From: Maribacter sp.
GTDB lineage: Bacteria > Bacteroidota > Bacteroidia > Flavobacteriales > Flavobacteriaceae
Direction: 5' to 3'
Assembly (NCBI GenBank): GCA_011050675.1
Contig: DRFI01000016.1
Location: 59,932-123,931, forward strand
DNA length: 64,000 bases
Below the pieces are notes generated by a model. The model searched no databases and had not been told where the DNA came from. It saw only the letters and a program-made list of their open reading frames with translations. Of this stretch, positions 1 to 64,000 are shown in pieces (position 1 is the stretch's first letter; each line of letters starts with the position of its first letter). A program made the translations under genes and the position numbers.

Positions 1-310
1 GCTTGTTTATTGTCAATAAGTATAAAATAACCGTTCTTTTGAAAGGCATCTAAAGCAACCAAAATCTGTTTTCTATATCTATCTGTTTGTCACGTTTTCT
101 TAATCTAAACCCGTTTAATGTTTTTTCAGCTTCACTTGGCTGAATTAAACCTTTAAAATATTCAGGAAGATTTTTATTGTACGTGTTTACCTCAGATTCT
201 ACTCTAGCAGATATTAATTCTTTGACCGTAGTTCGTTCATTTTTAACAGCAATCTCTATTTGATTTAAAATATCACCCGTAAACGTCGCATCTTTTATAG
301 TTAAGACCAT
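1..310 (-). pseudogene. Conserved hypothetical protein, frameshifted, running off the left edge
   Basis: The gene starts at 310 and reads leftwards for 86 codons to a TAG at 50-52. The last residues of that frame (NRFWLL) look unnatural. If one A is added to the four-A run (T run at 69-72 on the + strand), the reading continues as IEKQILVALDAFQKNGYFILIDNKQ-type sequence to the window edge, with no stop. This looks like a one-base deletion in a homopolymer, either a true inactivating mutation or a sequencing error. The protein recalls a small uncharacterised flavobacterial family of about 120 residues (from memory); no function is assigned. Confidence 0.6.
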
Positions 311-450
311 TTTGAAGTTTTTCTAAATTTATGGATTTTAAAAATTTCTAAAGAAAATTATCTGTTTAAATTAAATTTAAAAACTATAAAAGACAGGCTA
401 TCCTTTTTAAGCAAAATCAAAAAAAATATTTATTAATTTTTTGATATTTT

Positions 451-463
451 CGCTATAATAGCG
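451..463. promoter_or_regulatory. 13-bp perfect palindrome upstream of the 470 gene
   Basis: CGCTATAATAGCG is a perfect palindrome around a central A and ends 6 bases before the ATG at 470. Its position suits an operator or a translation-blocking structure. The protein that might bind it is unknown. Confidence 0.3.
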
Positions 464-469
464 CATCAC

Positions 470-829
470 ATGAATATTCAAGATTTAGTTGGGGAGTACA
501 ACATTATTGGTAGCAACCAAGATGAAGAATCACATGACTATAAAGGAAGGCTAGTTTTATCATTGGACGAGAATACTAGGGTAGTTGCCAAGTGGACTAT
601 TAACACTAACCAAGAGCAAGCAGGCACAGGGTTCTTTAAGAACAATATTCTCGTTATAAATTTTAGATATTCTGGCGAAGACGACAATGTTTACAAAGGT
701 GTTGCGGTTTACCAATGCGTCAGTAAAGATATTCTAGACGGATTTTGGTCTGAAAAGCATGGGAATCCGCTTTACCTAGGAGAAGAGCGTTGTTTTAGAA
801 TCAAAACAAACACTGAACTATTAGATTAA
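470..829 (+). CDS. Small hypothetical protein, probably beta-rich
   Basis: The 119-residue product has no signal peptide, membrane segment or motif that I recognise. Alternating hydrophobic and polar stretches (GRLVLSLDENTRVVAKWTI, NNILVINFRY) suggest a small beta-sandwich or lipocalin-like fold; this is inference from pattern only. The gene is convergent with the downstream minus-strand gene, with two bases between the stop codons. The ATG at 470 is the only reasonable start and follows an AT-rich leader. Confidence 0.6.
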   Translation: MNIQDLVGEYNIIGSNQDEESHDYKGRLVLSLDENTRVVAKWTINTNQEQAGTGFFKNNILVINFRYSGEDDNVYKGVAVYQCVSKDILDGFWSEKHGNPLYLGEERCFRIKTNTELLD

Positions 830-831
830 GA

Positions 832-1470
832 CTACATAGCAAACATAATATGGCAAGCTATAAATCCTATCACTGCTAAAATAATACCTACTAAAAAAAC
901 ATGAAAAGAGTTTCTAAGCAGTTTAAACTTTCTATCTATAGTCTTACCTAAATGAAACGTATCTCTTGCAATAGTCTTATAAAGTTCGTCTCCCTTATAC
1001 ATTAAACTCGTAAGCCCTTCAGTATACTCTTCCTCATTCATAGTATTAAAATTACCGTAGAACAAAAGGTTATTAGTCCCCTTATCGCCGTGTGTAAGTT
1101 CTGGTCTGGTCGCAAATACTGCATATGCTATAGAAATGAGATTGGTTCCCAACATTATAATTGCCGGATATATAAGATGCGGGTCTTTATCTAATTGACT
1201 TAATACGGTACCTAGAATTATAGAAAGAATAAGTGCGTTGATGGAAATAAGAATGTTCGATTTTCTATCGATCATTGTATTCAAGGTATACTGATTTTTA
1301 GACACCAAACGAAACAACGTTTCTGCTCCACGTTCTGAACGAGGTTCAACTTTTGAAAGCTTCTTCTTTAATTCTTTCAGTTTCTCCTTATCAATACCTA
1401 ATTCGGCAATCAATTGCTTATCAATCGCTTTTTCCTGCTTTTTTATTACTTTTTCTGATTCGTCCATCAT
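832..1470 (-). CDS. PycTM-type (DUF5706-like) membrane protein without cyclase or HD partner
   Basis: The 212-residue protein has a charged, helical N-terminus (residues 1-45, probable coiled coil) and three predicted membrane helices at about 72-92, 99-120 and 187-210. The core (RLVSKNQYTLNTMIDRKSNI, TRPE, FYGNF, three helices) resembles the Pycsar effector family PycTM, formerly DUF5706. In Pycsar anti-phage systems such proteins respond to cyclic pyrimidine nucleotides made by a neighbouring PycC cyclase. Here no cyclase and no HD domain lie next to it; the neighbours are a small hypothetical gene and an antiporter. It may be an orphan effector, or may belong to the many flavobacterial relatives of unknown role. 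Confidence 0.65.
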   Translation of the reverse strand: MMDESEKVIKKQEKAIDKQLIAELGIDKEKLKELKKKLSKVEPRSERGAETLFRLVSKNQYTLNTMIDRKSNILISINALILSIILGTVLSQLDKDPHLIYPAIIMLGTNLISIAYAVFATRPELTHGDKGTNNLLFYGNFNTMNEEEYTEGLTSLMYKGDELYKTIARDTFHLGKTIDRKFKLLRNSFHVFLVGIILAVIGFIACHIMFAM

Positions 1471-1482
1471 TAAATAATTTTA

Positions 1483-2721
1483 CTAGCTATATATTTTTTT
1501 TGCTACTTTACCGACACTCAACCCTTGTACAAGTACGGACACCAGTACGACAACATAGGTTATATACAATATAATTTCTGCAGAAAGGTCTTCTGACAAA
1601 CTAAGTGCCAGCGCTATAGATATACCACCACGCAAACCACCCCAGGTTAAAATAGCTACTGTTTTTATAGGTTTACTTTCTTCATGTTTAAGTAAGCTAT
1701 ACGGTAATAATACAGATATAAAACGAGCCAAAAGTACCACGAATATAGACAAGAAGCCCAATGTTAGATATAACGAATCAAATTTGAGAAGATGTATCGA
1801 TAGCCCTATTAAAACAAATAGAATAGCGTTGAAAACATCATCTAGAACTTCCCAAATATTATTCAGCATTTTCCGGGTCATTCCTTTATTTGATGCTATA
1901 TTAATTTTATTACCTATGACCATACCCGAAACCACCATAGCCAAAGGTCCAGAAACATGAAGTACAGAGGCTATTGCGTAGCCACCTATAACAATGGCTA
2001 AACTTATTAGTACCGCTAATTGCGGATTTTCATTAATCGATTTAATAACTCTATATCCTATAAAACCTAAAACCAAACCATAGATAATTCCGCCAACGGC
2101 TTCCATTAAAAATAGTTCGCCAATACTACTACTTAATGATTCATTACTATTTTCATCTAAACGCGCAACAATTAGCAAACCAGAAAATACCACTACCCCA
2201 ATACCATCATTAAATAAAGATTCACCCTCAATTTTAACACCTAAGCTTTTCTGAATATTTGCCTTTTTTAAAATAGCCATTACAGCAATGGGGTCTGTTG
2301 GTGAAATTAATGCTCCAAAAAGCAAGGCGTGCATAAGTGGTAATTCTATGGATAAATATTGAGCAAGATAATAGGTTAAAAAGCCGACTATAGTTGTAGA
2401 AATAAGAACTCCTAACGTTGCAAACAATAGTATGGATTTTCGCTCTTTTTTCAAGTCATCTATGTTCACGTGTAGAGACCCCGCAAAAAGCAAGAAACTC
2501 AACATACCGTCCATTAGCAGGCTTCTAAAATCTGTATTGATTACTAAATCGCAGAAGTAAAGATAAAATGCTGGAAATATATTTTTTGTTAATGTGATTA
2601 GTACCACTAATGACAAAGCCAAAATCATTAACCCGATGGTTGATGGCAGCTTTAACCACTTATAGTTGATGTAACTAAAAAACGCAGCAATTAAAAATAT
2701 GATACTAAACGATTGGAGCAT
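1483..2721 (-). CDS. Na+/H+ (cation/proton) antiporter, CPA1/NhaP type
   Basis: The 412-residue protein is a polytopic inner-membrane protein with about 12 hydrophobic segments. The CPA1 signature is clear: a first half ending in GALISPTDPIAVMAIL followed by a GESLFNDGIGVVVF segment, the paired Asp regions used for cation and proton exchange. It should expel Na+ or K+ in exchange for protons and so help pH and salt balance, as expected in a marine organism. It lacks a cytosolic C-terminal regulatory domain such as TrkA-C. It lies 10 bases downstream of the Rieske-TPP gene and 12 bases upstream of the PycTM-like gene, so co-transcription is likely. Confidence 0.85.
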   Translation of the reverse strand: MLQSFSIIFLIAAFFSYINYKWLKLPSTIGLMILALSLVVLITLTKNIFPAFYLYFCDLVINTDFRSLLMDGMLSFLLFAGSLHVNIDDLKKERKSILLFATLGVLISTTIVGFLTYYLAQYLSIELPLMHALLFGALISPTDPIAVMAILKKANIQKSLGVKIEGESLFNDGIGVVVFSGLLIVARLDENSNESLSSSIGELFLMEAVGGIIYGLVLGFIGYRVIKSINENPQLAVLISLAIVIGGYAIASVLHVSGPLAMVVSGMVIGNKINIASNKGMTRKMLNNIWEVLDDVFNAILFVLIGLSIHLLKFDSLYLTLGFLSIFVVLLARFISVLLPYSLLKHEESKPIKTVAILTWGGLRGGISIALALSLSEDLSAEIILYITYVVVLVSVLVQGLSVGKVAKKIYS

Positions 2722-2731
2722 GAATTTCTTT

Positions 2732-4681
2732 TTAAATCAAATTAGCATCAGTGATTATCTCCAGTAATGCCGGACCATCGTGTGCTTTTAGTTTTTCTAA
2801 AGCAAGTATTAATTCTTCTGTTTTGGTAACCCTAATACCAAGTGCCCCACAATTCTCTGCATATTTTGCGAAATTTGCATTGTGTAAAGAAGTTTTCCAA
2901 ACATCTAATTCAGCCGCTTTTTGCTCCTTTGAAATTTTACCAATTTCTGAGTTGTTTAAAAGCACATGCTTAATATTCATATTGTATTTTACCAACGTCA
3001 TCATTTCACCTAAATACTGACCAAAGCCACCATCACCGGAAACTGACCAAATAGGTCTTTCGTTACCTTGAGCTGCCCAAGCGCCCATTGCCGCTGGCAA
3101 CGCAAAACCGATTGAACCCAAGTAACCCGACATTAAGACTGATTGATTTTTTGGTTCAAAATAACGCCCAAAAGAATAGGTATTGTTACCAACATCTACA
3201 GCAATAACAGCATTATCTGGAACTACTTTATTCATAGCATCAAATACAGCAATTGAACTTAAACCAACGGTACTTTCATCTTCTAACCTACTTGCTTTTT
3301 CTTCTTGCCAAATCTCCCATCGTTTTGCAATTTCTGGTCGCCTATCTATCGTATTTATTTTTCCTTCCGTTTGTTCTTCTATTATCGTCAACGTTTCAGA
3401 AATCTCCCCCCAAAGAGCAGCATCAACTTTATGAAATTTACTTAAAGCTGCAGGGTCATAATCGACTTGTATAATAGTTTTTTTAGGTGTGATACCTGTA
3501 TGGTTAGAAAACGAAGCTCCAAATACAATGAGCAAATCACTTTCGTTCATAAACCAAGAAGCTATAGGTGTTCCGCTTCGCCCTAACACACCACAACCTA
3601 ATTCATGATGGTCAGAAATTTGTCCTTTTCCTTTAAAGGTGGTGATTACCGGACAATTTAATTTTTCTGCGAATGCAACAATAGCATCCATTTGAAAACG
3701 TGCTCCATGCCCCACAATTATTGCAGGTCGTTCAGATTCCGTAATCATACCCACCGCTTTCGCTACCATTTGTCGTGGCGGAGAAATGTTGAAAGGTGTA
3801 ATTCTATTTTCGGGAGTTTGTGCTTTTTCATTCTCTGGCTTTGGCATAAACGCAACCTCATCTGGGAAAGTAATATGAGATACATCTCTATTTATAAGTG
3901 CACTTTTAATTGCCAAGCTCATTAACTCACTATGCTTAGAGTTTTGTTGCACACTATGATTAAAGTTGGCTACCGTTTGAAAAGCACCTACTAAATCTAC
4001 TTCTTGAAAAGCACCTGTTCCCAGTACTTGTGTATTCACCTGACCAGAAATAACCAGCATTGGTGAGCGGTCTACTTTAGCATCCCACATGCCCGTAAAC
4101 ATATTGGTAGCACCTGGACCCGCAATACCAAAACAAACTGCAGGTTTCCCCATTAGTTTACCATAAGCGGATGCCGCAAATGCTGCAGCGCCTTCATGAC
4201 GTATTCCAAAAAATCTAAAATTCCCTTTCTTTTCTTGACGCATCATGGCATCGGCAACTCCTAAGTTAGAATGACCTACCATGCCAAAACCAGTATTAAC
4301 GCCCCAGTTTATCATGGTCTCTATCATCACGTCAGAAATAGTTTCTGCGTGTTTCTCTTCCTCTTCGATACCTACAAAAATTTCATCACCTTCTTCCTTT
4401 GTTGGAAAAGTTTCAATACCATCATCAAAACCACCTGGCGGCACACCTGTACAAGGGTCAAAATCCCAACCGTGCCACGGGCAACGTAATAATCCGTTTT
4501 CTATAGAACCTTCTCCCAAAGGACCACCTTGGTGTGGGCACTTATTATCCAGAGCAGAAAATTTGCCTTTAAAATGTGTTAGACAAATACCTTTATGAGC
4601 AGCAGTAACGGTCATTACACGACCTTCTGCCAATCTTTTTTTATTATCTAACACTTTATGCCACACTACTTTCTTTTCCAT
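2732..4681 (-). CDS. Rieske [2Fe-2S] domain fused to a thiamine-diphosphate enzyme (acetolactate synthase / pyruvate oxidase type)
   Basis: Residues 1-105 form a Rieske ferredoxin domain with cluster ligands Cys48, His50 (CPH) and Cys67, His70 (CPWH). Residues from about 115 to 649 form a complete ThDP enzyme: an N-terminal Pyr domain with the activating Glu163 (RHEGAAAFAASAYGK), a middle domain (about 300-430) and a PP domain with GDG at 549-551 and the NN of the metal-binding motif at 576-577. The family includes acetolactate synthase, pyruvate oxidase and benzoylformate decarboxylase; the substrate cannot be assigned. The fused iron-sulfur domain suggests that electrons from an oxidised ThDP intermediate leave through the Rieske centre. 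It is in one operon with NAD(P)H-hydrate epimerase and a second Rieske fusion enzyme. Confidence 0.85.
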   Translation of the reverse strand: MEKKVVWHKVLDNKKRLAEGRVMTVTAAHKGICLTHFKGKFSALDNKCPHQGGPLGEGSIENGLLRCPWHGWDFDPCTGVPPGGFDDGIETFPTKEEGDEIFVGIEEEEKHAETISDVMIETMINWGVNTGFGMVGHSNLGVADAMMRQEKKGNFRFFGIRHEGAAAFAASAYGKLMGKPAVCFGIAGPGATNMFTGMWDAKVDRSPMLVISGQVNTQVLGTGAFQEVDLVGAFQTVANFNHSVQQNSKHSELMSLAIKSALINRDVSHITFPDEVAFMPKPENEKAQTPENRITPFNISPPRQMVAKAVGMITESERPAIIVGHGARFQMDAIVAFAEKLNCPVITTFKGKGQISDHHELGCGVLGRSGTPIASWFMNESDLLIVFGASFSNHTGITPKKTIIQVDYDPAALSKFHKVDAALWGEISETLTIIEEQTEGKINTIDRRPEIAKRWEIWQEEKASRLEDESTVGLSSIAVFDAMNKVVPDNAVIAVDVGNNTYSFGRYFEPKNQSVLMSGYLGSIGFALPAAMGAWAAQGNERPIWSVSGDGGFGQYLGEMMTLVKYNMNIKHVLLNNSEIGKISKEQKAAELDVWKTSLHNANFAKYAENCGALGIRVTKTEELILALEKLKAHDGPALLEIITDANLI

Positions 4682-4699
4682 GGGTCGGGTTTTTTCAGG

Positions 4700-5356
4700 T
4701 TATTTTATCTTTATCAACTGATGTTCTTTAAAATCAGGCATCTTAATATTAAAATGCTCATAAACCGATTCTGGAATTCCTAAATCAGCTACAAACACTT
4801 CTACTCCGCTTGGTAATTTTTCTAAAATGGTTTTAGGAGCTGCCAAGGTCATTACTTGGTTGGCTTTAAATCCTGATAACTTTCCATCTTTAGAAATACC
4901 AACGGGAATGTCTAATGATATTCTAAACGCCGATGATTCGTTGGCTAATTCAATACTTTTTACAAAAGCATCTGACAAGGGTAATCGTTGTGAGAATCCT
5001 AGATATCCATCTACCCAAATATCTGTTATTTTTGGAATACCTTCTTTAGCTCCAAATAACAACGCTCTTTCTAATTGTGCTTTTGGCAAGTCTTTGGTAA
5101 TTGGCACTACCAAGTCTAAATTCACATTAAATCCCCAAGCAGCAAGTCTACGAGCAGCTACTAGTCCGCCTCCTCCATTGTTTCCATTACCAACACCTAT
5201 AGTGATAACTGAGGTTTCAGATGCTCTCTTAGCTACTAATCTTGCTAGTTGAAGCCCTGCATTTTCCATCATCAATTCAATGGACAGGTTGTATTTTTCA
5301 ACCGCCCAATAATCCATCTCTTTAAAGGCTTCTAAGGAAAGACTGGTTACCTGCAT
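4700..5356 (-). CDS. nnrE: NAD(P)H-hydrate epimerase (YjeF N-terminal domain, stand-alone)
   Basis: The 218-residue protein matches the YjeF_N domain alone. A helix ending in ELMMENAGLQLARLV is followed by a glycine-rich nucleotide loop, GNGNNGGGGLVAAR. The enzyme interconverts the R and S forms of damaged NADHX/NADPHX so that a dehydratase can repair them. The C-terminal dehydratase domain found in bifunctional Nnr proteins is absent, so repair would need a separate NnrD. Some catalytic-loop residues look divergent (VDGYLGFSQR in place of a canonical DALFG), so a redox-related role specific to this operon is possible. It is 2 bases from the upstream gene and 18 bases from the Rieske-TPP gene. 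Confidence 0.75.
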   Translation of the reverse strand: MQVTSLSLEAFKEMDYWAVEKYNLSIELMMENAGLQLARLVAKRASETSVITIGVGNGNNGGGGLVAARRLAAWGFNVNLDLVVPITKDLPKAQLERALLFGAKEGIPKITDIWVDGYLGFSQRLPLSDAFVKSIELANESSAFRISLDIPVGISKDGKLSGFKANQVMTLAAPKTILEKLPSGVEVFVADLGIPESVYEHFNIKMPDFKEHQLIKIK

Positions 5357-5358
5357 TT

Positions 5359-6093
5359 TTACTTTTTATAGATATTAATAGCTTCTGTGAAAAACTGTAT
5401 CGCTTGTTCCTCTTTAATTTTTGTAGCGGGTAAAACAGCTCCTTTAAAACCTTCATTTTTCCATTCACCTAATGAAAGTGAATCAAAACTTGATGTTTCT
5501 ATGCCATCGTGACCTTTGTATCCGCTTATATAAAAATAATGCTCATTGATCATCGTATCGGGTACAGCTAAACCAAAGCCAATAGCCAAATCATCAGAAA
5601 TTATAACATAAGCACCTGAATCGAAGTGATGAGGCCAAATACGAATATCTGATTCTAAACCATTTACGGCAAGTGTCTTTTCTAAACTAGATTGCGTCAA
5701 TGATCTTAAATCCGCAAGCTCTTTTAATTTTAAAGCATCGAGCTTAAAGGTGAAAGAATCATCAATTGAATACGGCAAGTCGTAATGAAAATCATAGGTA
5801 TACTTCTTACCCAAAAATGAATCTGCAGAACTTGCTAGCCATTCTAATACTTGTTGATGTGTTTTTCCATCCAACGCAAAAGAAGCATTGTTCTCAGGAG
5901 AATTCCACTCCAAAGAAAAGGTATTGTAGTTTAAGGTTAATACATCTCCATCTGTTGATAACGGGTGAGTTTCTAGACGTTGCTTACCAATAGACCATCC
6001 AAGATTAGTGTGGCTATCATCTGTCTTTTTCTCTACAAAACTTATTCCTGCAGCTGCTAAATATTGTGCTGCTAAGTGCATCATTTTTTCCAT
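5359..6093 (-). CDS. Conserved hypothetical protein with WPHHFD motif
   Basis: The 244-residue soluble protein has no signal peptide. I do not recognise its fold with certainty. The segment WPHHFDSGAYVIISDDLAIGFG is distinctive; a WPHHFD motif also occurs in an uncharacterised family that I remember as DUF5996, and the link is tentative. It sits between the Rieske-glutamate-synthase-type gene (13 bases upstream) and the epimerase gene (2 bases downstream), so it is probably part of the same redox operon. Confidence 0.55.
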   Translation of the reverse strand: MEKMMHLAAQYLAAAGISFVEKKTDDSHTNLGWSIGKQRLETHPLSTDGDVLTLNYNTFSLEWNSPENNASFALDGKTHQQVLEWLASSADSFLGKKYTYDFHYDLPYSIDDSFTFKLDALKLKELADLRSLTQSSLEKTLAVNGLESDIRIWPHHFDSGAYVIISDDLAIGFGLAVPDTMINEHYFYISGYKGHDGIETSSFDSLSLGEWKNEGFKGAVLPATKIKEEQAIQFFTEAINIYKK

Positions 6094-6106
6094 CTATATT
6101 TTGTTT

Positions 6107-7720
6107 TTAGGGGTTAACACCGCCATAATTAATTCCTGTTAAACGATGCATATCATGATTGAAAGTAGATAAGTCATCAAAATTGAATTTTGAAATATCA
6201 TCATGACCACAAGCTCTTGCAATAACTTTTATAAGGTTATTTGTGGCATCAAAATAGTTATGTAATTGTTTCGCCGAAGAATCAATAATCAATCTACTTC
6301 GCAATGATTCTTTCTGAGTTGCAATACCCACCGGACAATTGTTACTACCGCAAGCACGCATACCCAAACAACCGATAGCCTGTAAAGCAGAATTGGATAC
6401 GGCAATAGCATCTGCTCCTAACATAAGTGCTTTTCCAAAATCTTCTGCAATACGTAAACCTCCTGTAATTACCAAGGTTACCTCTGTAGCACCAACTTTA
6501 TCTAAATATTTTCTTGCTCTTGCTAAAGCAGGAATTGTAGGTACATTAATATTATCTCTTAATATGGTCGGTGCAGAACCTGTTCCCCCACCTCTACCAT
6601 CCAAAATGATATAATCTACACCCACATCTAATGCAAACTGAATGTCTTTTTCTATATGACTAGCTGCAATTTTAAACCCAATTGGAATACCACCCGTACG
6701 TTCTCTTACTTTTTCTGCAAAAGATCTAAAATCATCTACACCATGAAAATCTGGAAAAGTTGCTGGTGAAATTGCTGTCTCACCTTCTTTTAACCCTCTT
6801 ACCTCTGCAATTTCTTTGCTAACTTTAATTCCAGGCAAATGACCGCCAGTTCCTGTTTTTGCTCCTTGTCCGCCTTTAAAATGGAACGCCTGTACTTTGT
6901 CTAGCTTATCCCAAGAAAATCCAAACTTTGCTGAGGCTAGTTCGTAGAAATACTTACTGTTGTTCTCTTGTTCATGAGGTAACATTCCACCTTCTCCTGA
7001 ACAAATACCTGTACCTGCTAATTGCGCACCTTTAGATAAAGCTATTTTAGCTTCTCTAGACAATGCGCCAAAACTCATATCACTAACAAAAAGTGGAATA
7101 TCTAAATGTAAAGGCTTTTTGGCTTTTGGACCAATAACCACCTTTGTTGCTACGGCATCTTCATCTAACAAAGGTCTGCTTGCCAATTGAGCAGGCAAAA
7201 ACTGTATATCGCTCCATTTTGGCAACGTATTTCTATCTACTCCCATAGAAGCTGAAGCTCCGTGGTGACCTAAATTTTTGAGTCCGTTTGTGGCTAATTC
7301 TTTTATATACCCTGTATATGGTTCTGTTTCTTCAGGGTGGGTATCTGCGTAAGCACCCAAATAAGCATCTCTATTAAATGGCTGCGGACTGTCTACTAAA
7401 TAAGCATCTATCTCTTCTTCATCTACAAAAAGACTATCCCCTTCTATTTTGGTAGTAAACTTTTGTAATACCTCTGCATTATTGTATTCTGAAACTCCAG
7501 TATCTACTCTATAATCCCAACCGTGAACACCACAAATAAGGTTATGACCATCAACATGACCATCTGACATTAATGCCCCTCTATGCAGACATCTACCGTA
7601 CAATACAGAAATATCATCATCAAATTTTACAATAACTAAATCCAAACCATTTACTAATGCGTGTTCTGGCTTTTTGTTTTCAAGTGTACTTACTTGGGCA
7701 ATTACTATTGGTTTTTTCAT
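6107..7720 (-). CDS. Rieske [2Fe-2S] domain fused to an FMN-binding glutamate-synthase-like oxidoreductase
   Basis: Residues 1-105 are a Rieske domain with ligands Cys44, His46 (CLH) and Cys63, His66 (CGVH). From about residue 160 the protein matches the FMN/Fe-S synthase domain of glutamate synthase: SDMSFGALSREAK, GEGGMLPHE, a FMN-phosphate region (LDGRGGGTGSAP, VITGGLR) and the 3Fe-4S-type Cys451, Cys457 and Cys462 (CLGMRACGSNNCP). The glutaminase domain of GltB is absent, as in the stand-alone GltB2-like group, so the natural reaction is unknown. The Rieske module would supply or accept electrons. It is the first gene after the outer-membrane protein gene (17-base gap) and precedes the rest of the redox operon. 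Confidence 0.85.
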   Translation of the reverse strand: MKKPIVIAQVSTLENKKPEHALVNGLDLVIVKFDDDISVLYGRCLHRGALMSDGHVDGHNLICGVHGWDYRVDTGVSEYNNAEVLQKFTTKIEGDSLFVDEEEIDAYLVDSPQPFNRDAYLGAYADTHPEETEPYTGYIKELATNGLKNLGHHGASASMGVDRNTLPKWSDIQFLPAQLASRPLLDEDAVATKVVIGPKAKKPLHLDIPLFVSDMSFGALSREAKIALSKGAQLAGTGICSGEGGMLPHEQENNSKYFYELASAKFGFSWDKLDKVQAFHFKGGQGAKTGTGGHLPGIKVSKEIAEVRGLKEGETAISPATFPDFHGVDDFRSFAEKVRERTGGIPIGFKIAASHIEKDIQFALDVGVDYIILDGRGGGTGSAPTILRDNINVPTIPALARARKYLDKVGATEVTLVITGGLRIAEDFGKALMLGADAIAVSNSALQAIGCLGMRACGSNNCPVGIATQKESLRSRLIIDSSAKQLHNYFDATNNLIKVIARACGHDDISKFNFDDLSTFNHDMHRLTGINYGGVNP

Positions 7721-7737
7721 TGGTTGTGTTTTTTTAG

Positions 7738-10700
7738 TTAAAATGAAAAGCCTAGTGCGAAGACTATACGCCCCCCATCTACACTATTAAAATATCCTAG
7801 ATTTACCGTAAATGCCTCGGCTCCTATAAGCCAAGCTGACGCACCTACCGAATTATGCCATTTATTAGAAGTGTCATCTTCAACCCAAACCCTACCATAA
7901 TCGAAACTACCGGTAAGTCCAAATCTAAACGGTACAAGGCTGGTTCTTAACCCTCCTAAAGGAAACCTCAAATCTGTATTCTGATAAAAAGATTGTTTTC
8001 CCGTAAATCTTTCGTTTCTAAATCCTCTTAAACTTTTGATACCACCAATAGTTGCTGCATGGTAAAACTCAAAATCATCACCAATCAATGCTTCACCTGC
8101 AATCTTTGTCGCAAAAACTATACTTCCGCTTTTGGTTAATTTATGATCAATGACTAATTGTGGTTGTATGTATGCAAAACTGTTATCTGCGTCGGTATTA
8201 TCTATGTTCGTTTTATAACCTATGGTCAATCCTGCATCCAATCCTAAGGTAGGAAAAGCGGCACTGTTTTTATTTTTGAAATTATAAGCAGTTTCTACAC
8301 CTGCATAGGTTTGCCTATCAAAAATTGTATTAGTCTGTGGTAGTTGTGCTACAAAACGATCCTCTGTATTATCAACCTCAAAAGATTCTATTAAAGGTTT
8401 AAAATAGAAAGAACCTCCGTTAATACCTTCCCATTGTAATGAAACCGCTGCTTTAAATTTACTAATTCTAATTCTATTAAAATCTAAATCTTCCTCATCA
8501 GCATCATAAAGCGTTTCATTTCCAAAGCCGAAGAAATTCTCTGAAAAACTAGGACTTGTATATAAACCTTCTAACCCAAAATTCCAGTTATGAAATATAT
8601 TTGAGAATTCACCTTTATACGACAAATCGAAACCTGACGTACTGGTATAATATGCTGCATTGATACTGTGTTTATACGTAAATGGATTGCGTTGTAAACT
8701 ATATGATGTATGATTACTTATAACTCCTAATTTCACTCCGTCATCCGGATTAAATGCTATTATAGGTAACAACTGATTAAAATTATATTTTACTTTTTTA
8801 TGATCGTAATTATTTAATTCATAATCATTTACCAACCATTTTTTAGATCTTTTATTTACAATTGTATTCTCTTTATCCTTATAATCGTATAATTTTACTT
8901 TCCGAGTATTCTTAAAATCGTAAGTATCATTTTTCTTCCCTCCAACTATTTTAATTTTTATAGGATGATCTCCTTCTCCTTCTACCTTAAATGTATCTTT
9001 ACCATCTAACCCGAAGAGCCAAATTTCTTTGGTAATATCGCTTGAAAATGTATGATTCAATAGACCTAAATCTTTACGGTCTATTTTTACCGAAGTCTTT
9101 CCATCTGCTAGCCTTGTTATTGTAAAATCATCTGCTTTTTGTGTTCCAGTAACTACTTGAAATTTATTCAAATGAAGGTAATACGCTTTTGAAATCTTTT
9201 TAAGATTATCTCGTCTGCCTTTTAATTTCTGCTTTATATCATCGATAACCGGTCCTTTTATTTCTTCGGGAATTGCCTCAAAAGCATTTTCAATATCAGC
9301 ATCTGATAGTTCTTTTTGAATATGATCAGTTTGTTTCTCCCATTCTTCCCATCCAGAGGCATGAATAAATGTTAAGTCTAAATGATAAGGAGACGATGCA
9401 AACCATTTTACACTTCTAAGGTCTTCATCATAAGTTTGCATCTTGCGCAACCCTGGTATTACCCTTGTCAAAAAACTAATTAAAGTACCGTCGTACTTTG
9501 AAAATGCTTGATCTCGGTCTCTAGGTATTGGACTGCAATACTCCGTTCCGTCTTCATTTTTATAAAGCGCCCAGCGCCATTGGTCTTCGTGACGGTCCCA
9601 ATCTCCTAAAAGCATATCGAATATTCTTGCACGGATATAAGAAGGCTCATCTACTACAGATTTACCCGATCTGTTTATTTCTTGTAAAACATCAGCAGTA
9701 CTTAATATTTTTAACGGTTTACCAAAACTCTCTGCTTCTATTTGTGTATCGCCCACGTGCTCTTCAATCATGTATAACTCATCACCAAACTCGTCATTAT
9801 AAACACCTAAAGTTTCTTGTTTAGGAATGTAATATAAAATAGGATTAGTATGATTGACACCAACCGCATCAGACAAACCACCTATAACGAAAGGAGTATA
9901 TGGGTTTGAAGTTGTATAAAAATCGGCTAAAAATTTATCTACGGTTGTACCGTCTAAAACATCGCCAATAAAAGTTTCTTGAAAAGCATTGGCTTGCAAG
10001 AACTTTATGGTACTCTTTTTTAAGGCGCGCATAACATACTGTTTACCTTCTTTATCTTCTAATCTAAGTGATTTTGATTGTTGCCCTCCTCCTCGTTTCA
10101 AAGGAGTTAAACCTCCCATTAATGTATCTAAGAAAACAACTGGCGCATCAACTTCTTCACCATAGAATTTGCGGTAATGCTCACCCCAAAGCGCTTTATA
10201 GAATCCACTTTTAGTAGCAGCTTCTTTAGTATAAATAGCCGCTGATTTAGTTATTCCTATATTTTTTTCGAAGTTGTACACTTCTAAATCTTCAGTTTCG
10301 CTTTTAAGAACCGTTGTCTTAAAAACTTCATTAAAAGTGCCGTTTTCTAAAGCATAGTATTTTGCCAATACACTACCGTTAGTAGTAATATCTAGACGTA
10401 CATAACCCTTTTTAGCAATAGAAAAATCATCTTGTTCGCCATTTTTTACAGCTTCAAGTTTACCAGCTGCTCCACTTATAATTTGAGGTACATTACCTTT
10501 TATATACTGTAAATTTTCACTTTGACCTGATAAAAAGATAACGTTATCCGCCCCTATGGCAATTGTCTTTAATCTGTTTCTAAGTGATCGGTATTGCTTA
10601 TTTTGAAATTCTTGTGTAGAGAATCCGCTGATATTACTAAGAAAACCTTGTTTACTATTTGTTTTTGTTGGGTGATGTAGCGCAACAAAAACGATTTTAC

Positions 10701-11244
10701 CTTGTGCTTTTTTTATGCGATTTTCAAATTCTAAAAAGAATAAAGTTCTATTCTGAATTTCAGATTCTTCATTAATATAAATGTGATCGTCCCAGTTTTC
10801 TAAAAACCATTGAGAATCTACAGTTATCAATACTGCGTTTTCCCCCAAATCTTGATGTTTAATAGGTTCTGCATCATCAGGAGAAAATTTGGCTTTGCTA
10901 TTTTTCTGAATATACTTTTCAATATCAGAAACACTTTTATACCCATTTATCCATTCCTTATTGCCAGGTATAAAAATGACATCACTTCCTAAATTTGATA
11001 ATATAGACAACTGCTTATCCAATGATTTTTCTATTTCAGTTTTAGGTGCAGCGTTTCCTAATATTAATACGGTAGGCTTATTTACTAATTGCGATTTTTT
11101 TGAAATCTCAGAGAGCACTTCAGTATCAGAAACATCCCATGTGTTGGCTGTAACATAAATGGACTGCTCTATTTCTTGAGAAGAAACAGTACTCGTAACT
11201 AATGCCAAAAGGAAGATTAGGAGAAAATGGGAGAACTTTTTCAT
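7738..11244 (-). CDS. Large outer-membrane protein: degenerate metallophosphatase, FAM20/HipA-like kinase domain and Omp85-type beta-barrel
   Basis: The 1168-residue precursor starts with a signal peptide (about residues 1-22, cleaved after SSQ). Residues 25-300 resemble a calcineurin-like metallophosphatase (GNKEW, HHPT, SGQSE), but the usual N-terminal Asp-x-His is missing and the final His motif is altered, so activity is doubtful. Residues about 340-600 contain GDWDRHEDQW (547-556) and PRDRDQAF (574-581), the paired DRH...D pattern of FAM20/HipA-type atypical kinases. From about 825 to the end is a beta-barrel ending in Phe with Omp85/BamA features (GGIKSLRGF, FRFGLTGSFDYGRVW). The soluble domains should face the periplasm. 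Substrate unknown. Confidence 0.8.
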   Translation of the reverse strand: MKKFSHFLLIFLLALVTSTVSSQEIEQSIYVTANTWDVSDTEVLSEISKKSQLVNKPTVLILGNAAPKTEIEKSLDKQLSILSNLGSDVIFIPGNKEWINGYKSVSDIEKYIQKNSKAKFSPDDAEPIKHQDLGENAVLITVDSQWFLENWDDHIYINEESEIQNRTLFFLEFENRIKKAQGKIVFVALHHPTKTNSKQGFLSNISGFSTQEFQNKQYRSLRNRLKTIAIGADNVIFLSGQSENLQYIKGNVPQIISGAAGKLEAVKNGEQDDFSIAKKGYVRLDITTNGSVLAKYYALENGTFNEVFKTTVLKSETEDLEVYNFEKNIGITKSAAIYTKEAATKSGFYKALWGEHYRKFYGEEVDAPVVFLDTLMGGLTPLKRGGGQQSKSLRLEDKEGKQYVMRALKKSTIKFLQANAFQETFIGDVLDGTTVDKFLADFYTTSNPYTPFVIGGLSDAVGVNHTNPILYYIPKQETLGVYNDEFGDELYMIEEHVGDTQIEAESFGKPLKILSTADVLQEINRSGKSVVDEPSYIRARIFDMLLGDWDRHEDQWRWALYKNEDGTEYCSPIPRDRDQAFSKYDGTLISFLTRVIPGLRKMQTYDEDLRSVKWFASSPYHLDLTFIHASGWEEWEKQTDHIQKELSDADIENAFEAIPEEIKGPVIDDIKQKLKGRRDNLKKISKAYYLHLNKFQVVTGTQKADDFTITRLADGKTSVKIDRKDLGLLNHTFSSDITKEIWLFGLDGKDTFKVEGEGDHPIKIKIVGGKKNDTYDFKNTRKVKLYDYKDKENTIVNKRSKKWLVNDYELNNYDHKKVKYNFNQLLPIIAFNPDDGVKLGVISNHTSYSLQRNPFTYKHSINAAYYTSTSGFDLSYKGEFSNIFHNWNFGLEGLYTSPSFSENFFGFGNETLYDADEEDLDFNRIRISKFKAAVSLQWEGINGGSFYFKPLIESFEVDNTEDRFVAQLPQTNTIFDRQTYAGVETAYNFKNKNSAAFPTLGLDAGLTIGYKTNIDNTDADNSFAYIQPQLVIDHKLTKSGSIVFATKIAGEALIGDDFEFYHAATIGGIKSLRGFRNERFTGKQSFYQNTDLRFPLGGLRTSLVPFRFGLTGSFDYGRVWVEDDTSNKWHNSVGASAWLIGAEAFTVNLGYFNSVDGGRIVFALGFSF

Positions 11245-11254
11245 TATAGTTGGT

Positions 11255-11935
11255 TTACTTAGTGTTTGTACTTAAAGTGGTTTGTGAATATGATATAAAT
11301 TTTGAATTATAATCAATGACGTTATCTTTTCGCATTGTACTTAATACGTTATTGACCGTCTGTCTAGAAGAGTTGGTTAAGTTGGCAATGTCTTTGTGAG
11401 AAAGAAGATTCTTTGCCACTACCCTTTCCTTATCACTTTCACCGAACTCTTCTATATAAGCTTTAATAAATTCAGAGATTCTAGTTTTACTGTCTTTATA
11501 CAATAAATCCTGAAGTCTAGTTTCTAATTTTCTAATGCGTAGGCCATATAATTTAAGCAAGCCATTTTTTAAAGACTTATGCTCTTCCATCAAATCCTCC
11601 ATCATATCAGATTCGATATAACAAATAACAACGTCTTCTAAAGCTAATGCCACTTCTTTAGAGGAGCTATCTTTATCATAAATGGATAGTTCTCCAAAAA
11701 TATTTCCCTTCTTCACGACATACTTTACAATGTCACTATCAGAGTCCATAATTTTGACAGATCCGTTTTTCAAAAAGAAAATACATTTTCTATCCCTTGC
11801 TCCTATTTCAATGACACTGCCTTTATCTACATGATCCATTTCTAAGTGATCACAGAGTTTCATCATAGAAGGCATACCTAACTTTTTAAAAAGGCTAAAT
11901 CCTTCTAGGAACCAATATTTCGTAATTGCTTTCAA
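11255..11935 (-). CDS. Crp/Fnr-family transcriptional regulator
   Basis: The 226-residue protein has an N-terminal cyclic-nucleotide-binding-like beta-roll (about 20-130; GSVIEIGARDRKCIFFLKNG, GELSIYDKDSSS) joined by a long dimer helix to a winged HTH at about 165-220 (LLSHKDIANLTNSSRQTVNNVL). The effector-binding Arg/Ser pattern of true cAMP receptors is not evident, and there are no FNR-type cysteines, so the ligand is unknown. The gene ends 10 bases before the outer-membrane protein gene, so it may control that gene and the redox operon beyond. It is divergent from guaD across a 322-base gap. Confidence 0.85.
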   Translation of the reverse strand: MKAITKYWFLEGFSLFKKLGMPSMMKLCDHLEMDHVDKGSVIEIGARDRKCIFFLKNGSVKIMDSDSDIVKYVVKKGNIFGELSIYDKDSSSKEVALALEDVVICYIESDMMEDLMEEHKSLKNGLLKLYGLRIRKLETRLQDLLYKDSKTRISEFIKAYIEEFGESDKERVVAKNLLSHKDIANLTNSSRQTVNNVLSTMRKDNVIDYNSKFISYSQTTLSTNTK

Positions 11936-12257
11936 TATATAATTTTAACAAAAACCAATATTACTGATTATCAACAGTATGCAGAAACTTTAAATTTAAC
12001 AGAGTTACTTCATACGACAGTTGAGTAGATTTTATGGAGCTGCAAATGCAATAAATATTACCTAATAAATAATACTCCTAAATCTTTTTAAAACTGGTCG
12101 GTTTTAACATTCAGTCGTATTATTACCCTAATCTTTCATAATTTTTTTAACAATTACCCTAAAAGACCTTTCATGTTCAAAAAAAACTCTCCCTAGAATT
12201 GTATATAAAAGACGTAATTTGCACCCCCGTTTACTCAATATATATTATTAGAATTAT
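11936..12257. other. Divergent intergenic region between the Crp-type regulator and guaD
   Basis: This 322-base stretch is very AT-rich and has no open frame worth reporting. It must carry promoters in both directions. I see no convincing Crp-type palindrome and no riboswitch-like fold. A weak match to the Bacteroidota -7 element lies near TAATTTG, about 45 bases before guaD. Confidence 0.4.
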
Positions 12258-12740
12258 ATGAATATGATGAAAGATCACGAGTTTTTTATGAGAAGAGCCA
12301 TTGAAATGGCAGCTAAAGGAATGAACTCTAATGCAGGCGGACCATTTGGCGCTGTAGTTGTAAAAGACGGGGAAATTATTGCTGAAGGTCATAATAAAGT
12401 AACCTCTACAAACGACCCTACTGCACACGCAGAAATGGTAGTAATACGAGATGCCTGTAAAAAATTAAGTACTTTTCAACTTACAAATTGCATTATTTAC
12501 ACCTCTTGCGAGCCTTGCCCTATGTGTTTTGGTGCAATTTATTGGGCAAGACCAAAAGCTGTATATTATGGTTGCGACAAGGCAGATGCAAAAGCGATTA
12601 ATTTTGACGACCAATTTATTTACGATGAATTGGAAGTCGATATGAAAGACAGACAGATTCATTTTAAGCAAATGTTACAGGAAGAAGCTGTTGAAGTTTT
12701 TAATAACTGGGCTTCTAAAAACGACAAAACAAAATATTAA
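12258..12740 (+). CDS. guaD: Guanine deaminase (CMP/dCMP deaminase superfamily)
   Basis: The 160-residue protein carries the zinc site of cytidine-deaminase-like enzymes: His57-Ala-Glu59 (HAE) and Cys87/Cys90 (PCPMC). The surrounding sequence (GGPFGAVVVKDG, SNDPTAHAE-like TNDPTAHAE, SCEPCPMC, AIYWARPKAV) follows the Bacillus GuaD type very closely, including the C-terminal W...K...Y tail. It converts guanine to xanthine and ammonia in purine salvage. The alternative, tRNA adenosine deaminase TadA, is less likely because of that tail and the TNDPTAH segment. It is monocistronic with a strong terminator after it. Confidence 0.88.
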   Translation: MNMMKDHEFFMRRAIEMAAKGMNSNAGGPFGAVVVKDGEIIAEGHNKVTSTNDPTAHAEMVVIRDACKKLSTFQLTNCIIYTSCEPCPMCFGAIYWARPKAVYYGCDKADAKAINFDDQFIYDELEVDMKDRQIHFKQMLQEEAVEVFNNWASKNDKTKY

Positions 12741-12786
12741 GATGTAAATACATTTAGTTTTAGACTTTGTGTGGTGTTTATTTTTT

Positions 12787-12830
12787 AAAGATTAGGGCGA
12801 AAATACATAGTTGTTTTCGCCCTAATCTTT
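12787..12830 (+). terminator. Rho-independent terminator after guaD
   Basis: A perfect 17-base stem (12787-12803 with 12814-12830) built on ATTAGGGCGAAAA and its complement encloses a 10-base loop and is followed by a T run. It ends guaD transcription. Confidence 0.9.
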
Positions 12831-12940
12831 TTTACAGTAGCTCATTGCTTTATAACTAAGAAATAGCTTTAATCCTTCTCCTTTTATTAGATATTTTTTA
12901 TACATTGAAAATAGTTTGTATTTTGAACTAAATTCATGAA

Positions 12941-13810
12941 ATGAAACTTCATTTACTAGATAGATCCAGTATAGGAAATACATCCATTACTGTATCTCAA
13001 AATAATTATAAGAACTTTTTAAAGGTTTGGCATTTTCATGAAGAACTAGAATTGGTATACATTGTTAAGAGCACTGGAACCAGGTTTGTTGGCGATAGTA
13101 TTGAAAAATTTCAGTCAGGTGAAGTAATTTTAATTGGTAAAAACGTACCACACATGTGGTTAAATGACGAGGCTTATTTTGAAGAAAATTCCAATCTTAA
13201 CGCTCAAGCAGTATCAGTTCATTTTAAAGATAATTTTGTAGGCAAAGAGTTTTTGTCATTGCCAGAAATGCAACCGATAGCCCATTTTTTAAAAAAAGCA
13301 TCCCAAGGAATTAAATTCCACAATGTTACCGATAACATAAAAAATGAACTAATAAACTTAAGGAGTCTTAATCCTGCTATTAAAATAACAAGAATAATTG
13401 AAATTTTAAGTACACTTGAACAAGCGAAAAAGTACTCCTTATTATCTAGTAACGGTTTTATCAATACTTTTCATCAAACGGAAAACAAAAGATTAAATAT
13501 CATTTATGAATACGTTTATCAAAACTTTCATACACCTATAAGTTCTAAAGACGTTGCTGAATTAGCCAATATGAATGCTTCTGCATTCAGTAGGTTTTTC
13601 AAGTCCATACATCGCAAACCATTTACTAGATTTTTAAATGAAATTCGAATTGGCTTTGCTTGTAAAATGTTATTGGAAAACAAAGAGAGCATTACATCAA
13701 TTGCCTATGCATGTGGTTTCGGAAATATTTCCAATTTCAATAGACAGTTTAGAATTATAAAAAATGAATCTCCTTCCTCCTTTTTAAGCCAACATAAAAA
13801 GCATTTATAA
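12941..13810 (+). CDS. AraC-family regulator, probable controller of the L-fucose operon
   Basis: The 289-residue protein has an N-terminal cupin sensor (about 15-140; KVWHFHEELELVYI and GEVILIGKNVPHMW motifs) and a C-terminal pair of HTH motifs (about 190-287; ISSKDVAELANMNASAFSRFFK and SITSIAYACGFGNISNFNRQF). It reads in the same direction as the fucose catabolic genes and stops 87 bases before the first of them. The sensor domain of such proteins usually binds a sugar, so L-fucose or a pathway intermediate is the natural guess, but that is inference from position. Confidence 0.85.
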   Translation: MKLHLLDRSSIGNTSITVSQNNYKNFLKVWHFHEELELVYIVKSTGTRFVGDSIEKFQSGEVILIGKNVPHMWLNDEAYFEENSNLNAQAVSVHFKDNFVGKEFLSLPEMQPIAHFLKKASQGIKFHNVTDNIKNELINLRSLNPAIKITRIIEILSTLEQAKKYSLLSSNGFINTFHQTENKRLNIIYEYVYQNFHTPISSKDVAELANMNASAFSRFFKSIHRKPFTRFLNEIRIGFACKMLLENKESITSIAYACGFGNISNFNRQFRIIKNESPSSFLSQHKKHL

Positions 13811-13874
13811 TTATAGTGCAAAAAAAGTATCAGATTTGGTATTTTATTAGGTGGTTTTAAAGTATTAATTGAGA

Positions 13875-13882
13875 TATTTTTG
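13875..13882 (+). promoter_or_regulatory. Candidate -7 element of the fucose operon promoter
   Basis: TATTTTTG fits the Bacteroidota -7 consensus TAnnTTTG and lies 15 bases before the fuconate dehydratase start. No clear -33 TTTG box is seen at the expected distance, so this is tentative. Confidence 0.3.
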
Positions 13883-13897
13883 ATTAAAACTTAATCA

Positions 13898-15220
13898 ATG
13901 TCAAATTCTATCATAATTACTGATGTAATAGCGAGGGACATACGTTTTCCTACTAGCAAATCTTTGGATGGTTCTGATGCTATGAACCCTGATCCAGATT
14001 ATAGTGCTGCATACGTTATTTTAAAAACAAATGCCCCAGATGGTTATGAAGGCCACGGACTTACTTTTACTATAGGTAGAGGTAATGAACTTTGCACCCA
14101 AGCCATAAAATCACTTTCTCATTTGGTTATTGGTAAATCGCTCGAAAGTTTTACTGCAAACATGGGAGCGTTTTGGAAAATGATTACTGGCGATAGCCAA
14201 CTTAGATGGTTAGGTCCAGAAAAAGGGGTAATTCATTTAGCTACTGGCGCCATTGTTAATGCAGTTTGGGACTTATACGCAAAAGTAGAAAAGAAGCCGC
14301 TTTGGAAACTTTTAGCAGACATGACCCCTGCGGAACTGGTTTCATGTATTGACTTCACATACATTACCGATGCCATTACACCACAAGAAGCCCTAGAAAT
14401 GTTATCTAAAAAAGAGGCTACCAAACAAGAACGCATTGCTCATTTGGAAGACAAAGGATATCCTGCATACACCACATCTGCCGGGTGGTTAGGTTATTCT
14501 GACGATAAAATGAGACGTCTTTGTAAAGAGGCAAAAGAAAGTGGTTTTAAACATATGAAAATTAAGGTTGGTTCAGACCTAAAAGATGATATGAGACGCG
14601 CCGCAATTATTCGCGAAGAAATTGGCGATGATTTAAAGCTTATGATGGATGCCAATCAAAAATGGGATGTTGATGAAGCTATTACCAATATGGAATCGCT
14701 TAAAAAATTTAACCCTTGGTGGATCGAAGAGCCGACAAGTCCAGATGATATCTTAGGACATGCTAAAATTGCAAAGGCAGTAAAACCAATTGAAGTAGCC
14801 ACTGGCGAACATTGTCAAAACAGAGTTATCTTTAAGCAACTTATGCAAGCAGGTGCCATTGGTATTTGTCAAATAGATAGTTGTAGAGTTGGTGGGGTAA
14901 ATGAAATTTTAGCTATTTTATTAATGGCCGCTAAATTCAATATTCCTGTTTGCCCACATGCGGGCGGTGTTGGTCTATGCGAATATGTACAACACTTGTC
15001 CATGATAGACTATATAGCTATCAGTGGAACCATGGAAAATAGAATAATTGAATATGTAGATCACTTGCATGAGCATTTTTACGAGCCAGTGGTCATAAAA
15101 AACGGGGCTTATATGCCCCCTAAATTACCTGGTTATAGTATTACAATGAAAGAAGATTCTTTAGACACCTATACTTTTCCTGATGGTGAATTTTGGAAAA
15201 AAGAATTACAGAATATTTAA
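13898..15220 (+). CDS. L-fuconate dehydratase
   Basis: The 440-residue protein belongs to the mandelate-racemase branch of the enolase superfamily. The metal and catalytic residues fall where expected: the KxK motif at 221-223 (KIKVGSD), Asp251 (DANQKW), Glu277 (WIEEP), Glu304 (TGEH) and His354 (CPHAGG). Length and motifs match the bacterial L-fuconate dehydratase of Xanthomonas. It removes water from L-fuconate to give 2-keto-3-deoxy-L-fuconate in the cytoplasm. It is the first of eight same-strand genes that together cover the oxidative L-fucose route, which supports the assignment. Confidence 0.9.
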   Translation: MSNSIIITDVIARDIRFPTSKSLDGSDAMNPDPDYSAAYVILKTNAPDGYEGHGLTFTIGRGNELCTQAIKSLSHLVIGKSLESFTANMGAFWKMITGDSQLRWLGPEKGVIHLATGAIVNAVWDLYAKVEKKPLWKLLADMTPAELVSCIDFTYITDAITPQEALEMLSKKEATKQERIAHLEDKGYPAYTTSAGWLGYSDDKMRRLCKEAKESGFKHMKIKVGSDLKDDMRRAAIIREEIGDDLKLMMDANQKWDVDEAITNMESLKKFNPWWIEEPTSPDDILGHAKIAKAVKPIEVATGEHCQNRVIFKQLMQAGAIGICQIDSCRVGGVNEILAILLMAAKFNIPVCPHAGGVGLCEYVQHLSMIDYIAISGTMENRIIEYVDHLHEHFYEPVVIKNGAYMPPKLPGYSITMKEDSLDTYTFPDGEFWKKELQNI

Positions 15221-15231
15221 ATATAACATAC

Positions 15232-16005
15232 ATGAAGTTCAACCTAAAAGGTAAAAATGTAATTATTACTGGCGGCGGTAGCGGCATAGGAAAGGCTATT
15301 TCTACCACTTTTGCTGCACAGGGAGCTACAGTTCATATTTTAGAACTAAATGCCGATAATGCGGAAAGTACCGTTAAAGTAATTAAGGAACAAGGTGGGA
15401 ATGCTTTTGCTTACAATTGTAACGTAGTCGCGCAAAAACAAGTTATTAATATCATAGATAAAATTACAGCTAAGCATAACGTTTCTATTCTTGTAAACAA
15501 CGCGGGTATTGCCCATGTTGGAAACATTGAAAAAACGACAGAAGCAGATTTAGACCGTATATATGATGTAAATGTAAAAGGTCCTTATAATTGTATGTAT
15601 GCCTTAATACCCAAGATGAAAGAAAATGGTGGTGTTATCATCAATATGGCATCAATTGCATCAAGCGTAGGTATAGATGATCGTTTTGCATACTCTATGA
15701 GTAAAGGAGCTATGCTTACCATGACTTATTCTGTTGCTAAGGATTATGTTAAAGATGGGATTCGTTGCAACAGTATTTCCCCTGCAAGAATACACACCCC
15801 TTTTGTTGACGGATTTATAAAAAATAACTACCCTGGTCAAGAAGAAGAAATGTTCGATAAATTATCGGCAACGCAACCAATTGGCAGAATGGGCAAACCA
15901 CAAGAAGTAGCTGATCTAGCTCTTTATCTTTGCTCTGACGAAGCTTCATTTATTACAGGAACAGATTTCCCTATAGACGGGGGATTCATTAAACTAAACG
16001 GATAA
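15232..16005 (+). CDS. SDR oxidoreductase, probable 2-keto-3-deoxy-L-fuconate dehydrogenase
   Basis: I place the start at 15232 (MKFNLKGKN), just after the dehydratase stop; the upstream in-frame ATG at 15193 lies inside the previous gene and would add a tail not seen in the family. The 257-residue protein has a Rossmann TGGGSGIG loop near residue 10, NNAG near 90 and the YSMSK catalytic pair near 155. In the fucose pathway this step oxidises 2-keto-3-deoxy-L-fuconate at C4 to the 2,4-diketo acid, the substrate of the next gene product. The role is inferred from operon order. Confidence 0.82.
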   Translation: MKFNLKGKNVIITGGGSGIGKAISTTFAAQGATVHILELNADNAESTVKVIKEQGGNAFAYNCNVVAQKQVINIIDKITAKHNVSILVNNAGIAHVGNIEKTTEADLDRIYDVNVKGPYNCMYALIPKMKENGGVIINMASIASSVGIDDRFAYSMSKGAMLTMTYSVAKDYVKDGIRCNSISPARIHTPFVDGFIKNNYPGQEEEMFDKLSATQPIGRMGKPQEVADLALYLCSDEASFITGTDFPIDGGFIKLNG

Positions 16006-16015
16006 AATTTACAGC

Positions 16016-16873
16016 ATGAAATTAATACGATTTGGAACAATAGAAAATGAAAAACCAGGTGTAATCCTTAAAAATGGAGAGTGGGCAGATACTTCCAGTT
16101 TTGGAGAAGATTATGATGAGCATTTTTTTCAAAACGATGGCTTAAGTCGACTTAAATCTTGGCTTGATGAAAAAGCAGAAAATCTACCAAAAATAGACAA
16201 GAGCACTCGCTTGGCTCCTCCCCTTAAAAAACCTTCTAAAATAGTTTGCGTTGGTTTAAATTACGCAAAACATGCTGCAGAAAGTGGTATGACCGTGCCA
16301 AAAGAGCCTGTTTTATTTTTTAAGGCTACATCTGCGATAGTAGGTCCTAATGACGATGTTATTATTCCTAAAAACAGTAAAAAAACAGATTGGGAAGTTG
16401 AATTGGCAGTCGTAATTGGCAAAAAAGCCAGTTATGTAGAAGAAGCTGATGCTATGGATTATGTTGCGGGATACATGTTACATAACGATTATAGCGAAAG
16501 AGAATTTCAATTAGAAAAAGAAGGGCAATGGGTTAAAGGAAAAAGTTGTGACACCTTTGCTCCTATTGGTCCATTTTTAGCTACTAAAGATGAAGTTGCT
16601 AATCCACATAACTTAGATCTTTGGCTTAAGGTAAATGGTGAATTATTACAGAATAGCAACACCGAAGATTTGGTATTTAATGTACCTGAGTTAGTTAGTT
16701 ATATTAGTCAATACATGACACTTTTACCAGGTGACATCATTTCAACTGGAACACCTTTTGGTGTTGGCTTAGGATTCAACCCTCCAAGATATTTAAATCC
16801 TGGTGATGTGGTTGAATTAGGTATAGAAAAACTAGGTAGTTCTAAACAAGTAGCCAAGGCATATACAAAATGA
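16016..16873 (+). CDS. Fumarylacetoacetate-hydrolase-family enzyme, probable 2,4-diketo-3-deoxy-L-fuconate hydrolase
   Basis: The 285-residue protein has the FAH C-terminal fold: KIVCVGLNYAKHAAESG, the acidic metal ligands in DWEVELAVVIGK and YMLHNDYSEREFQ, then GDIISTGTPFGVGLG. It would cleave the 2,4-diketo-3-deoxy acid into pyruvate and L-lactate. This fits the preceding dehydrogenase and the L-lactate-oxidising enzyme at the end of the operon. It overlaps the next gene by four bases (ATGA), which indicates translational coupling. Confidence 0.85.
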   Translation: MKLIRFGTIENEKPGVILKNGEWADTSSFGEDYDEHFFQNDGLSRLKSWLDEKAENLPKIDKSTRLAPPLKKPSKIVCVGLNYAKHAAESGMTVPKEPVLFFKATSAIVGPNDDVIIPKNSKKTDWEVELAVVIGKKASYVEEADAMDYVAGYMLHNDYSEREFQLEKEGQWVKGKSCDTFAPIGPFLATKDEVANPHNLDLWLKVNGELLQNSNTEDLVFNVPELVSYISQYMTLLPGDIISTGTPFGVGLGFNPPRYLNPGDVVELGIEKLGSSKQVAKAYTK

Positions 16874-17700
16874 TAATTGACAGCCATCAACATTTTTGGA
16901 AGTATGATTCCGTTAGAGATAGTTGGATCGATGATACTATGAAAATAATTCAGCGAGATTTTCTGCCTTCTGATCTTGACCCCATACTTAAAACGAATAA
17001 TATTGATGGTTGCATTGCAATACAGGCAGACCAGTCTGAAAAGGAAACTGAATTTTTATTGGATTTAGCTAAAAATAACAAGTTCATCAAAGGTATTGTT
17101 GGTTGGGTAAACCTTCGTGACAATGAGGTTGAAAATCGCTTAGAATATTTTAGCCAAAATACACTCTTCAAAGGGGTACGTCATATTTTACAGGCAGAAA
17201 AGGATGACTTTATGCTTGACCAAGCGTTCCATAATGGAATTAAAAAACTAGAACCATTAAATTTAGCGTACGATATTCTTATATATCCGCACCAATTAAA
17301 AAATAGTAAAACACTGGTTTCAAAATTTCCAAATCAAAAATTTATACTTAATCATTTAGCAAAACCCTCCATAAAATCTGGGGAAATAGAATCTTGGAAA
17401 GCAGAGATTAAAACACTTGCAACATTCCCCAATGTGTATTGCAAGCTTTCAGGTTTAACCACAGAAGCAAATTGGCATAACTGGAAAACTGAAGATTTCA
17501 CCCCATATATCGATCTAGTTTTCGAAGAATTCGGCGCACATCGTATCATGTATGGATCAGATTGGCCCGTATGCCTATTGTCTGGAAATTACTCAAAAAC
17601 CAAAGAGATAGTTACTACTTACATTAAGAAATTATCCAGTCTAGAACAACAACAAGTAATGGGGTTAAATGCTTTACATTTTTACGGAATAGCTATTTAA
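16870..17700 (+). CDS. Amidohydrolase-family lactonase, probable L-fuconolactone hydrolase
   Basis: The 276-residue TIM-barrel protein starts with the MIIDSHQHFWKYD metal-binding HxH motif and continues through FKGVRHILQ, FILNHLAKP, VYCKLSGL and the late Asp in MYGSDWPV. These are the marks of the amidohydrolase lactonase group. It should open L-fucono-lactone to L-fuconate before the dehydratase step. The ATG overlaps the stop of the hydrolase gene. Confidence 0.85.
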   Translation: MIIDSHQHFWKYDSVRDSWIDDTMKIIQRDFLPSDLDPILKTNNIDGCIAIQADQSEKETEFLLDLAKNNKFIKGIVGWVNLRDNEVENRLEYFSQNTLFKGVRHILQAEKDDFMLDQAFHNGIKKLEPLNLAYDILIYPHQLKNSKTLVSKFPNQKFILNHLAKPSIKSGEIESWKAEIKTLATFPNVYCKLSGLTTEANWHNWKTEDFTPYIDLVFEEFGAHRIMYGSDWPVCLLSGNYSKTKEIVTTYIKKLSSLEQQQVMGLNALHFYGIAI

Positions 17701-17723
17701 ATAGAAATCAAACATACCATCCT

Positions 17724-18503
17724 ATGGATTTAAAATTGAAAAATAAAATTATAATTGTTTCTGGAGGTTCATCTGGTATTGGTAGAGGAATAAGTATTAG
17801 CCTTGCCAAAGAGGGTGCAATTCCCTACATCTTAGGAAGAAATAAAGCTAATATCGCTTCTGTTATTTCAGAGATTGAAAAAAGCGGTGGGCAGGCAGGT
17901 TATGCTTTTGCCGAGCTTACAAACCCAGAACAATGCAAGGAAGCTGTTGATAGTTGTATTTCAAGGTTTGGAAGGATTGATGGATTGGTCAACAATGCAG
18001 GTGTCAATGATTCTGTAGGGTTAGAGGAAGGTAACCATGATGATTTCATGAGATCTATTTCAAGAAATCTTACACATTATTATATGATGGCACATTATGC
18101 ATTACCTCAACTCAAAAAAAATAAAGGTGCAATTGTAAATATTGGATCTAAAACTTCTGTAACCGGACAAGGAGGAACTTCTGGATATGCTGCGGCTAAT
18201 GGAGGCAGAAATGCACTTACGAGAGAATGGGCGGTAGAGCTTTTACCATACTCCATTAGAGTTAATGCTGTAATTGTTGCCGAATGTTATACCCCATTGT
18301 ATGATAGATGGATAAATTCTCTACCTAACCCTGAAGAAAAATTAAAAGGTATTACAGAAAATATTCCTTTAGAAAATAGAATGACTACAGATGAGGAAAT
18401 TGCAGATATGGTCGCATTTTTATTATCTAAAAAATCCAGTCATACCACTGGTCAACTAATATTTGTAGATGGTGGTTACAGTCATTTAGATCGTGCATTA
18501 TAA
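17724..18503 (+). CDS. SDR-family protein, probable L-fucose dehydrogenase with Asn at the catalytic Lys position
   Basis: The 259-residue protein has the Rossmann loop SGGSSGIG near residue 13 and NNAG near 93. Pathway logic gives it the first oxidation, L-fucose to L-fucono-lactone. The catalytic motif is odd: where SDR enzymes have YxxxK, this one reads YAAAN (codon AAT), followed by GGRNALTREWA. My memory is that relatives in fucose loci share this Asn, but that needs an alignment. The other two SDR proteins in this window keep YxxxK. It lies 23 bases after the lactonase gene. Confidence 0.75.
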   Translation: MDLKLKNKIIIVSGGSSGIGRGISISLAKEGAIPYILGRNKANIASVISEIEKSGGQAGYAFAELTNPEQCKEAVDSCISRFGRIDGLVNNAGVNDSVGLEEGNHDDFMRSISRNLTHYYMMAHYALPQLKKNKGAIVNIGSKTSVTGQGGTSGYAAANGGRNALTREWAVELLPYSIRVNAVIVAECYTPLYDRWINSLPNPEEKLKGITENIPLENRMTTDEEIADMVAFLLSKKSSHTTGQLIFVDGGYSHLDRAL

Positions 18504-18551
18504 CATTACCCTAGATTGTAAATAAATTACCTAACTCTAAACCAACCAGCA

Positions 18552-19859
18552 ATGTCGAAAACGGATAAAAAACCAATAGTTTCCAAAAAAGCGCTTTTAC
18601 CTTTTATTTTAATTACATCGTTATTTGCGCTATGGGGATTTGCAAATGCCGTTACCGACCCAATGGTACAGGCATTTAAAAAAGTTTTAGAACTATCTAA
18701 CTCACAAGCGGCTTGGGTACAAATGGCTTTTTACGGAGGGTATTTCTGTATGGCGCTACCCGCAGCATTGTTTGTTAGAAAATATTCTTACAAAGTGGGT
18801 GTACTTATTGGTCTGGCTTTATATGCCACAGGAGCTTTACTTTTTTATCCCGCTGCCATTACAGAACAATTTTGGTTCTTTTGTTTGGGACTATATATTT
18901 TAACTTTTGGGCTAGCATTTTTAGAAACCACTGCTAATCCGTATATATTAGCTATGGGAGACCCTAAAACAGCTACACAGCGGTTAAATCTGGCTCAAGC
19001 TTTTAATCCTATAGGACTTTTATTGGGGCTTTTGGTGGCGCAACAATTTGTACTTAAAAATTTACAATCAGACGATATAGAGAATTACAGTGCGTTATCG
19101 GAAACAAAAAAGGCGCTCATAAGAACTTCTGATTTAATGGTTATTAGAGACCCGTATGTTATTTTAGGGCTGGTAATACTGGCTATATTAGTACTAATTA
19201 CAGTAAGTAAAATGCCACAATCTAAAGGTGATGGCTCCATACCCAGTTTAAGTCACACTTTTAACTCTTTGAAGAAGAACAAAAAGTACGTTTTTGGTGT
19301 GGTTGCACAAATTTTTTACGTTGGAGCACAAATTATGTGTTGGACCTATATTTACCAATATGCAGAAGCTATTGGTATGGATAGCGAAACTGCTGCCAAT
19401 TATCAAATTGTAGCTTTTATTTTATTTTTAGTAGGTAGGGTTATTGGCACCTATCTTTTAAGATTCATATCATCTGGAAAATTACTTTTAATTTATGCTT
19501 TTGCTGCTATTTCAGCATCTCTTGGAACCATGTTTTTAGTGGGTGAAATAGGACTTTACTGCTTGGTAGCCTTGTCGCTATGCATGTCGGTTATGTTTCC
19601 TACCATTTACGGTATTGCTTTAGAGAATTTAGAAGAAGAAGAATCAAAAATTGGCGCAGCCGGATTAGTAATGGCTATTGTAGGCGGAGCCTTAATGCCA
19701 GGGCTACAAGGGAAAATTATTGATATTGGCGGATTTGGTGTGAATGACACTCAAATTTTAGGGTTATCCGAAGTAAATTTCTCCTTCATTTTACCTTTGA
19801 TCTGTTTTGTAATCATCGCTTTTTATGGGCATATGACCAATAAATACTACCAAAACTAA
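18552..19859 (+). CDS. fucP: L-fucose:H+ symporter (MFS)
   Basis: The 435-residue protein has 12 predicted membrane helices and the FucP-type N-terminus (FALWGFANAVTDPMVQAFK), an FLETTANPYILAMG motif in helix 4 and NLAQAFNPIGLLLG, all typical of fucose/glucose-galactose-type MFS porters. It imports L-fucose with a proton across the inner membrane. The following mutarotase gene starts directly after its stop codon. Confidence 0.88.
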   Translation: MSKTDKKPIVSKKALLPFILITSLFALWGFANAVTDPMVQAFKKVLELSNSQAAWVQMAFYGGYFCMALPAALFVRKYSYKVGVLIGLALYATGALLFYPAAITEQFWFFCLGLYILTFGLAFLETTANPYILAMGDPKTATQRLNLAQAFNPIGLLLGLLVAQQFVLKNLQSDDIENYSALSETKKALIRTSDLMVIRDPYVILGLVILAILVLITVSKMPQSKGDGSIPSLSHTFNSLKKNKKYVFGVVAQIFYVGAQIMCWTYIYQYAEAIGMDSETAANYQIVAFILFLVGRVIGTYLLRFISSGKLLLIYAFAAISASLGTMFLVGEIGLYCLVALSLCMSVMFPTIYGIALENLEEEESKIGAAGLVMAIVGGALMPGLQGKIIDIGGFGVNDTQILGLSEVNFSFILPLICFVIIAFYGHMTNKYYQN

Positions 19860-20195
19860 ATGGAAAATCAAAAATATTGTTTTGCTCTAGACCTGAAGAA
19901 TGATACTGTTCTTATAAATGAATATATTACGCATCATAAAAAAGTATGGCCAGAAATTATTGAAAGCATTAAAGACTCTCACATAGAAAAACTGGAAATT
20001 TATCTGGTTGAAAATCGGCTATTCATGCTTATGGAGACCAATGCCTTATTCTCTTTTGAGAAGAAACAAGAAGCAGATAAAAACAACGTTAAAGTCCAAG
20101 AATGGGAGAATTTGATGTGGAAATACCAACAATCTATACCAAACTCTAAACCTGGAGAAAAATGGCGATTAACGAACAAAATATTTGAATTATGA
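19860..20195 (+). CDS. Sugar mutarotase of the L-rhamnose mutarotase fold, probable L-fucose mutarotase
   Basis: The 111-residue protein fits the RhaM fold: an N-terminal Y-x-F-A-L-D-L strand, YITHHKKVWPEIIESIK with the conserved His and the Trp-Pro, and VQEWENLMWKYQQ near the end. It should interconvert alpha and beta anomers so that the dehydrogenase receives the right form of L-fucose. It overlaps the next gene by four bases. Confidence 0.82.
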   Translation: MENQKYCFALDLKNDTVLINEYITHHKKVWPEIIESIKDSHIEKLEIYLVENRLFMLMETNALFSFEKKQEADKNNVKVQEWENLMWKYQQSIPNSKPGEKWRLTNKIFEL

Positions 20196-21358
20196 GTAAA
20201 GCCAAACTTGCCATAAACAACAACTACCCCTCTGTTACCGACTTACGAAATAAAGCAAAGAAGAAAATTCCAAAGTTTGCTTTTGAATACTTGGACGGTG
20301 GGTGTAATGAAGATGTGAATCTTATAAAAAATACTGCAGAAATAAGAGAGGTGGAATTATCACCTAGTTATTTAAGTAAGCATACGGGTTCTGATATGAA
20401 AACCGAATTATTCGGTCATACATACGATGCTCCTTTTGGTATTGCACCAGTAGGTCTACAAGGTTTAATGTGGCCAAACGCTCCAGAAATTTTAGCTAAA
20501 GCTGCATTTGAACATAATGTGCCATTTGTTTTAAGCACGGTATCAACAAGTAGTATTGAAAGAATTTCTGAGATTACAGAGGGTAAAGCTTGGTTTCAAT
20601 TATACCATCCAACAGAAAATAGATTACGAGATGACATGATTAATAGAGCTGCACAGGCGGAATGTCCCGTTCTCGTAATTTTATCAGATGTACCTACTTT
20701 TGGTTTTAGACCACGAGATATTAGAAATGGTTTGGCAATGCCTCCAAATATGAGTTTAAAAAATATACTCCAAATTCTAGGTAAACCAGAATGGGCTATG
20801 AAAACGCTTTTACATGGCCAACCTAATTTTGAAACTCTAAAACCCTATATGCCTAAAAATCTAGATTTAAAACAACTAGGCAAGTTTATGGACCAAACCT
20901 TTACAGGTAGATTGAACGAAGAAAAAATTAAACCCATACGCGATATGTGGAAAGGCAAATTGGTTCTAAAAGGTGTAGCGTCCGAAATGGATGCTGAAAA
21001 AGCTATACGCTTAGGAATAGATGGTATCATTGTTTCTAACCATGGCGGTAGACAATTAGATGCCGGTGAATCTACAATTAGACCATTGACCAGAATAGCA
21101 GAGAAGTATGGAGAACAAATTAAGGTAATGATGGATAGTGGTTTGCGCTCTGGTCCAGATATTGCCAGAACTATGGCCTCTGGTGCAGAGTTTACTTTCT
21201 TAGGGCGATCATTTATGTACGGAGTAGCCGCGTTAGGAAATGAAGGTGGTAACCATACAATCTCATTATTAAAAACTGAATTACAACAGATAATGGAACA
21301 GGTTTGTTGTGAAAGAACATTAGACTTTCCTAATCATTTAATCAAGAAAATAAACTAA
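20192..21358 (+). CDS. FMN-dependent alpha-hydroxy-acid dehydrogenase, probable L-lactate dehydrogenase
   Basis: The 388-residue protein is a glycolate-oxidase/LldD-type TIM barrel. Seen motifs are FEYLDGG near the N-terminus, APVGLQGLMWP, the active-site SNHGGRQLD (His near 284) and the FMN-phosphate segment DSGLRSGPDIARTMASGA. It oxidises L-2-hydroxy acids to keto acids, passing electrons to quinone or oxygen. Because the upstream hydrolase should release L-lactate, L-lactate to pyruvate is the likely reaction, which completes conversion of fucose to two pyruvates. Confidence 0.85.
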   Translation: MSKAKLAINNNYPSVTDLRNKAKKKIPKFAFEYLDGGCNEDVNLIKNTAEIREVELSPSYLSKHTGSDMKTELFGHTYDAPFGIAPVGLQGLMWPNAPEILAKAAFEHNVPFVLSTVSTSSIERISEITEGKAWFQLYHPTENRLRDDMINRAAQAECPVLVILSDVPTFGFRPRDIRNGLAMPPNMSLKNILQILGKPEWAMKTLLHGQPNFETLKPYMPKNLDLKQLGKFMDQTFTGRLNEEKIKPIRDMWKGKLVLKGVASEMDAEKAIRLGIDGIIVSNHGGRQLDAGESTIRPLTRIAEKYGEQIKVMMDSGLRSGPDIARTMASGAEFTFLGRSFMYGVAALGNEGGNHTISLLKTELQQIMEQVCCERTLDFPNHLIKKIN

Positions 21359-21363
21359 GAATA

Positions 21364-21424
21364 ACAGACGATTAGTATCCTAGTTATGAGCATATAAAAC
21401 TCATATTGCATACTAATCATCTGT
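21364..21424. terminator. Bidirectional terminator between convergent operons
   Basis: A long hairpin pairs ACAGACGATTAGTAT (21364-21378) with ATACTAATCATCTGT (ending 21424) with one mismatch, with an inner ATGAG/CTCAT stem. It lies between the end of the fucose operon and the end of the opposite PUL operon. Confidence 0.8.
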
Positions 21425-21429
21425 ATATT

Positions 21430-22641
21430 TTATTGTACTAATTTAACCTGTAATGGACTATTTACTTTTTTAGCAAATTGCTTTAAATAGGTATTCCATT
21501 CTTCTTTTGAACTAAACTGTTTGCTTTTTTTCCAGCCAAATCCGGTGTAATAAACTGCTTCACCGTCAACTACTTTCAGTTGTGCGTATAAATTGCTTAA
21601 ATCCTTTGCATCGGTTACATATTTATCATAATCCAATAAGTTTTTGGACGGTACCACAATACCGGTTCCTAATTCAGAACCAAAATATGGTTCCCAATAA
21701 CTTACCCAGCCTTCTTCGACATCTGTAGTTGTTTCCCCATCTTTCTCATGAAGTGTAAGACCAACAGATATCTTATCTGAACCTTCGATTTCTAATCTGA
21801 ATTTAGTAAGGTTGCTGCCATGATCCAGAGAAATAAATTTCTTTTCAATAATTGTTTTATCTCCTGCTTTCCATGGCGCATAACTGATCCAAAAACTAGT
21901 TCTTAATGGTCCGGTCTCAATTGTTTCGTATGCTGTAAAATTTCTAGAAAATTGATATGTGGTATCTATCTTAATTGCAATACCACCTACTCCTCTACTA
22001 GTACCAACATGAAAATTATCTAAACCTTCACCATCATCTTCATGATAAGACCCATCTGTCTCTAACTCTTTTTTGTACCATTTATTAATGATAGGATAAT
22101 CTACTCTTTTCAACCATGCATCCATTCCGCTTGACAGTGTTCCGCCAGGCACACTGTCCTCTATCATTTTCTGAGCAACAGGACCATAGGTTCTAAAAGC
22201 GACCCTATCATTTTCCCAAGCATAATCATCTGTACGTTCAGGAACGAATCGTGAATAACAGGTAGGAATCTCATCTGTTTGATCTTCGATAACTTTAAGA
22301 CCAACAGTGAAAGATTTACTTGAATTGGCATCTATTGTTGGTTGAAACAATAGTACATCTGCAATACCATCCCCATCAGTATCACTTAATTGTGAAACCA
22401 ATTCTGAAGTAGTACCTACTTCACTGATTTTATACGTTTTTCCTGCTGTAAGCTTAAGCGCTTCATTTGATTCCAATAGATTCAAATCAATTTCAACGGT
22501 TTCGAAAGAACGGTCAATATCTAAGTTGTTACTTACCTGAATTTGTAATGGTGTTTCGCTTGCGCAACCCACCAAAAAAAAGGTTACGACAGCTGTACAA
22601 TACTTAAGAGAGTTTAGATTGATCATAATTCTAGCTTTCAT
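21430..22641 (-). CDS. DUF4861-family lipoprotein
   Basis: The 403-residue protein has a lipoprotein signal (about 1-26, lipobox VGCA). The body matches DUF4861 as I know it: DTDGDGIADVLLFQ, an RFVPERTDDYAWENDRVAFR segment, GPVAQ, and a C-terminal WV-x-YWEPYFG. Family members occur in polysaccharide utilisation loci for uronate-containing glycans, and activity is not settled to my knowledge. The called ATG overlaps kduD by 11 bases; the internal Met6 would place the start just after the kduD stop and gives an equally good signal peptide. Confidence 0.7.
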   Translation of the reverse strand: MKARIMINLNSLKYCTAVVTFFLVGCASETPLQIQVSNNLDIDRSFETVEIDLNLLESNEALKLTAGKTYKISEVGTTSELVSQLSDTDGDGIADVLLFQPTIDANSSKSFTVGLKVIEDQTDEIPTCYSRFVPERTDDYAWENDRVAFRTYGPVAQKMIEDSVPGGTLSSGMDAWLKRVDYPIINKWYKKELETDGSYHEDDGEGLDNFHVGTSRGVGGIAIKIDTTYQFSRNFTAYETIETGPLRTSFWISYAPWKAGDKTIIEKKFISLDHGSNLTKFRLEIEGSDKISVGLTLHEKDGETTTDVEEGWVSYWEPYFGSELGTGIVVPSKNLLDYDKYVTDAKDLSNLYAQLKVVDGEAVYYTGFGWKKSKQFSSKEEWNTYLKQFAKKVNSPLQVKLVQ

Positions 22642-23425
22642 TACTTGGTTTACCTATGGTAGCCAAAATACCACCGTCAACATACAGTATATGTCCATTT
22701 ACAAAATCGCTAGCTCTTGAGGACAAAAATATTGCCGCACCCGCCAAGTCATCTGGATCTCCCCATTTTGCAGCAGGTGTTCTATTTAAAATAAACTCAT
22801 TAAACGGGTGACCATCTACACGTATTGGAGCCGTTTGACTAGTTGCAAAATAACCAGGCCCAATACCATTTACCTGTATGTTATGTTTTGCCCATTCCGT
22901 AGCCATATTCTGAGTCAACATTTTTAAACCACCTTTTGCAGCGGCGTATGCACCAACGGTATTTCTACCCAACTCACTCATCATAGAGCAAATGTTGATA
23001 ATTTTACCTTGTTTCTTTGCTATCATGGTTTTTACCACATGTTTTGAAACAATAAACGGACTCACCAAATCAACATTGACAACCTCTTTAAAATCTTCAA
23101 CTTCCATATCTTCTAAAGGGGTTCGTTTAATAATCCCTGCATTGTTTACAAGTATATCTATTGAACCAACCGAGATCTGAATGTCATTTACAGCTTTAAT
23201 AACTTCCTCTTCATTAGTGACATTAAATTTAAAACCATAAGCATCAATGCCCAATGACTTATAAAATTCTACAGCATCATCTATTTTAGATTGTGATGAA
23301 TTACCATTTACTACCAATTTAGCACCTGCCAAACCTAGGCCCTTGGCCATAGCCATACCCAAACCATGCGTACTACCGGTTACTAGAGCGACTTTACCTT
23401 TTAAATTAAATAATTCAGTAGACAT
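22631..23425 (-). CDS. kduD: KduD-like SDR (2-deoxy-D-gluconate / 2-dehydro-3-deoxy-D-gluconate dehydrogenase type)
   Basis: The 264-residue SDR has the TGSTHGLG cofactor loop near residue 17, NNAG near 93 and a normal YAAAK catalytic pair (GAYAAAKGG). It lies 4 bases after kduI, and the pair is the standard route from unsaturated uronic acids: KduI isomerises 5-keto-4-deoxyuronate, and KduD reduces the product to 2-keto-3-deoxygluconate. The pairing supports uronate-containing substrates for the lyases of this locus. Confidence 0.85.
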   Translation of the reverse strand: MSTELFNLKGKVALVTGSTHGLGMAMAKGLGLAGAKLVVNGNSSQSKIDDAVEFYKSLGIDAYGFKFNVTNEEEVIKAVNDIQISVGSIDILVNNAGIIKRTPLEDMEVEDFKEVVNVDLVSPFIVSKHVVKTMIAKKQGKIINICSMMSELGRNTVGAYAAAKGGLKMLTQNMATEWAKHNIQVNGIGPGYFATSQTAPIRVDGHPFNEFILNRTPAAKWGDPDDLAGAAIFLSSRASDFVNGHILYVDGGILATIGKPSNES

Positions 23426-23429
23426 ATTT

Positions 23430-24269
23430 TTACTTTAAATCTGTTATTGCTGCTACATCCATATCGCTGTAGTCTAAATTTTCACCTGCCATACCCCATA
23501 TAAAAGTATAGCTAGACGTTCCTGAACCACAATGAATAGACCATGGCGGAGAAATTACGGCTTGATGATTATGCATCCATATATGACGTGTTTCTTGCGG
23601 TTGCCCCATAAAGTGACATACTGCCTGACCTTCTGGTACATCTAAGTAAAAGTAGACCTCCATTCTACGGTCGTGAACATGAGCCGGCATTGTGTTCCAA
23701 ACACTACCTGTTTTCAATTTTGTCATTCCCATTTGCAATTGGCAAGTGGTAACTACCCCACCAATAATCATTTGACTTACCGTTCTATGGTTTGCCGTTT
23801 CTAAAGAACCTAATTCTAATTTATTAGCCTCTTCTAAACTTACCTTTTTGGTTGGATACGTTGTATGTGCTGGGGCCGAATTGATGTAGAATTTAGCAGG
23901 GTTATTAGCGTCATCGCTCTTAAAAACGACATCTTTAGCTCCCATGCCAATATATAAAGCATCTTTATGCCCTAGACTATAAGTTTTACCATCTACCTCA
24001 ACAGAACCGCTTTCACCAACGTTGATTATCCCCATTTCTCTTCTTTCCAAGAAAAATTCCGCTTTTAGAGGATCAATACTTTCTAGTTTCAAAGCGGTTT
24101 CAGGAACTGCTGAACCAGCAATATATCGATCGTAATGCGTATAAGTAAGATTGATTTCTCCTTTTTTCATCAGGTTGTCAATCAAAAATTCATCCCTTAG
24201 GGCTGTAGTATCATATTGTTTAACTGCCTCTGGACTAGAAGCATATCTTGTTTGATAGGTTGTAGACAT
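23430..24269 (-). CDS. kduI: 5-keto-4-deoxyuronate isomerase
   Basis: The 279-residue protein is a double cupin of the usual KduI length. The metal ligands His197, His199 (HVHDRR), Glu204 and His246 (WSIHCGSG) fall one residue from those of the E. coli enzyme. It converts the 4-deoxy-5-keto uronate, which forms from unsaturated uronic acid released by GH88, into 3-deoxy-glycero-hexodiulosonate in the cytoplasm. It is in the downstream PUL operon, 16 bases after the DUF6250-like gene. Confidence 0.92.
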   Translation of the reverse strand: MSTTYQTRYASSPEAVKQYDTTALRDEFLIDNLMKKGEINLTYTHYDRYIAGSAVPETALKLESIDPLKAEFFLERREMGIINVGESGSVEVDGKTYSLGHKDALYIGMGAKDVVFKSDDANNPAKFYINSAPAHTTYPTKKVSLEEANKLELGSLETANHRTVSQMIIGGVVTTCQLQMGMTKLKTGSVWNTMPAHVHDRRMEVYFYLDVPEGQAVCHFMGQPQETRHIWMHNHQAVISPPWSIHCGSGTSSYTFIWGMAGENLDYSDMDVAAITDLK

Positions 24270-24285
24270 TTAATTATATTTTTTA

Positions 24286-25035
24286 TTATTGTTTTAATCT
24301 ATACACTTTAAAATTATCAATGGTCATATGGTTATTGACCGTTCTAAATCCAAAATGACCACTAGTATACGGATTGTCGTCATAAAGGTTAATCATTTTA
24401 ACTCCGTTTCTATAATATTGAATTACGTTGTTGTAGGCAATAATTCTAATATGATAATTTTTATTCGCCTCTAAAAGATACTTGTTTTTAGTAAAATCAT
24501 GCTCTTCTAGTAATGGTCTTTCTCCATTGCCTACATACCGTCTAAATCTAGTTTTTGAATTATCATGACCACCTACCCCCATGTAATACAGGCGTAAACT
24601 ATCATAATTCGAAAACTTACCCTGTCTTGATGCTGAATTTTCGAACAAATTTTCTGGGCTCTCAACATCTATTGCCATCCAAAAACAATTCATATCAGAA
24701 ACTCGGTCATTAGCACCTCCTTCATCTATGATATACGTATCATACTCAATCATAATAGGTCCAGACAGCTCTTTTTTATACCAAATTGTACAACCAGCAA
24801 CATCATCTATTTCTAGCTTACTATCTTTTAAAATAGTACTGCCTCCGTCCATTTGTTCAACTTGCCAGTCATCTAAGGCAACATCAAAATTTTCTTCGTA
24901 AAGTAACTTCGACTTGACCTCTAAAGAATCATTTAACGCAAATACTTTGGAAGATGGAGCACAACTATAATTAAAAAGTACAGTGAGCAACAGAAATATT
25001 GATAATTTAAAATAGTGACTGTTCTTTAGACTCAT
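24286..25035 (-). CDS. Secreted lipoprotein of the DUF6250 type (jelly-roll fold)
   Basis: The 249-residue protein has a lipoprotein signal (about 1-25, SCAP). The body reads as a concanavalin-like beta-sandwich: LLYEENFDVALDDWQVE at the start, MIEYDTYI, MNCFWMA, and a closing GHFGFRTVNNHMTIDNFKVY. This matches proteins annotated DUF6250 that accompany lyases in uronate-rich PULs; I know of no firm activity. It may bind or cleave an oligosaccharide in the periplasm or at the surface. Confidence 0.65.
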   Translation of the reverse strand: MSLKNSHYFKLSIFLLLTVLFNYSCAPSSKVFALNDSLEVKSKLLYEENFDVALDDWQVEQMDGGSTILKDSKLEIDDVAGCTIWYKKELSGPIMIEYDTYIIDEGGANDRVSDMNCFWMAIDVESPENLFENSASRQGKFSNYDSLRLYYMGVGGHDNSKTRFRRYVGNGERPLLEEHDFTKNKYLLEANKNYHIRIIAYNNVIQYYRNGVKMINLYDDNPYTSGHFGFRTVNNHMTIDNFKVYRLKQ

Positions 25036-25167
25036 GACCCTTTTTAATGATTAACTCCGATACTATGCAATATGGGATTTTAGCTTTCATTTATTTATAA
25101 CTCATAGTTCATTATTGATAAATTATGAATCAAGAAGAAATTAACCACTCAAAATCAAGCTTTTATA

Positions 25168-27024
25168 TCATTCTAATTTTTCTACACTAACAAAATACGC
25201 TCCCAAGGTTTCTTGATCATCTAATGTAAACCAAGTTTGAAGATCTGTTTCTCCTTTGGTCAAATCAATAGTAAATTCAGCATATTCTTGCGTGGGATCT
25301 ACCTCTATTTCTTTATCTACATTTTGCACTTTTAATCTTGCCTTTGTAATAGGTAAAGATTTTCCAGGTTTACTTGCAGACACACTTGTACCTTCTTTTG
25401 CTGGTCTTATTGCTGCTTCGGCATTTAATGCCAAATGTGTTTCTTCTGGCCATCTTCTAAGTTTAACCGAATATGTACCTGCTTCCACCACTTTCAAAGC
25501 CCAATACCCATTGTCCATATATCCCGTACGAATATGTCTTTGGTGCCACGGACTATCACCATCTGTATGCCAATCATGGCAATATAACTTCGCAGGATTT
25601 TCTTTTTCATGACCAACATAAATTCTAGGTAAGTCATCATAACCTGGAAGCAAATCTTTCCACCAATCATTATAAGCTTCTTTGAACTCCGCAATTTTTT
25701 CTGGATGATCTTGGGCAATATTTTTCCGCTGCTCTGGATCAGTTGCTAAATTATATAACTCGGTACTATCTACCAATCGCCATTTTCCTTGCATTAAAGA
25801 AGTTCTGCGCCATGGTTCTGGAACCTCGGTACGTTGAGAATTGGTGATGACAATTCTATCATCAAAGTCGTTGATCTCTTCATTAATGAGCGGAAGTAAA
25901 CTTTTACCATCGAAGTTAATATCTAAATCTACTTTAAGATTACACATTTCTACCAAGGTAGGTAATACATCAAAATGGGCAGTTAGTTCATCAATATCTT
26001 TCCCAACTGTTATACCACCATTTTTCCAATGAATAAATAATGGTACTCGGTGCCCACCTTCATACTTACTTGCCTTAACCCCACGCATACCAGCATTGTA
26101 GCCCTTCTTGATAAAACCGTCTAATCTATGACCATCGGTTTTAGCACCTTGAGCCGTACCGTTATCCGTTGTAAAAATCAATATGGTATTATCCATGATT
26201 TTAGACTTTTCTAGATAAGTAACAAGCTTGCCTACATTCTCATCGATATTCGCAATCATACCATAAAAGGCAGGCAGAGGAATACTATCATTATTCTTGT
26301 AAGGCTCAATATATTTATCCGCTACAAAATAAGGTGAGTGAGCTGTATTTGTTGGCAGATAGCAAAAAAATGGTTGGTCCTTATTTTTTTCAATATGTTT
26401 AATAGCTTCATTAAACCAAATATCTGTGCTATAACCTTCAAATCTTTTAAGCTCACCATTATGAACATACATATCGTCAAAATAATCGTTATCCCAATAG
26501 TCCATTGTTTGCTCCATACCGCCACCACCGTGAGATAAAACTTCGTCAAAACCTTTGTCTTGTGGTCTAAAAGGATAATTATCCCCTAAATGCCATTTCC
26601 CGAACATGGAGGTTGAATATCCGTTGTCCTTGAAAATTTGAGCCATAGTCGTTTCTGTTTCCAATAACATGGACCTACCGTTTATGGTATGCCAAACACC
26701 TGCCCTATTTGCATTATGACCTGTTAATAGTGCAGCCCTTGTTGGTGCGCAAGTAGGATTTACGTGATAATCTGTAAATCTTGCACTTTGGGAATGAAGC
26801 TTGTCTAAATTAGGTGTTTTAATATATGGATTACCCAATGCGGCAATATCACCGTAGCCTTGATCATCTACCAATATTAATATAACATTGGGTTTACTCT
26901 TTTTATCTATAGTGATTTGCTTTTTCTCCTGACATGAGAACAACAAAGATGATATTAAAATAAGTAGTGATACAGAAAAATAATTATGGTTTCTGAAGGT
27001 TGATTTTGTTGCTGTTAAAAACAT
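25168..27024 (-). CDS. Sulfatase (formylglycine type, S1), lipoprotein, C-terminal extension
   Basis: The 618-residue protein has a lipoprotein signal (lipobox near SCQ, Cys31) and the N-terminal LVDDQGYGD calcium-site motif. Cys92 in TCAPTRAALLTG is the residue converted to formylglycine by a sulfatase-maturing enzyme, none of which is encoded here. It removes sulfate esters from sugar residues. The C-terminal about 120 residues (after YVGHEKEN) form an extra beta-rich domain seen in arylsulfatase A-like marine enzymes. Regiospecificity cannot be read from sequence. It is one of three sulfatases in this operon. Confidence 0.88.
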   Translation of the reverse strand: MFLTATKSTFRNHNYFSVSLLILISSLLFSCQEKKQITIDKKSKPNVILILVDDQGYGDIAALGNPYIKTPNLDKLHSQSARFTDYHVNPTCAPTRAALLTGHNANRAGVWHTINGRSMLLETETTMAQIFKDNGYSTSMFGKWHLGDNYPFRPQDKGFDEVLSHGGGGMEQTMDYWDNDYFDDMYVHNGELKRFEGYSTDIWFNEAIKHIEKNKDQPFFCYLPTNTAHSPYFVADKYIEPYKNNDSIPLPAFYGMIANIDENVGKLVTYLEKSKIMDNTILIFTTDNGTAQGAKTDGHRLDGFIKKGYNAGMRGVKASKYEGGHRVPLFIHWKNGGITVGKDIDELTAHFDVLPTLVEMCNLKVDLDINFDGKSLLPLINEEINDFDDRIVITNSQRTEVPEPWRRTSLMQGKWRLVDSTELYNLATDPEQRKNIAQDHPEKIAEFKEAYNDWWKDLLPGYDDLPRIYVGHEKENPAKLYCHDWHTDGDSPWHQRHIRTGYMDNGYWALKVVEAGTYSVKLRRWPEETHLALNAEAAIRPAKEGTSVSASKPGKSLPITKARLKVQNVDKEIEVDPTQEYAEFTIDLTKGETDLQTWFTLDDQETLGAYFVSVEKLE

Positions 27025-27081
27025 AGGTTTATAATTGTTTTTATTCTTTAATTAGTTTCATACGAGGGATAAATTATCCGC

Positions 27082-28536
27082 TTAATCTTTTAAAATTTCT
27101 TTGAAGAACAGATGATTATTCTGTCCCTCATCTAATACCTTACCTGCCGTTATACCTTTACAGTTACTACTATTATCATCTAGCACTACAGGGTACTTTG
27201 TTAAGTTGTGCAGTAAAATATTCGAAGCAGAATAATTTTCATCTTTTGCAAGCAAACCAATGGTTCGGTTATCGCCACCAATATTAATCTTAAGGTTTTG
27301 ATCTGGATTAGGATTCGCACTTTTAAGCGTAATTTTGTGGTTACTTCCAATTATTATAGCCGCATGACCACTACCATTATAAGATTTCCCCTCATAAGGC
27401 AATAGGGTAATTTCCGCACTCATACCACTATCGGTAATATAATCTACACCCAATGCTGGTCCATACTGTGTATCGGCATAGCTGTCTACAATATCACCAG
27501 AGCCAATGCAAAACCCTCTTTCGCAACCTATAACTGTTGTTCCACTTACATATTTAGTTCCTGTGGCATGTGTCAACGTTACCCCAGCCCTCATATTTTT
27601 TACCGTACAATTTAGTATAGTGGGGTTAGACGTTCCTCTAATATATTCTACCCCATCTATGACCGTTTCACCACCATTGTATGCCCTAATGCCACCTTCT
27701 CCAAGACTCATCATGTACCCCTTAGGAAGTTTATAATCGAAATAGGTCATAAAATTAACCTTGTCCGCATCTGACCCTGTTCCTGCTTCAGCTAACATAT
27801 CATCAGATGAACGCATTGTGCCTTCAATGTAGCAACCCTCTATCAATGGTTTATCTGCAGCTTGCATAAAAAGTGCATGCCCGTAAGAACGATGGATTAT
27901 TGTACAATTCTTAACATGATTTTTATACCCGCGAACCAAAAATGCAGAATGTTTATAGTGTGGTATAACATTTTTGCCACCTTTCCCAAAAGCTTCTCCA
28001 TATCCATACGGATATGATCCTTTAGTACTAATATGAAAACCTTCAATTCTATTATTTGCACCATCCATAACAATATTGCAAGCTCTTCTTTTAGGATAGT
28101 CATTTACCGAACCCACGTCTGCCATGGTAAGGTTCTTAATCACATTGTTATTTCCCGTTACTTGAATTTCATAAAACTCATCATAATCGCCATACACCGT
28201 TAAAACTTTTGTTTCTACATGTAGGTTAACATCAGTAAAATCATAAGTGCTACTATTACCTGAAAACAGCAACAGCACCAAAGCTTTGTGCTTATCTATA
28301 TCTGTCTCTGATTTGAATTTACCATTGCGTATATCTTCTGTGGTTATAGTATACGTTCCTGGCTTTAAAACTACCTCAACACCATCTTGCTGCAAATACG
28401 GAAATAATTCTTCTAAAGAATTTACCTTAGTTTGTGCAGATACCGTATAACTTGTAAAGAGCACACAAGCTATCAACATAACCTTTATATTCATTATTAA
28501 AATTTTACTATTCATTTCTTGATTTTTTAATATCAT
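27082..28536 (-). CDS. Exported right-handed beta-helix protein, possible lyase or glycoside hydrolase
   Basis: The 484-residue protein has a signal peptide ending at VSAQ; the best start may be Met15 or Met20, because the first Met gives a long polar lead. The body is a parallel beta-helix with repeating N-V-I-K-N-L and H-V-K-N-C-T turns (PLIEGCYIEG, PTILNCTVKN). Conserved charged residues cluster around RSSDDMLAEAGTGSD and YGYGEAFGKGGKN, but I cannot assign a CAZy family. It is embedded between two sulfatase genes, so a periplasmic role in glycan breakdown is likely. Confidence 0.65.
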   Translation of the reverse strand: MILKNQEMNSKILIMNIKVMLIACVLFTSYTVSAQTKVNSLEELFPYLQQDGVEVVLKPGTYTITTEDIRNGKFKSETDIDKHKALVLLLFSGNSSTYDFTDVNLHVETKVLTVYGDYDEFYEIQVTGNNNVIKNLTMADVGSVNDYPKRRACNIVMDGANNRIEGFHISTKGSYPYGYGEAFGKGGKNVIPHYKHSAFLVRGYKNHVKNCTIIHRSYGHALFMQAADKPLIEGCYIEGTMRSSDDMLAEAGTGSDADKVNFMTYFDYKLPKGYMMSLGEGGIRAYNGGETVIDGVEYIRGTSNPTILNCTVKNMRAGVTLTHATGTKYVSGTTVIGCERGFCIGSGDIVDSYADTQYGPALGVDYITDSGMSAEITLLPYEGKSYNGSGHAAIIIGSNHKITLKSANPNPDQNLKINIGGDNRTIGLLAKDENYSASNILLHNLTKYPVVLDDNSSNCKGITAGKVLDEGQNNHLFFKEILKD

Positions 28537-28602
28537 AATGATTACTATAGGTTTACCTACAACATAATTTCTATTACATTAAAATTGGTTTAATTCCATC
28601 AT

Positions 28603-30060
28603 TTACTCGGATTTCACCCATATGTGGCTACCTTCTAAAAGTGAATTATATTCGGTTTTCAAAAGCGATTTCATTTCAATAAATAATTCAGGTTTCTCAT
28701 CAATTAGATTAACAGATTCAGCTTGATCTTCCATTAAGTTATATAGTTCAAAGTCTGTTAATTGACTTGACTTTATCAATGTTTCATTGCCTTTGTAAAC
28801 ATTCATTATCTGAGGCAAATATTCGCCCTTGTTCTTGAGACGTGCCAATATCTTATAATCTCCATGACGCATTACAACCTTGTGCTCGTTAAGGGCATTA
28901 TAGAAACCCCATAATAATGGTTTAGACCTTTTAAACTCTCCTGTTTGTAGTAATGGAAGAAAAGATTCACCATCTAATTCTCTATTAGGTAATTGTGCTC
29001 CTGTAATTTCTGCAAGTGTTGGTAAAAAGTCTAATGCTGAAACAACGGCATCCGTAGTTCCATTAAACGTTGGTTTTCCTATCCAATTAACTATTCCCGG
29101 TACACGAATACCAGCTTCTGTTGTCCAAAGTTTTCTCCCCTTTAATCCTCCTGTTTGACCAAAAGTTCGTTTAGCACCAGGGTAGCGTGTAAATGTTTCC
29201 GGACCATTGTCAGAAGTAAAAATTACAATTGTATTATCATCTCCATTTTCTTTTAAATAATCCAACATTCTACCAACTGCCTTATCTACATTGGCAACAT
29301 TTGCAAAAAACTCTGCTTCTGCCAATCCGTTAGAATATGGTAAATACTCTTGAACCAAATCTTCAGGTGAAGCAACTGGCTCATGCGGTTCATGAAAAGT
29401 TACTTGAAGATAAAAAGGGTTATCCCCTTTTTTGTCTTTTAACCAATTAATAGCTTCATCTACAACAATCTGGCAACTAAATCCATCAATTTCCCCGACT
29501 TTTTCGCCATTTCTTACAAAATTAGCCGGATTTTCATGTGTTGGTCTTGCGTTGTTATGTGTTGCAAACCAGTGGTCAAATCCAAAATAATCTGGTTGTG
29601 GTTGTGCAGGATTATTAAACAAAGAGCTGCAATGCCATTTGCCTACCAATGCGGTTTCATAACCTACCGTTTTTAACATTGCAGGTAATGTTTCCTCCCC
29701 TTTTTGCAAATGCACCTGATTACGTAAATCCTCACTTTTTTTGGGACTCGGAATAAAGTCATATACTCCGGCTCTATTTGGACTACGCCCAGTAAGCAAC
29801 CCTACACGGGAGGGGGAACAAACCGGTGCTGCAGAATAAAAATTCGTCATTTTTATTCCGGTTTCGGCAAGCTTATCTATGTTTGGTGTTTTTATAAATG
29901 GGTGTCCATAAGATGATAAATCTCCATACCCTAAGTCATCACATAAAAATATAATGATATTAGGCTGCTCGGTTATTTTCGCCTGTTGCGCAAAGCCATT
30001 TATTACGTTCAAAAAAAGAATCGTGAAAATGGTTACTCTAATTATAGTCCTTTCTTTCAT
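28603..30060 (-). CDS. Sulfatase (formylglycine type, S1), periplasmic
   Basis: The 485-residue protein has a cleavable signal peptide (about 1-24, NGFAQ). FLCDDLGYGD gives the metal-binding Asp pair, and Cys81 in CSPSRVGLLTGR is the formylglycine site. It belongs to the arylsulfatase A-like branch (SSYGHPFIKTPNIDKLA; TSDNGPET). The gene follows its upstream sulfatase neighbour by 9 bases. Substrate and regiospecificity unknown, though the operon predicts sulfated fucose or sulfated uronate/amino-sugar oligosaccharides. Confidence 0.88.
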   Translation of the reverse strand: MKERTIIRVTIFTILFLNVINGFAQQAKITEQPNIIIFLCDDLGYGDLSSYGHPFIKTPNIDKLAETGIKMTNFYSAAPVCSPSRVGLLTGRSPNRAGVYDFIPSPKKSEDLRNQVHLQKGEETLPAMLKTVGYETALVGKWHCSSLFNNPAQPQPDYFGFDHWFATHNNARPTHENPANFVRNGEKVGEIDGFSCQIVVDEAINWLKDKKGDNPFYLQVTFHEPHEPVASPEDLVQEYLPYSNGLAEAEFFANVANVDKAVGRMLDYLKENGDDNTIVIFTSDNGPETFTRYPGAKRTFGQTGGLKGRKLWTTEAGIRVPGIVNWIGKPTFNGTTDAVVSALDFLPTLAEITGAQLPNRELDGESFLPLLQTGEFKRSKPLLWGFYNALNEHKVVMRHGDYKILARLKNKGEYLPQIMNVYKGNETLIKSSQLTDFELYNLMEDQAESVNLIDEKPELFIEMKSLLKTEYNSLLEGSHIWVKSE

Positions 30061-30069
30061 AATGCATTC

Positions 30070-31545
30070 TTATTCTGTTTGTTGATTCCACAATCTAAAA
30101 GGATCCTCATAGGTTTCCATTTCTTCTAAAAGCAACTCCTCCATTTCTGCCAGCTTATCGGCATACATTGGGTTTTCAGCTAAATCATTGAGCATTTCTG
30201 AAGATTGACCATGTTGAAATATGTATTCATTTGGGTTTTCGGCTATATTGAACAATTGAGTTTCTTGTACCTTCCCGTCCAACACATCATACTTGATCAA
30301 CTTCCAATCTCCTTTTTTAACTGTACGGATACCCGGAGTAGAGCCACCTGCATAAACACCATACATTACCTCCCTCAAACTTTCTTGTTCACCCATAAGT
30401 ACAGGCTTAAAGCTTTTACCTTGTACAGTTTCAGGAATTTCTATACCAGCAAGATCACAAAGTGTAGGTAATACATCAGACAAGTAAATATTACCTTTTA
30501 CACGCTGATTAGCTTTTATACCCGGACCTTTAACTATTAATGGTACTCTCCATGAGTGTTCGTACAAGTTCTGTTTGCCCATTAAGCCGTGGCGTCCTAC
30601 AGCAATACCGTGATCAGATGTATAAATAACATAAGTATTATCTAACTCGCCCATAGCCTCTAGCTTACTCAAAACTTTATTTAGCTGAGCATCTATATTT
30701 TCCGTACAGGCATACTCTCTTCCAATCTCATTCCTTACCGTAATTTCATCTCTGTTTTTCCAGACTCCACTAACATTTTCTTCATCTCGTAGTTCTAAAT
30801 GACCATGATGAAAAGGATGTTTATTTAAATAATTATCTGGTAGTGGCGGTTGCTTTTCATTAGCGGGCGGAAGACTATATTTATCGGTATGGTTTGTTGC
30901 TCCATATTTCTCCAATAATTCTGGAGTACCGTTTCTAATATCATGCGGATGAGAAAATCCGAAGTAAATAAAGAACGGATCTTCTTCTTTTACCGCACTT
31001 CTATCATCTAAATAAGAAAGCACCTGTTCTGCATGCCATGCGCTACCTGATTCTTCTGTCCCTCCTCTCTTAGTAGCATCTTTAACCACCGTAAACTGTT
31101 TATTTGCTGCAGGATACGAATTACCAACTTTACACGTACGCATGGTATTATACCCTGCCCTATTAAAGACAGCTCCTATAGTATTATCTTCTAAGTTTTC
31201 TGGTGCCGTAGGGTTCACATAACCTTGCATAGATGGTAAGCTCCAAACCGTTCTACCACTCATAATCATGTGTCTAGACGGTGTACAGACTGCACCCACC
31301 ATAGCTCCCATATGCCTTGCGCTTTCTACTACCATACCATCATTAGCCAACTTGGTAATTGTTGGTGCATCTAAGGTTGAAGTGGAATCATAAAATTTGA
31401 AATCGAACGGCGATTGGTCATCAACCAGTACAAATAAAAAGTTAGGACGCTTTTGTTCTTTTGGTTCTTCTACTTTCTTATTCTCTTTACAGCCAAATAA
31501 TGTTATCACTATTAAACTACCTAGAAATATGTATTTTTTTCTCAT
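30070..31545 (-). CDS. Sulfatase (formylglycine type, S1), lipoprotein
   Basis: The 491-residue protein has a lipoprotein signal (TLFGC, Cys19). LVDDQSPFDF gives the metal site, and Cys87 in CTPSRHMIMSGR is the formylglycine residue. Its sequence differs clearly from the other two sulfatases (for example GHPHDIRNG-type GFSHPHDIRNG and SDHGIAVGRHGLMGKQNLYEH), so it probably belongs to a different subfamily and acts on another position. It begins 3 bases after the upstream lyase-like gene. Confidence 0.88.
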   Translation of the reverse strand: MRKKYIFLGSLIVITLFGCKENKKVEEPKEQKRPNFLFVLVDDQSPFDFKFYDSTSTLDAPTITKLANDGMVVESARHMGAMVGAVCTPSRHMIMSGRTVWSLPSMQGYVNPTAPENLEDNTIGAVFNRAGYNTMRTCKVGNSYPAANKQFTVVKDATKRGGTEESGSAWHAEQVLSYLDDRSAVKEEDPFFIYFGFSHPHDIRNGTPELLEKYGATNHTDKYSLPPANEKQPPLPDNYLNKHPFHHGHLELRDEENVSGVWKNRDEITVRNEIGREYACTENIDAQLNKVLSKLEAMGELDNTYVIYTSDHGIAVGRHGLMGKQNLYEHSWRVPLIVKGPGIKANQRVKGNIYLSDVLPTLCDLAGIEIPETVQGKSFKPVLMGEQESLREVMYGVYAGGSTPGIRTVKKGDWKLIKYDVLDGKVQETQLFNIAENPNEYIFQHGQSSEMLNDLAENPMYADKLAEMEELLLEEMETYEDPFRLWNQQTE

Positions 31546-31548
31546 GAT

Positions 31549-34359
31549 TTAGTTTATTGAAATTACCCTTAGATCACCTGCCTTAAATTCTTGTTCTTTA
31601 TTATTGTGAGATATGGTCACCTCAACCTCGTTATGCAACCATAATTCACCATTTTTTTCTTTTAATACTACATTACCTAATTCATTCGCCGAAACACTAA
31701 ATCCTTTAGCGGATACTTCTTTTCCATTTCCTATAAAAATCACCCAATCTCGATTCATTTCATTGGCTATTAGCGTATAAGTAGCATCGCTAGACATCTC
31801 TTTATAGTTTACTTTTTGATGATTAGCCGATGAAAAAACAAAATCTTCACGACCAGATTTATGAGTAATATTTAGCCCCACAAATTCAGTATTTCCGTTT
31901 TCGTCATCAAAGCTTGAAATAGCTGCTATACTTTTTCCTTCTGCCGAAGTGAATGGTTCGTAAACCGATACAAAAGGTTTTTCCCATGCAGCACCATGCT
32001 GTCTTGCCGCGAAGGTTAAATAAGGTTCTTTATCTACTTTGTATGGTATACCATGATTTCCTCTAAAGGCTTTGTTGGGAGGTGATTTTATAGAAAAAAC
32101 CTCGCGTCCCTCTGTACCTTTCATCCATAGATTCATAAATACATCATCTTCCCCTTCGGGCATATCAATCTTCCATTCTGCTTGGTAGTCCTCTTCTAAC
32201 TTAACCGATTTTTTATCCCACATATAATCCAACGCATATAGATGTCCGCCTGCAAATGCCATTTCTTCACTAGGCATTAATTTTAACGGGTTACCATCGG
32301 TATCCATTACACTCATAGTTTGACCTAGATTATGATAGTAATAATCATGGAATTTATCTCCTGCTCGTTGTTTTTTTGAACGGAAAACATCAATGTAATA
32401 CCCTGTTGTTTCTCCTGTTTTTACAATACTGACTAAACGAGATTGATCACTACGGGTTTCCGGTTCTAAGAAGAAAACATCCGAATAGGTGATATCTGAA
32501 TAAAACCCTTTTTTCTGCTCAGATTTAGGATACTCGCCCATAACATCAAAAGCATGGTAGCTCAACATTTCAGTATATGATGAAGCTCCGTCTACCATAA
32601 CCGTATTATGTGCCGGAAACTGAGAGTAATATTCCAAATATATTGGCTCAAGATAATTGGCGCCCTTTCCTGGGTCTGCACCTTGAACAAAGCCTTTTCC
32701 ATACAATTCCATATTTATACCATTGGCATGCATATGATTACCTAAAGAGCCGTTTAAAGAGACCATCATACCATCTTTACCGGTTCCCATTCGCTGTACA
32801 TGCCAACTAACATTTGGGGCATTAAAGGTTTGTGTGATATAATCTTTTAAATCATGCTGTTTATATTTGGGATTCAATGACAAAGGTTTACTTGCAAAAA
32901 AAGAAGAGATGCTTTTTGACTTTGTACCTCTATCTTTCCCTGACTGTTCAGCATCATCCGCAAATAAGCGATATAATCCAGTAAACTCATTTTCTAAATC
33001 ATCATCCCCATTTTTTTGGGCAATCCTAATCATATCTCCTATTGCCTCTGTACTTATTGGTCCATAATATGAATCGCCAAATGCAACTATCTGATTGTTA
33101 GGAAACAGATACTGTGGCATCATTTTTACAGCTTTACTCATTACCGGAGTGTACGGTAGAATATTGTGATCAAATGTATTGTCAAAGTCTCTAATGAAAT
33201 GAGTAAGACTACTAGTAACGCCAAGCGAATAACTAGGGCATTCATTCCATACCCCATTGCTTTTATCATAACCGTAATCTATAAACTTAGATAACGACCA
33301 TTGCCTTGCCGAGGTAACGTTTAAAATGTAATCAATGTAGTACTCACGCCCTTTTTTATCTTCATAATTTTCATTGTCTTGCAACACCATTGCCGCTTTT
33401 AAAATGATGTTTGCTTGATGAAGATTCCAATTGTTCTGTGGCACTCCATTTTTAATTACCTGATCTGTCCATCTTTTAATGGTCTTGTCATACATCGCAA
33501 TATTTTCTGGATGATTTGATTCTATGTAACCATGTAAAAAATCATATAAAATGGATACTTCTCTCAAAGCTTTTTCGTGTATAACTTGAAAATGTGTAAA
33601 ACCTACAAGAGTTTGTATATGCCCATTCAATAAATCTATAGGTTCGCTACGGTAAGACATACCCTCCATATAGGTGTGAAAAATATCATAGGCGAATTTT
33701 GAAAAACGTTCATCATTTTCTAACCAGTACAGAAATGCCGCATCTCTAGCCAGACCAATTATATCTTCATTAATAGAAACAATTATATTTCCCGTTTTAG
33801 AAGGCTCTGCCCACTCGAATGGATGCCCTTCTTTTGTTTTATTCGGCAAATACAATCCTCTAGGGTCATCCATATAGGGTTGTATATCTTCTAATTTAGG
33901 CTTGGCATATGGTGTAGCAGAATTACGCGAACCTGTAAACCTAACAGTAGGCACAGGCGCTTCTCCATCTGCATGGGAATAATCTACACCATTCACATAT
34001 ACATTGGTAGCTTTGGTTTTCCAGTACATCTGTAAACGAGAAACCATCCATTCAGAATCTGAAACGTGGCGCTCCACATGATTATCAACTTTGTCATGAA
34101 GACCTTCTAAAACTTCTTTTGCCCAAGCTTCTTTTTTTATGGTTTTCTGTAAATCTTTTTTTTCTGAATTGGTGATATATATTCTTGGATATCCTTGCTC
34201 TAAATTTTCTGGCAACGGTATTTTTGAAGCATTCTGAGCGAATATATTAATAGTAAACAAACAGAAAAAAACTACTACACTGAATGTTCTAGTAATAATC
34301 CCTAAATAAATGTTAGTTCTTGTAACCATTTTAGCCTCTGGGTGTATATTTTTAATCAT
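31549..34359 (-). CDS. Heparinase II/III-type polysaccharide lyase
   Basis: The 936-residue protein has a signal peptide (ending near IFAQ; Met11 is an alternative start), an alpha/alpha toroid (about 60-480) and a C-terminal beta-sandwich. NNWNLHQANIILKA in the toroid, GNHMHANGINMELYG and PAHNTVMVDG are the catalytic-face and metal-site motifs of heparinase II/III-like enzymes. It should cleave uronate-containing chains by beta-elimination, producing the unsaturated ends used by GH88 and KduI/KduD. It is clearly paralogous to the 941-residue protein at 42360-45185. The PL family number cannot be assigned by eye. Confidence 0.82.
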   Translation of the reverse strand: MIKNIHPEAKMVTRTNIYLGIITRTFSVVVFFCLFTINIFAQNASKIPLPENLEQGYPRIYITNSEKKDLQKTIKKEAWAKEVLEGLHDKVDNHVERHVSDSEWMVSRLQMYWKTKATNVYVNGVDYSHADGEAPVPTVRFTGSRNSATPYAKPKLEDIQPYMDDPRGLYLPNKTKEGHPFEWAEPSKTGNIIVSINEDIIGLARDAAFLYWLENDERFSKFAYDIFHTYMEGMSYRSEPIDLLNGHIQTLVGFTHFQVIHEKALREVSILYDFLHGYIESNHPENIAMYDKTIKRWTDQVIKNGVPQNNWNLHQANIILKAAMVLQDNENYEDKKGREYYIDYILNVTSARQWSLSKFIDYGYDKSNGVWNECPSYSLGVTSSLTHFIRDFDNTFDHNILPYTPVMSKAVKMMPQYLFPNNQIVAFGDSYYGPISTEAIGDMIRIAQKNGDDDLENEFTGLYRLFADDAEQSGKDRGTKSKSISSFFASKPLSLNPKYKQHDLKDYITQTFNAPNVSWHVQRMGTGKDGMMVSLNGSLGNHMHANGINMELYGKGFVQGADPGKGANYLEPIYLEYYSQFPAHNTVMVDGASSYTEMLSYHAFDVMGEYPKSEQKKGFYSDITYSDVFFLEPETRSDQSRLVSIVKTGETTGYYIDVFRSKKQRAGDKFHDYYYHNLGQTMSVMDTDGNPLKLMPSEEMAFAGGHLYALDYMWDKKSVKLEEDYQAEWKIDMPEGEDDVFMNLWMKGTEGREVFSIKSPPNKAFRGNHGIPYKVDKEPYLTFAARQHGAAWEKPFVSVYEPFTSAEGKSIAAISSFDDENGNTEFVGLNITHKSGREDFVFSSANHQKVNYKEMSSDATYTLIANEMNRDWVIFIGNGKEVSAKGFSVSANELGNVVLKEKNGELWLHNEVEVTISHNNKEQEFKAGDLRVISIN

Positions 34360-36297
34360 TTATAATGGTGTATACGTAATCGTTAACTTCCCTTCTTTAA
34401 CTTGTTTATCAGCATCAATTCCTATTCTGTAAGCAGGTGCGCCTTCCCTTAAATGCTTAACAGGAACAACTTCATCTTTTATTTTAAAAGTAAAACCTTC
34501 ACTCTTAATTTTAGCTTTTACCTTATAGTTTTCTGATTCTAAAATTACCGTTGTATCATCGACAATTTTATATGAATTCAGTGTCATTATAGAGGAGCCA
34601 AAACTAATGGGTCCCGTTGCATTAAATTGATCTTCTATAATAATGGTGCCCACACCTGATTTATCGTTTGTGATGGTTCTAGTCAAGGTCTGTAGCATAG
34701 GTAGTTCGTAGGCTGGTAAAATATTCATTACCACCTTGTCCATTACCTCTGTGAATTCGGTTTCGGTAATAATACCTTTAAATTCAATACCATTAGATTG
34801 TAATTTGTTATTAATCAATGGAACGGGATGACCCCATGAACTTCTTGCCTTATTATCAGGTGAAAATGCACCAGCTCTGTAAGATGGTGCTCCTATATCT
34901 CCGGTTATCATATCGGTATCTAAGAAAATCTCATAAGTACTTACATCACTATGATTATGGTTCTCTGCGTTATGACCAGCCTTTACTGCTATGGAGAATG
35001 GTGTTTCTTGTTTTCCTCTGGATATCACCATACCAAAATCATTAAAATAGGTATGATCAGGCATTTCGGAAATCATACTATTATTGCTGACTTCAAACAT
35101 TTTAGGATGTTGCCAAGCTATTAATTGTTCAGCCGCTTCCTCCATTCTAATTTCAGTGGGTATAATAGCTCCGTAGTAATTTGCAGATAAAACATTGGCA
35201 AAGTTGCTCCCTTTACTTGAGATTGAAGAAACCCCATCGGCAAAAGGCGCACAGGTTCCGTTCTGAATTTCAAAGCTTTGAGGAAAGTTCCCCACATTCT
35301 TCATTTTCTCCGCATTATTGAATGCGAACAAATCAATTCTTCCTTCTGTAAAATCGTATAAAATTTGAGCCAAATACAAATAATGACCAAAGCCATATCC
35401 CCAATACCCTAAACCTTCTGAACAGTACCCATCTTCTCCAAACCCACTTAAGTAATGATTCATACTATTTAAAGCGGAACCAACTACTGCAAGTCTATCA
35501 TCATAACTTTTAGAGTTTGTTATGGTCGCTAAAATGGCTCCACTGGTACAAACAGAGTTCCAGTTACTGGTACTTTTAATCCATTTGTTATTCTCGTCTA
35601 AATATTTTGTACTATGTAAATAGGAATCTGTAATTCGTTTTTGAAGTTGCCCGTTAATTTCTTCCTTTAATTCCTTTGGTAGTTTATCTTCTAATAGATA
35701 ATTAGCCAATGCCAATACAGACCCAAACTTACGTGCCCCTAAATCTATTGAAACTCGCCTACCTTCTAACACACCATTATTTTCATCATCGTGATTTGGA
35801 TGTAACCACGACTTCATGTTCAATATGGCATTGCTATAGTTTTTTATCTGAGTTAAAAACCTCCCTTGGTCCTCCAAACATTCTGCTAAAATAAAATGTT
35901 CTAAACGGTCCATAGTCCTGTAATATTTTGGTTTATAAATACCTCTATTACCTTCCCTATTCGCTAATCTATAAATGCTATCTGAAATAGGAACTTCTGG
36001 TTTTATATCCAATAACGCATTCGCTTTTATCAGATAATCCTTTCCTGATTTGGTTTGCCCAATATTGTTCCAATACGCTCTATCTGAAATCTTGGAAGCG
36101 GGTTGAAATGCTTCTTTAGGCATCACCTTTTTAAGTATTTCTATTTGTTCAGAAGATGGGTAGATAGTATCGCTATCTGCAAATTTTAGATAAATCGACA
36201 TATCTAAATATACAGAAGAAGTTTGCCCTATAATATTTTGGTTTAGAATAACCATCGCCATAAAGCAATATATAAGTTGAAGCGTTTTTTTCATCAT
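34360..36297 (-). CDS. Heparinase II/III-type protein, second architecture
   Basis: The 645-residue protein has a signal peptide (ending near IIGQ), a shorter toroid (about 90-370; STSNWNSVCTSGAILA, GEDGYCSEGLGYWGYG) and a heparinase II/III-like sandwich with the metal motif KAGHNAENHNHSDVSTYEIF. It differs from the two 940-residue paralogues and probably acts on oligosaccharides or another linkage. It is the first gene of the downstream PUL operon, after the terminator at 36365-36406. Confidence 0.78.
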   Translation of the reverse strand: MMKKTLQLIYCFMAMVILNQNIIGQTSSVYLDMSIYLKFADSDTIYPSSEQIEILKKVMPKEAFQPASKISDRAYWNNIGQTKSGKDYLIKANALLDIKPEVPISDSIYRLANREGNRGIYKPKYYRTMDRLEHFILAECLEDQGRFLTQIKNYSNAILNMKSWLHPNHDDENNGVLEGRRVSIDLGARKFGSVLALANYLLEDKLPKELKEEINGQLQKRITDSYLHSTKYLDENNKWIKSTSNWNSVCTSGAILATITNSKSYDDRLAVVGSALNSMNHYLSGFGEDGYCSEGLGYWGYGFGHYLYLAQILYDFTEGRIDLFAFNNAEKMKNVGNFPQSFEIQNGTCAPFADGVSSISSKGSNFANVLSANYYGAIIPTEIRMEEAAEQLIAWQHPKMFEVSNNSMISEMPDHTYFNDFGMVISRGKQETPFSIAVKAGHNAENHNHSDVSTYEIFLDTDMITGDIGAPSYRAGAFSPDNKARSSWGHPVPLINNKLQSNGIEFKGIITETEFTEVMDKVVMNILPAYELPMLQTLTRTITNDKSGVGTIIIEDQFNATGPISFGSSIMTLNSYKIVDDTTVILESENYKVKAKIKSEGFTFKIKDEVVPVKHLREGAPAYRIGIDADKQVKEGKLTITYTPL

Positions 36298-36364
36298 ATA
36301 GAATTAAGTATTGACCCATGTCTAAGAAGACAAACTATAATATTGTCGATGGTTTTATTAAAAA

Positions 36365-36406
36365 AGCCAAGAATCAATCACATTACAATGTTATCGATTC
36401 TTGGCT
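36365..36406 (-). terminator. Terminator ending the upstream PUL operon
   Basis: AGCCAAGAATC (36365-36375) pairs perfectly with GATTCTTGGCT (36396-36406). Read on the minus strand the stem is followed by TTTTTT, so it stops transcription arriving from the GH29/SGNH genes. The intergenic remainder (36298-36556) should hold the promoter of the next operon. Confidence 0.8.
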
Positions 36407-36556
36407 GAATAGGATATAATATAGTGTGCAGCTCATATAAATTATGTTCCAATACCAGGTATATAGCATTAAAACACTCATTTTATAAACCATTGCTACT
36501 CATTTATCATTTTCAGTGCTTTGTATACCTCAATTGTTTTTTATACCCTCTTACTA

Positions 36557-37606
36557 TTATTTTTTCTTTAGGGCTTTAACGATAGCTTCTTTTACCAATG
36601 GCTCCATTAATAAGTATCCTCGCTCATTGGGGTGAACCGTGTCTCTGCCTAATTCTTTTTTCAACCCTTTTTCTTTATTAACCATAGGCGTATAATAATC
36701 TAGATAAAGGACATTATTTTCACTAGCATACGCTTTTATGAGTTTATTTAATTCAATAATTTTATCTGCTGGTTCAACAGAAGGACTCCAAGAATAGCTT
36801 GACGCTGGTAATACAGAAGCTAAAACAACTTTTATATTATTTGCCTTGGCTAACTCTACCATTGAAAAAATATTCCCAGCAATGCGCTTAATGCCTATAG
36901 CTCCTCTATTACCGGCAATATCATTTGTACCGGCTGAGATAACTACTACTTTTGGCTTCAGCTCGATAACATCTGGTCTAAACCTTAACAGCATTTGTGC
37001 ACTTGTTTGACCACTAATACCTCTATTGACATAAGATGGATTAGCCACAAAAAATTGACCGTGATCTCTAGTCCAATTGTCTGTTATAGAATTACCTATA
37101 AACACTACTCTTTGTTCTTTCTTAGCAGGAACTTTTAATTGAGTATTTGCTTGCCTATAACGGTTTAGGTTTGCCCAATCTTCAGTAGGTGTTAATACAA
37201 TTTTCACAATAGTGGCGATTTCATTTGGCGCTTCATTAGGTAAAAAAACAATTAAATTACCATCGGTTAATTGCGTTTTTAATTTTTTCTCCCCATAATC
37301 TAAGTAAGCTGTTCTTACTTTCATATCTCTATCGATAATCAGCTTTCCATCAGATGGCCAATCATACACATGGGCATATATAATATCATCTTTTTTGGTA
37401 TATATACCCCAATTGGGTTTTTCAAATGGATTCTCTAAAGTATCATTAAAAGCTTCTTCATTTACCTTTTTCCATTCGGTGAGCTTTTCATTGTCTGACT
37501 TTTGGGCTTCTATATTTTCCTGAGCATAAATAGTACTTAGGTTTACTATTGCAAATGCCGCAATCAGTATTAATTTATTCACTATTTTCATTTTCAATAT
37601 TTTCAA
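36557..37606 (-). CDS. SGNH/GDSL hydrolase fused to a GH29-type C-terminal beta-domain
   Basis: The 349-residue exported protein has a signal peptide (ending near IYAQ). Residues about 50-140 (NPFEKPNWGIYTKKD, YAHVYDWPSDGKLII, EIATIVKIVL) resemble the C-terminal domain of the neighbouring GH29 protein (MPEWGRYTTKDG, YAHVFDWPEDGKLKL, AIVSVVKIEL). Residues about 165-349 are an SGNH hydrolase: GNSITDNW (Ser173), GISGQTS, SAGTND and DTVHPNERG give blocks I, II, III and V. An esterase acting on acetyl groups of the glycan is likely. The fusion suggests a shared ligand or a gene rearrangement. Confidence 0.8.
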   Translation of the reverse strand: MKILKMKIVNKLILIAAFAIVNLSTIYAQENIEAQKSDNEKLTEWKKVNEEAFNDTLENPFEKPNWGIYTKKDDIIYAHVYDWPSDGKLIIDRDMKVRTAYLDYGEKKLKTQLTDGNLIVFLPNEAPNEIATIVKIVLTPTEDWANLNRYRQANTQLKVPAKKEQRVVFIGNSITDNWTRDHGQFFVANPSYVNRGISGQTSAQMLLRFRPDVIELKPKVVVISAGTNDIAGNRGAIGIKRIAGNIFSMVELAKANNIKVVLASVLPASSYSWSPSVEPADKIIELNKLIKAYASENNVLYLDYYTPMVNKEKGLKKELGRDTVHPNERGYLLMEPLVKEAIVKALKKK

Positions 37607-37702
37607 ATTGTTTCACTATCAAAAAAACATTATGGTTCGCCGAAAGGTCACCACAATGTTTTTAAGACTTATACAACCACATTAATCTACCTAGAAAACG
37701 CT

Positions 37703-39061
37703 CTATTTAGCCAATTCTATTTTAACAACAGAAACAATAGCATCTGGAGCTTGCATTGGCACATCTATTAATACCTCTCTAGAGGTTGCTAATACTTTTA
37801 ATTCTGCATTAGAATTTGCTAATAAAGTTGCTTTTTTTACTTTTAAATCTTTGTGAAGCTTTAATTTACCATCTTCTGGCCAGTCAAAAACATGGGCATA
37901 AATAACTCCGTCCTTGGTCGTATATCTACCCCATTCTGGCATATCGAACGGACTTGCTTTAGCGCCATAAACTGACTCGCCATTAACATCGGTCCACTCA
38001 CCCATCGCCTTTAATCTTCTTATACTTTGTGCAGGAAATCTACCAAAACCATCTGGACCAATATTCAATAAAAAGTTTCCTCCTTTAGAAACGATATCCA
38101 CTAGCTTTTGTATTAAATCTTCGCTGCTTTTCCATTTAGTGTCGTCTGGCTTATAACCCCAAGTCCCGTTCATGGTCATACATGCCTCCCAATCTTCAGC
38201 TATACCAGTTGCAGGTATTTCTTGCTCTGGTGTACCAAAATCACCGGCAAAATTACCTTCCATATCCATGCCTTCCATTCCTTTTCTTCCTTTATCCACA
38301 CGGTTATTTATAATAGTATTAGGTTGCATTTCTCTAATGAAACTATACATTTCCTTACCCATTTCTGATGTATAATCGGCAATCCAATCCCCATCGAACC
38401 ATACAACATCAATATCTCCGTAATTGGTCAATAACTCTTTAACCTGTGGTTTTAGATAGTTTTTATAATATTGAGGAAATTCAGGATTTACAACACTTTG
38501 ATCTTTTTGACCTGCATTATAATTAGGGAATAAATTACCCTGTGCCTGTGGATGATGCCAATCTACAATGGAGTGATAAACTCCAAATTTTATTCCTTGC
38601 TTTCTTGAAGCTTCCGCTAATTCTCTAATAATATCACGTTTGAAAGGAGCGGCATCCATAATATCATAATCTGAAACTTGTGAATCCCAAAGGGCAAAAC
38701 CATCATGGTGTTTTGATGTGATTACTATGTATTTCATACCTGCATCTTTAGCCATCTTCACCCAGTCATCTGCATTAAATAATTCTGGATTGAACATTGC
38801 CGGAAACTTCTCGTAATCCTCAATGGTATAATCCAATTTATCCATTGCCCATTCTGCACCACCGCCAGCTATTTTTTCGCCTCTTTCTCCGCCTATTATA
38901 GAGTATGCACCCCAGTGAATGAACATACCGAATTTGGCATCGCGCCACCACTCCATTCGATCATCATCTGATAATTGTACCGCTTTCTTAGTTTGGGCAC
39001 AACCCATATTCATACTTGCAATTAACACAAGTACCGATAGTGTTTTAGTTAGTTTATTCAT
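37703..39061 (-). CDS. Alpha-L-fucosidase, GH29
   Basis: The 452-residue protein is exported, with a signal ending near MGCAQ, probably a lipoprotein. GH29 marks are FGMFIHWGAYS (His49), VITSKHHDGFALWDS (His118, His119), GVYHSIVDWHHP and the nucleophile Asp223 in DVVWFDGDW. It releases alpha-L-fucose, which the fucP operon of this window can import and degrade. The last about 85 residues form a beta-sandwich that is also found in the next gene product. Confidence 0.92.
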   Translation of the reverse strand: MNKLTKTLSVLVLIASMNMGCAQTKKAVQLSDDDRMEWWRDAKFGMFIHWGAYSIIGGERGEKIAGGGAEWAMDKLDYTIEDYEKFPAMFNPELFNADDWVKMAKDAGMKYIVITSKHHDGFALWDSQVSDYDIMDAAPFKRDIIRELAEASRKQGIKFGVYHSIVDWHHPQAQGNLFPNYNAGQKDQSVVNPEFPQYYKNYLKPQVKELLTNYGDIDVVWFDGDWIADYTSEMGKEMYSFIREMQPNTIINNRVDKGRKGMEGMDMEGNFAGDFGTPEQEIPATGIAEDWEACMTMNGTWGYKPDDTKWKSSEDLIQKLVDIVSKGGNFLLNIGPDGFGRFPAQSIRRLKAMGEWTDVNGESVYGAKASPFDMPEWGRYTTKDGVIYAHVFDWPEDGKLKLHKDLKVKKATLLANSNAELKVLATSREVLIDVPMQAPDAIVSVVKIELAK

Positions 39062-39088
39062 TTCGTTGTTATTTACTTTGTTAGATTT

Positions 39089-41458
39089 TTATTTTGTTTT
39101 AATAGATAGTATTTTCTCTGCTTGATTGCGCATTACCACTACTTCAAGCTTTTCTCCTTTTTGAAGATCCTGATCGATGGTAAAAAAATCCTTTACATTT
39201 TTAACAGGCTTGCCAGCTGCCATAAGTATTACATCACCTTTTTTAAGTCCGTTGTTTTCCACTGCCGGACTTTTGTTCCAAACTCCTAGTATAATTACAC
39301 CATGGGGAGAATTCAACCCGTATGCAGATTGCTCTTGCTCAGAATCAACACTCTTTAGACTATTTCGCAACCATTCTACAGTTGGGCTAGCTTCCTTTTC
39401 TGTATGGTTTTCCTTAACAAGAATTGGCACTTCTGGAGTTTTGGCTAAACGTTTTAACTCTGGAACTTGTACGCCAAACTCATCCATTGAAAAATTATTA
39501 AAACCTATAGCCGTAGTTAAAGAATCTGCTGTTACCGTAAAATCTAGTTGAGCGGGATTTTTAAATTTTGGGTCACCAAATACACTATGAATATCCCTAC
39601 TATAAATCTGAGATTTCAACATGCTCTCTTCATTAGGAAAAAGATTATAATCTAAGTCTTTTCCCCATCCTGTTAATCTTACATCTTGATATGCCTTGGC
39701 AATAATGTTGTGTTTAAAAACATCTAAACTATTAGCAAACCATACATGTGGATGTAAAGAATTATTAACTATAATGTTATTCTCCACAACCCTTTCAAAA
39801 CCCTCTCTCAATTTTATACCGTTGTTAAGACAAAGGTTATTGTAAATATGATAGTTAGACGAACCATCATCTAAATCTATATCCCAACCATGGTCACATC
39901 TAAATCTGTTTTGACGGATCGTAGTTGTTTTTATAGCATCCCAAGTATACATATCTGGGTGTTCTACAGCCATACTATCCATCACTTTTCTATTAGGGTG
40001 CCAAAAGCGATCTCTGCCCCACGAATTAAAAGAACCATGATCACTGGTCTCTAAAACAGTATTGAAAACATCGTTCTTTTCAATAATATGCCCGCCCCAT
40101 GTACCGTCGCCAATATTTATACCCGCTCTTGGCACATCATAAATACTATTGCTTTTTACGGTTATATCCATAGCCATGGCTATTTGTACACCTGCTGTTT
40201 GTTTTTCAGTTCTGCCAATTCTATGTATTAAGTTATTCTCTACCAAGCTATTTCTTGGATACAGTTCGTTTTTTGGACCAGGTAATGTATCCATTTCAGA
40301 ATAGGGAACTATTTCACCATACTGAAATGCGGGAGACCGTACTGCAGAAGGATCACCGATAAAACTAACGGCACTTGCACCACAATCATAAATGTGATTT
40401 TTTGTTATCTGAAGGTTGTCATTATAGTTACTAACTACTATGGCATTGCCTCCCAAATCTTTAAGCGTACAACGTTCTATTTTACAATTTTCAGTGCCTT
40501 CAAAAAATACAACTCCGCCTCTATAGATTGTCCAATCGCTTCGTAATAGCGGTTCATATTTCTCCATAAAAGTGCGCTTGGTATGCTCCAGGGTAATATT
40601 AGAAATCGTAACGTCCTTCACTGGATCATTTTCGGATCCAACCAATTGAAATAAGTCTTTTAATACAGAAACCTCAACTTTCGCTTTTTCCAAATTAGTT
40701 TCTGCAGTTGGATATAAGTATAACTTGGAAGTATCTGTATCTAAAAACCATTCGCCAGGTGCATCTAATTCTTCAAACACATTTTCAACCATGCGATATT
40801 CTTCATGTGGTCTTGATGGTCTATTATTTTGATGACCGCCTTCCAATGTTGGCCTTCCATCTTCATTAACACCGGTTATTCTATAATGGAATCCACCCCA
40901 TTTTCCATTGTGCAATACATGAAAATAAGCTCCAACAGGATTTTTCCATGTAGATACTCTTTCTTTACTAATAGCATCTGCCGCGTGTCCTTGCCAATAC
41001 CCACCTTCCTCGTTATAATTAGGATATCTGGCTAAGACTTGAGATGTATTGTTTACGATTAATTGGTCAAATTCTAAATTCGCAGGTACTTCAGTGACAT
41101 AGGTATTATCATCATGTTTTTGCCAATTAGGCTGTAACAATCTTGATCCTTTTATATGGACTAATGAAGCATCTACTCCGGTAATTGTTAGTCCGTTTAA
41201 TAATGGCTTAATACTAATTGCTTCCTCTAAATAATACTCCCCTTCAAGAAGTGTAATTGTTATTTTGGTATTGGGAAATGACTTTTTTACCTCCTCAGCT
41301 TTTTTAATTGCTTCGGGTATGGTTGAAAATGGATTTACTTCTGAACCATCACCTTTTGCCAGTTCCGTCGGATTTACAAATAGCTCCATTGACTTATTTT
41401 CCGATGCACATGAAAACATCAGAAACATTATTAACGAAATAAGTATATATCTATTCAT
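39089..41458 (-). CDS. Exported right-handed beta-helix protein with C-terminal PDZ domain, possible GH141-like enzyme
   Basis: The 789-residue lipoprotein (MFSCAS lipobox) begins like many beta-helix CAZymes (FVNPTELAKGDGSEVNPFSTIPEAI). Between about 280 and 640 it has helical-coil repeats (NCKIERCTLKDLGGNAIVVS, DITVKSNSIYD) and a conserved DHGSFNSWGRDRFWHP segment. This layout recalls GH141 (alpha-L-fucosidase/xylanase) and related families; the assignment is tentative. Residues about 705-789 form a PDZ domain (GVIILGVWNKSPAVENNGLKKGDVI), unusual for a CAZyme and suggestive of protein docking. Confidence 0.68.
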   Translation of the reverse strand: MNRYILISLIMFLMFSCASENKSMELFVNPTELAKGDGSEVNPFSTIPEAIKKAEEVKKSFPNTKITITLLEGEYYLEEAISIKPLLNGLTITGVDASLVHIKGSRLLQPNWQKHDDNTYVTEVPANLEFDQLIVNNTSQVLARYPNYNEEGGYWQGHAADAISKERVSTWKNPVGAYFHVLHNGKWGGFHYRITGVNEDGRPTLEGGHQNNRPSRPHEEYRMVENVFEELDAPGEWFLDTDTSKLYLYPTAETNLEKAKVEVSVLKDLFQLVGSENDPVKDVTISNITLEHTKRTFMEKYEPLLRSDWTIYRGGVVFFEGTENCKIERCTLKDLGGNAIVVSNYNDNLQITKNHIYDCGASAVSFIGDPSAVRSPAFQYGEIVPYSEMDTLPGPKNELYPRNSLVENNLIHRIGRTEKQTAGVQIAMAMDITVKSNSIYDVPRAGINIGDGTWGGHIIEKNDVFNTVLETSDHGSFNSWGRDRFWHPNRKVMDSMAVEHPDMYTWDAIKTTTIRQNRFRCDHGWDIDLDDGSSNYHIYNNLCLNNGIKLREGFERVVENNIIVNNSLHPHVWFANSLDVFKHNIIAKAYQDVRLTGWGKDLDYNLFPNEESMLKSQIYSRDIHSVFGDPKFKNPAQLDFTVTADSLTTAIGFNNFSMDEFGVQVPELKRLAKTPEVPILVKENHTEKEASPTVEWLRNSLKSVDSEQEQSAYGLNSPHGVIILGVWNKSPAVENNGLKKGDVILMAAGKPVKNVKDFFTIDQDLQKGEKLEVVVMRNQAEKILSIKTK

Positions 41459-41470
41459 AAATATGCCTTA

Positions 41471-42370
41471 TTATAATTTGGGTTCACCCTTTATATAACC
41501 AAGTGAGGATAAAAATTTATCGACCTCACGTGTTGTTATCATATAGTACTCATCTGTGTCTACCCTTTTATTAAAAAAGCCATGACCTTGACCCTCATAA
41601 ATTAGCACTTCACATCTACTACCAACGGCATCCATTCTTCCCTTATAATCATACGCTACAGAAACCGGAATTAAATGGTCTTTATCGCCCAGAATAAACA
41701 TTGTTGGCGGTGCTCCTTTCTTAATATTATGAATAGGAGAAATGGTCAAGTACGCTTCGCCCATTCTTTCATGTTGAAATCCACCAGGTCCAGGACCATT
41801 ATCAACCACAGAATTATACAATACCAAGGCGCTTACCTTTGTGTTGATCAAAACATCGTCAGTACTTTCATTAACTCCTGGCAATAATGCTACTGCCGCA
41901 GCTAAATGACCACCTGCAGATCCACCTGAGGCTACCATTTTCTTTTTATCTATATGCAATTCTTTTGCATGTACTTTTAAATATCTTACAGCCGATTTAG
42001 CATCTTTTACAGATTCATATGGTGTAGAACCATGTCTACTTTTTACCCTGTAATCTACTAATACGGTAACCATTCCACGAGATGCAAAATACCCTGCTTG
42101 GTCTCTAAATTGGTCAACTGTACCGCCATTCCATCCACCACCGTAGTAAAAAACAATTGTTGGGTACTTTTTGTTCTTCTTTAAATTGTCAGGAAAATAA
42201 AGTTCCATTTTTAAGGTATCGGCATCAACAATCTTATAGATTAGTTCCTTTACCTCTTTTCTTGGAATAATGCTGCTAAACTTTTTTTGCCCATATACAG
42301 AGACGCATAGAAACATAACCAATAAGAACATGTTCCACTTTGTGAAATAGTTTTGTTTTCTATTCTTCAT
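41471..42370 (-). CDS. Alpha/beta-hydrolase esterase (BD-FAE / CE10-like)
   Basis: The 299-residue exported protein has a hydrophobic leader (about 8-27), an oxyanion segment IVFYYGGGWNGG, the nucleophile motif ASGGSAGGHLAAAVA and late Asp and His (LGDKDHLIP, GQGHGFF). It resembles esterases that remove acetyl or other acyl groups from polysaccharides. It overlaps the upstream lyase gene by 11 bases, indicating translational coupling. Confidence 0.8.
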   Translation of the reverse strand: MKNRKQNYFTKWNMFLLVMFLCVSVYGQKKFSSIIPRKEVKELIYKIVDADTLKMELYFPDNLKKNKKYPTIVFYYGGGWNGGTVDQFRDQAGYFASRGMVTVLVDYRVKSRHGSTPYESVKDAKSAVRYLKVHAKELHIDKKKMVASGGSAGGHLAAAVALLPGVNESTDDVLINTKVSALVLYNSVVDNGPGPGGFQHERMGEAYLTISPIHNIKKGAPPTMFILGDKDHLIPVSVAYDYKGRMDAVGSRCEVLIYEGQGHGFFNKRVDTDEYYMITTREVDKFLSSLGYIKGEPKL

Positions 42371-45185
42371 TTTTAATGTCTCTAATTTTAACTATTGCTT
42401 TTGTATACCCTTTAGATAATCTAAACTCTAATTGCTTAGTATTTACCCAGCTTTTTAAACCTTTTCTAGTGTCTATTAGTTTTTCACCTTCATAGACGAA
42501 TAATATGGCTTCCTTACCTATTTCTGGTTGTGGTATATTGAAAACTATAGGGTTGTTGTTCTGTAGTGTAATTTCTTCTTTGGTAATTTCAAATGAGACC
42601 GTAACCGGTTCACCTGTTGCCAATACACCCCAATTATCTTGTTCATATTTGTACATACCCGATAGAAAAATGAAAGAAGGATTATTCTCTTTCTTTCTTA
42701 CAATAGATAATAGTCCATTTTGAAATAGATCGTCTTCCTGTAAAATAGCTCCCTCAGAATCGTTTACGGTAAACCTATCTTTAGTAACACCATCTGCAAA
42801 TGTCACCTCTACAAACTGCGTGCTAGCATTTTGTTCCGATTTTGAAAACTGAACATTGGATATTGGGTTAGACCCGTCTTTTGAAGTAGGATTGTACACC
42901 ATCGCAAATGGATTCTTCCATGCTTCGGCATTACGTTGCACTATTAAAGTTGGTAACGGTTTATCCAATAAAAATTTTGGTACTGTACCACTTGTTACTG
43001 CTTTAGATTTTGGAGCCATAGCAGTATATACCGATTGATCAGCACTACCCTTAACCCAAACTTCCATTAGGTTTGTAGAAGCTTCTCCTTTATTTAAGTT
43101 GAAATTTGCAGTGAAATCTTTTGTTGTTTCAACCTTCTTTTTTTCCTTTAAGTAATCATAAGCTTTTAAGTCTCCCTGATGACTACCTAAATCATTAGTG
43201 CTTTCTAAAGCTAAAGTGTTTTGATTGGTTTTTAATGTTAGCTCTGTACCAAGATTATGGTAAAAATAGTCATGTCTCTGTATGCCTTCATTTTGTTTTT
43301 TAGATCTAAAAATATCCACTACATAACCTTGACCAGATGGTCCTAAAATAGTAGATGTAAAACGTTGTTGTTTGGCTTTTGTTTTAGGTTCTAAAAATGA
43401 AACATTTGAAAAGATAATTTTATCGAAAGTGGAAAATTCACCAGATAATGGAAAACTATTTTCCAAACTAAACGCATGATAACTCCGCATAGCTTCATAA
43501 TCTGAAATACCATCTACTACTACCGTATTATGGGCAGGCATTCTAGAATAGTATTGTCTATGGTCATCATGCCAATAACTAGAACCCTTACCCATATCTG
43601 GACCAAGAACATAGCCATTTGCATACAACTCAATTGACACTCCATTTGCATGTGTATGGTTACCATAAGAACCTGTTGTAGCCACCATCATAGCATTTTC
43701 TCCACTACCCAATCTTTGGTTAAACCAACTAACGTTTGGAGCATAAAACGTGGGTGTTGTCAACTGTATTCCCTGCTCCTTATTAACCTCATCCACTTCT
43801 AGAGAATCCACATAAAAGAATAATTGAAAAAGGTTTTTTGCCCTTCTTTCATAATCCCCATCTGCGATCATTTCATTCAGCAAACCAGATATAACTTGTA
43901 GTTTATCTTTTTGACTGTATTTATCGTAATTGGTAATCAATAATTCAAAGTTTTCTGGTGGCAGTTTTTTGTGGTTCGAATCGCCGAAACCTATGGTATA
44001 CCCTGACGGGAAAAGATATTGAAATGATGATAAGGCTGCTTTCTCTACAACAGGAAAATTTGATAATTCATTGGTGTTGGTAGCATTATCTAAAAGGGTA
44101 ATGATATTTAAAAGAGTAGTAATAACATGAACCGAATATGAAGCGGATTCTGGCCATATTCCGTTTGTTTGATCATATACCAATAAAGATTCTTTAAGAG
44201 AAGTTTGTCTATCAGTTGAAGTATTAAAAGTATGCTCTAAAAAATATTCCCTGCCCTTTCCATTTTTATAGTTTTTATTTGGCTCTAAAACCAGTGCTAC
44301 GTAGGTAAGAAACCTCGCTTGAAAAAGATTCCAATTATTATTAGGTATGCCGTTTTTTATAATTTGATCTCCCCATTTTTGAAACACAGCTTCACTTTGG
44401 GATATATCTAGTTTATTATCCTTAAAATGGTCATATAAAAAGTCATAGGTTGTTACTAGATTGACCAATACTTTTTCATGGATTACCTCAAAAGTGGCTA
44501 AGCCAGAAATATACTGTTGATTTGAATTACTTAAATCTATTGGCGCATTTCTATGATACATTCCTTCTACATAGGTCATATAAACAGGAGTAGCAAAATC
44601 TGCATAGACTTTATCGCCCGTAACCCAATATAGAAACGCGGCATCTTCTACCAGCGCCATAACCTTACGATTAATACCTTCTATTGTATGACCTGCTTCT
44701 TTTGGATGAACCCATTCTTTTTTACCCGTTTTCTTGTGCTCTAAATATAAACCTCTAGGGTCATCTAAATAAGGCTCTACAGCTTCTAAAGAAGGTGTTT
44801 TATATTCAGTAGCCCAATCTCTTGTTCCTGAAAAACGAACCGTGGGTACAGGAGCACTACCTTCTGAATGCGAAAAATCTCCTCCTTTTAAAAAGACTTT
44901 ATCATGCTTGGTCTTCCAATTCATTTGTAATCTAGAAACCAACCATTCAGGATTTTTTTGCCACAGCTGAATATACTTTTGTAATCGTTCTTTTTTCTCC
45001 TCTACCAATTCTTTTTTCCATTCTACAGTTTCAATAGATTCTAAGAAGGACGCTTTTTTCTGGTCTGTTATATAAATTCTTGGGTGTATTGGCTCTTGAG
45101 CAAGAACTGTTGAACCGCTAATTATTGTAACCAATAACAATAGATAAAACCTTTTATTTTTCAATATTTGAGATTTTAAATTCAC
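42360..45185 (-). CDS. Heparinase II/III-type polysaccharide lyase, paralogue
   Basis: The 941-residue exported protein (signal ending near VLAQ) is collinear with the 936-residue lyase at 31549-34359. Shared features include RIYITDQKK near the N-terminus, VSRLQMNWKTKHDKV, DDPRGLYL, NNWNLFQARFL, GNHTHANGVSIELYANG and PAHNTVVVDG. The His/Asn residues of the lyase face are kept. One operon carries each paralogue, which suggests that they cut different linkages or sulfation variants of the same polymer. Confidence 0.82.
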   Translation of the reverse strand: MNLKSQILKNKRFYLLLLVTIISGSTVLAQEPIHPRIYITDQKKASFLESIETVEWKKELVEEKKERLQKYIQLWQKNPEWLVSRLQMNWKTKHDKVFLKGGDFSHSEGSAPVPTVRFSGTRDWATEYKTPSLEAVEPYLDDPRGLYLEHKKTGKKEWVHPKEAGHTIEGINRKVMALVEDAAFLYWVTGDKVYADFATPVYMTYVEGMYHRNAPIDLSNSNQQYISGLATFEVIHEKVLVNLVTTYDFLYDHFKDNKLDISQSEAVFQKWGDQIIKNGIPNNNWNLFQARFLTYVALVLEPNKNYKNGKGREYFLEHTFNTSTDRQTSLKESLLVYDQTNGIWPESASYSVHVITTLLNIITLLDNATNTNELSNFPVVEKAALSSFQYLFPSGYTIGFGDSNHKKLPPENFELLITNYDKYSQKDKLQVISGLLNEMIADGDYERRAKNLFQLFFYVDSLEVDEVNKEQGIQLTTPTFYAPNVSWFNQRLGSGENAMMVATTGSYGNHTHANGVSIELYANGYVLGPDMGKGSSYWHDDHRQYYSRMPAHNTVVVDGISDYEAMRSYHAFSLENSFPLSGEFSTFDKIIFSNVSFLEPKTKAKQQRFTSTILGPSGQGYVVDIFRSKKQNEGIQRHDYFYHNLGTELTLKTNQNTLALESTNDLGSHQGDLKAYDYLKEKKKVETTKDFTANFNLNKGEASTNLMEVWVKGSADQSVYTAMAPKSKAVTSGTVPKFLLDKPLPTLIVQRNAEAWKNPFAMVYNPTSKDGSNPISNVQFSKSEQNASTQFVEVTFADGVTKDRFTVNDSEGAILQEDDLFQNGLLSIVRKKENNPSFIFLSGMYKYEQDNWGVLATGEPVTVSFEITKEEITLQNNNPIVFNIPQPEIGKEAILFVYEGEKLIDTRKGLKSWVNTKQLEFRLSKGYTKAIVKIRDIKNEE

Positions 45186-45190
45186 TATTC

Positions 45191-46018
45191 CTATTGTTCT
45201 GATTTGTTGAAGAAATCATTAAAAAACAACAATTGATACTTAATAGAATTTCTCCAATAATCGGTATTATGCTTACCAGGTCTTTCCGTATAATCATGCG
45301 GAATTTTTCTTTCTATTAATTTTTCATGTAACCTCTTATTATCCGGGTAGAAAAAATCCTCTGTTCCGCAATCTATTTGAAAGGTTAACTTTTTATCGCT
45401 AATTAGATGTATTAAATTGATGACACTATTTTCCTCCCAATACTCTGGATGCTCAGTTATACTACCCAAACGTTTTTGTATCTCCCATCGTAAACCGTAC
45501 GGTCGTAAATCCACACCACCACTCATACTTGCGGCGGCTCCCCAAATATCGGTATGTCTAAAAGCCAAGTATAATGCACCATGTCCACCCATACTTAAAC
45601 CAGAAATTGCTCTACCTTTTGCTTCTTTAATGGTATTATACTTTTTATCGACAGTGGCAATGAGTTCTTTTGACACATATGTTTCATATTTATAAGTTGA
45701 ATCTATTGGGCTGTCTAAGTACCAACTTGTTCTTTCACCATCAGGACATACAATTATTACATTATAAAAATCTGAGTATTCCTTTAATTTAGGTGCTACT
45801 TTTAACCACGTTTTATAATCTCCACCAGCACCATGCAATAAATAAACAACTGAATAGGCGCTATCTTTTTTTGCATACCCTTCTGGCGTAATAACAACAT
45901 TTTTAATGTCCTTATTCATTGCATTACTATGCACAATTAGTGTATCTACATCTCCTGCGAAAACAAAAATGGTGATATGAAAAAATAGAATTATTAAGCT
46001 CAATACTTTCTTACTCAT
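45191..46018 (-). CDS. Esterase D / CE1-like esterase, exported
   Basis: The 275-residue protein has a signal peptide (about 1-21) and a classic esterase-D fold: YSVVYLLHGAGGDYKTW oxyanion segment, GLSMGGHGALYLA nucleophile elbow, GTEDFF Asp and GKHNTDYW His. In CE1 these enzymes remove acetyl or aromatic acyl groups from polysaccharides. It lies 5 bases before the lyase gene and 1 base after the sugar porter stop. Confidence 0.82.
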   Translation of the reverse strand: MSKKVLSLIILFFHITIFVFAGDVDTLIVHSNAMNKDIKNVVITPEGYAKKDSAYSVVYLLHGAGGDYKTWLKVAPKLKEYSDFYNVIIVCPDGERTSWYLDSPIDSTYKYETYVSKELIATVDKKYNTIKEAKGRAISGLSMGGHGALYLAFRHTDIWGAAASMSGGVDLRPYGLRWEIQKRLGSITEHPEYWEENSVINLIHLISDKKLTFQIDCGTEDFFYPDNKRLHEKLIERKIPHDYTERPGKHNTDYWRNSIKYQLLFFNDFFNKSEQ

Positions 46019-46019
46019 A

Positions 46020-47354
46020 TTATAATGATTTATTATTCAACATTAATTCCTCTAACTCTTCTAGAGTTTTGCCTTTTGTTTCCGGCATCATAAAAGCTAC
46101 AAAAAGTAATTGCAAAACCATCATTGCTGCAAAAAAGAGAAATACCACTCCTGCCCCAATTGCGGGGTGACTAAATAAATAAGGAATTAATGACGGAATT
46201 AAAGCCGCTAATATCCAATGCGTTGTACTACCGAATGATTGACCCGATGCCCTTAAATGATTAGGGAATATTTCAGAGATAAATACCCAGATTACAGCTC
46301 CTTGACCAATGGCATGAGCTGCTATAAAAAGGAATAAAAAAATGGGAACTGCCATACCTGTCCAATTTAGAAAGAAAGCCGTAGCAACCAAACTCAATGA
46401 AATAATATAGCCAACAGACCCAAAATACATTAAGGTTTTTCTCCCTAATTTATCTATTAAAAAGACTCCTAAAAGTGTAAAAACTAAATTTGTAATTCCA
46501 ATTCCAACACTACTTAAAAGTGCCGTACTTTCCCCCAATCCTGCTTCTTCAAAAATTCTAGGTGCATAATACAAAAAGGCGTTTATTCCTGAAAATTGAT
46601 TAAAAAAAGCAATTAAAAAGGCTAAAGTTAGCGTAAAACGGTATTTTTTGATGAAAATGGTTTCTGATGTATCTGGTTTTTTATCTCCACCGTCAATAGC
46701 TTTAAGCTGTTGTTCAACATCAATATTCGGGTTAATTACGGCCAATACTTTTTTAGCGTCTTCTATTTTATTTTTTGATAGTAACCATCTAGGACTTTTA
46801 GGTAATTTCAAAGCAAAAAGAATATATAATACCGCAGGTATAGCTTCCACACCCAACATCCAACGCCAATCGTTTTCTCCACTACCACTCAATAAATAGT
46901 TAGATAGGAATGCTACTAAAATACCAAAGACGATATTGAATTGATACATAGCCACTAACTTTCCGCGTTCCTTTGCTGGTGAAATTTCAGAGATATAAGC
47001 TGGTGCTGCAATGGTAGAAGCTCCTACACCTATACCACCTATAAATCTAAAAAGGGCAAAAATATAAGGGTCGTTCGCCAATGCCGAACCTATGGCAGAG
47101 AATGCGAATAGTACCCCAATAGCTATCAAGGTATTTTTTCTACCATATGTATTGGTAGGTTTACCGCCAAAAATAGCACCAACTACCGTACCCCATAACG
47201 CCATACCCATAACCACCCAACCATGAAAAGAATCTGATGATTGCCATAATTCTTGTAATTTCTTATCAGCACCCGAAATAACGACTACATCAAAACCAAA
47301 TAGAAACCCGGCTAATGCAGCGGTTATAGACCATAAAAGTATTTTTTTATTCAT
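46020..47354 (-). CDS. Sugar porter family MFS transporter
   Basis: The 444-residue protein has 12 predicted helices and standard sugar-porter marks: GFLFGFDVVVISGA in helix 1, GKPTNTYGRKNTL, SPRWLLSKNK after helix 6 and the closing PETKGKTLEELEE. It should bring a monosaccharide or small product of the PUL across the inner membrane. It differs from FucP, so it is probably for a second sugar such as a hexose or a uronate product; the cargo is unknown. Confidence 0.85.
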   Translation of the reverse strand: MNKKILLWSITAALAGFLFGFDVVVISGADKKLQELWQSSDSFHGWVVMGMALWGTVVGAIFGGKPTNTYGRKNTLIAIGVLFAFSAIGSALANDPYIFALFRFIGGIGVGASTIAAPAYISEISPAKERGKLVAMYQFNIVFGILVAFLSNYLLSGSGENDWRWMLGVEAIPAVLYILFALKLPKSPRWLLSKNKIEDAKKVLAVINPNIDVEQQLKAIDGGDKKPDTSETIFIKKYRFTLTLAFLIAFFNQFSGINAFLYYAPRIFEEAGLGESTALLSSVGIGITNLVFTLLGVFLIDKLGRKTLMYFGSVGYIISLSLVATAFFLNWTGMAVPIFLFLFIAAHAIGQGAVIWVFISEIFPNHLRASGQSFGSTTHWILAALIPSLIPYLFSHPAIGAGVVFLFFAAMMVLQLLFVAFMMPETKGKTLEELEELMLNNKSL

Positions 47355-47355
47355 T

Positions 47356-48273
47356 TTAATTCACTTCTTGATTTTCAATAATTTTTTTTACATCATCTGG
47401 ATGGGTCTTTTCCTTACCAGTTAGCAAATACACTATCATACCAGCATCCGAAGGATCAAAATCTCCTTTTTTAACACATGTTAATTGTCGCTCATACAAC
47501 CAGTCTAATTGTTTTTTTATTTTGATAGACTGCTGTCTTATATTCGAAGTTTTTATCCAATCATAAAGTTCTTTAGGTGCTTTTAACCCTTCATAATCTT
47601 TACCTCCATTTTGGTCTACAATCTGGTCTATTTTTAACCCTTTAGATTCAAATTGTTCTTTAATTTCTTTTATTGTCCATCCACTATGTTTCTCCCATTC
47701 ATATGGCTTATCGGCATGATTGTTATTCCAATTAGAATGTGAAATTAACCGGACAAATTGAAGTTTCTTCATATCTGCTTTGGCAATGGCAGACCCCACT
47801 ACATGCATAGGACCTGCTGCTATGATATACAATCCATTGTTTTTTGAAGATTTATTAATTTCCTCGGTTATCCCGATTACAGCAATATCACTCTGTGCTA
47901 CCGCTTCTATAAACCGTGAATTTTTAAAATTGTATATCGTTTTACCTCTTAGAGCACTTTTCTGCATTTCTTCCCTACCGTTGCCCTTTTCTATATTACT
48001 ACCCCATATATGGTCACTAAAGGCGTAAAGCACTAAACTATCTTGAAGGCCTTTAGAGGCAAGCAATGCTAAGGACATTGGTGTAGCTGCCCAATCATCA
48101 TGATCATGTTCATTACCATCTGAACTTATAAGTATTCTTCCTTTAGTATATGGAATGGATTGTGCAATAGTGTTTTGAAAAACTAAAACTACAAGGAATA
48201 CTATAAGAAAATTTGACAGCTTTTTCACGGAGCGAATTTTAAGACTTAATTGATTTAGATGAATTTTCTTCAT
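47356..48273 (-). CDS. Exported nucleoside-hydrolase-like protein of unknown activity
   Basis: The 305-residue protein has a signal-anchor-like leader (about 18-38, ending NTIAQ). RILISSDGNEHDHDDWAATP followed by SLALLAS resembles the calcium-binding DxDxxxDDxxA head of inosine-uridine nucleoside hydrolases, and YIIAAGPMHVVGSAI fits the later strand of that fold. Similar exported proteins occur in marine PULs with no known function. The start overlaps the GH88 gene by 35 bases; no later ATG keeps the signal peptide. Confidence 0.6.
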   Translation of the reverse strand: MKKIHLNQLSLKIRSVKKLSNFLIVFLVVLVFQNTIAQSIPYTKGRILISSDGNEHDHDDWAATPMSLALLASKGLQDSLVLYAFSDHIWGSNIEKGNGREEMQKSALRGKTIYNFKNSRFIEAVAQSDIAVIGITEEINKSSKNNGLYIIAAGPMHVVGSAIAKADMKKLQFVRLISHSNWNNNHADKPYEWEKHSGWTIKEIKEQFESKGLKIDQIVDQNGGKDYEGLKAPKELYDWIKTSNIRQQSIKIKKQLDWLYERQLTCVKKGDFDPSDAGMIVYLLTGKEKTHPDDVKKIIENQEVN

Positions 48274-49441
48274 CCATTTTCTTCAATCTTAATAATGCTT
48301 CCATGTAATAATAATCAGCATATATAATTGGAATATCTATTTCAGAATCATGAGGTAAATGTCCTGTTGAATGTAACAAAAGTGCCTGATTGGTATCTCC
48401 GCTATAATATGGTGCTTCCGATAATAAGTTTATCATTCTTCTAGCAGCCTTTTCATATTTTTTAGATTGCTCTTTATTTTCAACATACTTTGATAATTCC
48501 AACAAGCCACAGGCAGCTATGGCAGCTGCAGATGCATCTTTTGGAACATTAGGGATATCTACATCATCAAAATCCCAATATGGAATACCATCTTCTGGTA
48601 GTCTATTTAAATAATGTTCAGAAACTTTTATAGCCGTATCTAAAAACTCTTTTCTGTTCGTTTCTCTATAGGCAACACTAAAACCATAAATTCCCCAAGC
48701 TTGACCCCTAGCCCACATAGATTCATCTTCGTACCCTTGGTGCGTTTGTCCTTTCAAAAATTCGCCCGTAGTTTCATCAAAAGAACCTACATGATATATA
48801 GCACTATCTTTTCTAACTAAATATTTCATAGTCACCAAAGCATGACTTTCTGCTACTTTATACAAATCTTGTTTACCGCCATTTTTTGCTGCCCAAAACA
48901 AAAGTTCTAGGTTCATCATATTATCTATAATAGTATTATGTCTAAACTGTGTTTGTGAAGGCCATGATAATATAGATCCCACATTAGGATTATAAAGAGT
49001 AGCCAAAGTATCTGCAGCTGCCAATAGCACATTTTTATATTCTTCATTCTTGGTCAACCTATATCCATTACCATAACTGGTATATAGCATAAAACCAATA
49101 TCATGGTTTTCTGCCGGACTATAAGCTATACTTTTTAAGGGTTCAGTAAATTTTTCTGCCTGTAACTTAAGTTGCTCATCACCCGAAGCTTCATATGCGT
49201 ACCATATAACACCAGGCCAAAAACCACTACACCAATCTTTTGCACCTACCAATTCCCAATTAGTTTGCCCTTTAGGAATATTTCTTGCAAATCCTTGGTC
49301 TGGAGTTAACTCTTTTAAAGTCTCTTTTGTTTTTTCTACGTTTTGCAATAATATCTTTTCGATATCGACCGTGCTGTCCTTTTTATTATCGGTACAATTG
49401 GTTAAGGCTACTGCGAAAAGTAATAGGAATAATCGATTCAT
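48239..49441 (-). CDS. Unsaturated glucuronyl hydrolase, GH88
   Basis: The 400-residue lipoprotein (LTNCTD lipobox) forms an alpha/alpha barrel. NTIIDNMMNLELLFWAA carries the first catalytic Asp, and WDFDDVDIPNVPKDASAAAIAACGLLEL is the GH88 C-terminal motif. It hydrates and removes the unsaturated uronic acid left by lyases, feeding KduI and KduD. It is the first gene of the upstream PUL operon, divergent from susC across 725 bases. Confidence 0.88.
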   Translation of the reverse strand: MNRLFLLLFAVALTNCTDNKKDSTVDIEKILLQNVEKTKETLKELTPDQGFARNIPKGQTNWELVGAKDWCSGFWPGVIWYAYEASGDEQLKLQAEKFTEPLKSIAYSPAENHDIGFMLYTSYGNGYRLTKNEEYKNVLLAAADTLATLYNPNVGSILSWPSQTQFRHNTIIDNMMNLELLFWAAKNGGKQDLYKVAESHALVTMKYLVRKDSAIYHVGSFDETTGEFLKGQTHQGYEDESMWARGQAWGIYGFSVAYRETNRKEFLDTAIKVSEHYLNRLPEDGIPYWDFDDVDIPNVPKDASAAAIAACGLLELSKYVENKEQSKKYEKAARRMINLLSEAPYYSGDTNQALLLHSTGHLPHDSEIDIPIIYADYYYMEALLRLKKMDEENSSKSIKS

Positions 49442-50166
49442 ATTTTTCTTAATAATTAGGCAAATTGGCGCCTTAGTTTGTAAATGTTTAATTCAGTAAA
49501 AATGATTCGAAATGGAAAATTTTACTGATAAAATTGCTGATGAATTACTGTTAAACAAGTTTATTAAGAATGTCTTTTAAAGCAGATAAACTATCATTCA
49601 AACACTATAAAATACCGTCCAAAATAACTTATTATTCGCGCAAAAACTGACTTTTACAGCCTATTACTCTAATTAGCTATCAAAAACTTTGATTTAATGC
49701 TTACAAATAAAAAAATCAACTTTTACAAGAAGTAAAAAGAATGTGAATTGTATTTGATAGAATAAACTACTGCTTAGTAATCAATACAAATGAGAGAAGA
49801 CAACTTACATTTTAAACACATAAACACCTTATTATCAACAACTTAAATTCAAATGTTAATAATTCTGAATATGTAACTATATAATAGGTATAGATAATTA
49901 TCTGAAAACTTTAGCTTGTGTCTTAGAATTAGATACCGACAAAAAAACTGTTAAAAAAATACGTATCAACCAATTTACAGAGCCTTAAAAAATGGAATTA
50001 AGCCCAGTTTAAGCAAAAAGGAATATAATTTATATCCATTGAGTAATAATTTATAATCCTTTGCTTCAATTATAATTAACATTGGCTTAACAAATATCAA
50101 TATGATAATTACTGTATCAGGAAACTGATGAAACGACATTAATTAACTAATTAAATTAACAATCTT
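49442..50166. promoter_or_regulatory. Divergent regulatory region between GH88 and susC, with a 12-bp palindrome
   Basis: This 725-base AT-rich region holds no gene. It must carry promoters for both the GH88 operon and susC, and is the natural target of the hybrid sensor. AGATAATTATCT at 49892-49903 is a perfect 12-bp palindrome, and TCAG-GAAA-CTGA at 50117-50128 a small hairpin close to susC. I searched it by eye for the putative dCas12f guide and found no convincing match. Confidence 0.5.
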
Positions 50167-53100
50167 ATGATTAGACTAATCAAACTTTCTAAATGGAAAC
50201 TACAAACCATGATACCTTTATTGGTAGGGTTTGTAGTTTTATGTACAAATCAAGCATTTGCGATTTCAGCTAGTTCAACTCTAACTAGCGACGTACACTT
50301 ATTAAACGCAGAACAACAACTTACAGTTACAGGTAACATTGTAAGTAGTGATGACGGCATGGGACTTCCTGGGGTTGCCGTTGTAGTAAAAGGTACAACG
50401 ACAGGTACAGTTACCGATTTTGACGGTAATTACTCTATAACCGTTCCCTCTGCCGATGCTATTCTTGTAGTATCCTATTTAGGATTTATAAAACAAGAAA
50501 TTGCAGTTGGATCAAAAAGTGAAATCAATATATCACTAGCGCCAGATACAACTGCTTTGGATGAAGTTATTGTTGTAGGTTATGGTACTGCCAAAAAAGA
50601 AACCTTAACTGGTTCTGTAGAACAGGTAAAGGCAGAAGCTTTTGAAGATTTGGCTGTTGGTAGTCCTGCACTAGCGCTTCAAGGTAGAACTCCTGGTCTG
50701 GTAGTTACTCGTACCTCGTCAAGACCTGGAGATGAAGGTGTCAACTTCCTAATTAGAGGGGCTTCTTCAATCAACGGTATAGAGCCACTAATTGTTATTG
50801 ATGGTATTCCTTCAATTAATTCTTCTTCTTTCAATGATATGAACCCTAATGATATTGAAAGTATTAGTGTATTAAAAGGTGGGTCTGCATCTGTATATGG
50901 GTCACGTGCCGCTGGTGGTGTTATTTTAGTGACCACAAAAAAAGGTAAAGGAAAAATTAAAATTGACATCAGCACTGTTTCTAGAGTTGGTACTATAGGT
51001 ATACGCCCACCAACACCTACAATGTCTCAATATGGTCAATTATATGCTGCTGCAGCTCGTGAAGATATTGCTTCTGGAAAACCGCCTAGATATTTCTTTT
51101 GGAACGATCTTGAAACTGTAGATAGAATTGCATCTGGTGAAGAAGGTTTTTATGATTTACCTATAAATGGTAATATCTGGCTAGGTAACGCCCCTAGATT
51201 CGATGAAATGTTCGGTAATTCTTATTCTAGCCAGCATAACATTAGTATATCTGGAGGTACAGAAAGTAGCAACTTTCGTATTTCTGCAGGGTATGATAAC
51301 AATGTTGGTGGTCTAAAGGTTGCAGACGATAGTTCTGATAGATATAATTTCTCAATGAACTATGGTGCTGATATAAGCGACAGACTTAGTATAAATACTA
51401 ATGTTACTTATTTCAATAATGATTTTTCTGGACCTTCTGGAGGTTTAGGAAGAGAAGCTGCAACTTATGATGCACCACTTTTTCCTACTTATAATGCAGA
51501 CGGACAATATTATGCAAACTTTGGAGGTGATCTAATTACAGGTGACAGAAACGGTGTTGCTCAAGTAATTGACGGTGGTCGTGAGAACAAAACCGTTGAG
51601 CAATTTAAAATATCCGCACTTGCTAAATATAAATTTACAGATCATTTAGATTTTACTGGTTCTTACGCAATTAGTAGACAAAATAGTGAATACCAAACTT
51701 ATGCTGTTTCGGTTCCACTTTACAGTTGGGGAGGAAGTTTCTCTAACAATATAAACAACACCAATTTCATTCAAGAAGGCACTGGTCCTGACAAAAATGA
51801 TGGCAACATTACTTACAAAAATTACAAAGGGGCTTTAAACTATTCTAATCAGTTTGGTGATCACAACTTTTCTGGTCTTTTAGCTATAGAAGCTGAGAAG
51901 AATGATGTGAACGAATATAATATTAGACGAAATGGCTTTGTTGATTACGGTGTTTATGATATCAATTTAGGTGCAACAGACCAACTTGTTACAACTTCTG
52001 GCGGTGGTACCTCATGGGGATTCTTTGGGTATATCGGTAGATTAAATTATGATTACAAAAGCAAATACCTATTAGAAGTACAAGGAAGACGAGATGGTTC
52101 ATCAAGATTCGCAGAAGGTTCTAAATGGTCTAACTACGGTAGTATTTCTGGTGGTTGGGTAATTAGTGCTGAAGAATTCCTTAATGAAAGTAACCTTATT
52201 TCATTTTTGAAACTAAGAGGTGGTTACGGTGAGTTAGGTAGTACTTCTGGTATTGGAGATTTTAGTTATTTATCTACTGTTGGTTTTGGAACCACTGTTT
52301 TTGGACAAACAAATGCAGGACAACAAGCAACGTCTAGAGCAAGTAGCCTGTTTAGTAGCAACACTACTTGGGAAAGAATTGTAACCAAAGAAATTGGTGT
52401 TGACTTTAGGTTATTGAACAGTAAAATATTTGGTTCTTTTGATCTTTATCAAAAAGATAATGTTGGTATGTTAGTGAGAGGTATCGAGACAGATCTTTTA
52501 GGTACTGCAACTCCATTTACCAATATTGGTACTTTAGAGACAAATGGATGGGAAGCAATGCTAGGTTACCAAGGTAAAATTGGTGAAGTAGATTTTTCAG
52601 TAAGTGCAAACATGAGTGATTCTAGAAACGAAATCACTGAATATGATGGGGCTCAAACTATATTTGAGAATTTAAACGCTGCTGAAGACGGAGAGAATAT
52701 TTTAGGGAAACCAATTAACTCTTTCTATTTATGGGAAACCGATGGATATTTTGACTCACAAGCTGAAGTTGATGCATATTATGCTAGTTTAAACGAAGGT
52801 GGAATTTTACCTTCTCAGAGCTCTAACGATGCTTTACGTCCTGGTGATATGAAAGTGGTAGATTCTAATGGAGATGGCACACTAGACAACGAAGATTTAA
52901 CGTATAGTGGCGATGCAGCACAACATTATGTATATGGTTTTAATTTTGATATAAAATATAAGAATTTTGACCTTAGTGCATTCTTTCAAGGTGCTTTAGA
53001 ACAGAATATCTATAGAACAGGATACTTCGCTCAACCTTTTCAAGCAGAATGGCAAAACCAATCTAACACATGGTTAGGTAGAACTTGGACAGAAGATAAC

Positions 53101-53409
53101 AGAAATGCAGAATTCCCTAGATTAACTACGCAACGTGGCCTATCTGCATGGAACTATAGAAGTAAAGATCATATTTTACAGAATAATAGATATATGAGAT
53201 TAAAGTCTCTTATCATAGGGTATAATTTTAAAGATTTACAAATAGGAAAAACACCCATTGATAATATTAGAATTTATTTTTCAGGAAATGATTTGTTTGA
53301 ATTAACCAGTGTAAAAGATGGTTATGACCCTGAATTTCAAGCGAGCTCTAACAATAGTGCCTACCCATTTATGCGTACTTGGGCATTAGGTTTAAAAGTT
53401 TCACTTTAA
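50167..53409 (+). CDS. SusC/RagA-type TonB-dependent outer-membrane transporter
   Basis: The 1080-residue protein has a signal peptide (about 10-33), a CarboxypepD_reg-like domain (about 55-130; GVAVVVKGTTTGTVTDFDGNY), a TonB-box/plug start (DEVIVVGYGTAKKETLTGSV) and a 22-strand barrel to the C-terminus. NFLIRGASSINGIEPLIVIDG is the typical SusC plug segment. It imports oligosaccharides across the outer membrane with energy from TonB and works with the next gene product as lid. No N-terminal STN signalling domain is present, consistent with control by the hybrid sensor rather than an anti-sigma factor. Confidence 0.93.
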   Translation: MIRLIKLSKWKLQTMIPLLVGFVVLCTNQAFAISASSTLTSDVHLLNAEQQLTVTGNIVSSDDGMGLPGVAVVVKGTTTGTVTDFDGNYSITVPSADAILVVSYLGFIKQEIAVGSKSEINISLAPDTTALDEVIVVGYGTAKKETLTGSVEQVKAEAFEDLAVGSPALALQGRTPGLVVTRTSSRPGDEGVNFLIRGASSINGIEPLIVIDGIPSINSSSFNDMNPNDIESISVLKGGSASVYGSRAAGGVILVTTKKGKGKIKIDISTVSRVGTIGIRPPTPTMSQYGQLYAAAAREDIASGKPPRYFFWNDLETVDRIASGEEGFYDLPINGNIWLGNAPRFDEMFGNSYSSQHNISISGGTESSNFRISAGYDNNVGGLKVADDSSDRYNFSMNYGADISDRLSINTNVTYFNNDFSGPSGGLGREAATYDAPLFPTYNADGQYYANFGGDLITGDRNGVAQVIDGGRENKTVEQFKISALAKYKFTDHLDFTGSYAISRQNSEYQTYAVSVPLYSWGGSFSNNINNTNFIQEGTGPDKNDGNITYKNYKGALNYSNQFGDHNFSGLLAIEAEKNDVNEYNIRRNGFVDYGVYDINLGATDQLVTTSGGGTSWGFFGYIGRLNYDYKSKYLLEVQGRRDGSSRFAEGSKWSNYGSISGGWVISAEEFLNESNLISFLKLRGGYGELGSTSGIGDFSYLSTVGFGTTVFGQTNAGQQATSRASSLFSSNTTWERIVTKEIGVDFRLLNSKIFGSFDLYQKDNVGMLVRGIETDLLGTATPFTNIGTLETNGWEAMLGYQGKIGEVDFSVSANMSDSRNEITEYDGAQTIFENLNAAEDGENILGKPINSFYLWETDGYFDSQAEVDAYYASLNEGGILPSQSSNDALRPGDMKVVDSNGDGTLDNEDLTYSGDAAQHYVYGFNFDIKYKNFDLSAFFQGALEQNIYRTGYFAQPFQAEWQNQSNTWLGRTWTEDNRNAEFPRLTTQRGLSAWNYRSKDHILQNNRYMRLKSLIIGYNFKDLQIGKTPIDNIRIYFSGNDLFELTSVKDGYDPEFQASSNNSAYPFMRTWALGLKVSL

Positions 53410-53451
53410 TATAATTGAGAAGTAGTTAACACATCATAAAATAATAAACAG

Positions 53452-55239
53452 ATGAAAAAAATAATATATATAATAATACCATGTTTAATGGTCTTCTTTA
53501 CATCATGTGAAGACGAGTTTATAGATTTGGATCCGCCTGCGTCTATTACAGACCAGGTATATTACACCGAAGCCGAACATTTTTTAACAGGCTCTAACAG
53601 ATTTTACACCAACTTAATGACTTGGAGGTTTGATCAAGGCATATACGCCGATCACGGTTCTGATTTAGTTGGTTATACCGAAGATAGTGGTATGCAAGAA
53701 TATAGTAGAGGTGATACTCGAGCTCCAGAATCCGATGGTTATTATTCAAGTCCTTATGCAGCTATCAGAGACATGAATCTTTTACTAGAACGTGCGGAAG
53801 TTTATGAAGGTGACGAAAGTATTGTTGCATATGTTGCAGCTACTAAGTTTCATAGAGCTTATCAATATTTTAATCTAGTACAACGTTTTGGGGGTGTTAC
53901 TTTGGTAACAAGATCATTAGACGTTGGTGCAGAAGAACTAGATGCTCCTCGTAACAGCAGATATGAAGTTGTTGCTCAAATTTTGGCTGATTTAGATGAA
54001 GCAATTGCAGGATTACCTACAGAGCAACAGATATCCTCAGAAGATAAAGGTAAAATCAGCAAATGGGCTGCTATGGCTTTTAAAGCCGATGTTTTATTAC
54101 ACGAAGCTACTTGGATGAAATACGTTGGCACTACTACAGATGGCGACGGTGTTGCTATTGGTGCAGGTAGCGCAGGCTTTGATGCTTCTAAAGTAAATCC
54201 TTATTTACAAGAAGTTGTAACGCTTACTAAAACAATAATGGACCAAGGTGGTTTTGAACTTTGGAACTATAATGATGTTTTAGATAATTTAAGTTCAAAC
54301 TTCTTATTTAATCTAGAAGATGGTGGCTCTAACCCTGCGGGATTAGACAAGGCTACCAATAAGGAATTCATTTTTTACAATAAATACGATTTTACATTTA
54401 GACAAGCTGGTGACTTACTAAGTCATGTTTATGAAGGTAGGGTTAAACCTAGTAGAAAAATGATGGACCTATTCTTAAATATCGATGGTTTACCTATAGA
54501 TCAGTCTCCTTTATTTCAAGGTTATGAAAATACACCTGATGAGTTTCAAGATAGAGATTACAGAATGACAGCTTATTTTACCTACCATAAAAATCTTGGT
54601 GAAATACCTCAAAACGGAGATGTAAAATTAAATGGCACCAATAATTTTGGATATTTCAATGCAAAATTCATGAGTTGGAAATGGGGTACCGATGAAGCAT
54701 ATAGAGCAACAAAAACTGAAGCTTATGACATGCCTTTTATTCGCTTGGCAGAAGTTTATTTAATGTATACTGAGGCTTTATACGAGCTAAATGGTAGTCT
54801 TACAGATGCTCAAATGGATGAGTCTATAAACTTGGTGAAAGCTAGAGCAGGATTACCAGCAATCTCTAATTCTTTCTTAGCTACCAATAATATGGATATA
54901 GAGACAGAAATTAGAAGAGAGCGTACTATTGAGCTTTATGCAGAAGGTGCAACTAGGTTCAATGATTTAAAAAGATGGGGAATTGCAGAAGAAGAATTGG
55001 GTGAAACTATTTATGGTGCCGTAATTGAAGGTACTGTTTATGAAGATAACCCAGACTTATATACCCCTGGTGGATATGGATTTGGAGAGGGCGTTACTAC
55101 AACTGGTGTTGGTGAAAGAAGAGCGATAATAGTTCAACCATCATCAACTCGTAATTTCTCTAGAGATGATTATTTATTTCCAATACCTACTTCTCAAATA
55201 GGTTTAAACAATAATATAAACCAGAATCCTGGTTATTAA
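53452..55239 (+). CDS. SusD/RagB-type glycan-binding lipoprotein
   Basis: The 595-residue lipoprotein (FFTSCED, Cys19) has the SusD fold: TPR-like helices with AATKFHRAYQYFNLVQRFGGVTLV and a C-terminal RRERTIELYAEGATRFNDLKRWG motif. It caps the SusC barrel and binds the glycan at the surface. It starts 42 bases after susC and ends at a strong terminator, so the pair forms its own operon. There is no SusE/F-like gene after it. Confidence 0.92.
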   Translation: MKKIIYIIIPCLMVFFTSCEDEFIDLDPPASITDQVYYTEAEHFLTGSNRFYTNLMTWRFDQGIYADHGSDLVGYTEDSGMQEYSRGDTRAPESDGYYSSPYAAIRDMNLLLERAEVYEGDESIVAYVAATKFHRAYQYFNLVQRFGGVTLVTRSLDVGAEELDAPRNSRYEVVAQILADLDEAIAGLPTEQQISSEDKGKISKWAAMAFKADVLLHEATWMKYVGTTTDGDGVAIGAGSAGFDASKVNPYLQEVVTLTKTIMDQGGFELWNYNDVLDNLSSNFLFNLEDGGSNPAGLDKATNKEFIFYNKYDFTFRQAGDLLSHVYEGRVKPSRKMMDLFLNIDGLPIDQSPLFQGYENTPDEFQDRDYRMTAYFTYHKNLGEIPQNGDVKLNGTNNFGYFNAKFMSWKWGTDEAYRATKTEAYDMPFIRLAEVYLMYTEALYELNGSLTDAQMDESINLVKARAGLPAISNSFLATNNMDIETEIRRERTIELYAEGATRFNDLKRWGIAEEELGETIYGAVIEGTVYEDNPDLYTPGGYGFGEGVTTTGVGERRAIIVQPSSTRNFSRDDYLFPIPTSQIGLNNNINQNPGY

Positions 55240-55261
55240 GATAATTGTGTTGAGTTAGTTT

Positions 55262-55298
55262 AAAGGCAGTTATACGTTAAGTATAGCTGCCTTTTTTT
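55262..55298. terminator. Terminator between susD and the hybrid sensor gene
   Basis: AAAGGCAG (55262-55269) pairs with CTGCCTTT (55287-55294), with an inner TATAC/GTATA stem and a run of T after it. It serves the convergent susD and sensor genes. Confidence 0.88.
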
Positions 55299-55337
55299 AT
55301 GTTTAAACAATTTACTATTCATTTTAAATGAACGTTA

Positions 55338-58300
55338 TTACTTATCATCCTCAGTTATTTCGCTTTTATTACCTTCCATATATTCTGTAGGTGTTACGTT
55401 AAACAGCTCTCTAAAAGTTTTACTAAAGTATGCTGTTGAATTAAATCCGCACATATGGGTAACTTCCTTAATAGAATAAGAGTTCTTCTCTAATAGTTCA
55501 GCTGCATATCTTAATCTTATTGTTCTTATAAAATGACTAGGATTATTTCCTGTTAACGTATTAATTTTTCGGTAGAATTGAGATCTACCTATACCCAATT
55601 CCTTTAAAATATCATCTTGCTTAAAATCTTCATCATCTACATTGTCTAACACAACTTTGGTAGCTTTATCCAAAAACACTTCGTCCATATTGTTTGTGGT
55701 AACCTCACTTGACGGGAAAATACCTCCAATTTCCGAGAAGCGTTTTCTTAGTCTCTTCTTTGCTTCAATGAGATTTCTAATTCTCGATTTTAAAACACTA
55801 GTAACAAATGGTTTTGACAAATATGCATCTGCCCCATTATCATAACCACTTACCCTATCAATTTCAAGACTTCTTGCTGTTAGTAGTATTATGGGGATAT
55901 GGCAAGTTTCAAATTCGGTCTTTAATAATCTGCACATTTCAAATCCGTCCATTTTCGGCATCATTACATCGCTAATCACCAAATCTGGATAACGTTTCTT
56001 AACCATTTCTAGTCCTTCCTCTCCATTTTTTGCTTGAAGTACCTTATACTTATCTTGCAAATCATTTTTTAAATGTTGTCGTAATTCTTTGTTATCCTCT
56101 ACCAATAAAATAGTTGGTTTTTCTATTTCACTATCGCTATTTGGATTAGGTAAAACTAAATTCTCATCATCTGCAATGTACATTTCATATTCAACAGACT
56201 TCATTGAATTAATCAAGAATTCATTTTTGACACTTTCAACCTCTACCGGTGCAGACTTACTATCCAATGGTAGTCTTACAACAAACTTGCTACCTAAACC
56301 ATATTCACTTTCTACAAAAATTTCGCCACCATGTTTTTCTACCAAAGCTTGTGTAAAATTAAGTCCAATTCCGGTTCCCGATTTGGTAATATCGATATGA
56401 TAAAAACGAGAAAAAATATTCTTAAGCTGCTCTTTATCTAATCCAACACCAGAATCTTTTACCGTAATCTCCACAAAATCTCCAATCATTTCTTTCTTAA
56501 GAAAGAACAATCTAGACGAGCTTTTCTTCTGTGCTATCTTTTTGATGGAAACCGTAATCTCACCACCTGCATTTGTGAATTTTAAAGCGTTGGAAATTAA
56601 GTTGGTAATTATTTTTTCTACTTTATCAAAATCAAACAAGAAAGTAATATCCTCAGATTCGGATTCAAACCTATAATCTATTTCCTTTTTTGTTGCCAGA
56701 CTTAAGAATAATGAAAAAATATCTTCACTGAACTTAACGATATCTCCCTTTTCCAATTGAAGCGGTGCCATACCTACATCCATCTTTCTATAGTCCAATA
56801 ATTGATTTACCAAATGCAACAGTCTACGCGCACTACGCTGTATGGAAATAGCGGAAGATTTTACTTCTTCTGGATTATGTGTATAGCTAGACAAAATTTT
56901 ATCTACAGGATTCATAATCAAAGTAAGCGGTGTTCTAAACTCATGAGAAACATTGACAAAGAATTGAAGCTTCATTTGATCTAATTCGTGCTCTTGGGCT
57001 TCTTGAACTTTTTGGGTGTAATACCGTAAAACCAAATATGAACCCAACAAGCCTAACAAAGTATAAATTAAGTATGCCCACCAAGTTTTCCATGGAGGGG
57101 AAAGAACTTCAAAATTTACAATAGCCGCCTCAGCTTTATCCCAATCACCATCTAACGACGCTTTTACTTCAAACACATATTTACCAGAACTAAGGTTAGA
57201 ATAACTTACTTCTCTTTTTGCCCCTATTGTTTCAAAGTCATTGTCCAACCCTTTTAATTTATAAGAATATCGCACCCTTTCAGGATTTTCAAAATGGAGT
57301 GCTAAAAAATCGAATGCTACATAGTTCTCATCATAATTTAATTTTAGGTTTTCTAAGTCTGCTACCCTATCCTTTAGCAATACCCTGTCATTAACCGTAT
57401 CGCCAACGACAATAGGCTTATTATTTAAGGTAAACTGGGTTATGGTGGGTCGTAATGCTATAGAAGTTCTTAGCGTTATATCATTTGGATTAAAAATATT
57501 GAAACCATTAATACCTCCTATTAAGATTCTACCATCCATGGTTTTATCTATAGACTTACTTTGGTATTCAGGACCTTGCAAACCATCATGAATATTAAAA
57601 TTCTTTATTTGGTCTGTTTCTGGGTTTAACAAGGATAATCCACTTTTTGTCGATACCCAAAAATTATGATTATCATCTTCTTGTATGCCCACTACCAGGT
57701 TATTGGGTAACCCCTCTTTAGAAGAATAAGATTTCAACACATTAAAATCAGCATCAAGTTTATATATTCCTGTATCCGCTCCTATCCAAATATTTCCTAA
57801 TTGGTCTTCTGAGATATGATTTATAAGATTATCTTCTATACCCGGTTTTTTAATTTCCTTAAAAGTAAGTGTCTCTGGAATTCTATTCTCTAACTGATTA
57901 AGGTCTATATAATTTAAACCTAAAGATGTGCCGATTAACAACCTATTTCTAGAATCAACAAACAAAAAAAACACAAAATTACTGGCTAGACCATTTTCTT
58001 TTCCCGCAACATTTTTAAAATTGTGAAACTTTTCATTTTTAGGATCAAATAGACTTAAGCCCTCTGTTCGAAGCCCTAACCATATTCTATCATCCTTATC
58101 CTCTACACCAGACCAGACAGAGTTCTGCCCTATCGAATTTATTTCCGATTCGTTATGCAAATATCTTTTTACATTGTAGGTATCTGGATTAAATCTATTT
58201 AACCCACCATCTAACGTACAGACCCAAATTTGACCATCATTAGACTCAAAAGTATAGAGTATTCTGTCTGAACTTATACTATTGGTATTATTTGGATTAT

Positions 58301-59531
58301 GAGGAAAATGCTTAAATGTATTATTCTCTTTATCAAACAGGTTTAATCCACCATTATAAGCACTTATCCAAATTCGCTCTTTTGAGTCTTCTAAAACAGA
58401 TTGTACAATTTTTTCATTAAGTCCTTCTGGGTTTCCTGGTTGATAATAATAATGTCCAAAAGCATATTGCGAAGGGTCTAATTTACTAACACCCTTATCA
58501 TAGCTCCCTATCCAAAATATACCATTGCTATCTTCATAAATTTTAGATGGTTTGTTATTTGGTAAAGAGAAAGAATCCGAAATATTATTGACTAGATTAC
58601 GAACAACTTTTTCCTCATTTTTATCTAATATAAATATTCCATTCCCATCTGTAGAAGCCCATATATTACCATCTGCATCTAAATGCATATCTCTAATAGC
58701 TACATCCTTTTCTGAAGTAAAGGATTTGTGTGAAAAGATATTATTTGTTCTATCCCAATAAATTATATTAGATAGATTATTTCCTATCCAAAAATCATTA
58801 TCCGCATCAACAAAAACGTTCTTATGTATATGGTTAAGCTCGTAATTATTTTTACTTTCTATTAAAATACGGTCAAAGTTATCGCGCTGCCTATTATATT
58901 TATTTAAGTATTCACCGTTAGTTCCAATCCAAATAACACCGTTTTGATCTTTGAGTATTACGTTAACAATATTATTATCTAATGAATTTAAATTAGAATC
59001 ATCATTTAGGTAATAATAGAATTTTAAGTCAGCTACATCTGTAGTAAAATCTTCAAGAATAATTTTAATAACCCCATTATTAGTAGCTACCCATAAAGCG
59101 TTATTTTCTTTATCAAATAGTAATGAATTAATAAATTTACGTGGATTATTTGATAGTGATAGTTGCTTATATAAATCTACTCGTAAAAAACTATTTGTTT
59201 TCTTATTGTAATAGTTGAGACCATTATTCGTACCTATCCATAAATTACCATCTGCCCCCTCAACTATAGCATTTATTCTATTATTACTAAGAGAGCTTGG
59301 GTCATTTAAAATTGATTTATAAATTTCAAACTCATAGCCGTTATATTTATTAAGACCATCTATAGTACCAAACCATATAAATCCTTCAGAATCTTCAAAA
59401 ATGGTAAGACAAGTACTGCTAGACAAACCGTCTACCGTATCTAAGTTTTCAAATTTGAAATTATTAAACTGACTTTGAGAAAGTATACCATTTAAGCAAC
59501 ATAGGACAATTAGAAGTATCCTTTTATTCAT
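55338..59531 (-). CDS. Hybrid two-component system sensor-regulator (HTCS)
   Basis: The 1397-residue protein combines a signal peptide, a periplasmic two-propeller sensor (about 30-690, many DxxGxxWIGT repeats), a Y_Y_Y domain (about 700-790), one membrane helix (about 800-825), HisKA with the phospho-His in NVSHEFRTPL, an HATPase (GVGLDKEQ, GTGIGLN), a receiver with Asp in LVISDVMMPKMDG and a C-terminal AraC DNA-binding domain (FIRTIRLRYAAELL, EVTHMCGFNSTAYFSKTF). Such proteins bind an oligosaccharide in the periplasm and switch on the PUL. It lies convergent to susD, and it is the expected regulator of susCD and the GH88 operon. Confidence 0.93.
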   Translation of the reverse strand: MNKRILLIVLCCLNGILSQSQFNNFKFENLDTVDGLSSSTCLTIFEDSEGFIWFGTIDGLNKYNGYEFEIYKSILNDPSSLSNNRINAIVEGADGNLWIGTNNGLNYYNKKTNSFLRVDLYKQLSLSNNPRKFINSLLFDKENNALWVATNNGVIKIILEDFTTDVADLKFYYYLNDDSNLNSLDNNIVNVILKDQNGVIWIGTNGEYLNKYNRQRDNFDRILIESKNNYELNHIHKNVFVDADNDFWIGNNLSNIIYWDRTNNIFSHKSFTSEKDVAIRDMHLDADGNIWASTDGNGIFILDKNEEKVVRNLVNNISDSFSLPNNKPSKIYEDSNGIFWIGSYDKGVSKLDPSQYAFGHYYYQPGNPEGLNEKIVQSVLEDSKERIWISAYNGGLNLFDKENNTFKHFPHNPNNTNSISSDRILYTFESNDGQIWVCTLDGGLNRFNPDTYNVKRYLHNESEINSIGQNSVWSGVEDKDDRIWLGLRTEGLSLFDPKNEKFHNFKNVAGKENGLASNFVFFLFVDSRNRLLIGTSLGLNYIDLNQLENRIPETLTFKEIKKPGIEDNLINHISEDQLGNIWIGADTGIYKLDADFNVLKSYSSKEGLPNNLVVGIQEDDNHNFWVSTKSGLSLLNPETDQIKNFNIHDGLQGPEYQSKSIDKTMDGRILIGGINGFNIFNPNDITLRTSIALRPTITQFTLNNKPIVVGDTVNDRVLLKDRVADLENLKLNYDENYVAFDFLALHFENPERVRYSYKLKGLDNDFETIGAKREVSYSNLSSGKYVFEVKASLDGDWDKAEAAIVNFEVLSPPWKTWWAYLIYTLLGLLGSYLVLRYYTQKVQEAQEHELDQMKLQFFVNVSHEFRTPLTLIMNPVDKILSSYTHNPEEVKSSAISIQRSARRLLHLVNQLLDYRKMDVGMAPLQLEKGDIVKFSEDIFSLFLSLATKKEIDYRFESESEDITFLFDFDKVEKIITNLISNALKFTNAGGEITVSIKKIAQKKSSSRLFFLKKEMIGDFVEITVKDSGVGLDKEQLKNIFSRFYHIDITKSGTGIGLNFTQALVEKHGGEIFVESEYGLGSKFVVRLPLDSKSAPVEVESVKNEFLINSMKSVEYEMYIADDENLVLPNPNSDSEIEKPTILLVEDNKELRQHLKNDLQDKYKVLQAKNGEEGLEMVKKRYPDLVISDVMMPKMDGFEMCRLLKTEFETCHIPIILLTARSLEIDRVSGYDNGADAYLSKPFVTSVLKSRIRNLIEAKKRLRKRFSEIGGIFPSSEVTTNNMDEVFLDKATKVVLDNVDDEDFKQDDILKELGIGRSQFYRKINTLTGNNPSHFIRTIRLRYAAELLEKNSYSIKEVTHMCGFNSTAYFSKTFRELFNVTPTEYMEGNKSEITEDDK

Positions 59532-59728
59532 TATAATCCAATTACTATTTTTATTGTAAGAAGGTTACATAACCACTTTTACATCAAAAACTATTTGATA
59601 ATCAAAATAGCAAAATTTAAGTTAAATATTGCTTGTTATTCAACAAAATTCAGGGATTACAGGCTTATAACAAATTTAAAAGAAAACGCCACTTTTCAAT
59701 TTTCTTAACCCGATACTATATAAATAAA

Positions 59729-59756
59729 AAAAGCCACTGATTTCTCAGTGGCTTTT
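59729..59756. terminator. Perfect terminator left of the tRNA remnant
   Basis: AAAAGCCACTGA (59729-59740) pairs perfectly with TCAGTGGCTTTT (59745-59756) around a TTTC loop. Its position fits the natural terminator of a minus-strand tRNA gene that once ended at 59758. Confidence 0.85.
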
Positions 59757-59757
59757 A

Positions 59758-59770
59758 GTCGGGGTGGCAG
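59758..59770 (-). other. 3' tip of a tRNA-Pro-like gene, candidate attachment site
   Basis: GTCGGGGTGGCAG is the complement of CTGCCACCCCGAC, the end of the acceptor stem and T-arm of flavobacterial tRNA-Pro as I remember it. The T-loop sequence that should follow (GATTCGAACC...) is replaced by unrelated sequence. This pattern, a terminator plus the last bases of a tRNA with nothing behind them, is what an integrase leaves at the far end of an island inserted in a tRNA 3' end. The intact tRNA copy should be beyond the window. Confidence 0.55.
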
Positions 59771-59982
59771 AACGCTTTTAAAATTGCCAGACCGCTAGTA
59801 TTATATGCTTCTCGAGTCGCTACCATTGTTTGACTCACGATTAACTCACATTTTATATGGAACGTATTGAAGAAGTCTGAACTCTTCGTATAATAAATTT
59901 AAGTAAAATAATATAGAAACACATCATTTGGTTATCTTATAATCAAATTGATAGGACCAAATCCGTCGATGAACAACCCGAA
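59771..59982. other. Island end without genes; direct repeats ACTCAC
   Basis: No coding frame is seen here. ACTCAC occurs at 59833-59838 and 59844-59849, an 11-base spacing that could be a pair of integrase arm-type sites. The integrase itself is not in the window. Confidence 0.35.
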
Positions 59983-60261
59983 TTATTTGAATAAATCATC
60001 ATCGAAGAAATCCGTAAGCGTTATGCCAATAATGTTACAAAACTCCGAAACTGAATAGATAGTGATACCCCTTCCTGATCTCTTACCGGTATTGTCATCA
60101 ATTTTGATCTGGCTTTCCCAGCGACTTATTGTCTGCTTCTCTACATTATATTTCCTTACAAAATCCATTTGCTTCATCCCCGTATCCTCTTGGCGTAGTG
60201 CCTTGATTCTTTTGGCGATTTTATTGGCAAGCGCCACATTTTCTTTGGAAAGCTCGGACAT
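59983..60261 (-). CDS. Small XRE-type HTH regulator
   Basis: The 92-residue protein is essentially one helix-turn-helix domain: RIKALRQEDTGMKQMDFVRKYNVEKQTISRWESQ, then a C-terminal helix with ISVxFCNIIGITLTDFFDD-type sequence (VSEFCNIIGITLTDFF). It resembles small regulators of mobile islands. An inverted repeat 33 bases upstream of its start may be its own operator. It is the first gene inside the presumed island. Confidence 0.78.
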   Translation of the reverse strand: MSELSKENVALANKIAKRIKALRQEDTGMKQMDFVRKYNVEKQTISRWESQIKIDDNTGKRSGRGITIYSVSEFCNIIGITLTDFFDDDLFK

Positions 60262-60293
60262 ACGGCAATTTCCAAAAACAACCGAAAAATAAA

Positions 60294-60311
60294 GTAAGCC
60301 ACTTAGCTTAC
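60294..60311. promoter_or_regulatory. Inverted repeat, probable operator of the small XRE gene
   Basis: GTAAGC-CACTTA-GCTTAC is a perfect 6-bp inverted repeat with 6-base spacing, 33 bases before the start of the 92-residue XRE protein. Size and place fit autoregulation by an XRE dimer. Confidence 0.45.
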
Positions 60312-60504
60312 ATGACGCTAAAAATTGATATATTTAAGTAATTTTAATCCTTTGCAAACTTTCTTAATGCAAAATACCGAAAGCATTCGCTTTGAACCTT
60401 GAAGAGAAAACTGGTAATTTTTAACGAAGAGGATAAGCGATAAAGTCCGCGCCTAAGGGTGTGGACTTGCTTTATAAAGCAATATAACTCCCAATATCAA
60501 TAAA

Positions 60505-60534
60505 AAAACCTCGATATTAGTGAATCGAGGTTTT
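60505..60534. terminator. Terminator after the 139-residue XRE gene
   Basis: AAAACCTCGAT (60505-60515) pairs with ATCGAGGTTTT (60524-60534) around an 8-base loop. On the minus strand it follows the stop of the XRE gene at 60558. Confidence 0.82.
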
Positions 60535-60557
60535 CATAAATTTTTTATCGAAAGAGG

Positions 60558-60977
60558 CTATTTATTTTTCAATAGCTCTTCCAAATAAATGATTTTATCT
60601 TTTTCAGCTTGTAACAATCGCTCATATAAATTTTTATTCTCTTCGAACAATTCTACTACTTTGTCCAAAGGGTTAAATGTTGGATAGATTCCTTGATTAA
60701 AACTATTTCCTTGCGAGGCACTATTATCATAAAAGTTATTAAAGTAGTTGATTACGTTCTCTTCAGAAAAACTTTCAATTCCTTCTTTGGTAACACCTAA
60801 AATTTTGGCTACTTCTTGGATTTTCTCATCTTCAAGGGTCTCACTCTTCTCCAATGAAGAAACGCTCTGTTGGCTGATACCCAGTTCCTCGGCAAGGGTT
60901 TCCTGCTTCATTCCCCGTAGCTCCCTGATCCTAGCGATTTTCCGGCCTATATGGTTGGGTTTTGTTTCTGTCGTCAT
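60558..60977 (-). CDS. XRE-type HTH regulator with coiled-coil tail, divergent from the sigma-dCas12f operon
   Basis: The 139-residue protein has an HTH at about 10-70 (KIARIRELRGMKQETLAEELGISQQSVSSLE) and a C-terminal amphipathic helix (about 105-139; VVELFEENKNLYERLLQAEKDKIIYLEELLKNK) that should dimerise. It is common in Bacteroidota genomes, but its place is telling: its start is 172 bases from the sigma factor start in the opposite direction, with an inverted repeat between. It is a good candidate for the repressor or activator of the RNA-guided operon. Confidence 0.82.
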   Translation of the reverse strand: MTTETKPNHIGRKIARIRELRGMKQETLAEELGISQQSVSSLEKSETLEDEKIQEVAKILGVTKEGIESFSEENVINYFNNFYDNSASQGNSFNQGIYPTFNPLDKVVELFEENKNLYERLLQAEKDKIIYLEELLKNK

Positions 60978-61019
60978 AACTTAAAGATATTCATTATTTC
61001 CCGATGGTTTCCGGTTTTG

Positions 61020-61049
61020 GTAAAATACAAGCTTGTCTTGGTATTTTAC
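61020..61049. promoter_or_regulatory. Inverted repeat in the XRE / sigma-dCas12f divergent promoter region
   Basis: GTAAAATAC (61020-61028) and GTATTTTAC (61041-61049) are perfect 9-bp inverted repeats separated by 12 bases. The site lies 42 bases ahead of the XRE start and about 100 bases ahead of the sigma gene, where a shared operator is expected. Confidence 0.5.
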
Positions 61050-61106
61050 AATCCCTTTTGGTGGGTTACATCTGTTTCCACCACTAATTTAAATCAAAAT
61101 TTCTGC

Positions 61107-61172
61107 ATGGAAAAATTCCTTGCCCAATATAACCTAAAGGTAGTTCCTTATGAAGCCATCCAAAGACCGTAA
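61107..61172 (+). CDS. Possible 21-residue leader peptide overlapping the sigma gene start
   Basis: ATG at 61107 opens a 21-codon frame (MEKFLAQYNLKVVPYEAIQR plus Pro) ending at 61172, which overlaps the sigma start at 61150 by 23 bases in another frame. Overlap of this sort can couple translation. Its coding nature is not proven. Confidence 0.25.
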   Translation: MEKFLAQYNLKVVPYEAIQRP

Positions 61173-61944
61173 ATATGAACTTTTAAAAAAGGGCTCCACT
61201 TCCGCCCTATCGGAAATCCATGCCATTTACCATCGACAAATCTACTGGCTGGGCAGGAGCCTGATCGAGGACAGTTTCGTCGTGGAGACCTTGGTACAGG
61301 ATACGTTCCTGAAATTGTGGATCAACAGGGAACGTATCGAATCGCCCCAACACATCTTTAATTTCCTGCGGTTCGTGATGGCCAGGGAATGCCGTTATTT
61401 CTATGCAAGGCCCGCCAATAATTTCTCCAGGAAAGTGCATTCCCTCGAAAACTTCGACAACTATCAGGACTATATGGCCGGTTTCGATCCCGTGGACGAT
61501 ACCGAACATCTGGAAGATCAAAATAGCGAACAAGGGAACTTTGATAGGGTCAAAAAGGTATTGACCGTACTCGAACCTGAACGCAGGCGCTTGATCGAGC
61601 TCTGCCTGAAATACGGCTTCCGGTACAAGGCCATTTCCAGCGTTATGGGAAAAAGTATTAACGAAACCAGCCGTGAAGTGAAGTTCGCCATAATTGATAT
61701 CAAGACCATCATTGACCAAGGACAGATACTGAAAAGTAAAAAGAGTTCTCCAAATGCACTAAAGGTTCAAGGTAGCATGACCAAGGAACAGGCACGGATA
61801 TTGAAACTCCGATGTGAAAAACAATATTCCTTCGCCGCCATCGCCACCGAGCTCCAACTGTCCCAAAAAGAGGTACATAGCGAGTTCATGGTCGCGTACA
61901 GGTTCTTACAGGACAAACACCAACAGGAACTAAAATCGGCCTGA
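61150..61944 (+). CDS. ECF-type sigma factor with an extra C-terminal HTH, partner of dCas12f
   Basis: The 264-residue protein has a sigma-2-like region (about 17-86; EIHAIYHRQIYWLGRSLI, LVQDTFLKLWINRERI, FNFLRFVMARECRYFY) and a sigma-4-like HTH (about 137-188; LTVLEPERRRLIELCLKYG, YKAISSVMGKSINETSREVK). Unlike ordinary ECF factors (170-200 residues) it continues with a third helical unit (about 209-254; MTKEQARILKLRCEKQYSF, IATELQLSQKEVHSEF) that reads like a second sigma-4 HTH. It has no anti-sigma or SusC partner. The dCas12f gene begins one base after its stop, so the two are made together; a complex that brings RNA polymerase to a guided site is the likely role. Codons are GC-richer than in the PUL. 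Confidence 0.85.
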   Translation: MKPSKDRKYELLKKGSTSALSEIHAIYHRQIYWLGRSLIEDSFVVETLVQDTFLKLWINRERIESPQHIFNFLRFVMARECRYFYARPANNFSRKVHSLENFDNYQDYMAGFDPVDDTEHLEDQNSEQGNFDRVKKVLTVLEPERRRLIELCLKYGFRYKAISSVMGKSINETSREVKFAIIDIKTIIDQGQILKSKKSSPNALKVQGSMTKEQARILKLRCEKQYSFAAIATELQLSQKEVHSEFMVAYRFLQDKHQQELKSA

Positions 61945-61945
61945 T

Positions 61946-63043
61946 ATGGAAAAGTCCACGCTAAAACTCACCCGAAAGATACAGCTATTGGTCGACCTGC
62001 CCACCAAGGAGGAACGCAAGGAGGCATTGGACCGGCTGTACCAATGGCAGAACAGATGCTTTCGTGCCGCCAATCTCATCGTTTCCCATCTCTACGTACA
62101 GGAAATGATCAAGGAATTCTTTTACCTTTCGGAGGGGATAAAGTATAAACTGGCCGATGAAAAGAAGGACGAACTTGGTATCCTGCAACGTTCACGTATG
62201 AATACCACCTATAGAGTGGTATCCGACCGTTTCAAGGGCGAGATTCCAACGAACATACTGTCCAACCTGAACAAGACCTTGATCACTTCGTTCAACCAAA
62301 ACAGGCCCGAATATTGGAGAGGGGAACGCTCGCTCAAGAACTTCAGGAGGGACATGGCCTTTCCCTTCGATATGGAGGGCATCAGCGGACTGTCCTATGA
62401 TGAAAATAAAAGGGCGTTTTGCTTCCGTTTGTTCCAGATTCCTTTCAAAACGTACTTGGGCAAAGATTTTACGGACAAGCGAAGGCTGTTGGAACGGGTC
62501 ATCACCGGCGAGACCAGGCTTCGGACCTCACATATAAAATTAAGGGAGGGCAAGATATTCCTGTTGGCGGTATTCGAGATCGAAAAGGAGGAACATTCCC
62601 TACGGCCAGAACTGATTGCCGAGGCTTCCCTGTCCCTTGAATATCCCATTGTCGTCAAGACGGGAAATGCCAAGCTTACCATCGGGACCCGGGAGGAGTT
62701 CCTCTACAGAAGATTGGCCATCCAAGCGGCCCTTAAAAGGGCACAGGTCGGGGCGACCTTTTCCAAATCGGGAAAGGGGTCAAAACGAAAACTGAAGGCG
62801 GTTGAAAGGCTCCGCAGAAATGAAAGTAATTATGTACAGAACAGGATACATGTGTACAGTAGAAGGCTGATCGATTTCTGTATAAAACACCGCGCGGGAA
62901 CGCTGATCCTATTGGACCAAGGGGAGAAAATCGAAATTGCCAATGAGGAAGGGTTCGTACTACGGAACTGGAGCTATTACGAGTTGATGGAAAAGATAAG
63001 GTACAAGGCGGAGAAAGTAGGTCTCGAGGTCATTATGGATTAG
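61946..63043 (+). CDS. Nuclease-dead, truncated Cas12f/TnpB-like RNA-guided protein (dCas12f)
   Basis: The 365-residue protein has a helical N-terminal part (WED/REC-like, 1-220) and a RuvC-like C-terminal part. The segment KSGKGSKRKLKAVERLRR (274-291), then NYVQNRIHVYSRRLIDF, is the helical insert typical of Cas12f and TnpB, and NWSYYELMEKIRYKAEKVGL (341-360) matches the stretch before the zinc finger. The RuvC-I Asp of the GIDLG motif aligns with Ser230 (ASLSLEYP), the RuvC-II Glu of xIExL with Leu323 (LILLDQ), and translation stops at 365, before the TSxxCxxCG zinc finger and RuvC-III Asp. DNA cleavage should thus be lost while RNA-guided binding can remain. Usual Cas12f proteins are 400-550 residues. 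There are no cas1, cas2 or tnpA genes nearby. Confidence 0.85.
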   Translation: MEKSTLKLTRKIQLLVDLPTKEERKEALDRLYQWQNRCFRAANLIVSHLYVQEMIKEFFYLSEGIKYKLADEKKDELGILQRSRMNTTYRVVSDRFKGEIPTNILSNLNKTLITSFNQNRPEYWRGERSLKNFRRDMAFPFDMEGISGLSYDENKRAFCFRLFQIPFKTYLGKDFTDKRRLLERVITGETRLRTSHIKLREGKIFLLAVFEIEKEEHSLRPELIAEASLSLEYPIVVKTGNAKLTIGTREEFLYRRLAIQAALKRAQVGATFSKSGKGSKRKLKAVERLRRNESNYVQNRIHVYSRRLIDFCIKHRAGTLILLDQGEKIEIANEEGFVLRNWSYYELMEKIRYKAEKVGLEVIMD

Positions 63044-63130
63044 GAAAACTGTTCGAGGGTGCTTGTACACCCGTAAGGTGGGGTAAACAGTCACACTCAC
63101 TGAATGCTACTAGCATATACAACGCGTGGG
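63044..63130 (+). ncRNA. Candidate single guide RNA of the dCas12f-sigma system
   Basis: The segment starts at the dCas12f stop codon. ACTGTT (63048-63053) pairs with AACAGT (63086-63091) and encloses a hairpin GGGTG (63057-63061) with CACCC (63068-63072). It ends in TGAATGCTAC (63101-63110), very near the GAATGCAAC end of Cas12f1 repeats that I remember. The next 20 bases, tagcatatacaacgcgtggg (63111-63130), would be the guide. The scaffold may begin inside the dCas12f coding sequence, as TnpB omega RNAs do. No CRISPR array is present, so this is a single-guide locus. The exact ends are a guess. Confidence 0.6.
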
Positions 63131-63424
63131 CTCTCTTATTTTAATCGGGCCTGATTTTACTTGAAGTTTAAAAATTCCAAGAAGGAAAGGAATTGACGGG
63201 GCTTTGTTTTTTTTACATCAAAAAAAAGCCTGTTTTCAGTACTTCCGATAAGTTTTGCTGTAAATCCCCGTAAAAGTGAATCTTGACGACCTCCCGAAAG
63301 GTAGGGCATAAACAATAAAAAAACGGCCGGTGAAAAAGAAAAATGACAAGGATTCTTTTTAAATATTCCTTTTAATCGCTTGAATTATTTTGAATAGTTC
63401 CCATGATTGAAAATCCATTATTCT
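63131..63424. other. Non-coding stretch downstream of the guide RNA candidate
   Basis: No gene is seen. An AT-rich hairpin with GGCTTTGTTTTTTTT (63199-63213) and AAAAAAAAGCC (63220-63230) may end the guide transcript. The segment 63240-63330 (AATCCCCGTAAAAGTGAATC, CTCCCGAAAGGTAGGG) is GC-richer and looks structured but I do not recognise it. Confidence 0.3.
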
Positions 63425-63483
63425 AAGGATTTGTCGCAAATCCTTCCCTAAAAATGGGCGTTCACGGTCCATTTGTCGCAAAT
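63425..63483. repeat. Two palindromic ATTTGTCGCAAAT repeats
   Basis: AAGGATTTG-TCG-CAAATCCTT (63425-63445) is a perfect 9-bp stem around three bases, and ATTTG-TCG-CAAAT (63471-63483) is a second, shorter copy 42 bases to the right (centre to centre). The role is unknown; a protein-binding site or a mobile-element end are both possible. Confidence 0.6.
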
Positions 63484-63660
63484 CGTAGAAGGTCTGGAAT
63501 TTCGTTAATCCATAAACAACTGAAATACAAGTATTTACTATTTAATAGAAGTGCCTAACATCGCGCAGCGTGTTACCCTCTTGCTACTCCCCTTAGATTT
63601 GCATTGTTGTTTATATAGAGATTTTTACGTGGTGAATTTTTATATTTAATTATCTAACTT

Positions 63661-63850
63661 TTCATCGGGGAATACCCTCAGTAATTATGAATAACGACCA
63701 AAACCGGTAAGGGCGAATTATACGCTATTCAAAGCTTCGGGCTTATGCATTATTTGATAAAAGCCCTTTTCGGTTATTCTGGACCGGCATCAGATGGAAA
63801 TTCAGGTTTTTAGACCTATTATCAGGGGTTCGATGGCAATCTGGGATTTT
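63661..63850 (+). ncRNA. Candidate bridge RNA of the IS110 element
   Basis: The leader of the transposase gene folds into three units: a small hairpin GGG/CCC (63667-63677), a long stem AACCG..AAGGGC (63702-63714) with GCCCTT..CGGTT (63763-63775) that encloses an AAGC/GCTT hairpin and unpaired loops, and a stem CAGAT (63791-63795) with ATCTG (63839-63843) that encloses AGGT/ACCT. This is the layout of IS110-group bridge RNAs, with target- and donor-binding internal loops. Which loop binds what cannot be shown without the element ends. Confidence 0.5.
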
Positions 63851-63876
63851 GGTCTTAATCCTTTAATTTTATCATT

Positions 63877-64000
63877 ATGCAAAACCAGAACTTTGCGTAC
63901 TTCATCGGTATTGATATATCGAAGAGTACTTTTGACGTAGCTATCTTGAATGAAGATAGGACTACCTCTTATGTTTTTGAGAATTCCAAAAAAGGAACGA
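63877..64000 (+). CDS. IS110-family transposase (DEDD recombinase), N-terminal part only
   Basis: The frame from the ATG at 63877 stays open to the window edge (41 codons). YFIGIDISKSTFDVAILNED matches the RuvC-like start of IS110 transposases, with the first catalytic Asp at residue 13. These enzymes move the element with a bridge RNA that pairs with donor and target DNA. The rest of the gene and the right end of the element lie outside the window. Confidence 0.85.
   Translation, partial: MQNQNFAYFIGIDISKSTFDVAILNEDRTTSYVFENSKKGT

Follow-up and report, generated by a model that had tools for sequence, protein, structure and literature searches.

A Maribacter gene pair with a downstream guide RNA as a predicted RNA-guided sigma factor system of the dCas12f-sigmaE kind

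The DNA analyzed in this study, hereafter the window, is a stretch of 64,000 nucleotides from Maribacter sp. (assembly GCA_011050675.1, contig DRFI01000016.1, positions 59,932 to 123,931). It contains the gene of an ECF-type sigma factor, the gene of a likely nuclease-dead Cas12f-like protein (dcas12f) and, directly downstream of the latter, a guide-RNA gene. Judging from their sequences, these genes very probably constitute a dCas12f-sigmaE system, in which the guide RNA would lead the sigma factor and RNA polymerase to matching DNA. The first-pass annotation had already proposed an RNA-guided sigma factor; this central claim is correct and describes a system that is already known. The guide-RNA gene was absent from that annotation. 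Relatives carry a structured leader RNA, designated R1 here, and the guide of the window, GCGTGGGCTCTCTTATT, corresponds to the 3′ arm of one of its hairpins. The features are listed in Table 1.

Table 1. Features in the window that belong to, or lie beside, the predicted dCas12f-sigmaE system
Feature	Position	Strand	Basis
Degenerate R1 copy; apical hairpin kept (GUCCGCGCC/GGUGUGGAC)	60353-60515	+	Model R1, 57.1 bits, E 2.4e-8
HTH_3 regulator gene, between degenerate leader and sigma gene	60558-60977	-	Pfam
ECF-type sigma factor gene, 264 aa	61150-61944	+	ORF; NCBIfam, Pfam, and PDB matches
Likely nuclease-dead Cas12f-like protein gene, 365 aa	61946-63043	+	ORF; PDB and PADLOC matches; relatives
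Guide-RNA scaffold, three covarying stems, 3′ end GCATATACAAC	63053-63123	+	Alignment, covariance model, covariation
Guide segment GCGTGGGCTCTCTTATTTT, from 63124; 3′ end provisional	63124-63142	+	Variable stretch after conserved scaffold

The two open reading frames were recovered exactly where the first-pass annotation had placed them, on the plus strand and separated by one base. The sigma factor scored 60 bits against the NCBIfam model sigma70-ECF (cut-off 42.9), and Pfam located the ECF core at residues 19-186 and region 4_2 in two stretches, the better one at residues 209-246. This better stretch is a region-4-like HTH near the C-terminus and lies outside the ECF core. The 365-aa protein matched PADLOC Cas12f with an E-value of 4.1e-51 and NCBIfam guided_TnpB with 60.8 bits, which is under the cut-off of 100; a Pfam search of this protein gave nothing significant. 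When the protein was aligned with the Cas12f 9nzo, the RuvC-I Asp (VGVDLG) corresponded to Ser228, a residue at least 90% conserved among 32 sequences. The column of the RuvC-II Glu depended on the alignment and fell, by position, on Leu323 or Gly326; the window protein has no Glu either way, and under the Gly326 option many relatives would retain the Glu. Hence, of the two replacements proposed at first reading, Asp by Ser was confirmed, and Glu by Leu applies under one alignment option only. No intact triad appeared in the alignment, and the active RuvC triad that characterizes type V-F is absent from the window protein. The protein stops right after a YKAEKxGxE segment, which is also the end of its alignment to the Cas12f and TnpB chains (415-508 aa); RuvC-III and the zinc finger were indeed missing, as had been noticed before, because the protein ends before both. 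From these residues and this end point, the 365-aa protein is likely nuclease-dead. Its AlphaFold model was poor (pLDDT 53).

A sequence search of the PDB gave one full-length relative of the 365-aa protein (residues 1-364, E 2.2e-187), namely the chain "Nuclease-deactivated Cas12f" of 9n9c, 9n9m, 9n9o, and 9n9q. With the sigma factor as the query, the only match at E <=0.01 was chain C of 9n9q, "RpoE" (261 aa, E 1.1e-99). The entries 9n9c and 9n9m, both released on 2025-12-24, are titled as a dCas12f-gRNA complex and as a dCas12f-gRNA-DNA complex with a partial R-loop, respectively. Since both window proteins match solved PDB chains, the pair is regarded as a new member of the dCas12f-sigmaE systems. 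The mechanism that had been proposed for it is right in kind, by homology, as 9n9q holds close relatives of both proteins and 9n9m is titled as a partial R-loop complex. A 2025 preprint from the Sternberg group reportedly described RNA-guided transcription by dCas12f with sigmaE and a 5′-G motif; in that system, the start sites are said to be set by the distance from the R-loop, and susCD is said to be among the targets.

The solved dCas12f chain is that of Allomuricauda (Flagellimonas) taeanensis (locus L032), with identity over 364 residues. The window has the same gene pair in the same order as this bacterium, with dCas12f 75-76% and sigma 57% identical, and a scaffold of the same kind lies downstream of dcas12f. 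A homologous and likely dead Cas12f, an adjacent homologous sigma factor and, by sequence and covariation, a guide RNA encoded beside dcas12f, as expected for a dCas12f-sigmaE system, are all present in the window; it differs in its guide, and a target of this guide was not found in its own genome. With respect to the Cas12f nucleases 9nzo, 8hr5, and 7wju, the window protein is homologous from about residue 84-110 to its end, whereas it has no RuvC-I Asp, no RuvC-III, and no zinc finger, and the window has a single guide-RNA unit with no array-like repeat at 63040-64000. We also considered dCas12f on plasmids; the five records obtained were only 24-29% identical and were named TnpB or transposase, and this candidate was rejected.

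Relatives were collected in one scan, in which 221 stretches were confirmed; the best 80 of these gave 79 loci, which represent closer relatives only. The sigma gene was found upstream of dcas12f in 78 of these 79 loci, although it was cut by the contig start in L003 and L061. The exception was L043, whose contig begins 30 bp before dcas12f. Because the linkage holds in 78 of 79 loci among the best 80 of 221 stretches, it is not due to chance, which settles the earlier concern that relatives might never be linked to the sigma gene. In the same 79 loci, dCas12f (65-84% identity) was better conserved than the sigma factor (46-65%).

The guide RNA was recognized from a stretch of about 70 nt that is conserved right after the dcas12f stop codon in most loci; this stretch ends with the sequence given for the scaffold in Table 1 and is followed by a variable stretch. 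The start of the window guide recurs in many relatives. A covariance model of the guide RNA, R2, was built from the window and 31 of the 79 loci; it matched the window at 63053-63141 with 95.8 bits. Matches were found in the window and in 78 of the 79 loci (best 80 of 221 stretches), and in the one miss, L062, the sequence ends 14 nt after dcas12f. In the stems, 96.7% of the cells were paired and 9 of 18 pairs had changed on both sides, a result reached by 0 of 500 shuffles. The single-sequence fold was no better than shuffles (z -0.42), and the support for the structure is therefore the covariation. Several loci carry arrays of 2-6 guide units. In L076, L079, L080, L044, and L067, a single dcas12f is followed by such units with differing guides, which would suit a system with more than one target.

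R1 is a conserved leader of about 173 nt. It precedes the sigma gene in 35 of the 79 loci (best 80 of 221 stretches), at a distance of 0.5-1 kb in L069, L071, and L073. The covariance model was built from 25 of the 35 leader loci and used instead of an early regular expression, which caught only 7 leaders; matches of 158 bits or more were termed strong, and those in L033, L035, and L030 were weak (30-43 bits). In 67 copies (64 distinct), 97.8% of the cells pair and double changes occur at 27 of 43 pairs, in an alignment that was fitted to the model and hence leans towards the structure; an unfitted alignment of 25 copies showed double changes at 18 of 43 pairs. The covariation score of the 67 copies was 0.364 versus 0.136 when shuffled (0/500), and sliding destroyed the signal. 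Furthermore, TTTT was found within 10 nt after R1 in 57 of 65 distinct copies, the window being left out. For the 3′ arm of the apical hairpin, the terminal strand CCACGCC is an alternative pairing partner, and the first eight positions of this pairing are formed in 39-43 of 43 distinct arm/strand pairs. Among the nine positions, two covary clearly beyond shuffles (2/500 and 0/500), one does so weakly (15/500), five hardly vary, and the ninth is unpaired (3/43). R1 has the layout of an attenuator and may function as one.

Rfam searches with five loci (L031, L026, L250, L243, and L107) at permissive E-values gave no match to R1; only chance-level hits elsewhere were obtained, and R1 was not assigned to a known RNA. 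No described susC leader RNA was identified among the matches listed in a literature search, as far as their accessible text goes. The idea of a phage element was also discarded, as positions 8700-9210 of L031 had no match in phages.

The genomic setting of R1 was examined with susC neighbours called by tblastn using the susC of the window. In the first 11 dCas12f genomes, there were 28 sense copies, of which 16 adjoin the sigma gene, 9 precede susC (<=1.5 kb), and 3 do neither; a 29th match, antisense and of 28.5 bits, was dropped. Of the other 11 genomes, an Allomuricauda-like group, 10 carried R1, with 19 copies between them: susC follows 12 of these copies and sigma-dCas12f follows 1, contig ends truncate 4, and the remaining 2 are weak and without susC. 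In a family survey of 199 genomes, R1 was detected in 38 and dCas12f (E <=1e-60) in 9; R1 was present in 9 of 9 genomes with dCas12f versus 29 of 190 without it, in a comparison that ignores kinship and in which the window's own copy is degenerate. From the genomes without dCas12f, 21 of 45 R1 copies, mostly stronger ones, were examined. A susC gene lay within about 2.5 kb in 19 of the 21, the exceptions being L241 and L242, in which no susC follows. Around these 21 copies no guide RNA was found, and the hairpin arm was largely of the same GGGCGTGGGCTCTCTTAT type. Since R1 stands before susC even where dCas12f is missing, its distribution probably exceeds that of the dCas12f system, with the guides as copies of it. 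In G041, G043, G155, and other genomes without dCas12f (L241-L260), R1 appears to be an undescribed regulatory RNA.

A small ORF ending in VFDILFxKKPKNPx or similar was observed between the leader and susC in L113, L112, L114, L118, L218-L223, L227, and L230, and one of this type was seen by eye in L057. Among the leaders from dCas12f genomes, 11 of 26 had the motif, as did 4 of 21 among the others, and the small ORF was thus rejected as a constant part of the leader. By eye, the Echinicola-type guides (AAGAATCCGATCTAA) resemble the 3′ end of this ORF.

The correspondence between guide and leader was observed in many relatives. When the guide was compared with the leader arm of the same locus in 35 strong-leader loci, 13-16 of 16 positions matched in 19 loci and 12 of 16 in 3; in the remaining 13, no same-locus guide reached 12/16. 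In addition, GCGTGGGCTCTCTTAT was searched with <=2 mismatches in 11 further Allomuricauda-like genomes, whose fetched sigma loci have no strong leader. This gave 30 matches versus 6 for the reversed-pattern control: 13 were guide RNAs, 14 were in R1 leaders on the leader's strand, and 3 were elsewhere, so that 14 of the 17 non-guide matches in these 11 genomes lie inside R1 leaders. Among the 12 non-sigma leaders of the first 11 genomes, 7 (L105, L107, L112, L116, L120, L121, and L122) had a same-genome guide that matched the arm with a shuffled p <=0.0025. The other five, which have no matching arm, were L113 (site outside the leader), L118 (11/16, p 0.15), L114, L117, and L119, the last three of which also have no susC within 1.5 kb. 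A co-change was seen in G005, in which the unusual arm GGCGTGTCATCCGACT (L120) upstream of susC is met by an equally unusual guide, GGCGTGTCATCCCACT, at 15/16. Of the 16 sigma-linked leaders, 11 were tested, the other five being copies already in the 35-locus comparison; an arm match at p <=0.005 was obtained for 3 of the 11 (L097, L106, and L115). The sigma-linked leaders of G001, G002, G004, G008, G009, and G010 showed no significant arm match, and L100 of G004 was borderline (12/16, p 0.05). A G is present at the adjacent site in 64 of 65 distinct R1 leaders (window left out), and the same G is also in a stem.

Only one guide was found in A. taeanensis. It matches 13/16, after a G, at a site between a leader copy and susC; the site lies 196 nt past this copy, and the first ATG of the susC ORF follows about 260 bp further on. 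At 3 mismatches, there were 8 non-self matches versus 12 in the control; the site hence rests on its position and not on the number of matches. Another class of guides, CCTTCCCTTAAAGATTAA (L069, L071, L073, L075, L122, L030, and L066), resembles a second hairpin, CCTTCCCTGAAGATTGGCGTC. In L122, this hairpin lies after the leader and before susC and matches a same-genome guide at 13/16, and by eye it can also be recognized ahead of the sigma gene in L030 and L066. It is possibly a second leader family.

In the genome of the window itself, the copy in Table 1 is the only R1 found, and its 3′ terminator strand is not recognisable. It was not supported as the target of the window guide, with a best match of 10/16 (shuffled-guide p 0.10). 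Searches of the genome with the 17-mer and <=3 mismatches gave 3 non-self matches versus 5 in the control, and those with the degenerate consensus gave 6 versus 13, the six all lying in open stretches of at least 164 codons; with a 5′-G plus 12 guide bases and <=1 mismatch, the guide itself was the only match (control 0). The region at 50167-59531, some 1.6 kb ahead of the sigma gene, carries a susC-like gene (TonB plug), a susD-like gene and, on the opposite strand, the gene of a hybrid two-component regulator (Reg_prop, HisKA, receiver, and HTH_18). Neither an R1 leader nor a good guide match was found upstream of the susC-like gene. A target in this susC/susD region was rejected; apart from the guide itself, the best matches in the window were 12/16 at 34655 on the minus strand and then 11/16 at several places. 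The nearest reading is that the own-genome target has been lost, has diverged, or lies in an assembly gap. At the contig end (63877-64000), an ORF start reads MQNQNFAYFIGIDISKS by eye, which resembles the N-terminus of an IS110-type transposase; these 41 aa gave no Pfam match.

It is somewhat unlikely that the system in this particular genome is a remnant or no longer has a regulon, with the proteins kept and the target gone or in an assembly gap; this reading is compatible with the main explanation, whose subject is the mode of action. The missing target, the degenerate leader, and an assembly of 31 contigs in which the contig ends with the window speak for it, whereas both frames are open, a full-length homologue (P0002) is 92% identical, the guide scaffold is intact, and the completeness is given as 99.99%.

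As a dCas12f-sigmaE system, the window would work as follows. dCas12f would be loaded with RNA from 63053-63142, bind a matching DNA site in an R-loop, and deliver the adjacent sigma factor, and thereby RNA polymerase, to the bound site, with initiation downstream of the target site. In relatives, the sites would most likely be the 3′ arm of the apical hairpin of R1, preceded by G, where R1 stands ahead of susC genes and of the system's own sigma-dCas12f operon; initiation at R1 would drive transcription of susC(D), with feedback on the sigma-dCas12f system. Tentatively, and with some doubt, we suggest that the guide copies the switch strand of the leader. This strand may pair either with the 5′ arm or with the terminator strand followed by a U run, and transcripts begun inside R1 would miss half of the terminator, which could free susC(D) and the operon of the system itself from attenuation.

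It seems improbable that dCas12f and the guide form a plain repressor or roadblock on the leader DNA, with the sigma gene encoding a separate, ordinary ECF factor. Such repressors derived from TnpB do exist, since TldR, according to the accessible text of PMC13418256, is a RuvC-inactivated TnpB relative that acts as an RNA-guided transcription factor and repressor; the window protein is likewise a RuvC-inactivated TnpB relative, and many of the sites matched by guides fall within a conserved leader RNA, at which an R-loop could obstruct elongation. However, the TldR class is disfavoured for the window because 78 of 79 loci (best 80 of 221 stretches) show linkage to a sigma gene, and the solved entry 9n9q has both proteins; in the accessible text of the TldR paper, the term sigma factor occurs 0 times, whereas the gene pair of the window includes one.

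Initiation guided by DNA binding is the reading that we prefer. It is very improbable that the guide instead acts mainly on RNA, pairing with the leader's 5′ arm or terminator strand and shifting the fold with DNA targeting secondary: the guide-matched arm is one side of two mutually exclusive stems, and the 5′ arm of the window leader (GAUAAG...GUCCGCGC) can pair with the guide over 8+6 bp including wobbles (by eye) and is kept although the 3′ arm no longer matches, but Cas12f and TnpB proteins bind DNA, 9n9m is titled as a gRNA-DNA complex with a partial R-loop, and in A. taeanensis the site matched by the guide is not within the leader.

With the window, a newly known mode of transcription start gains a member, guide RNA included. 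R1, which in the family of the window lies before susC with or without dCas12f and one strand of which is copied by many guides, represents a candidate natural target class and offers a testable link between RNA-guided initiation and the attenuation of nutrient uptake. If this link is true, a naturally occurring RNA-guided sigma factor would be coupled to a riboregulator of nutrient uptake that spans the family.
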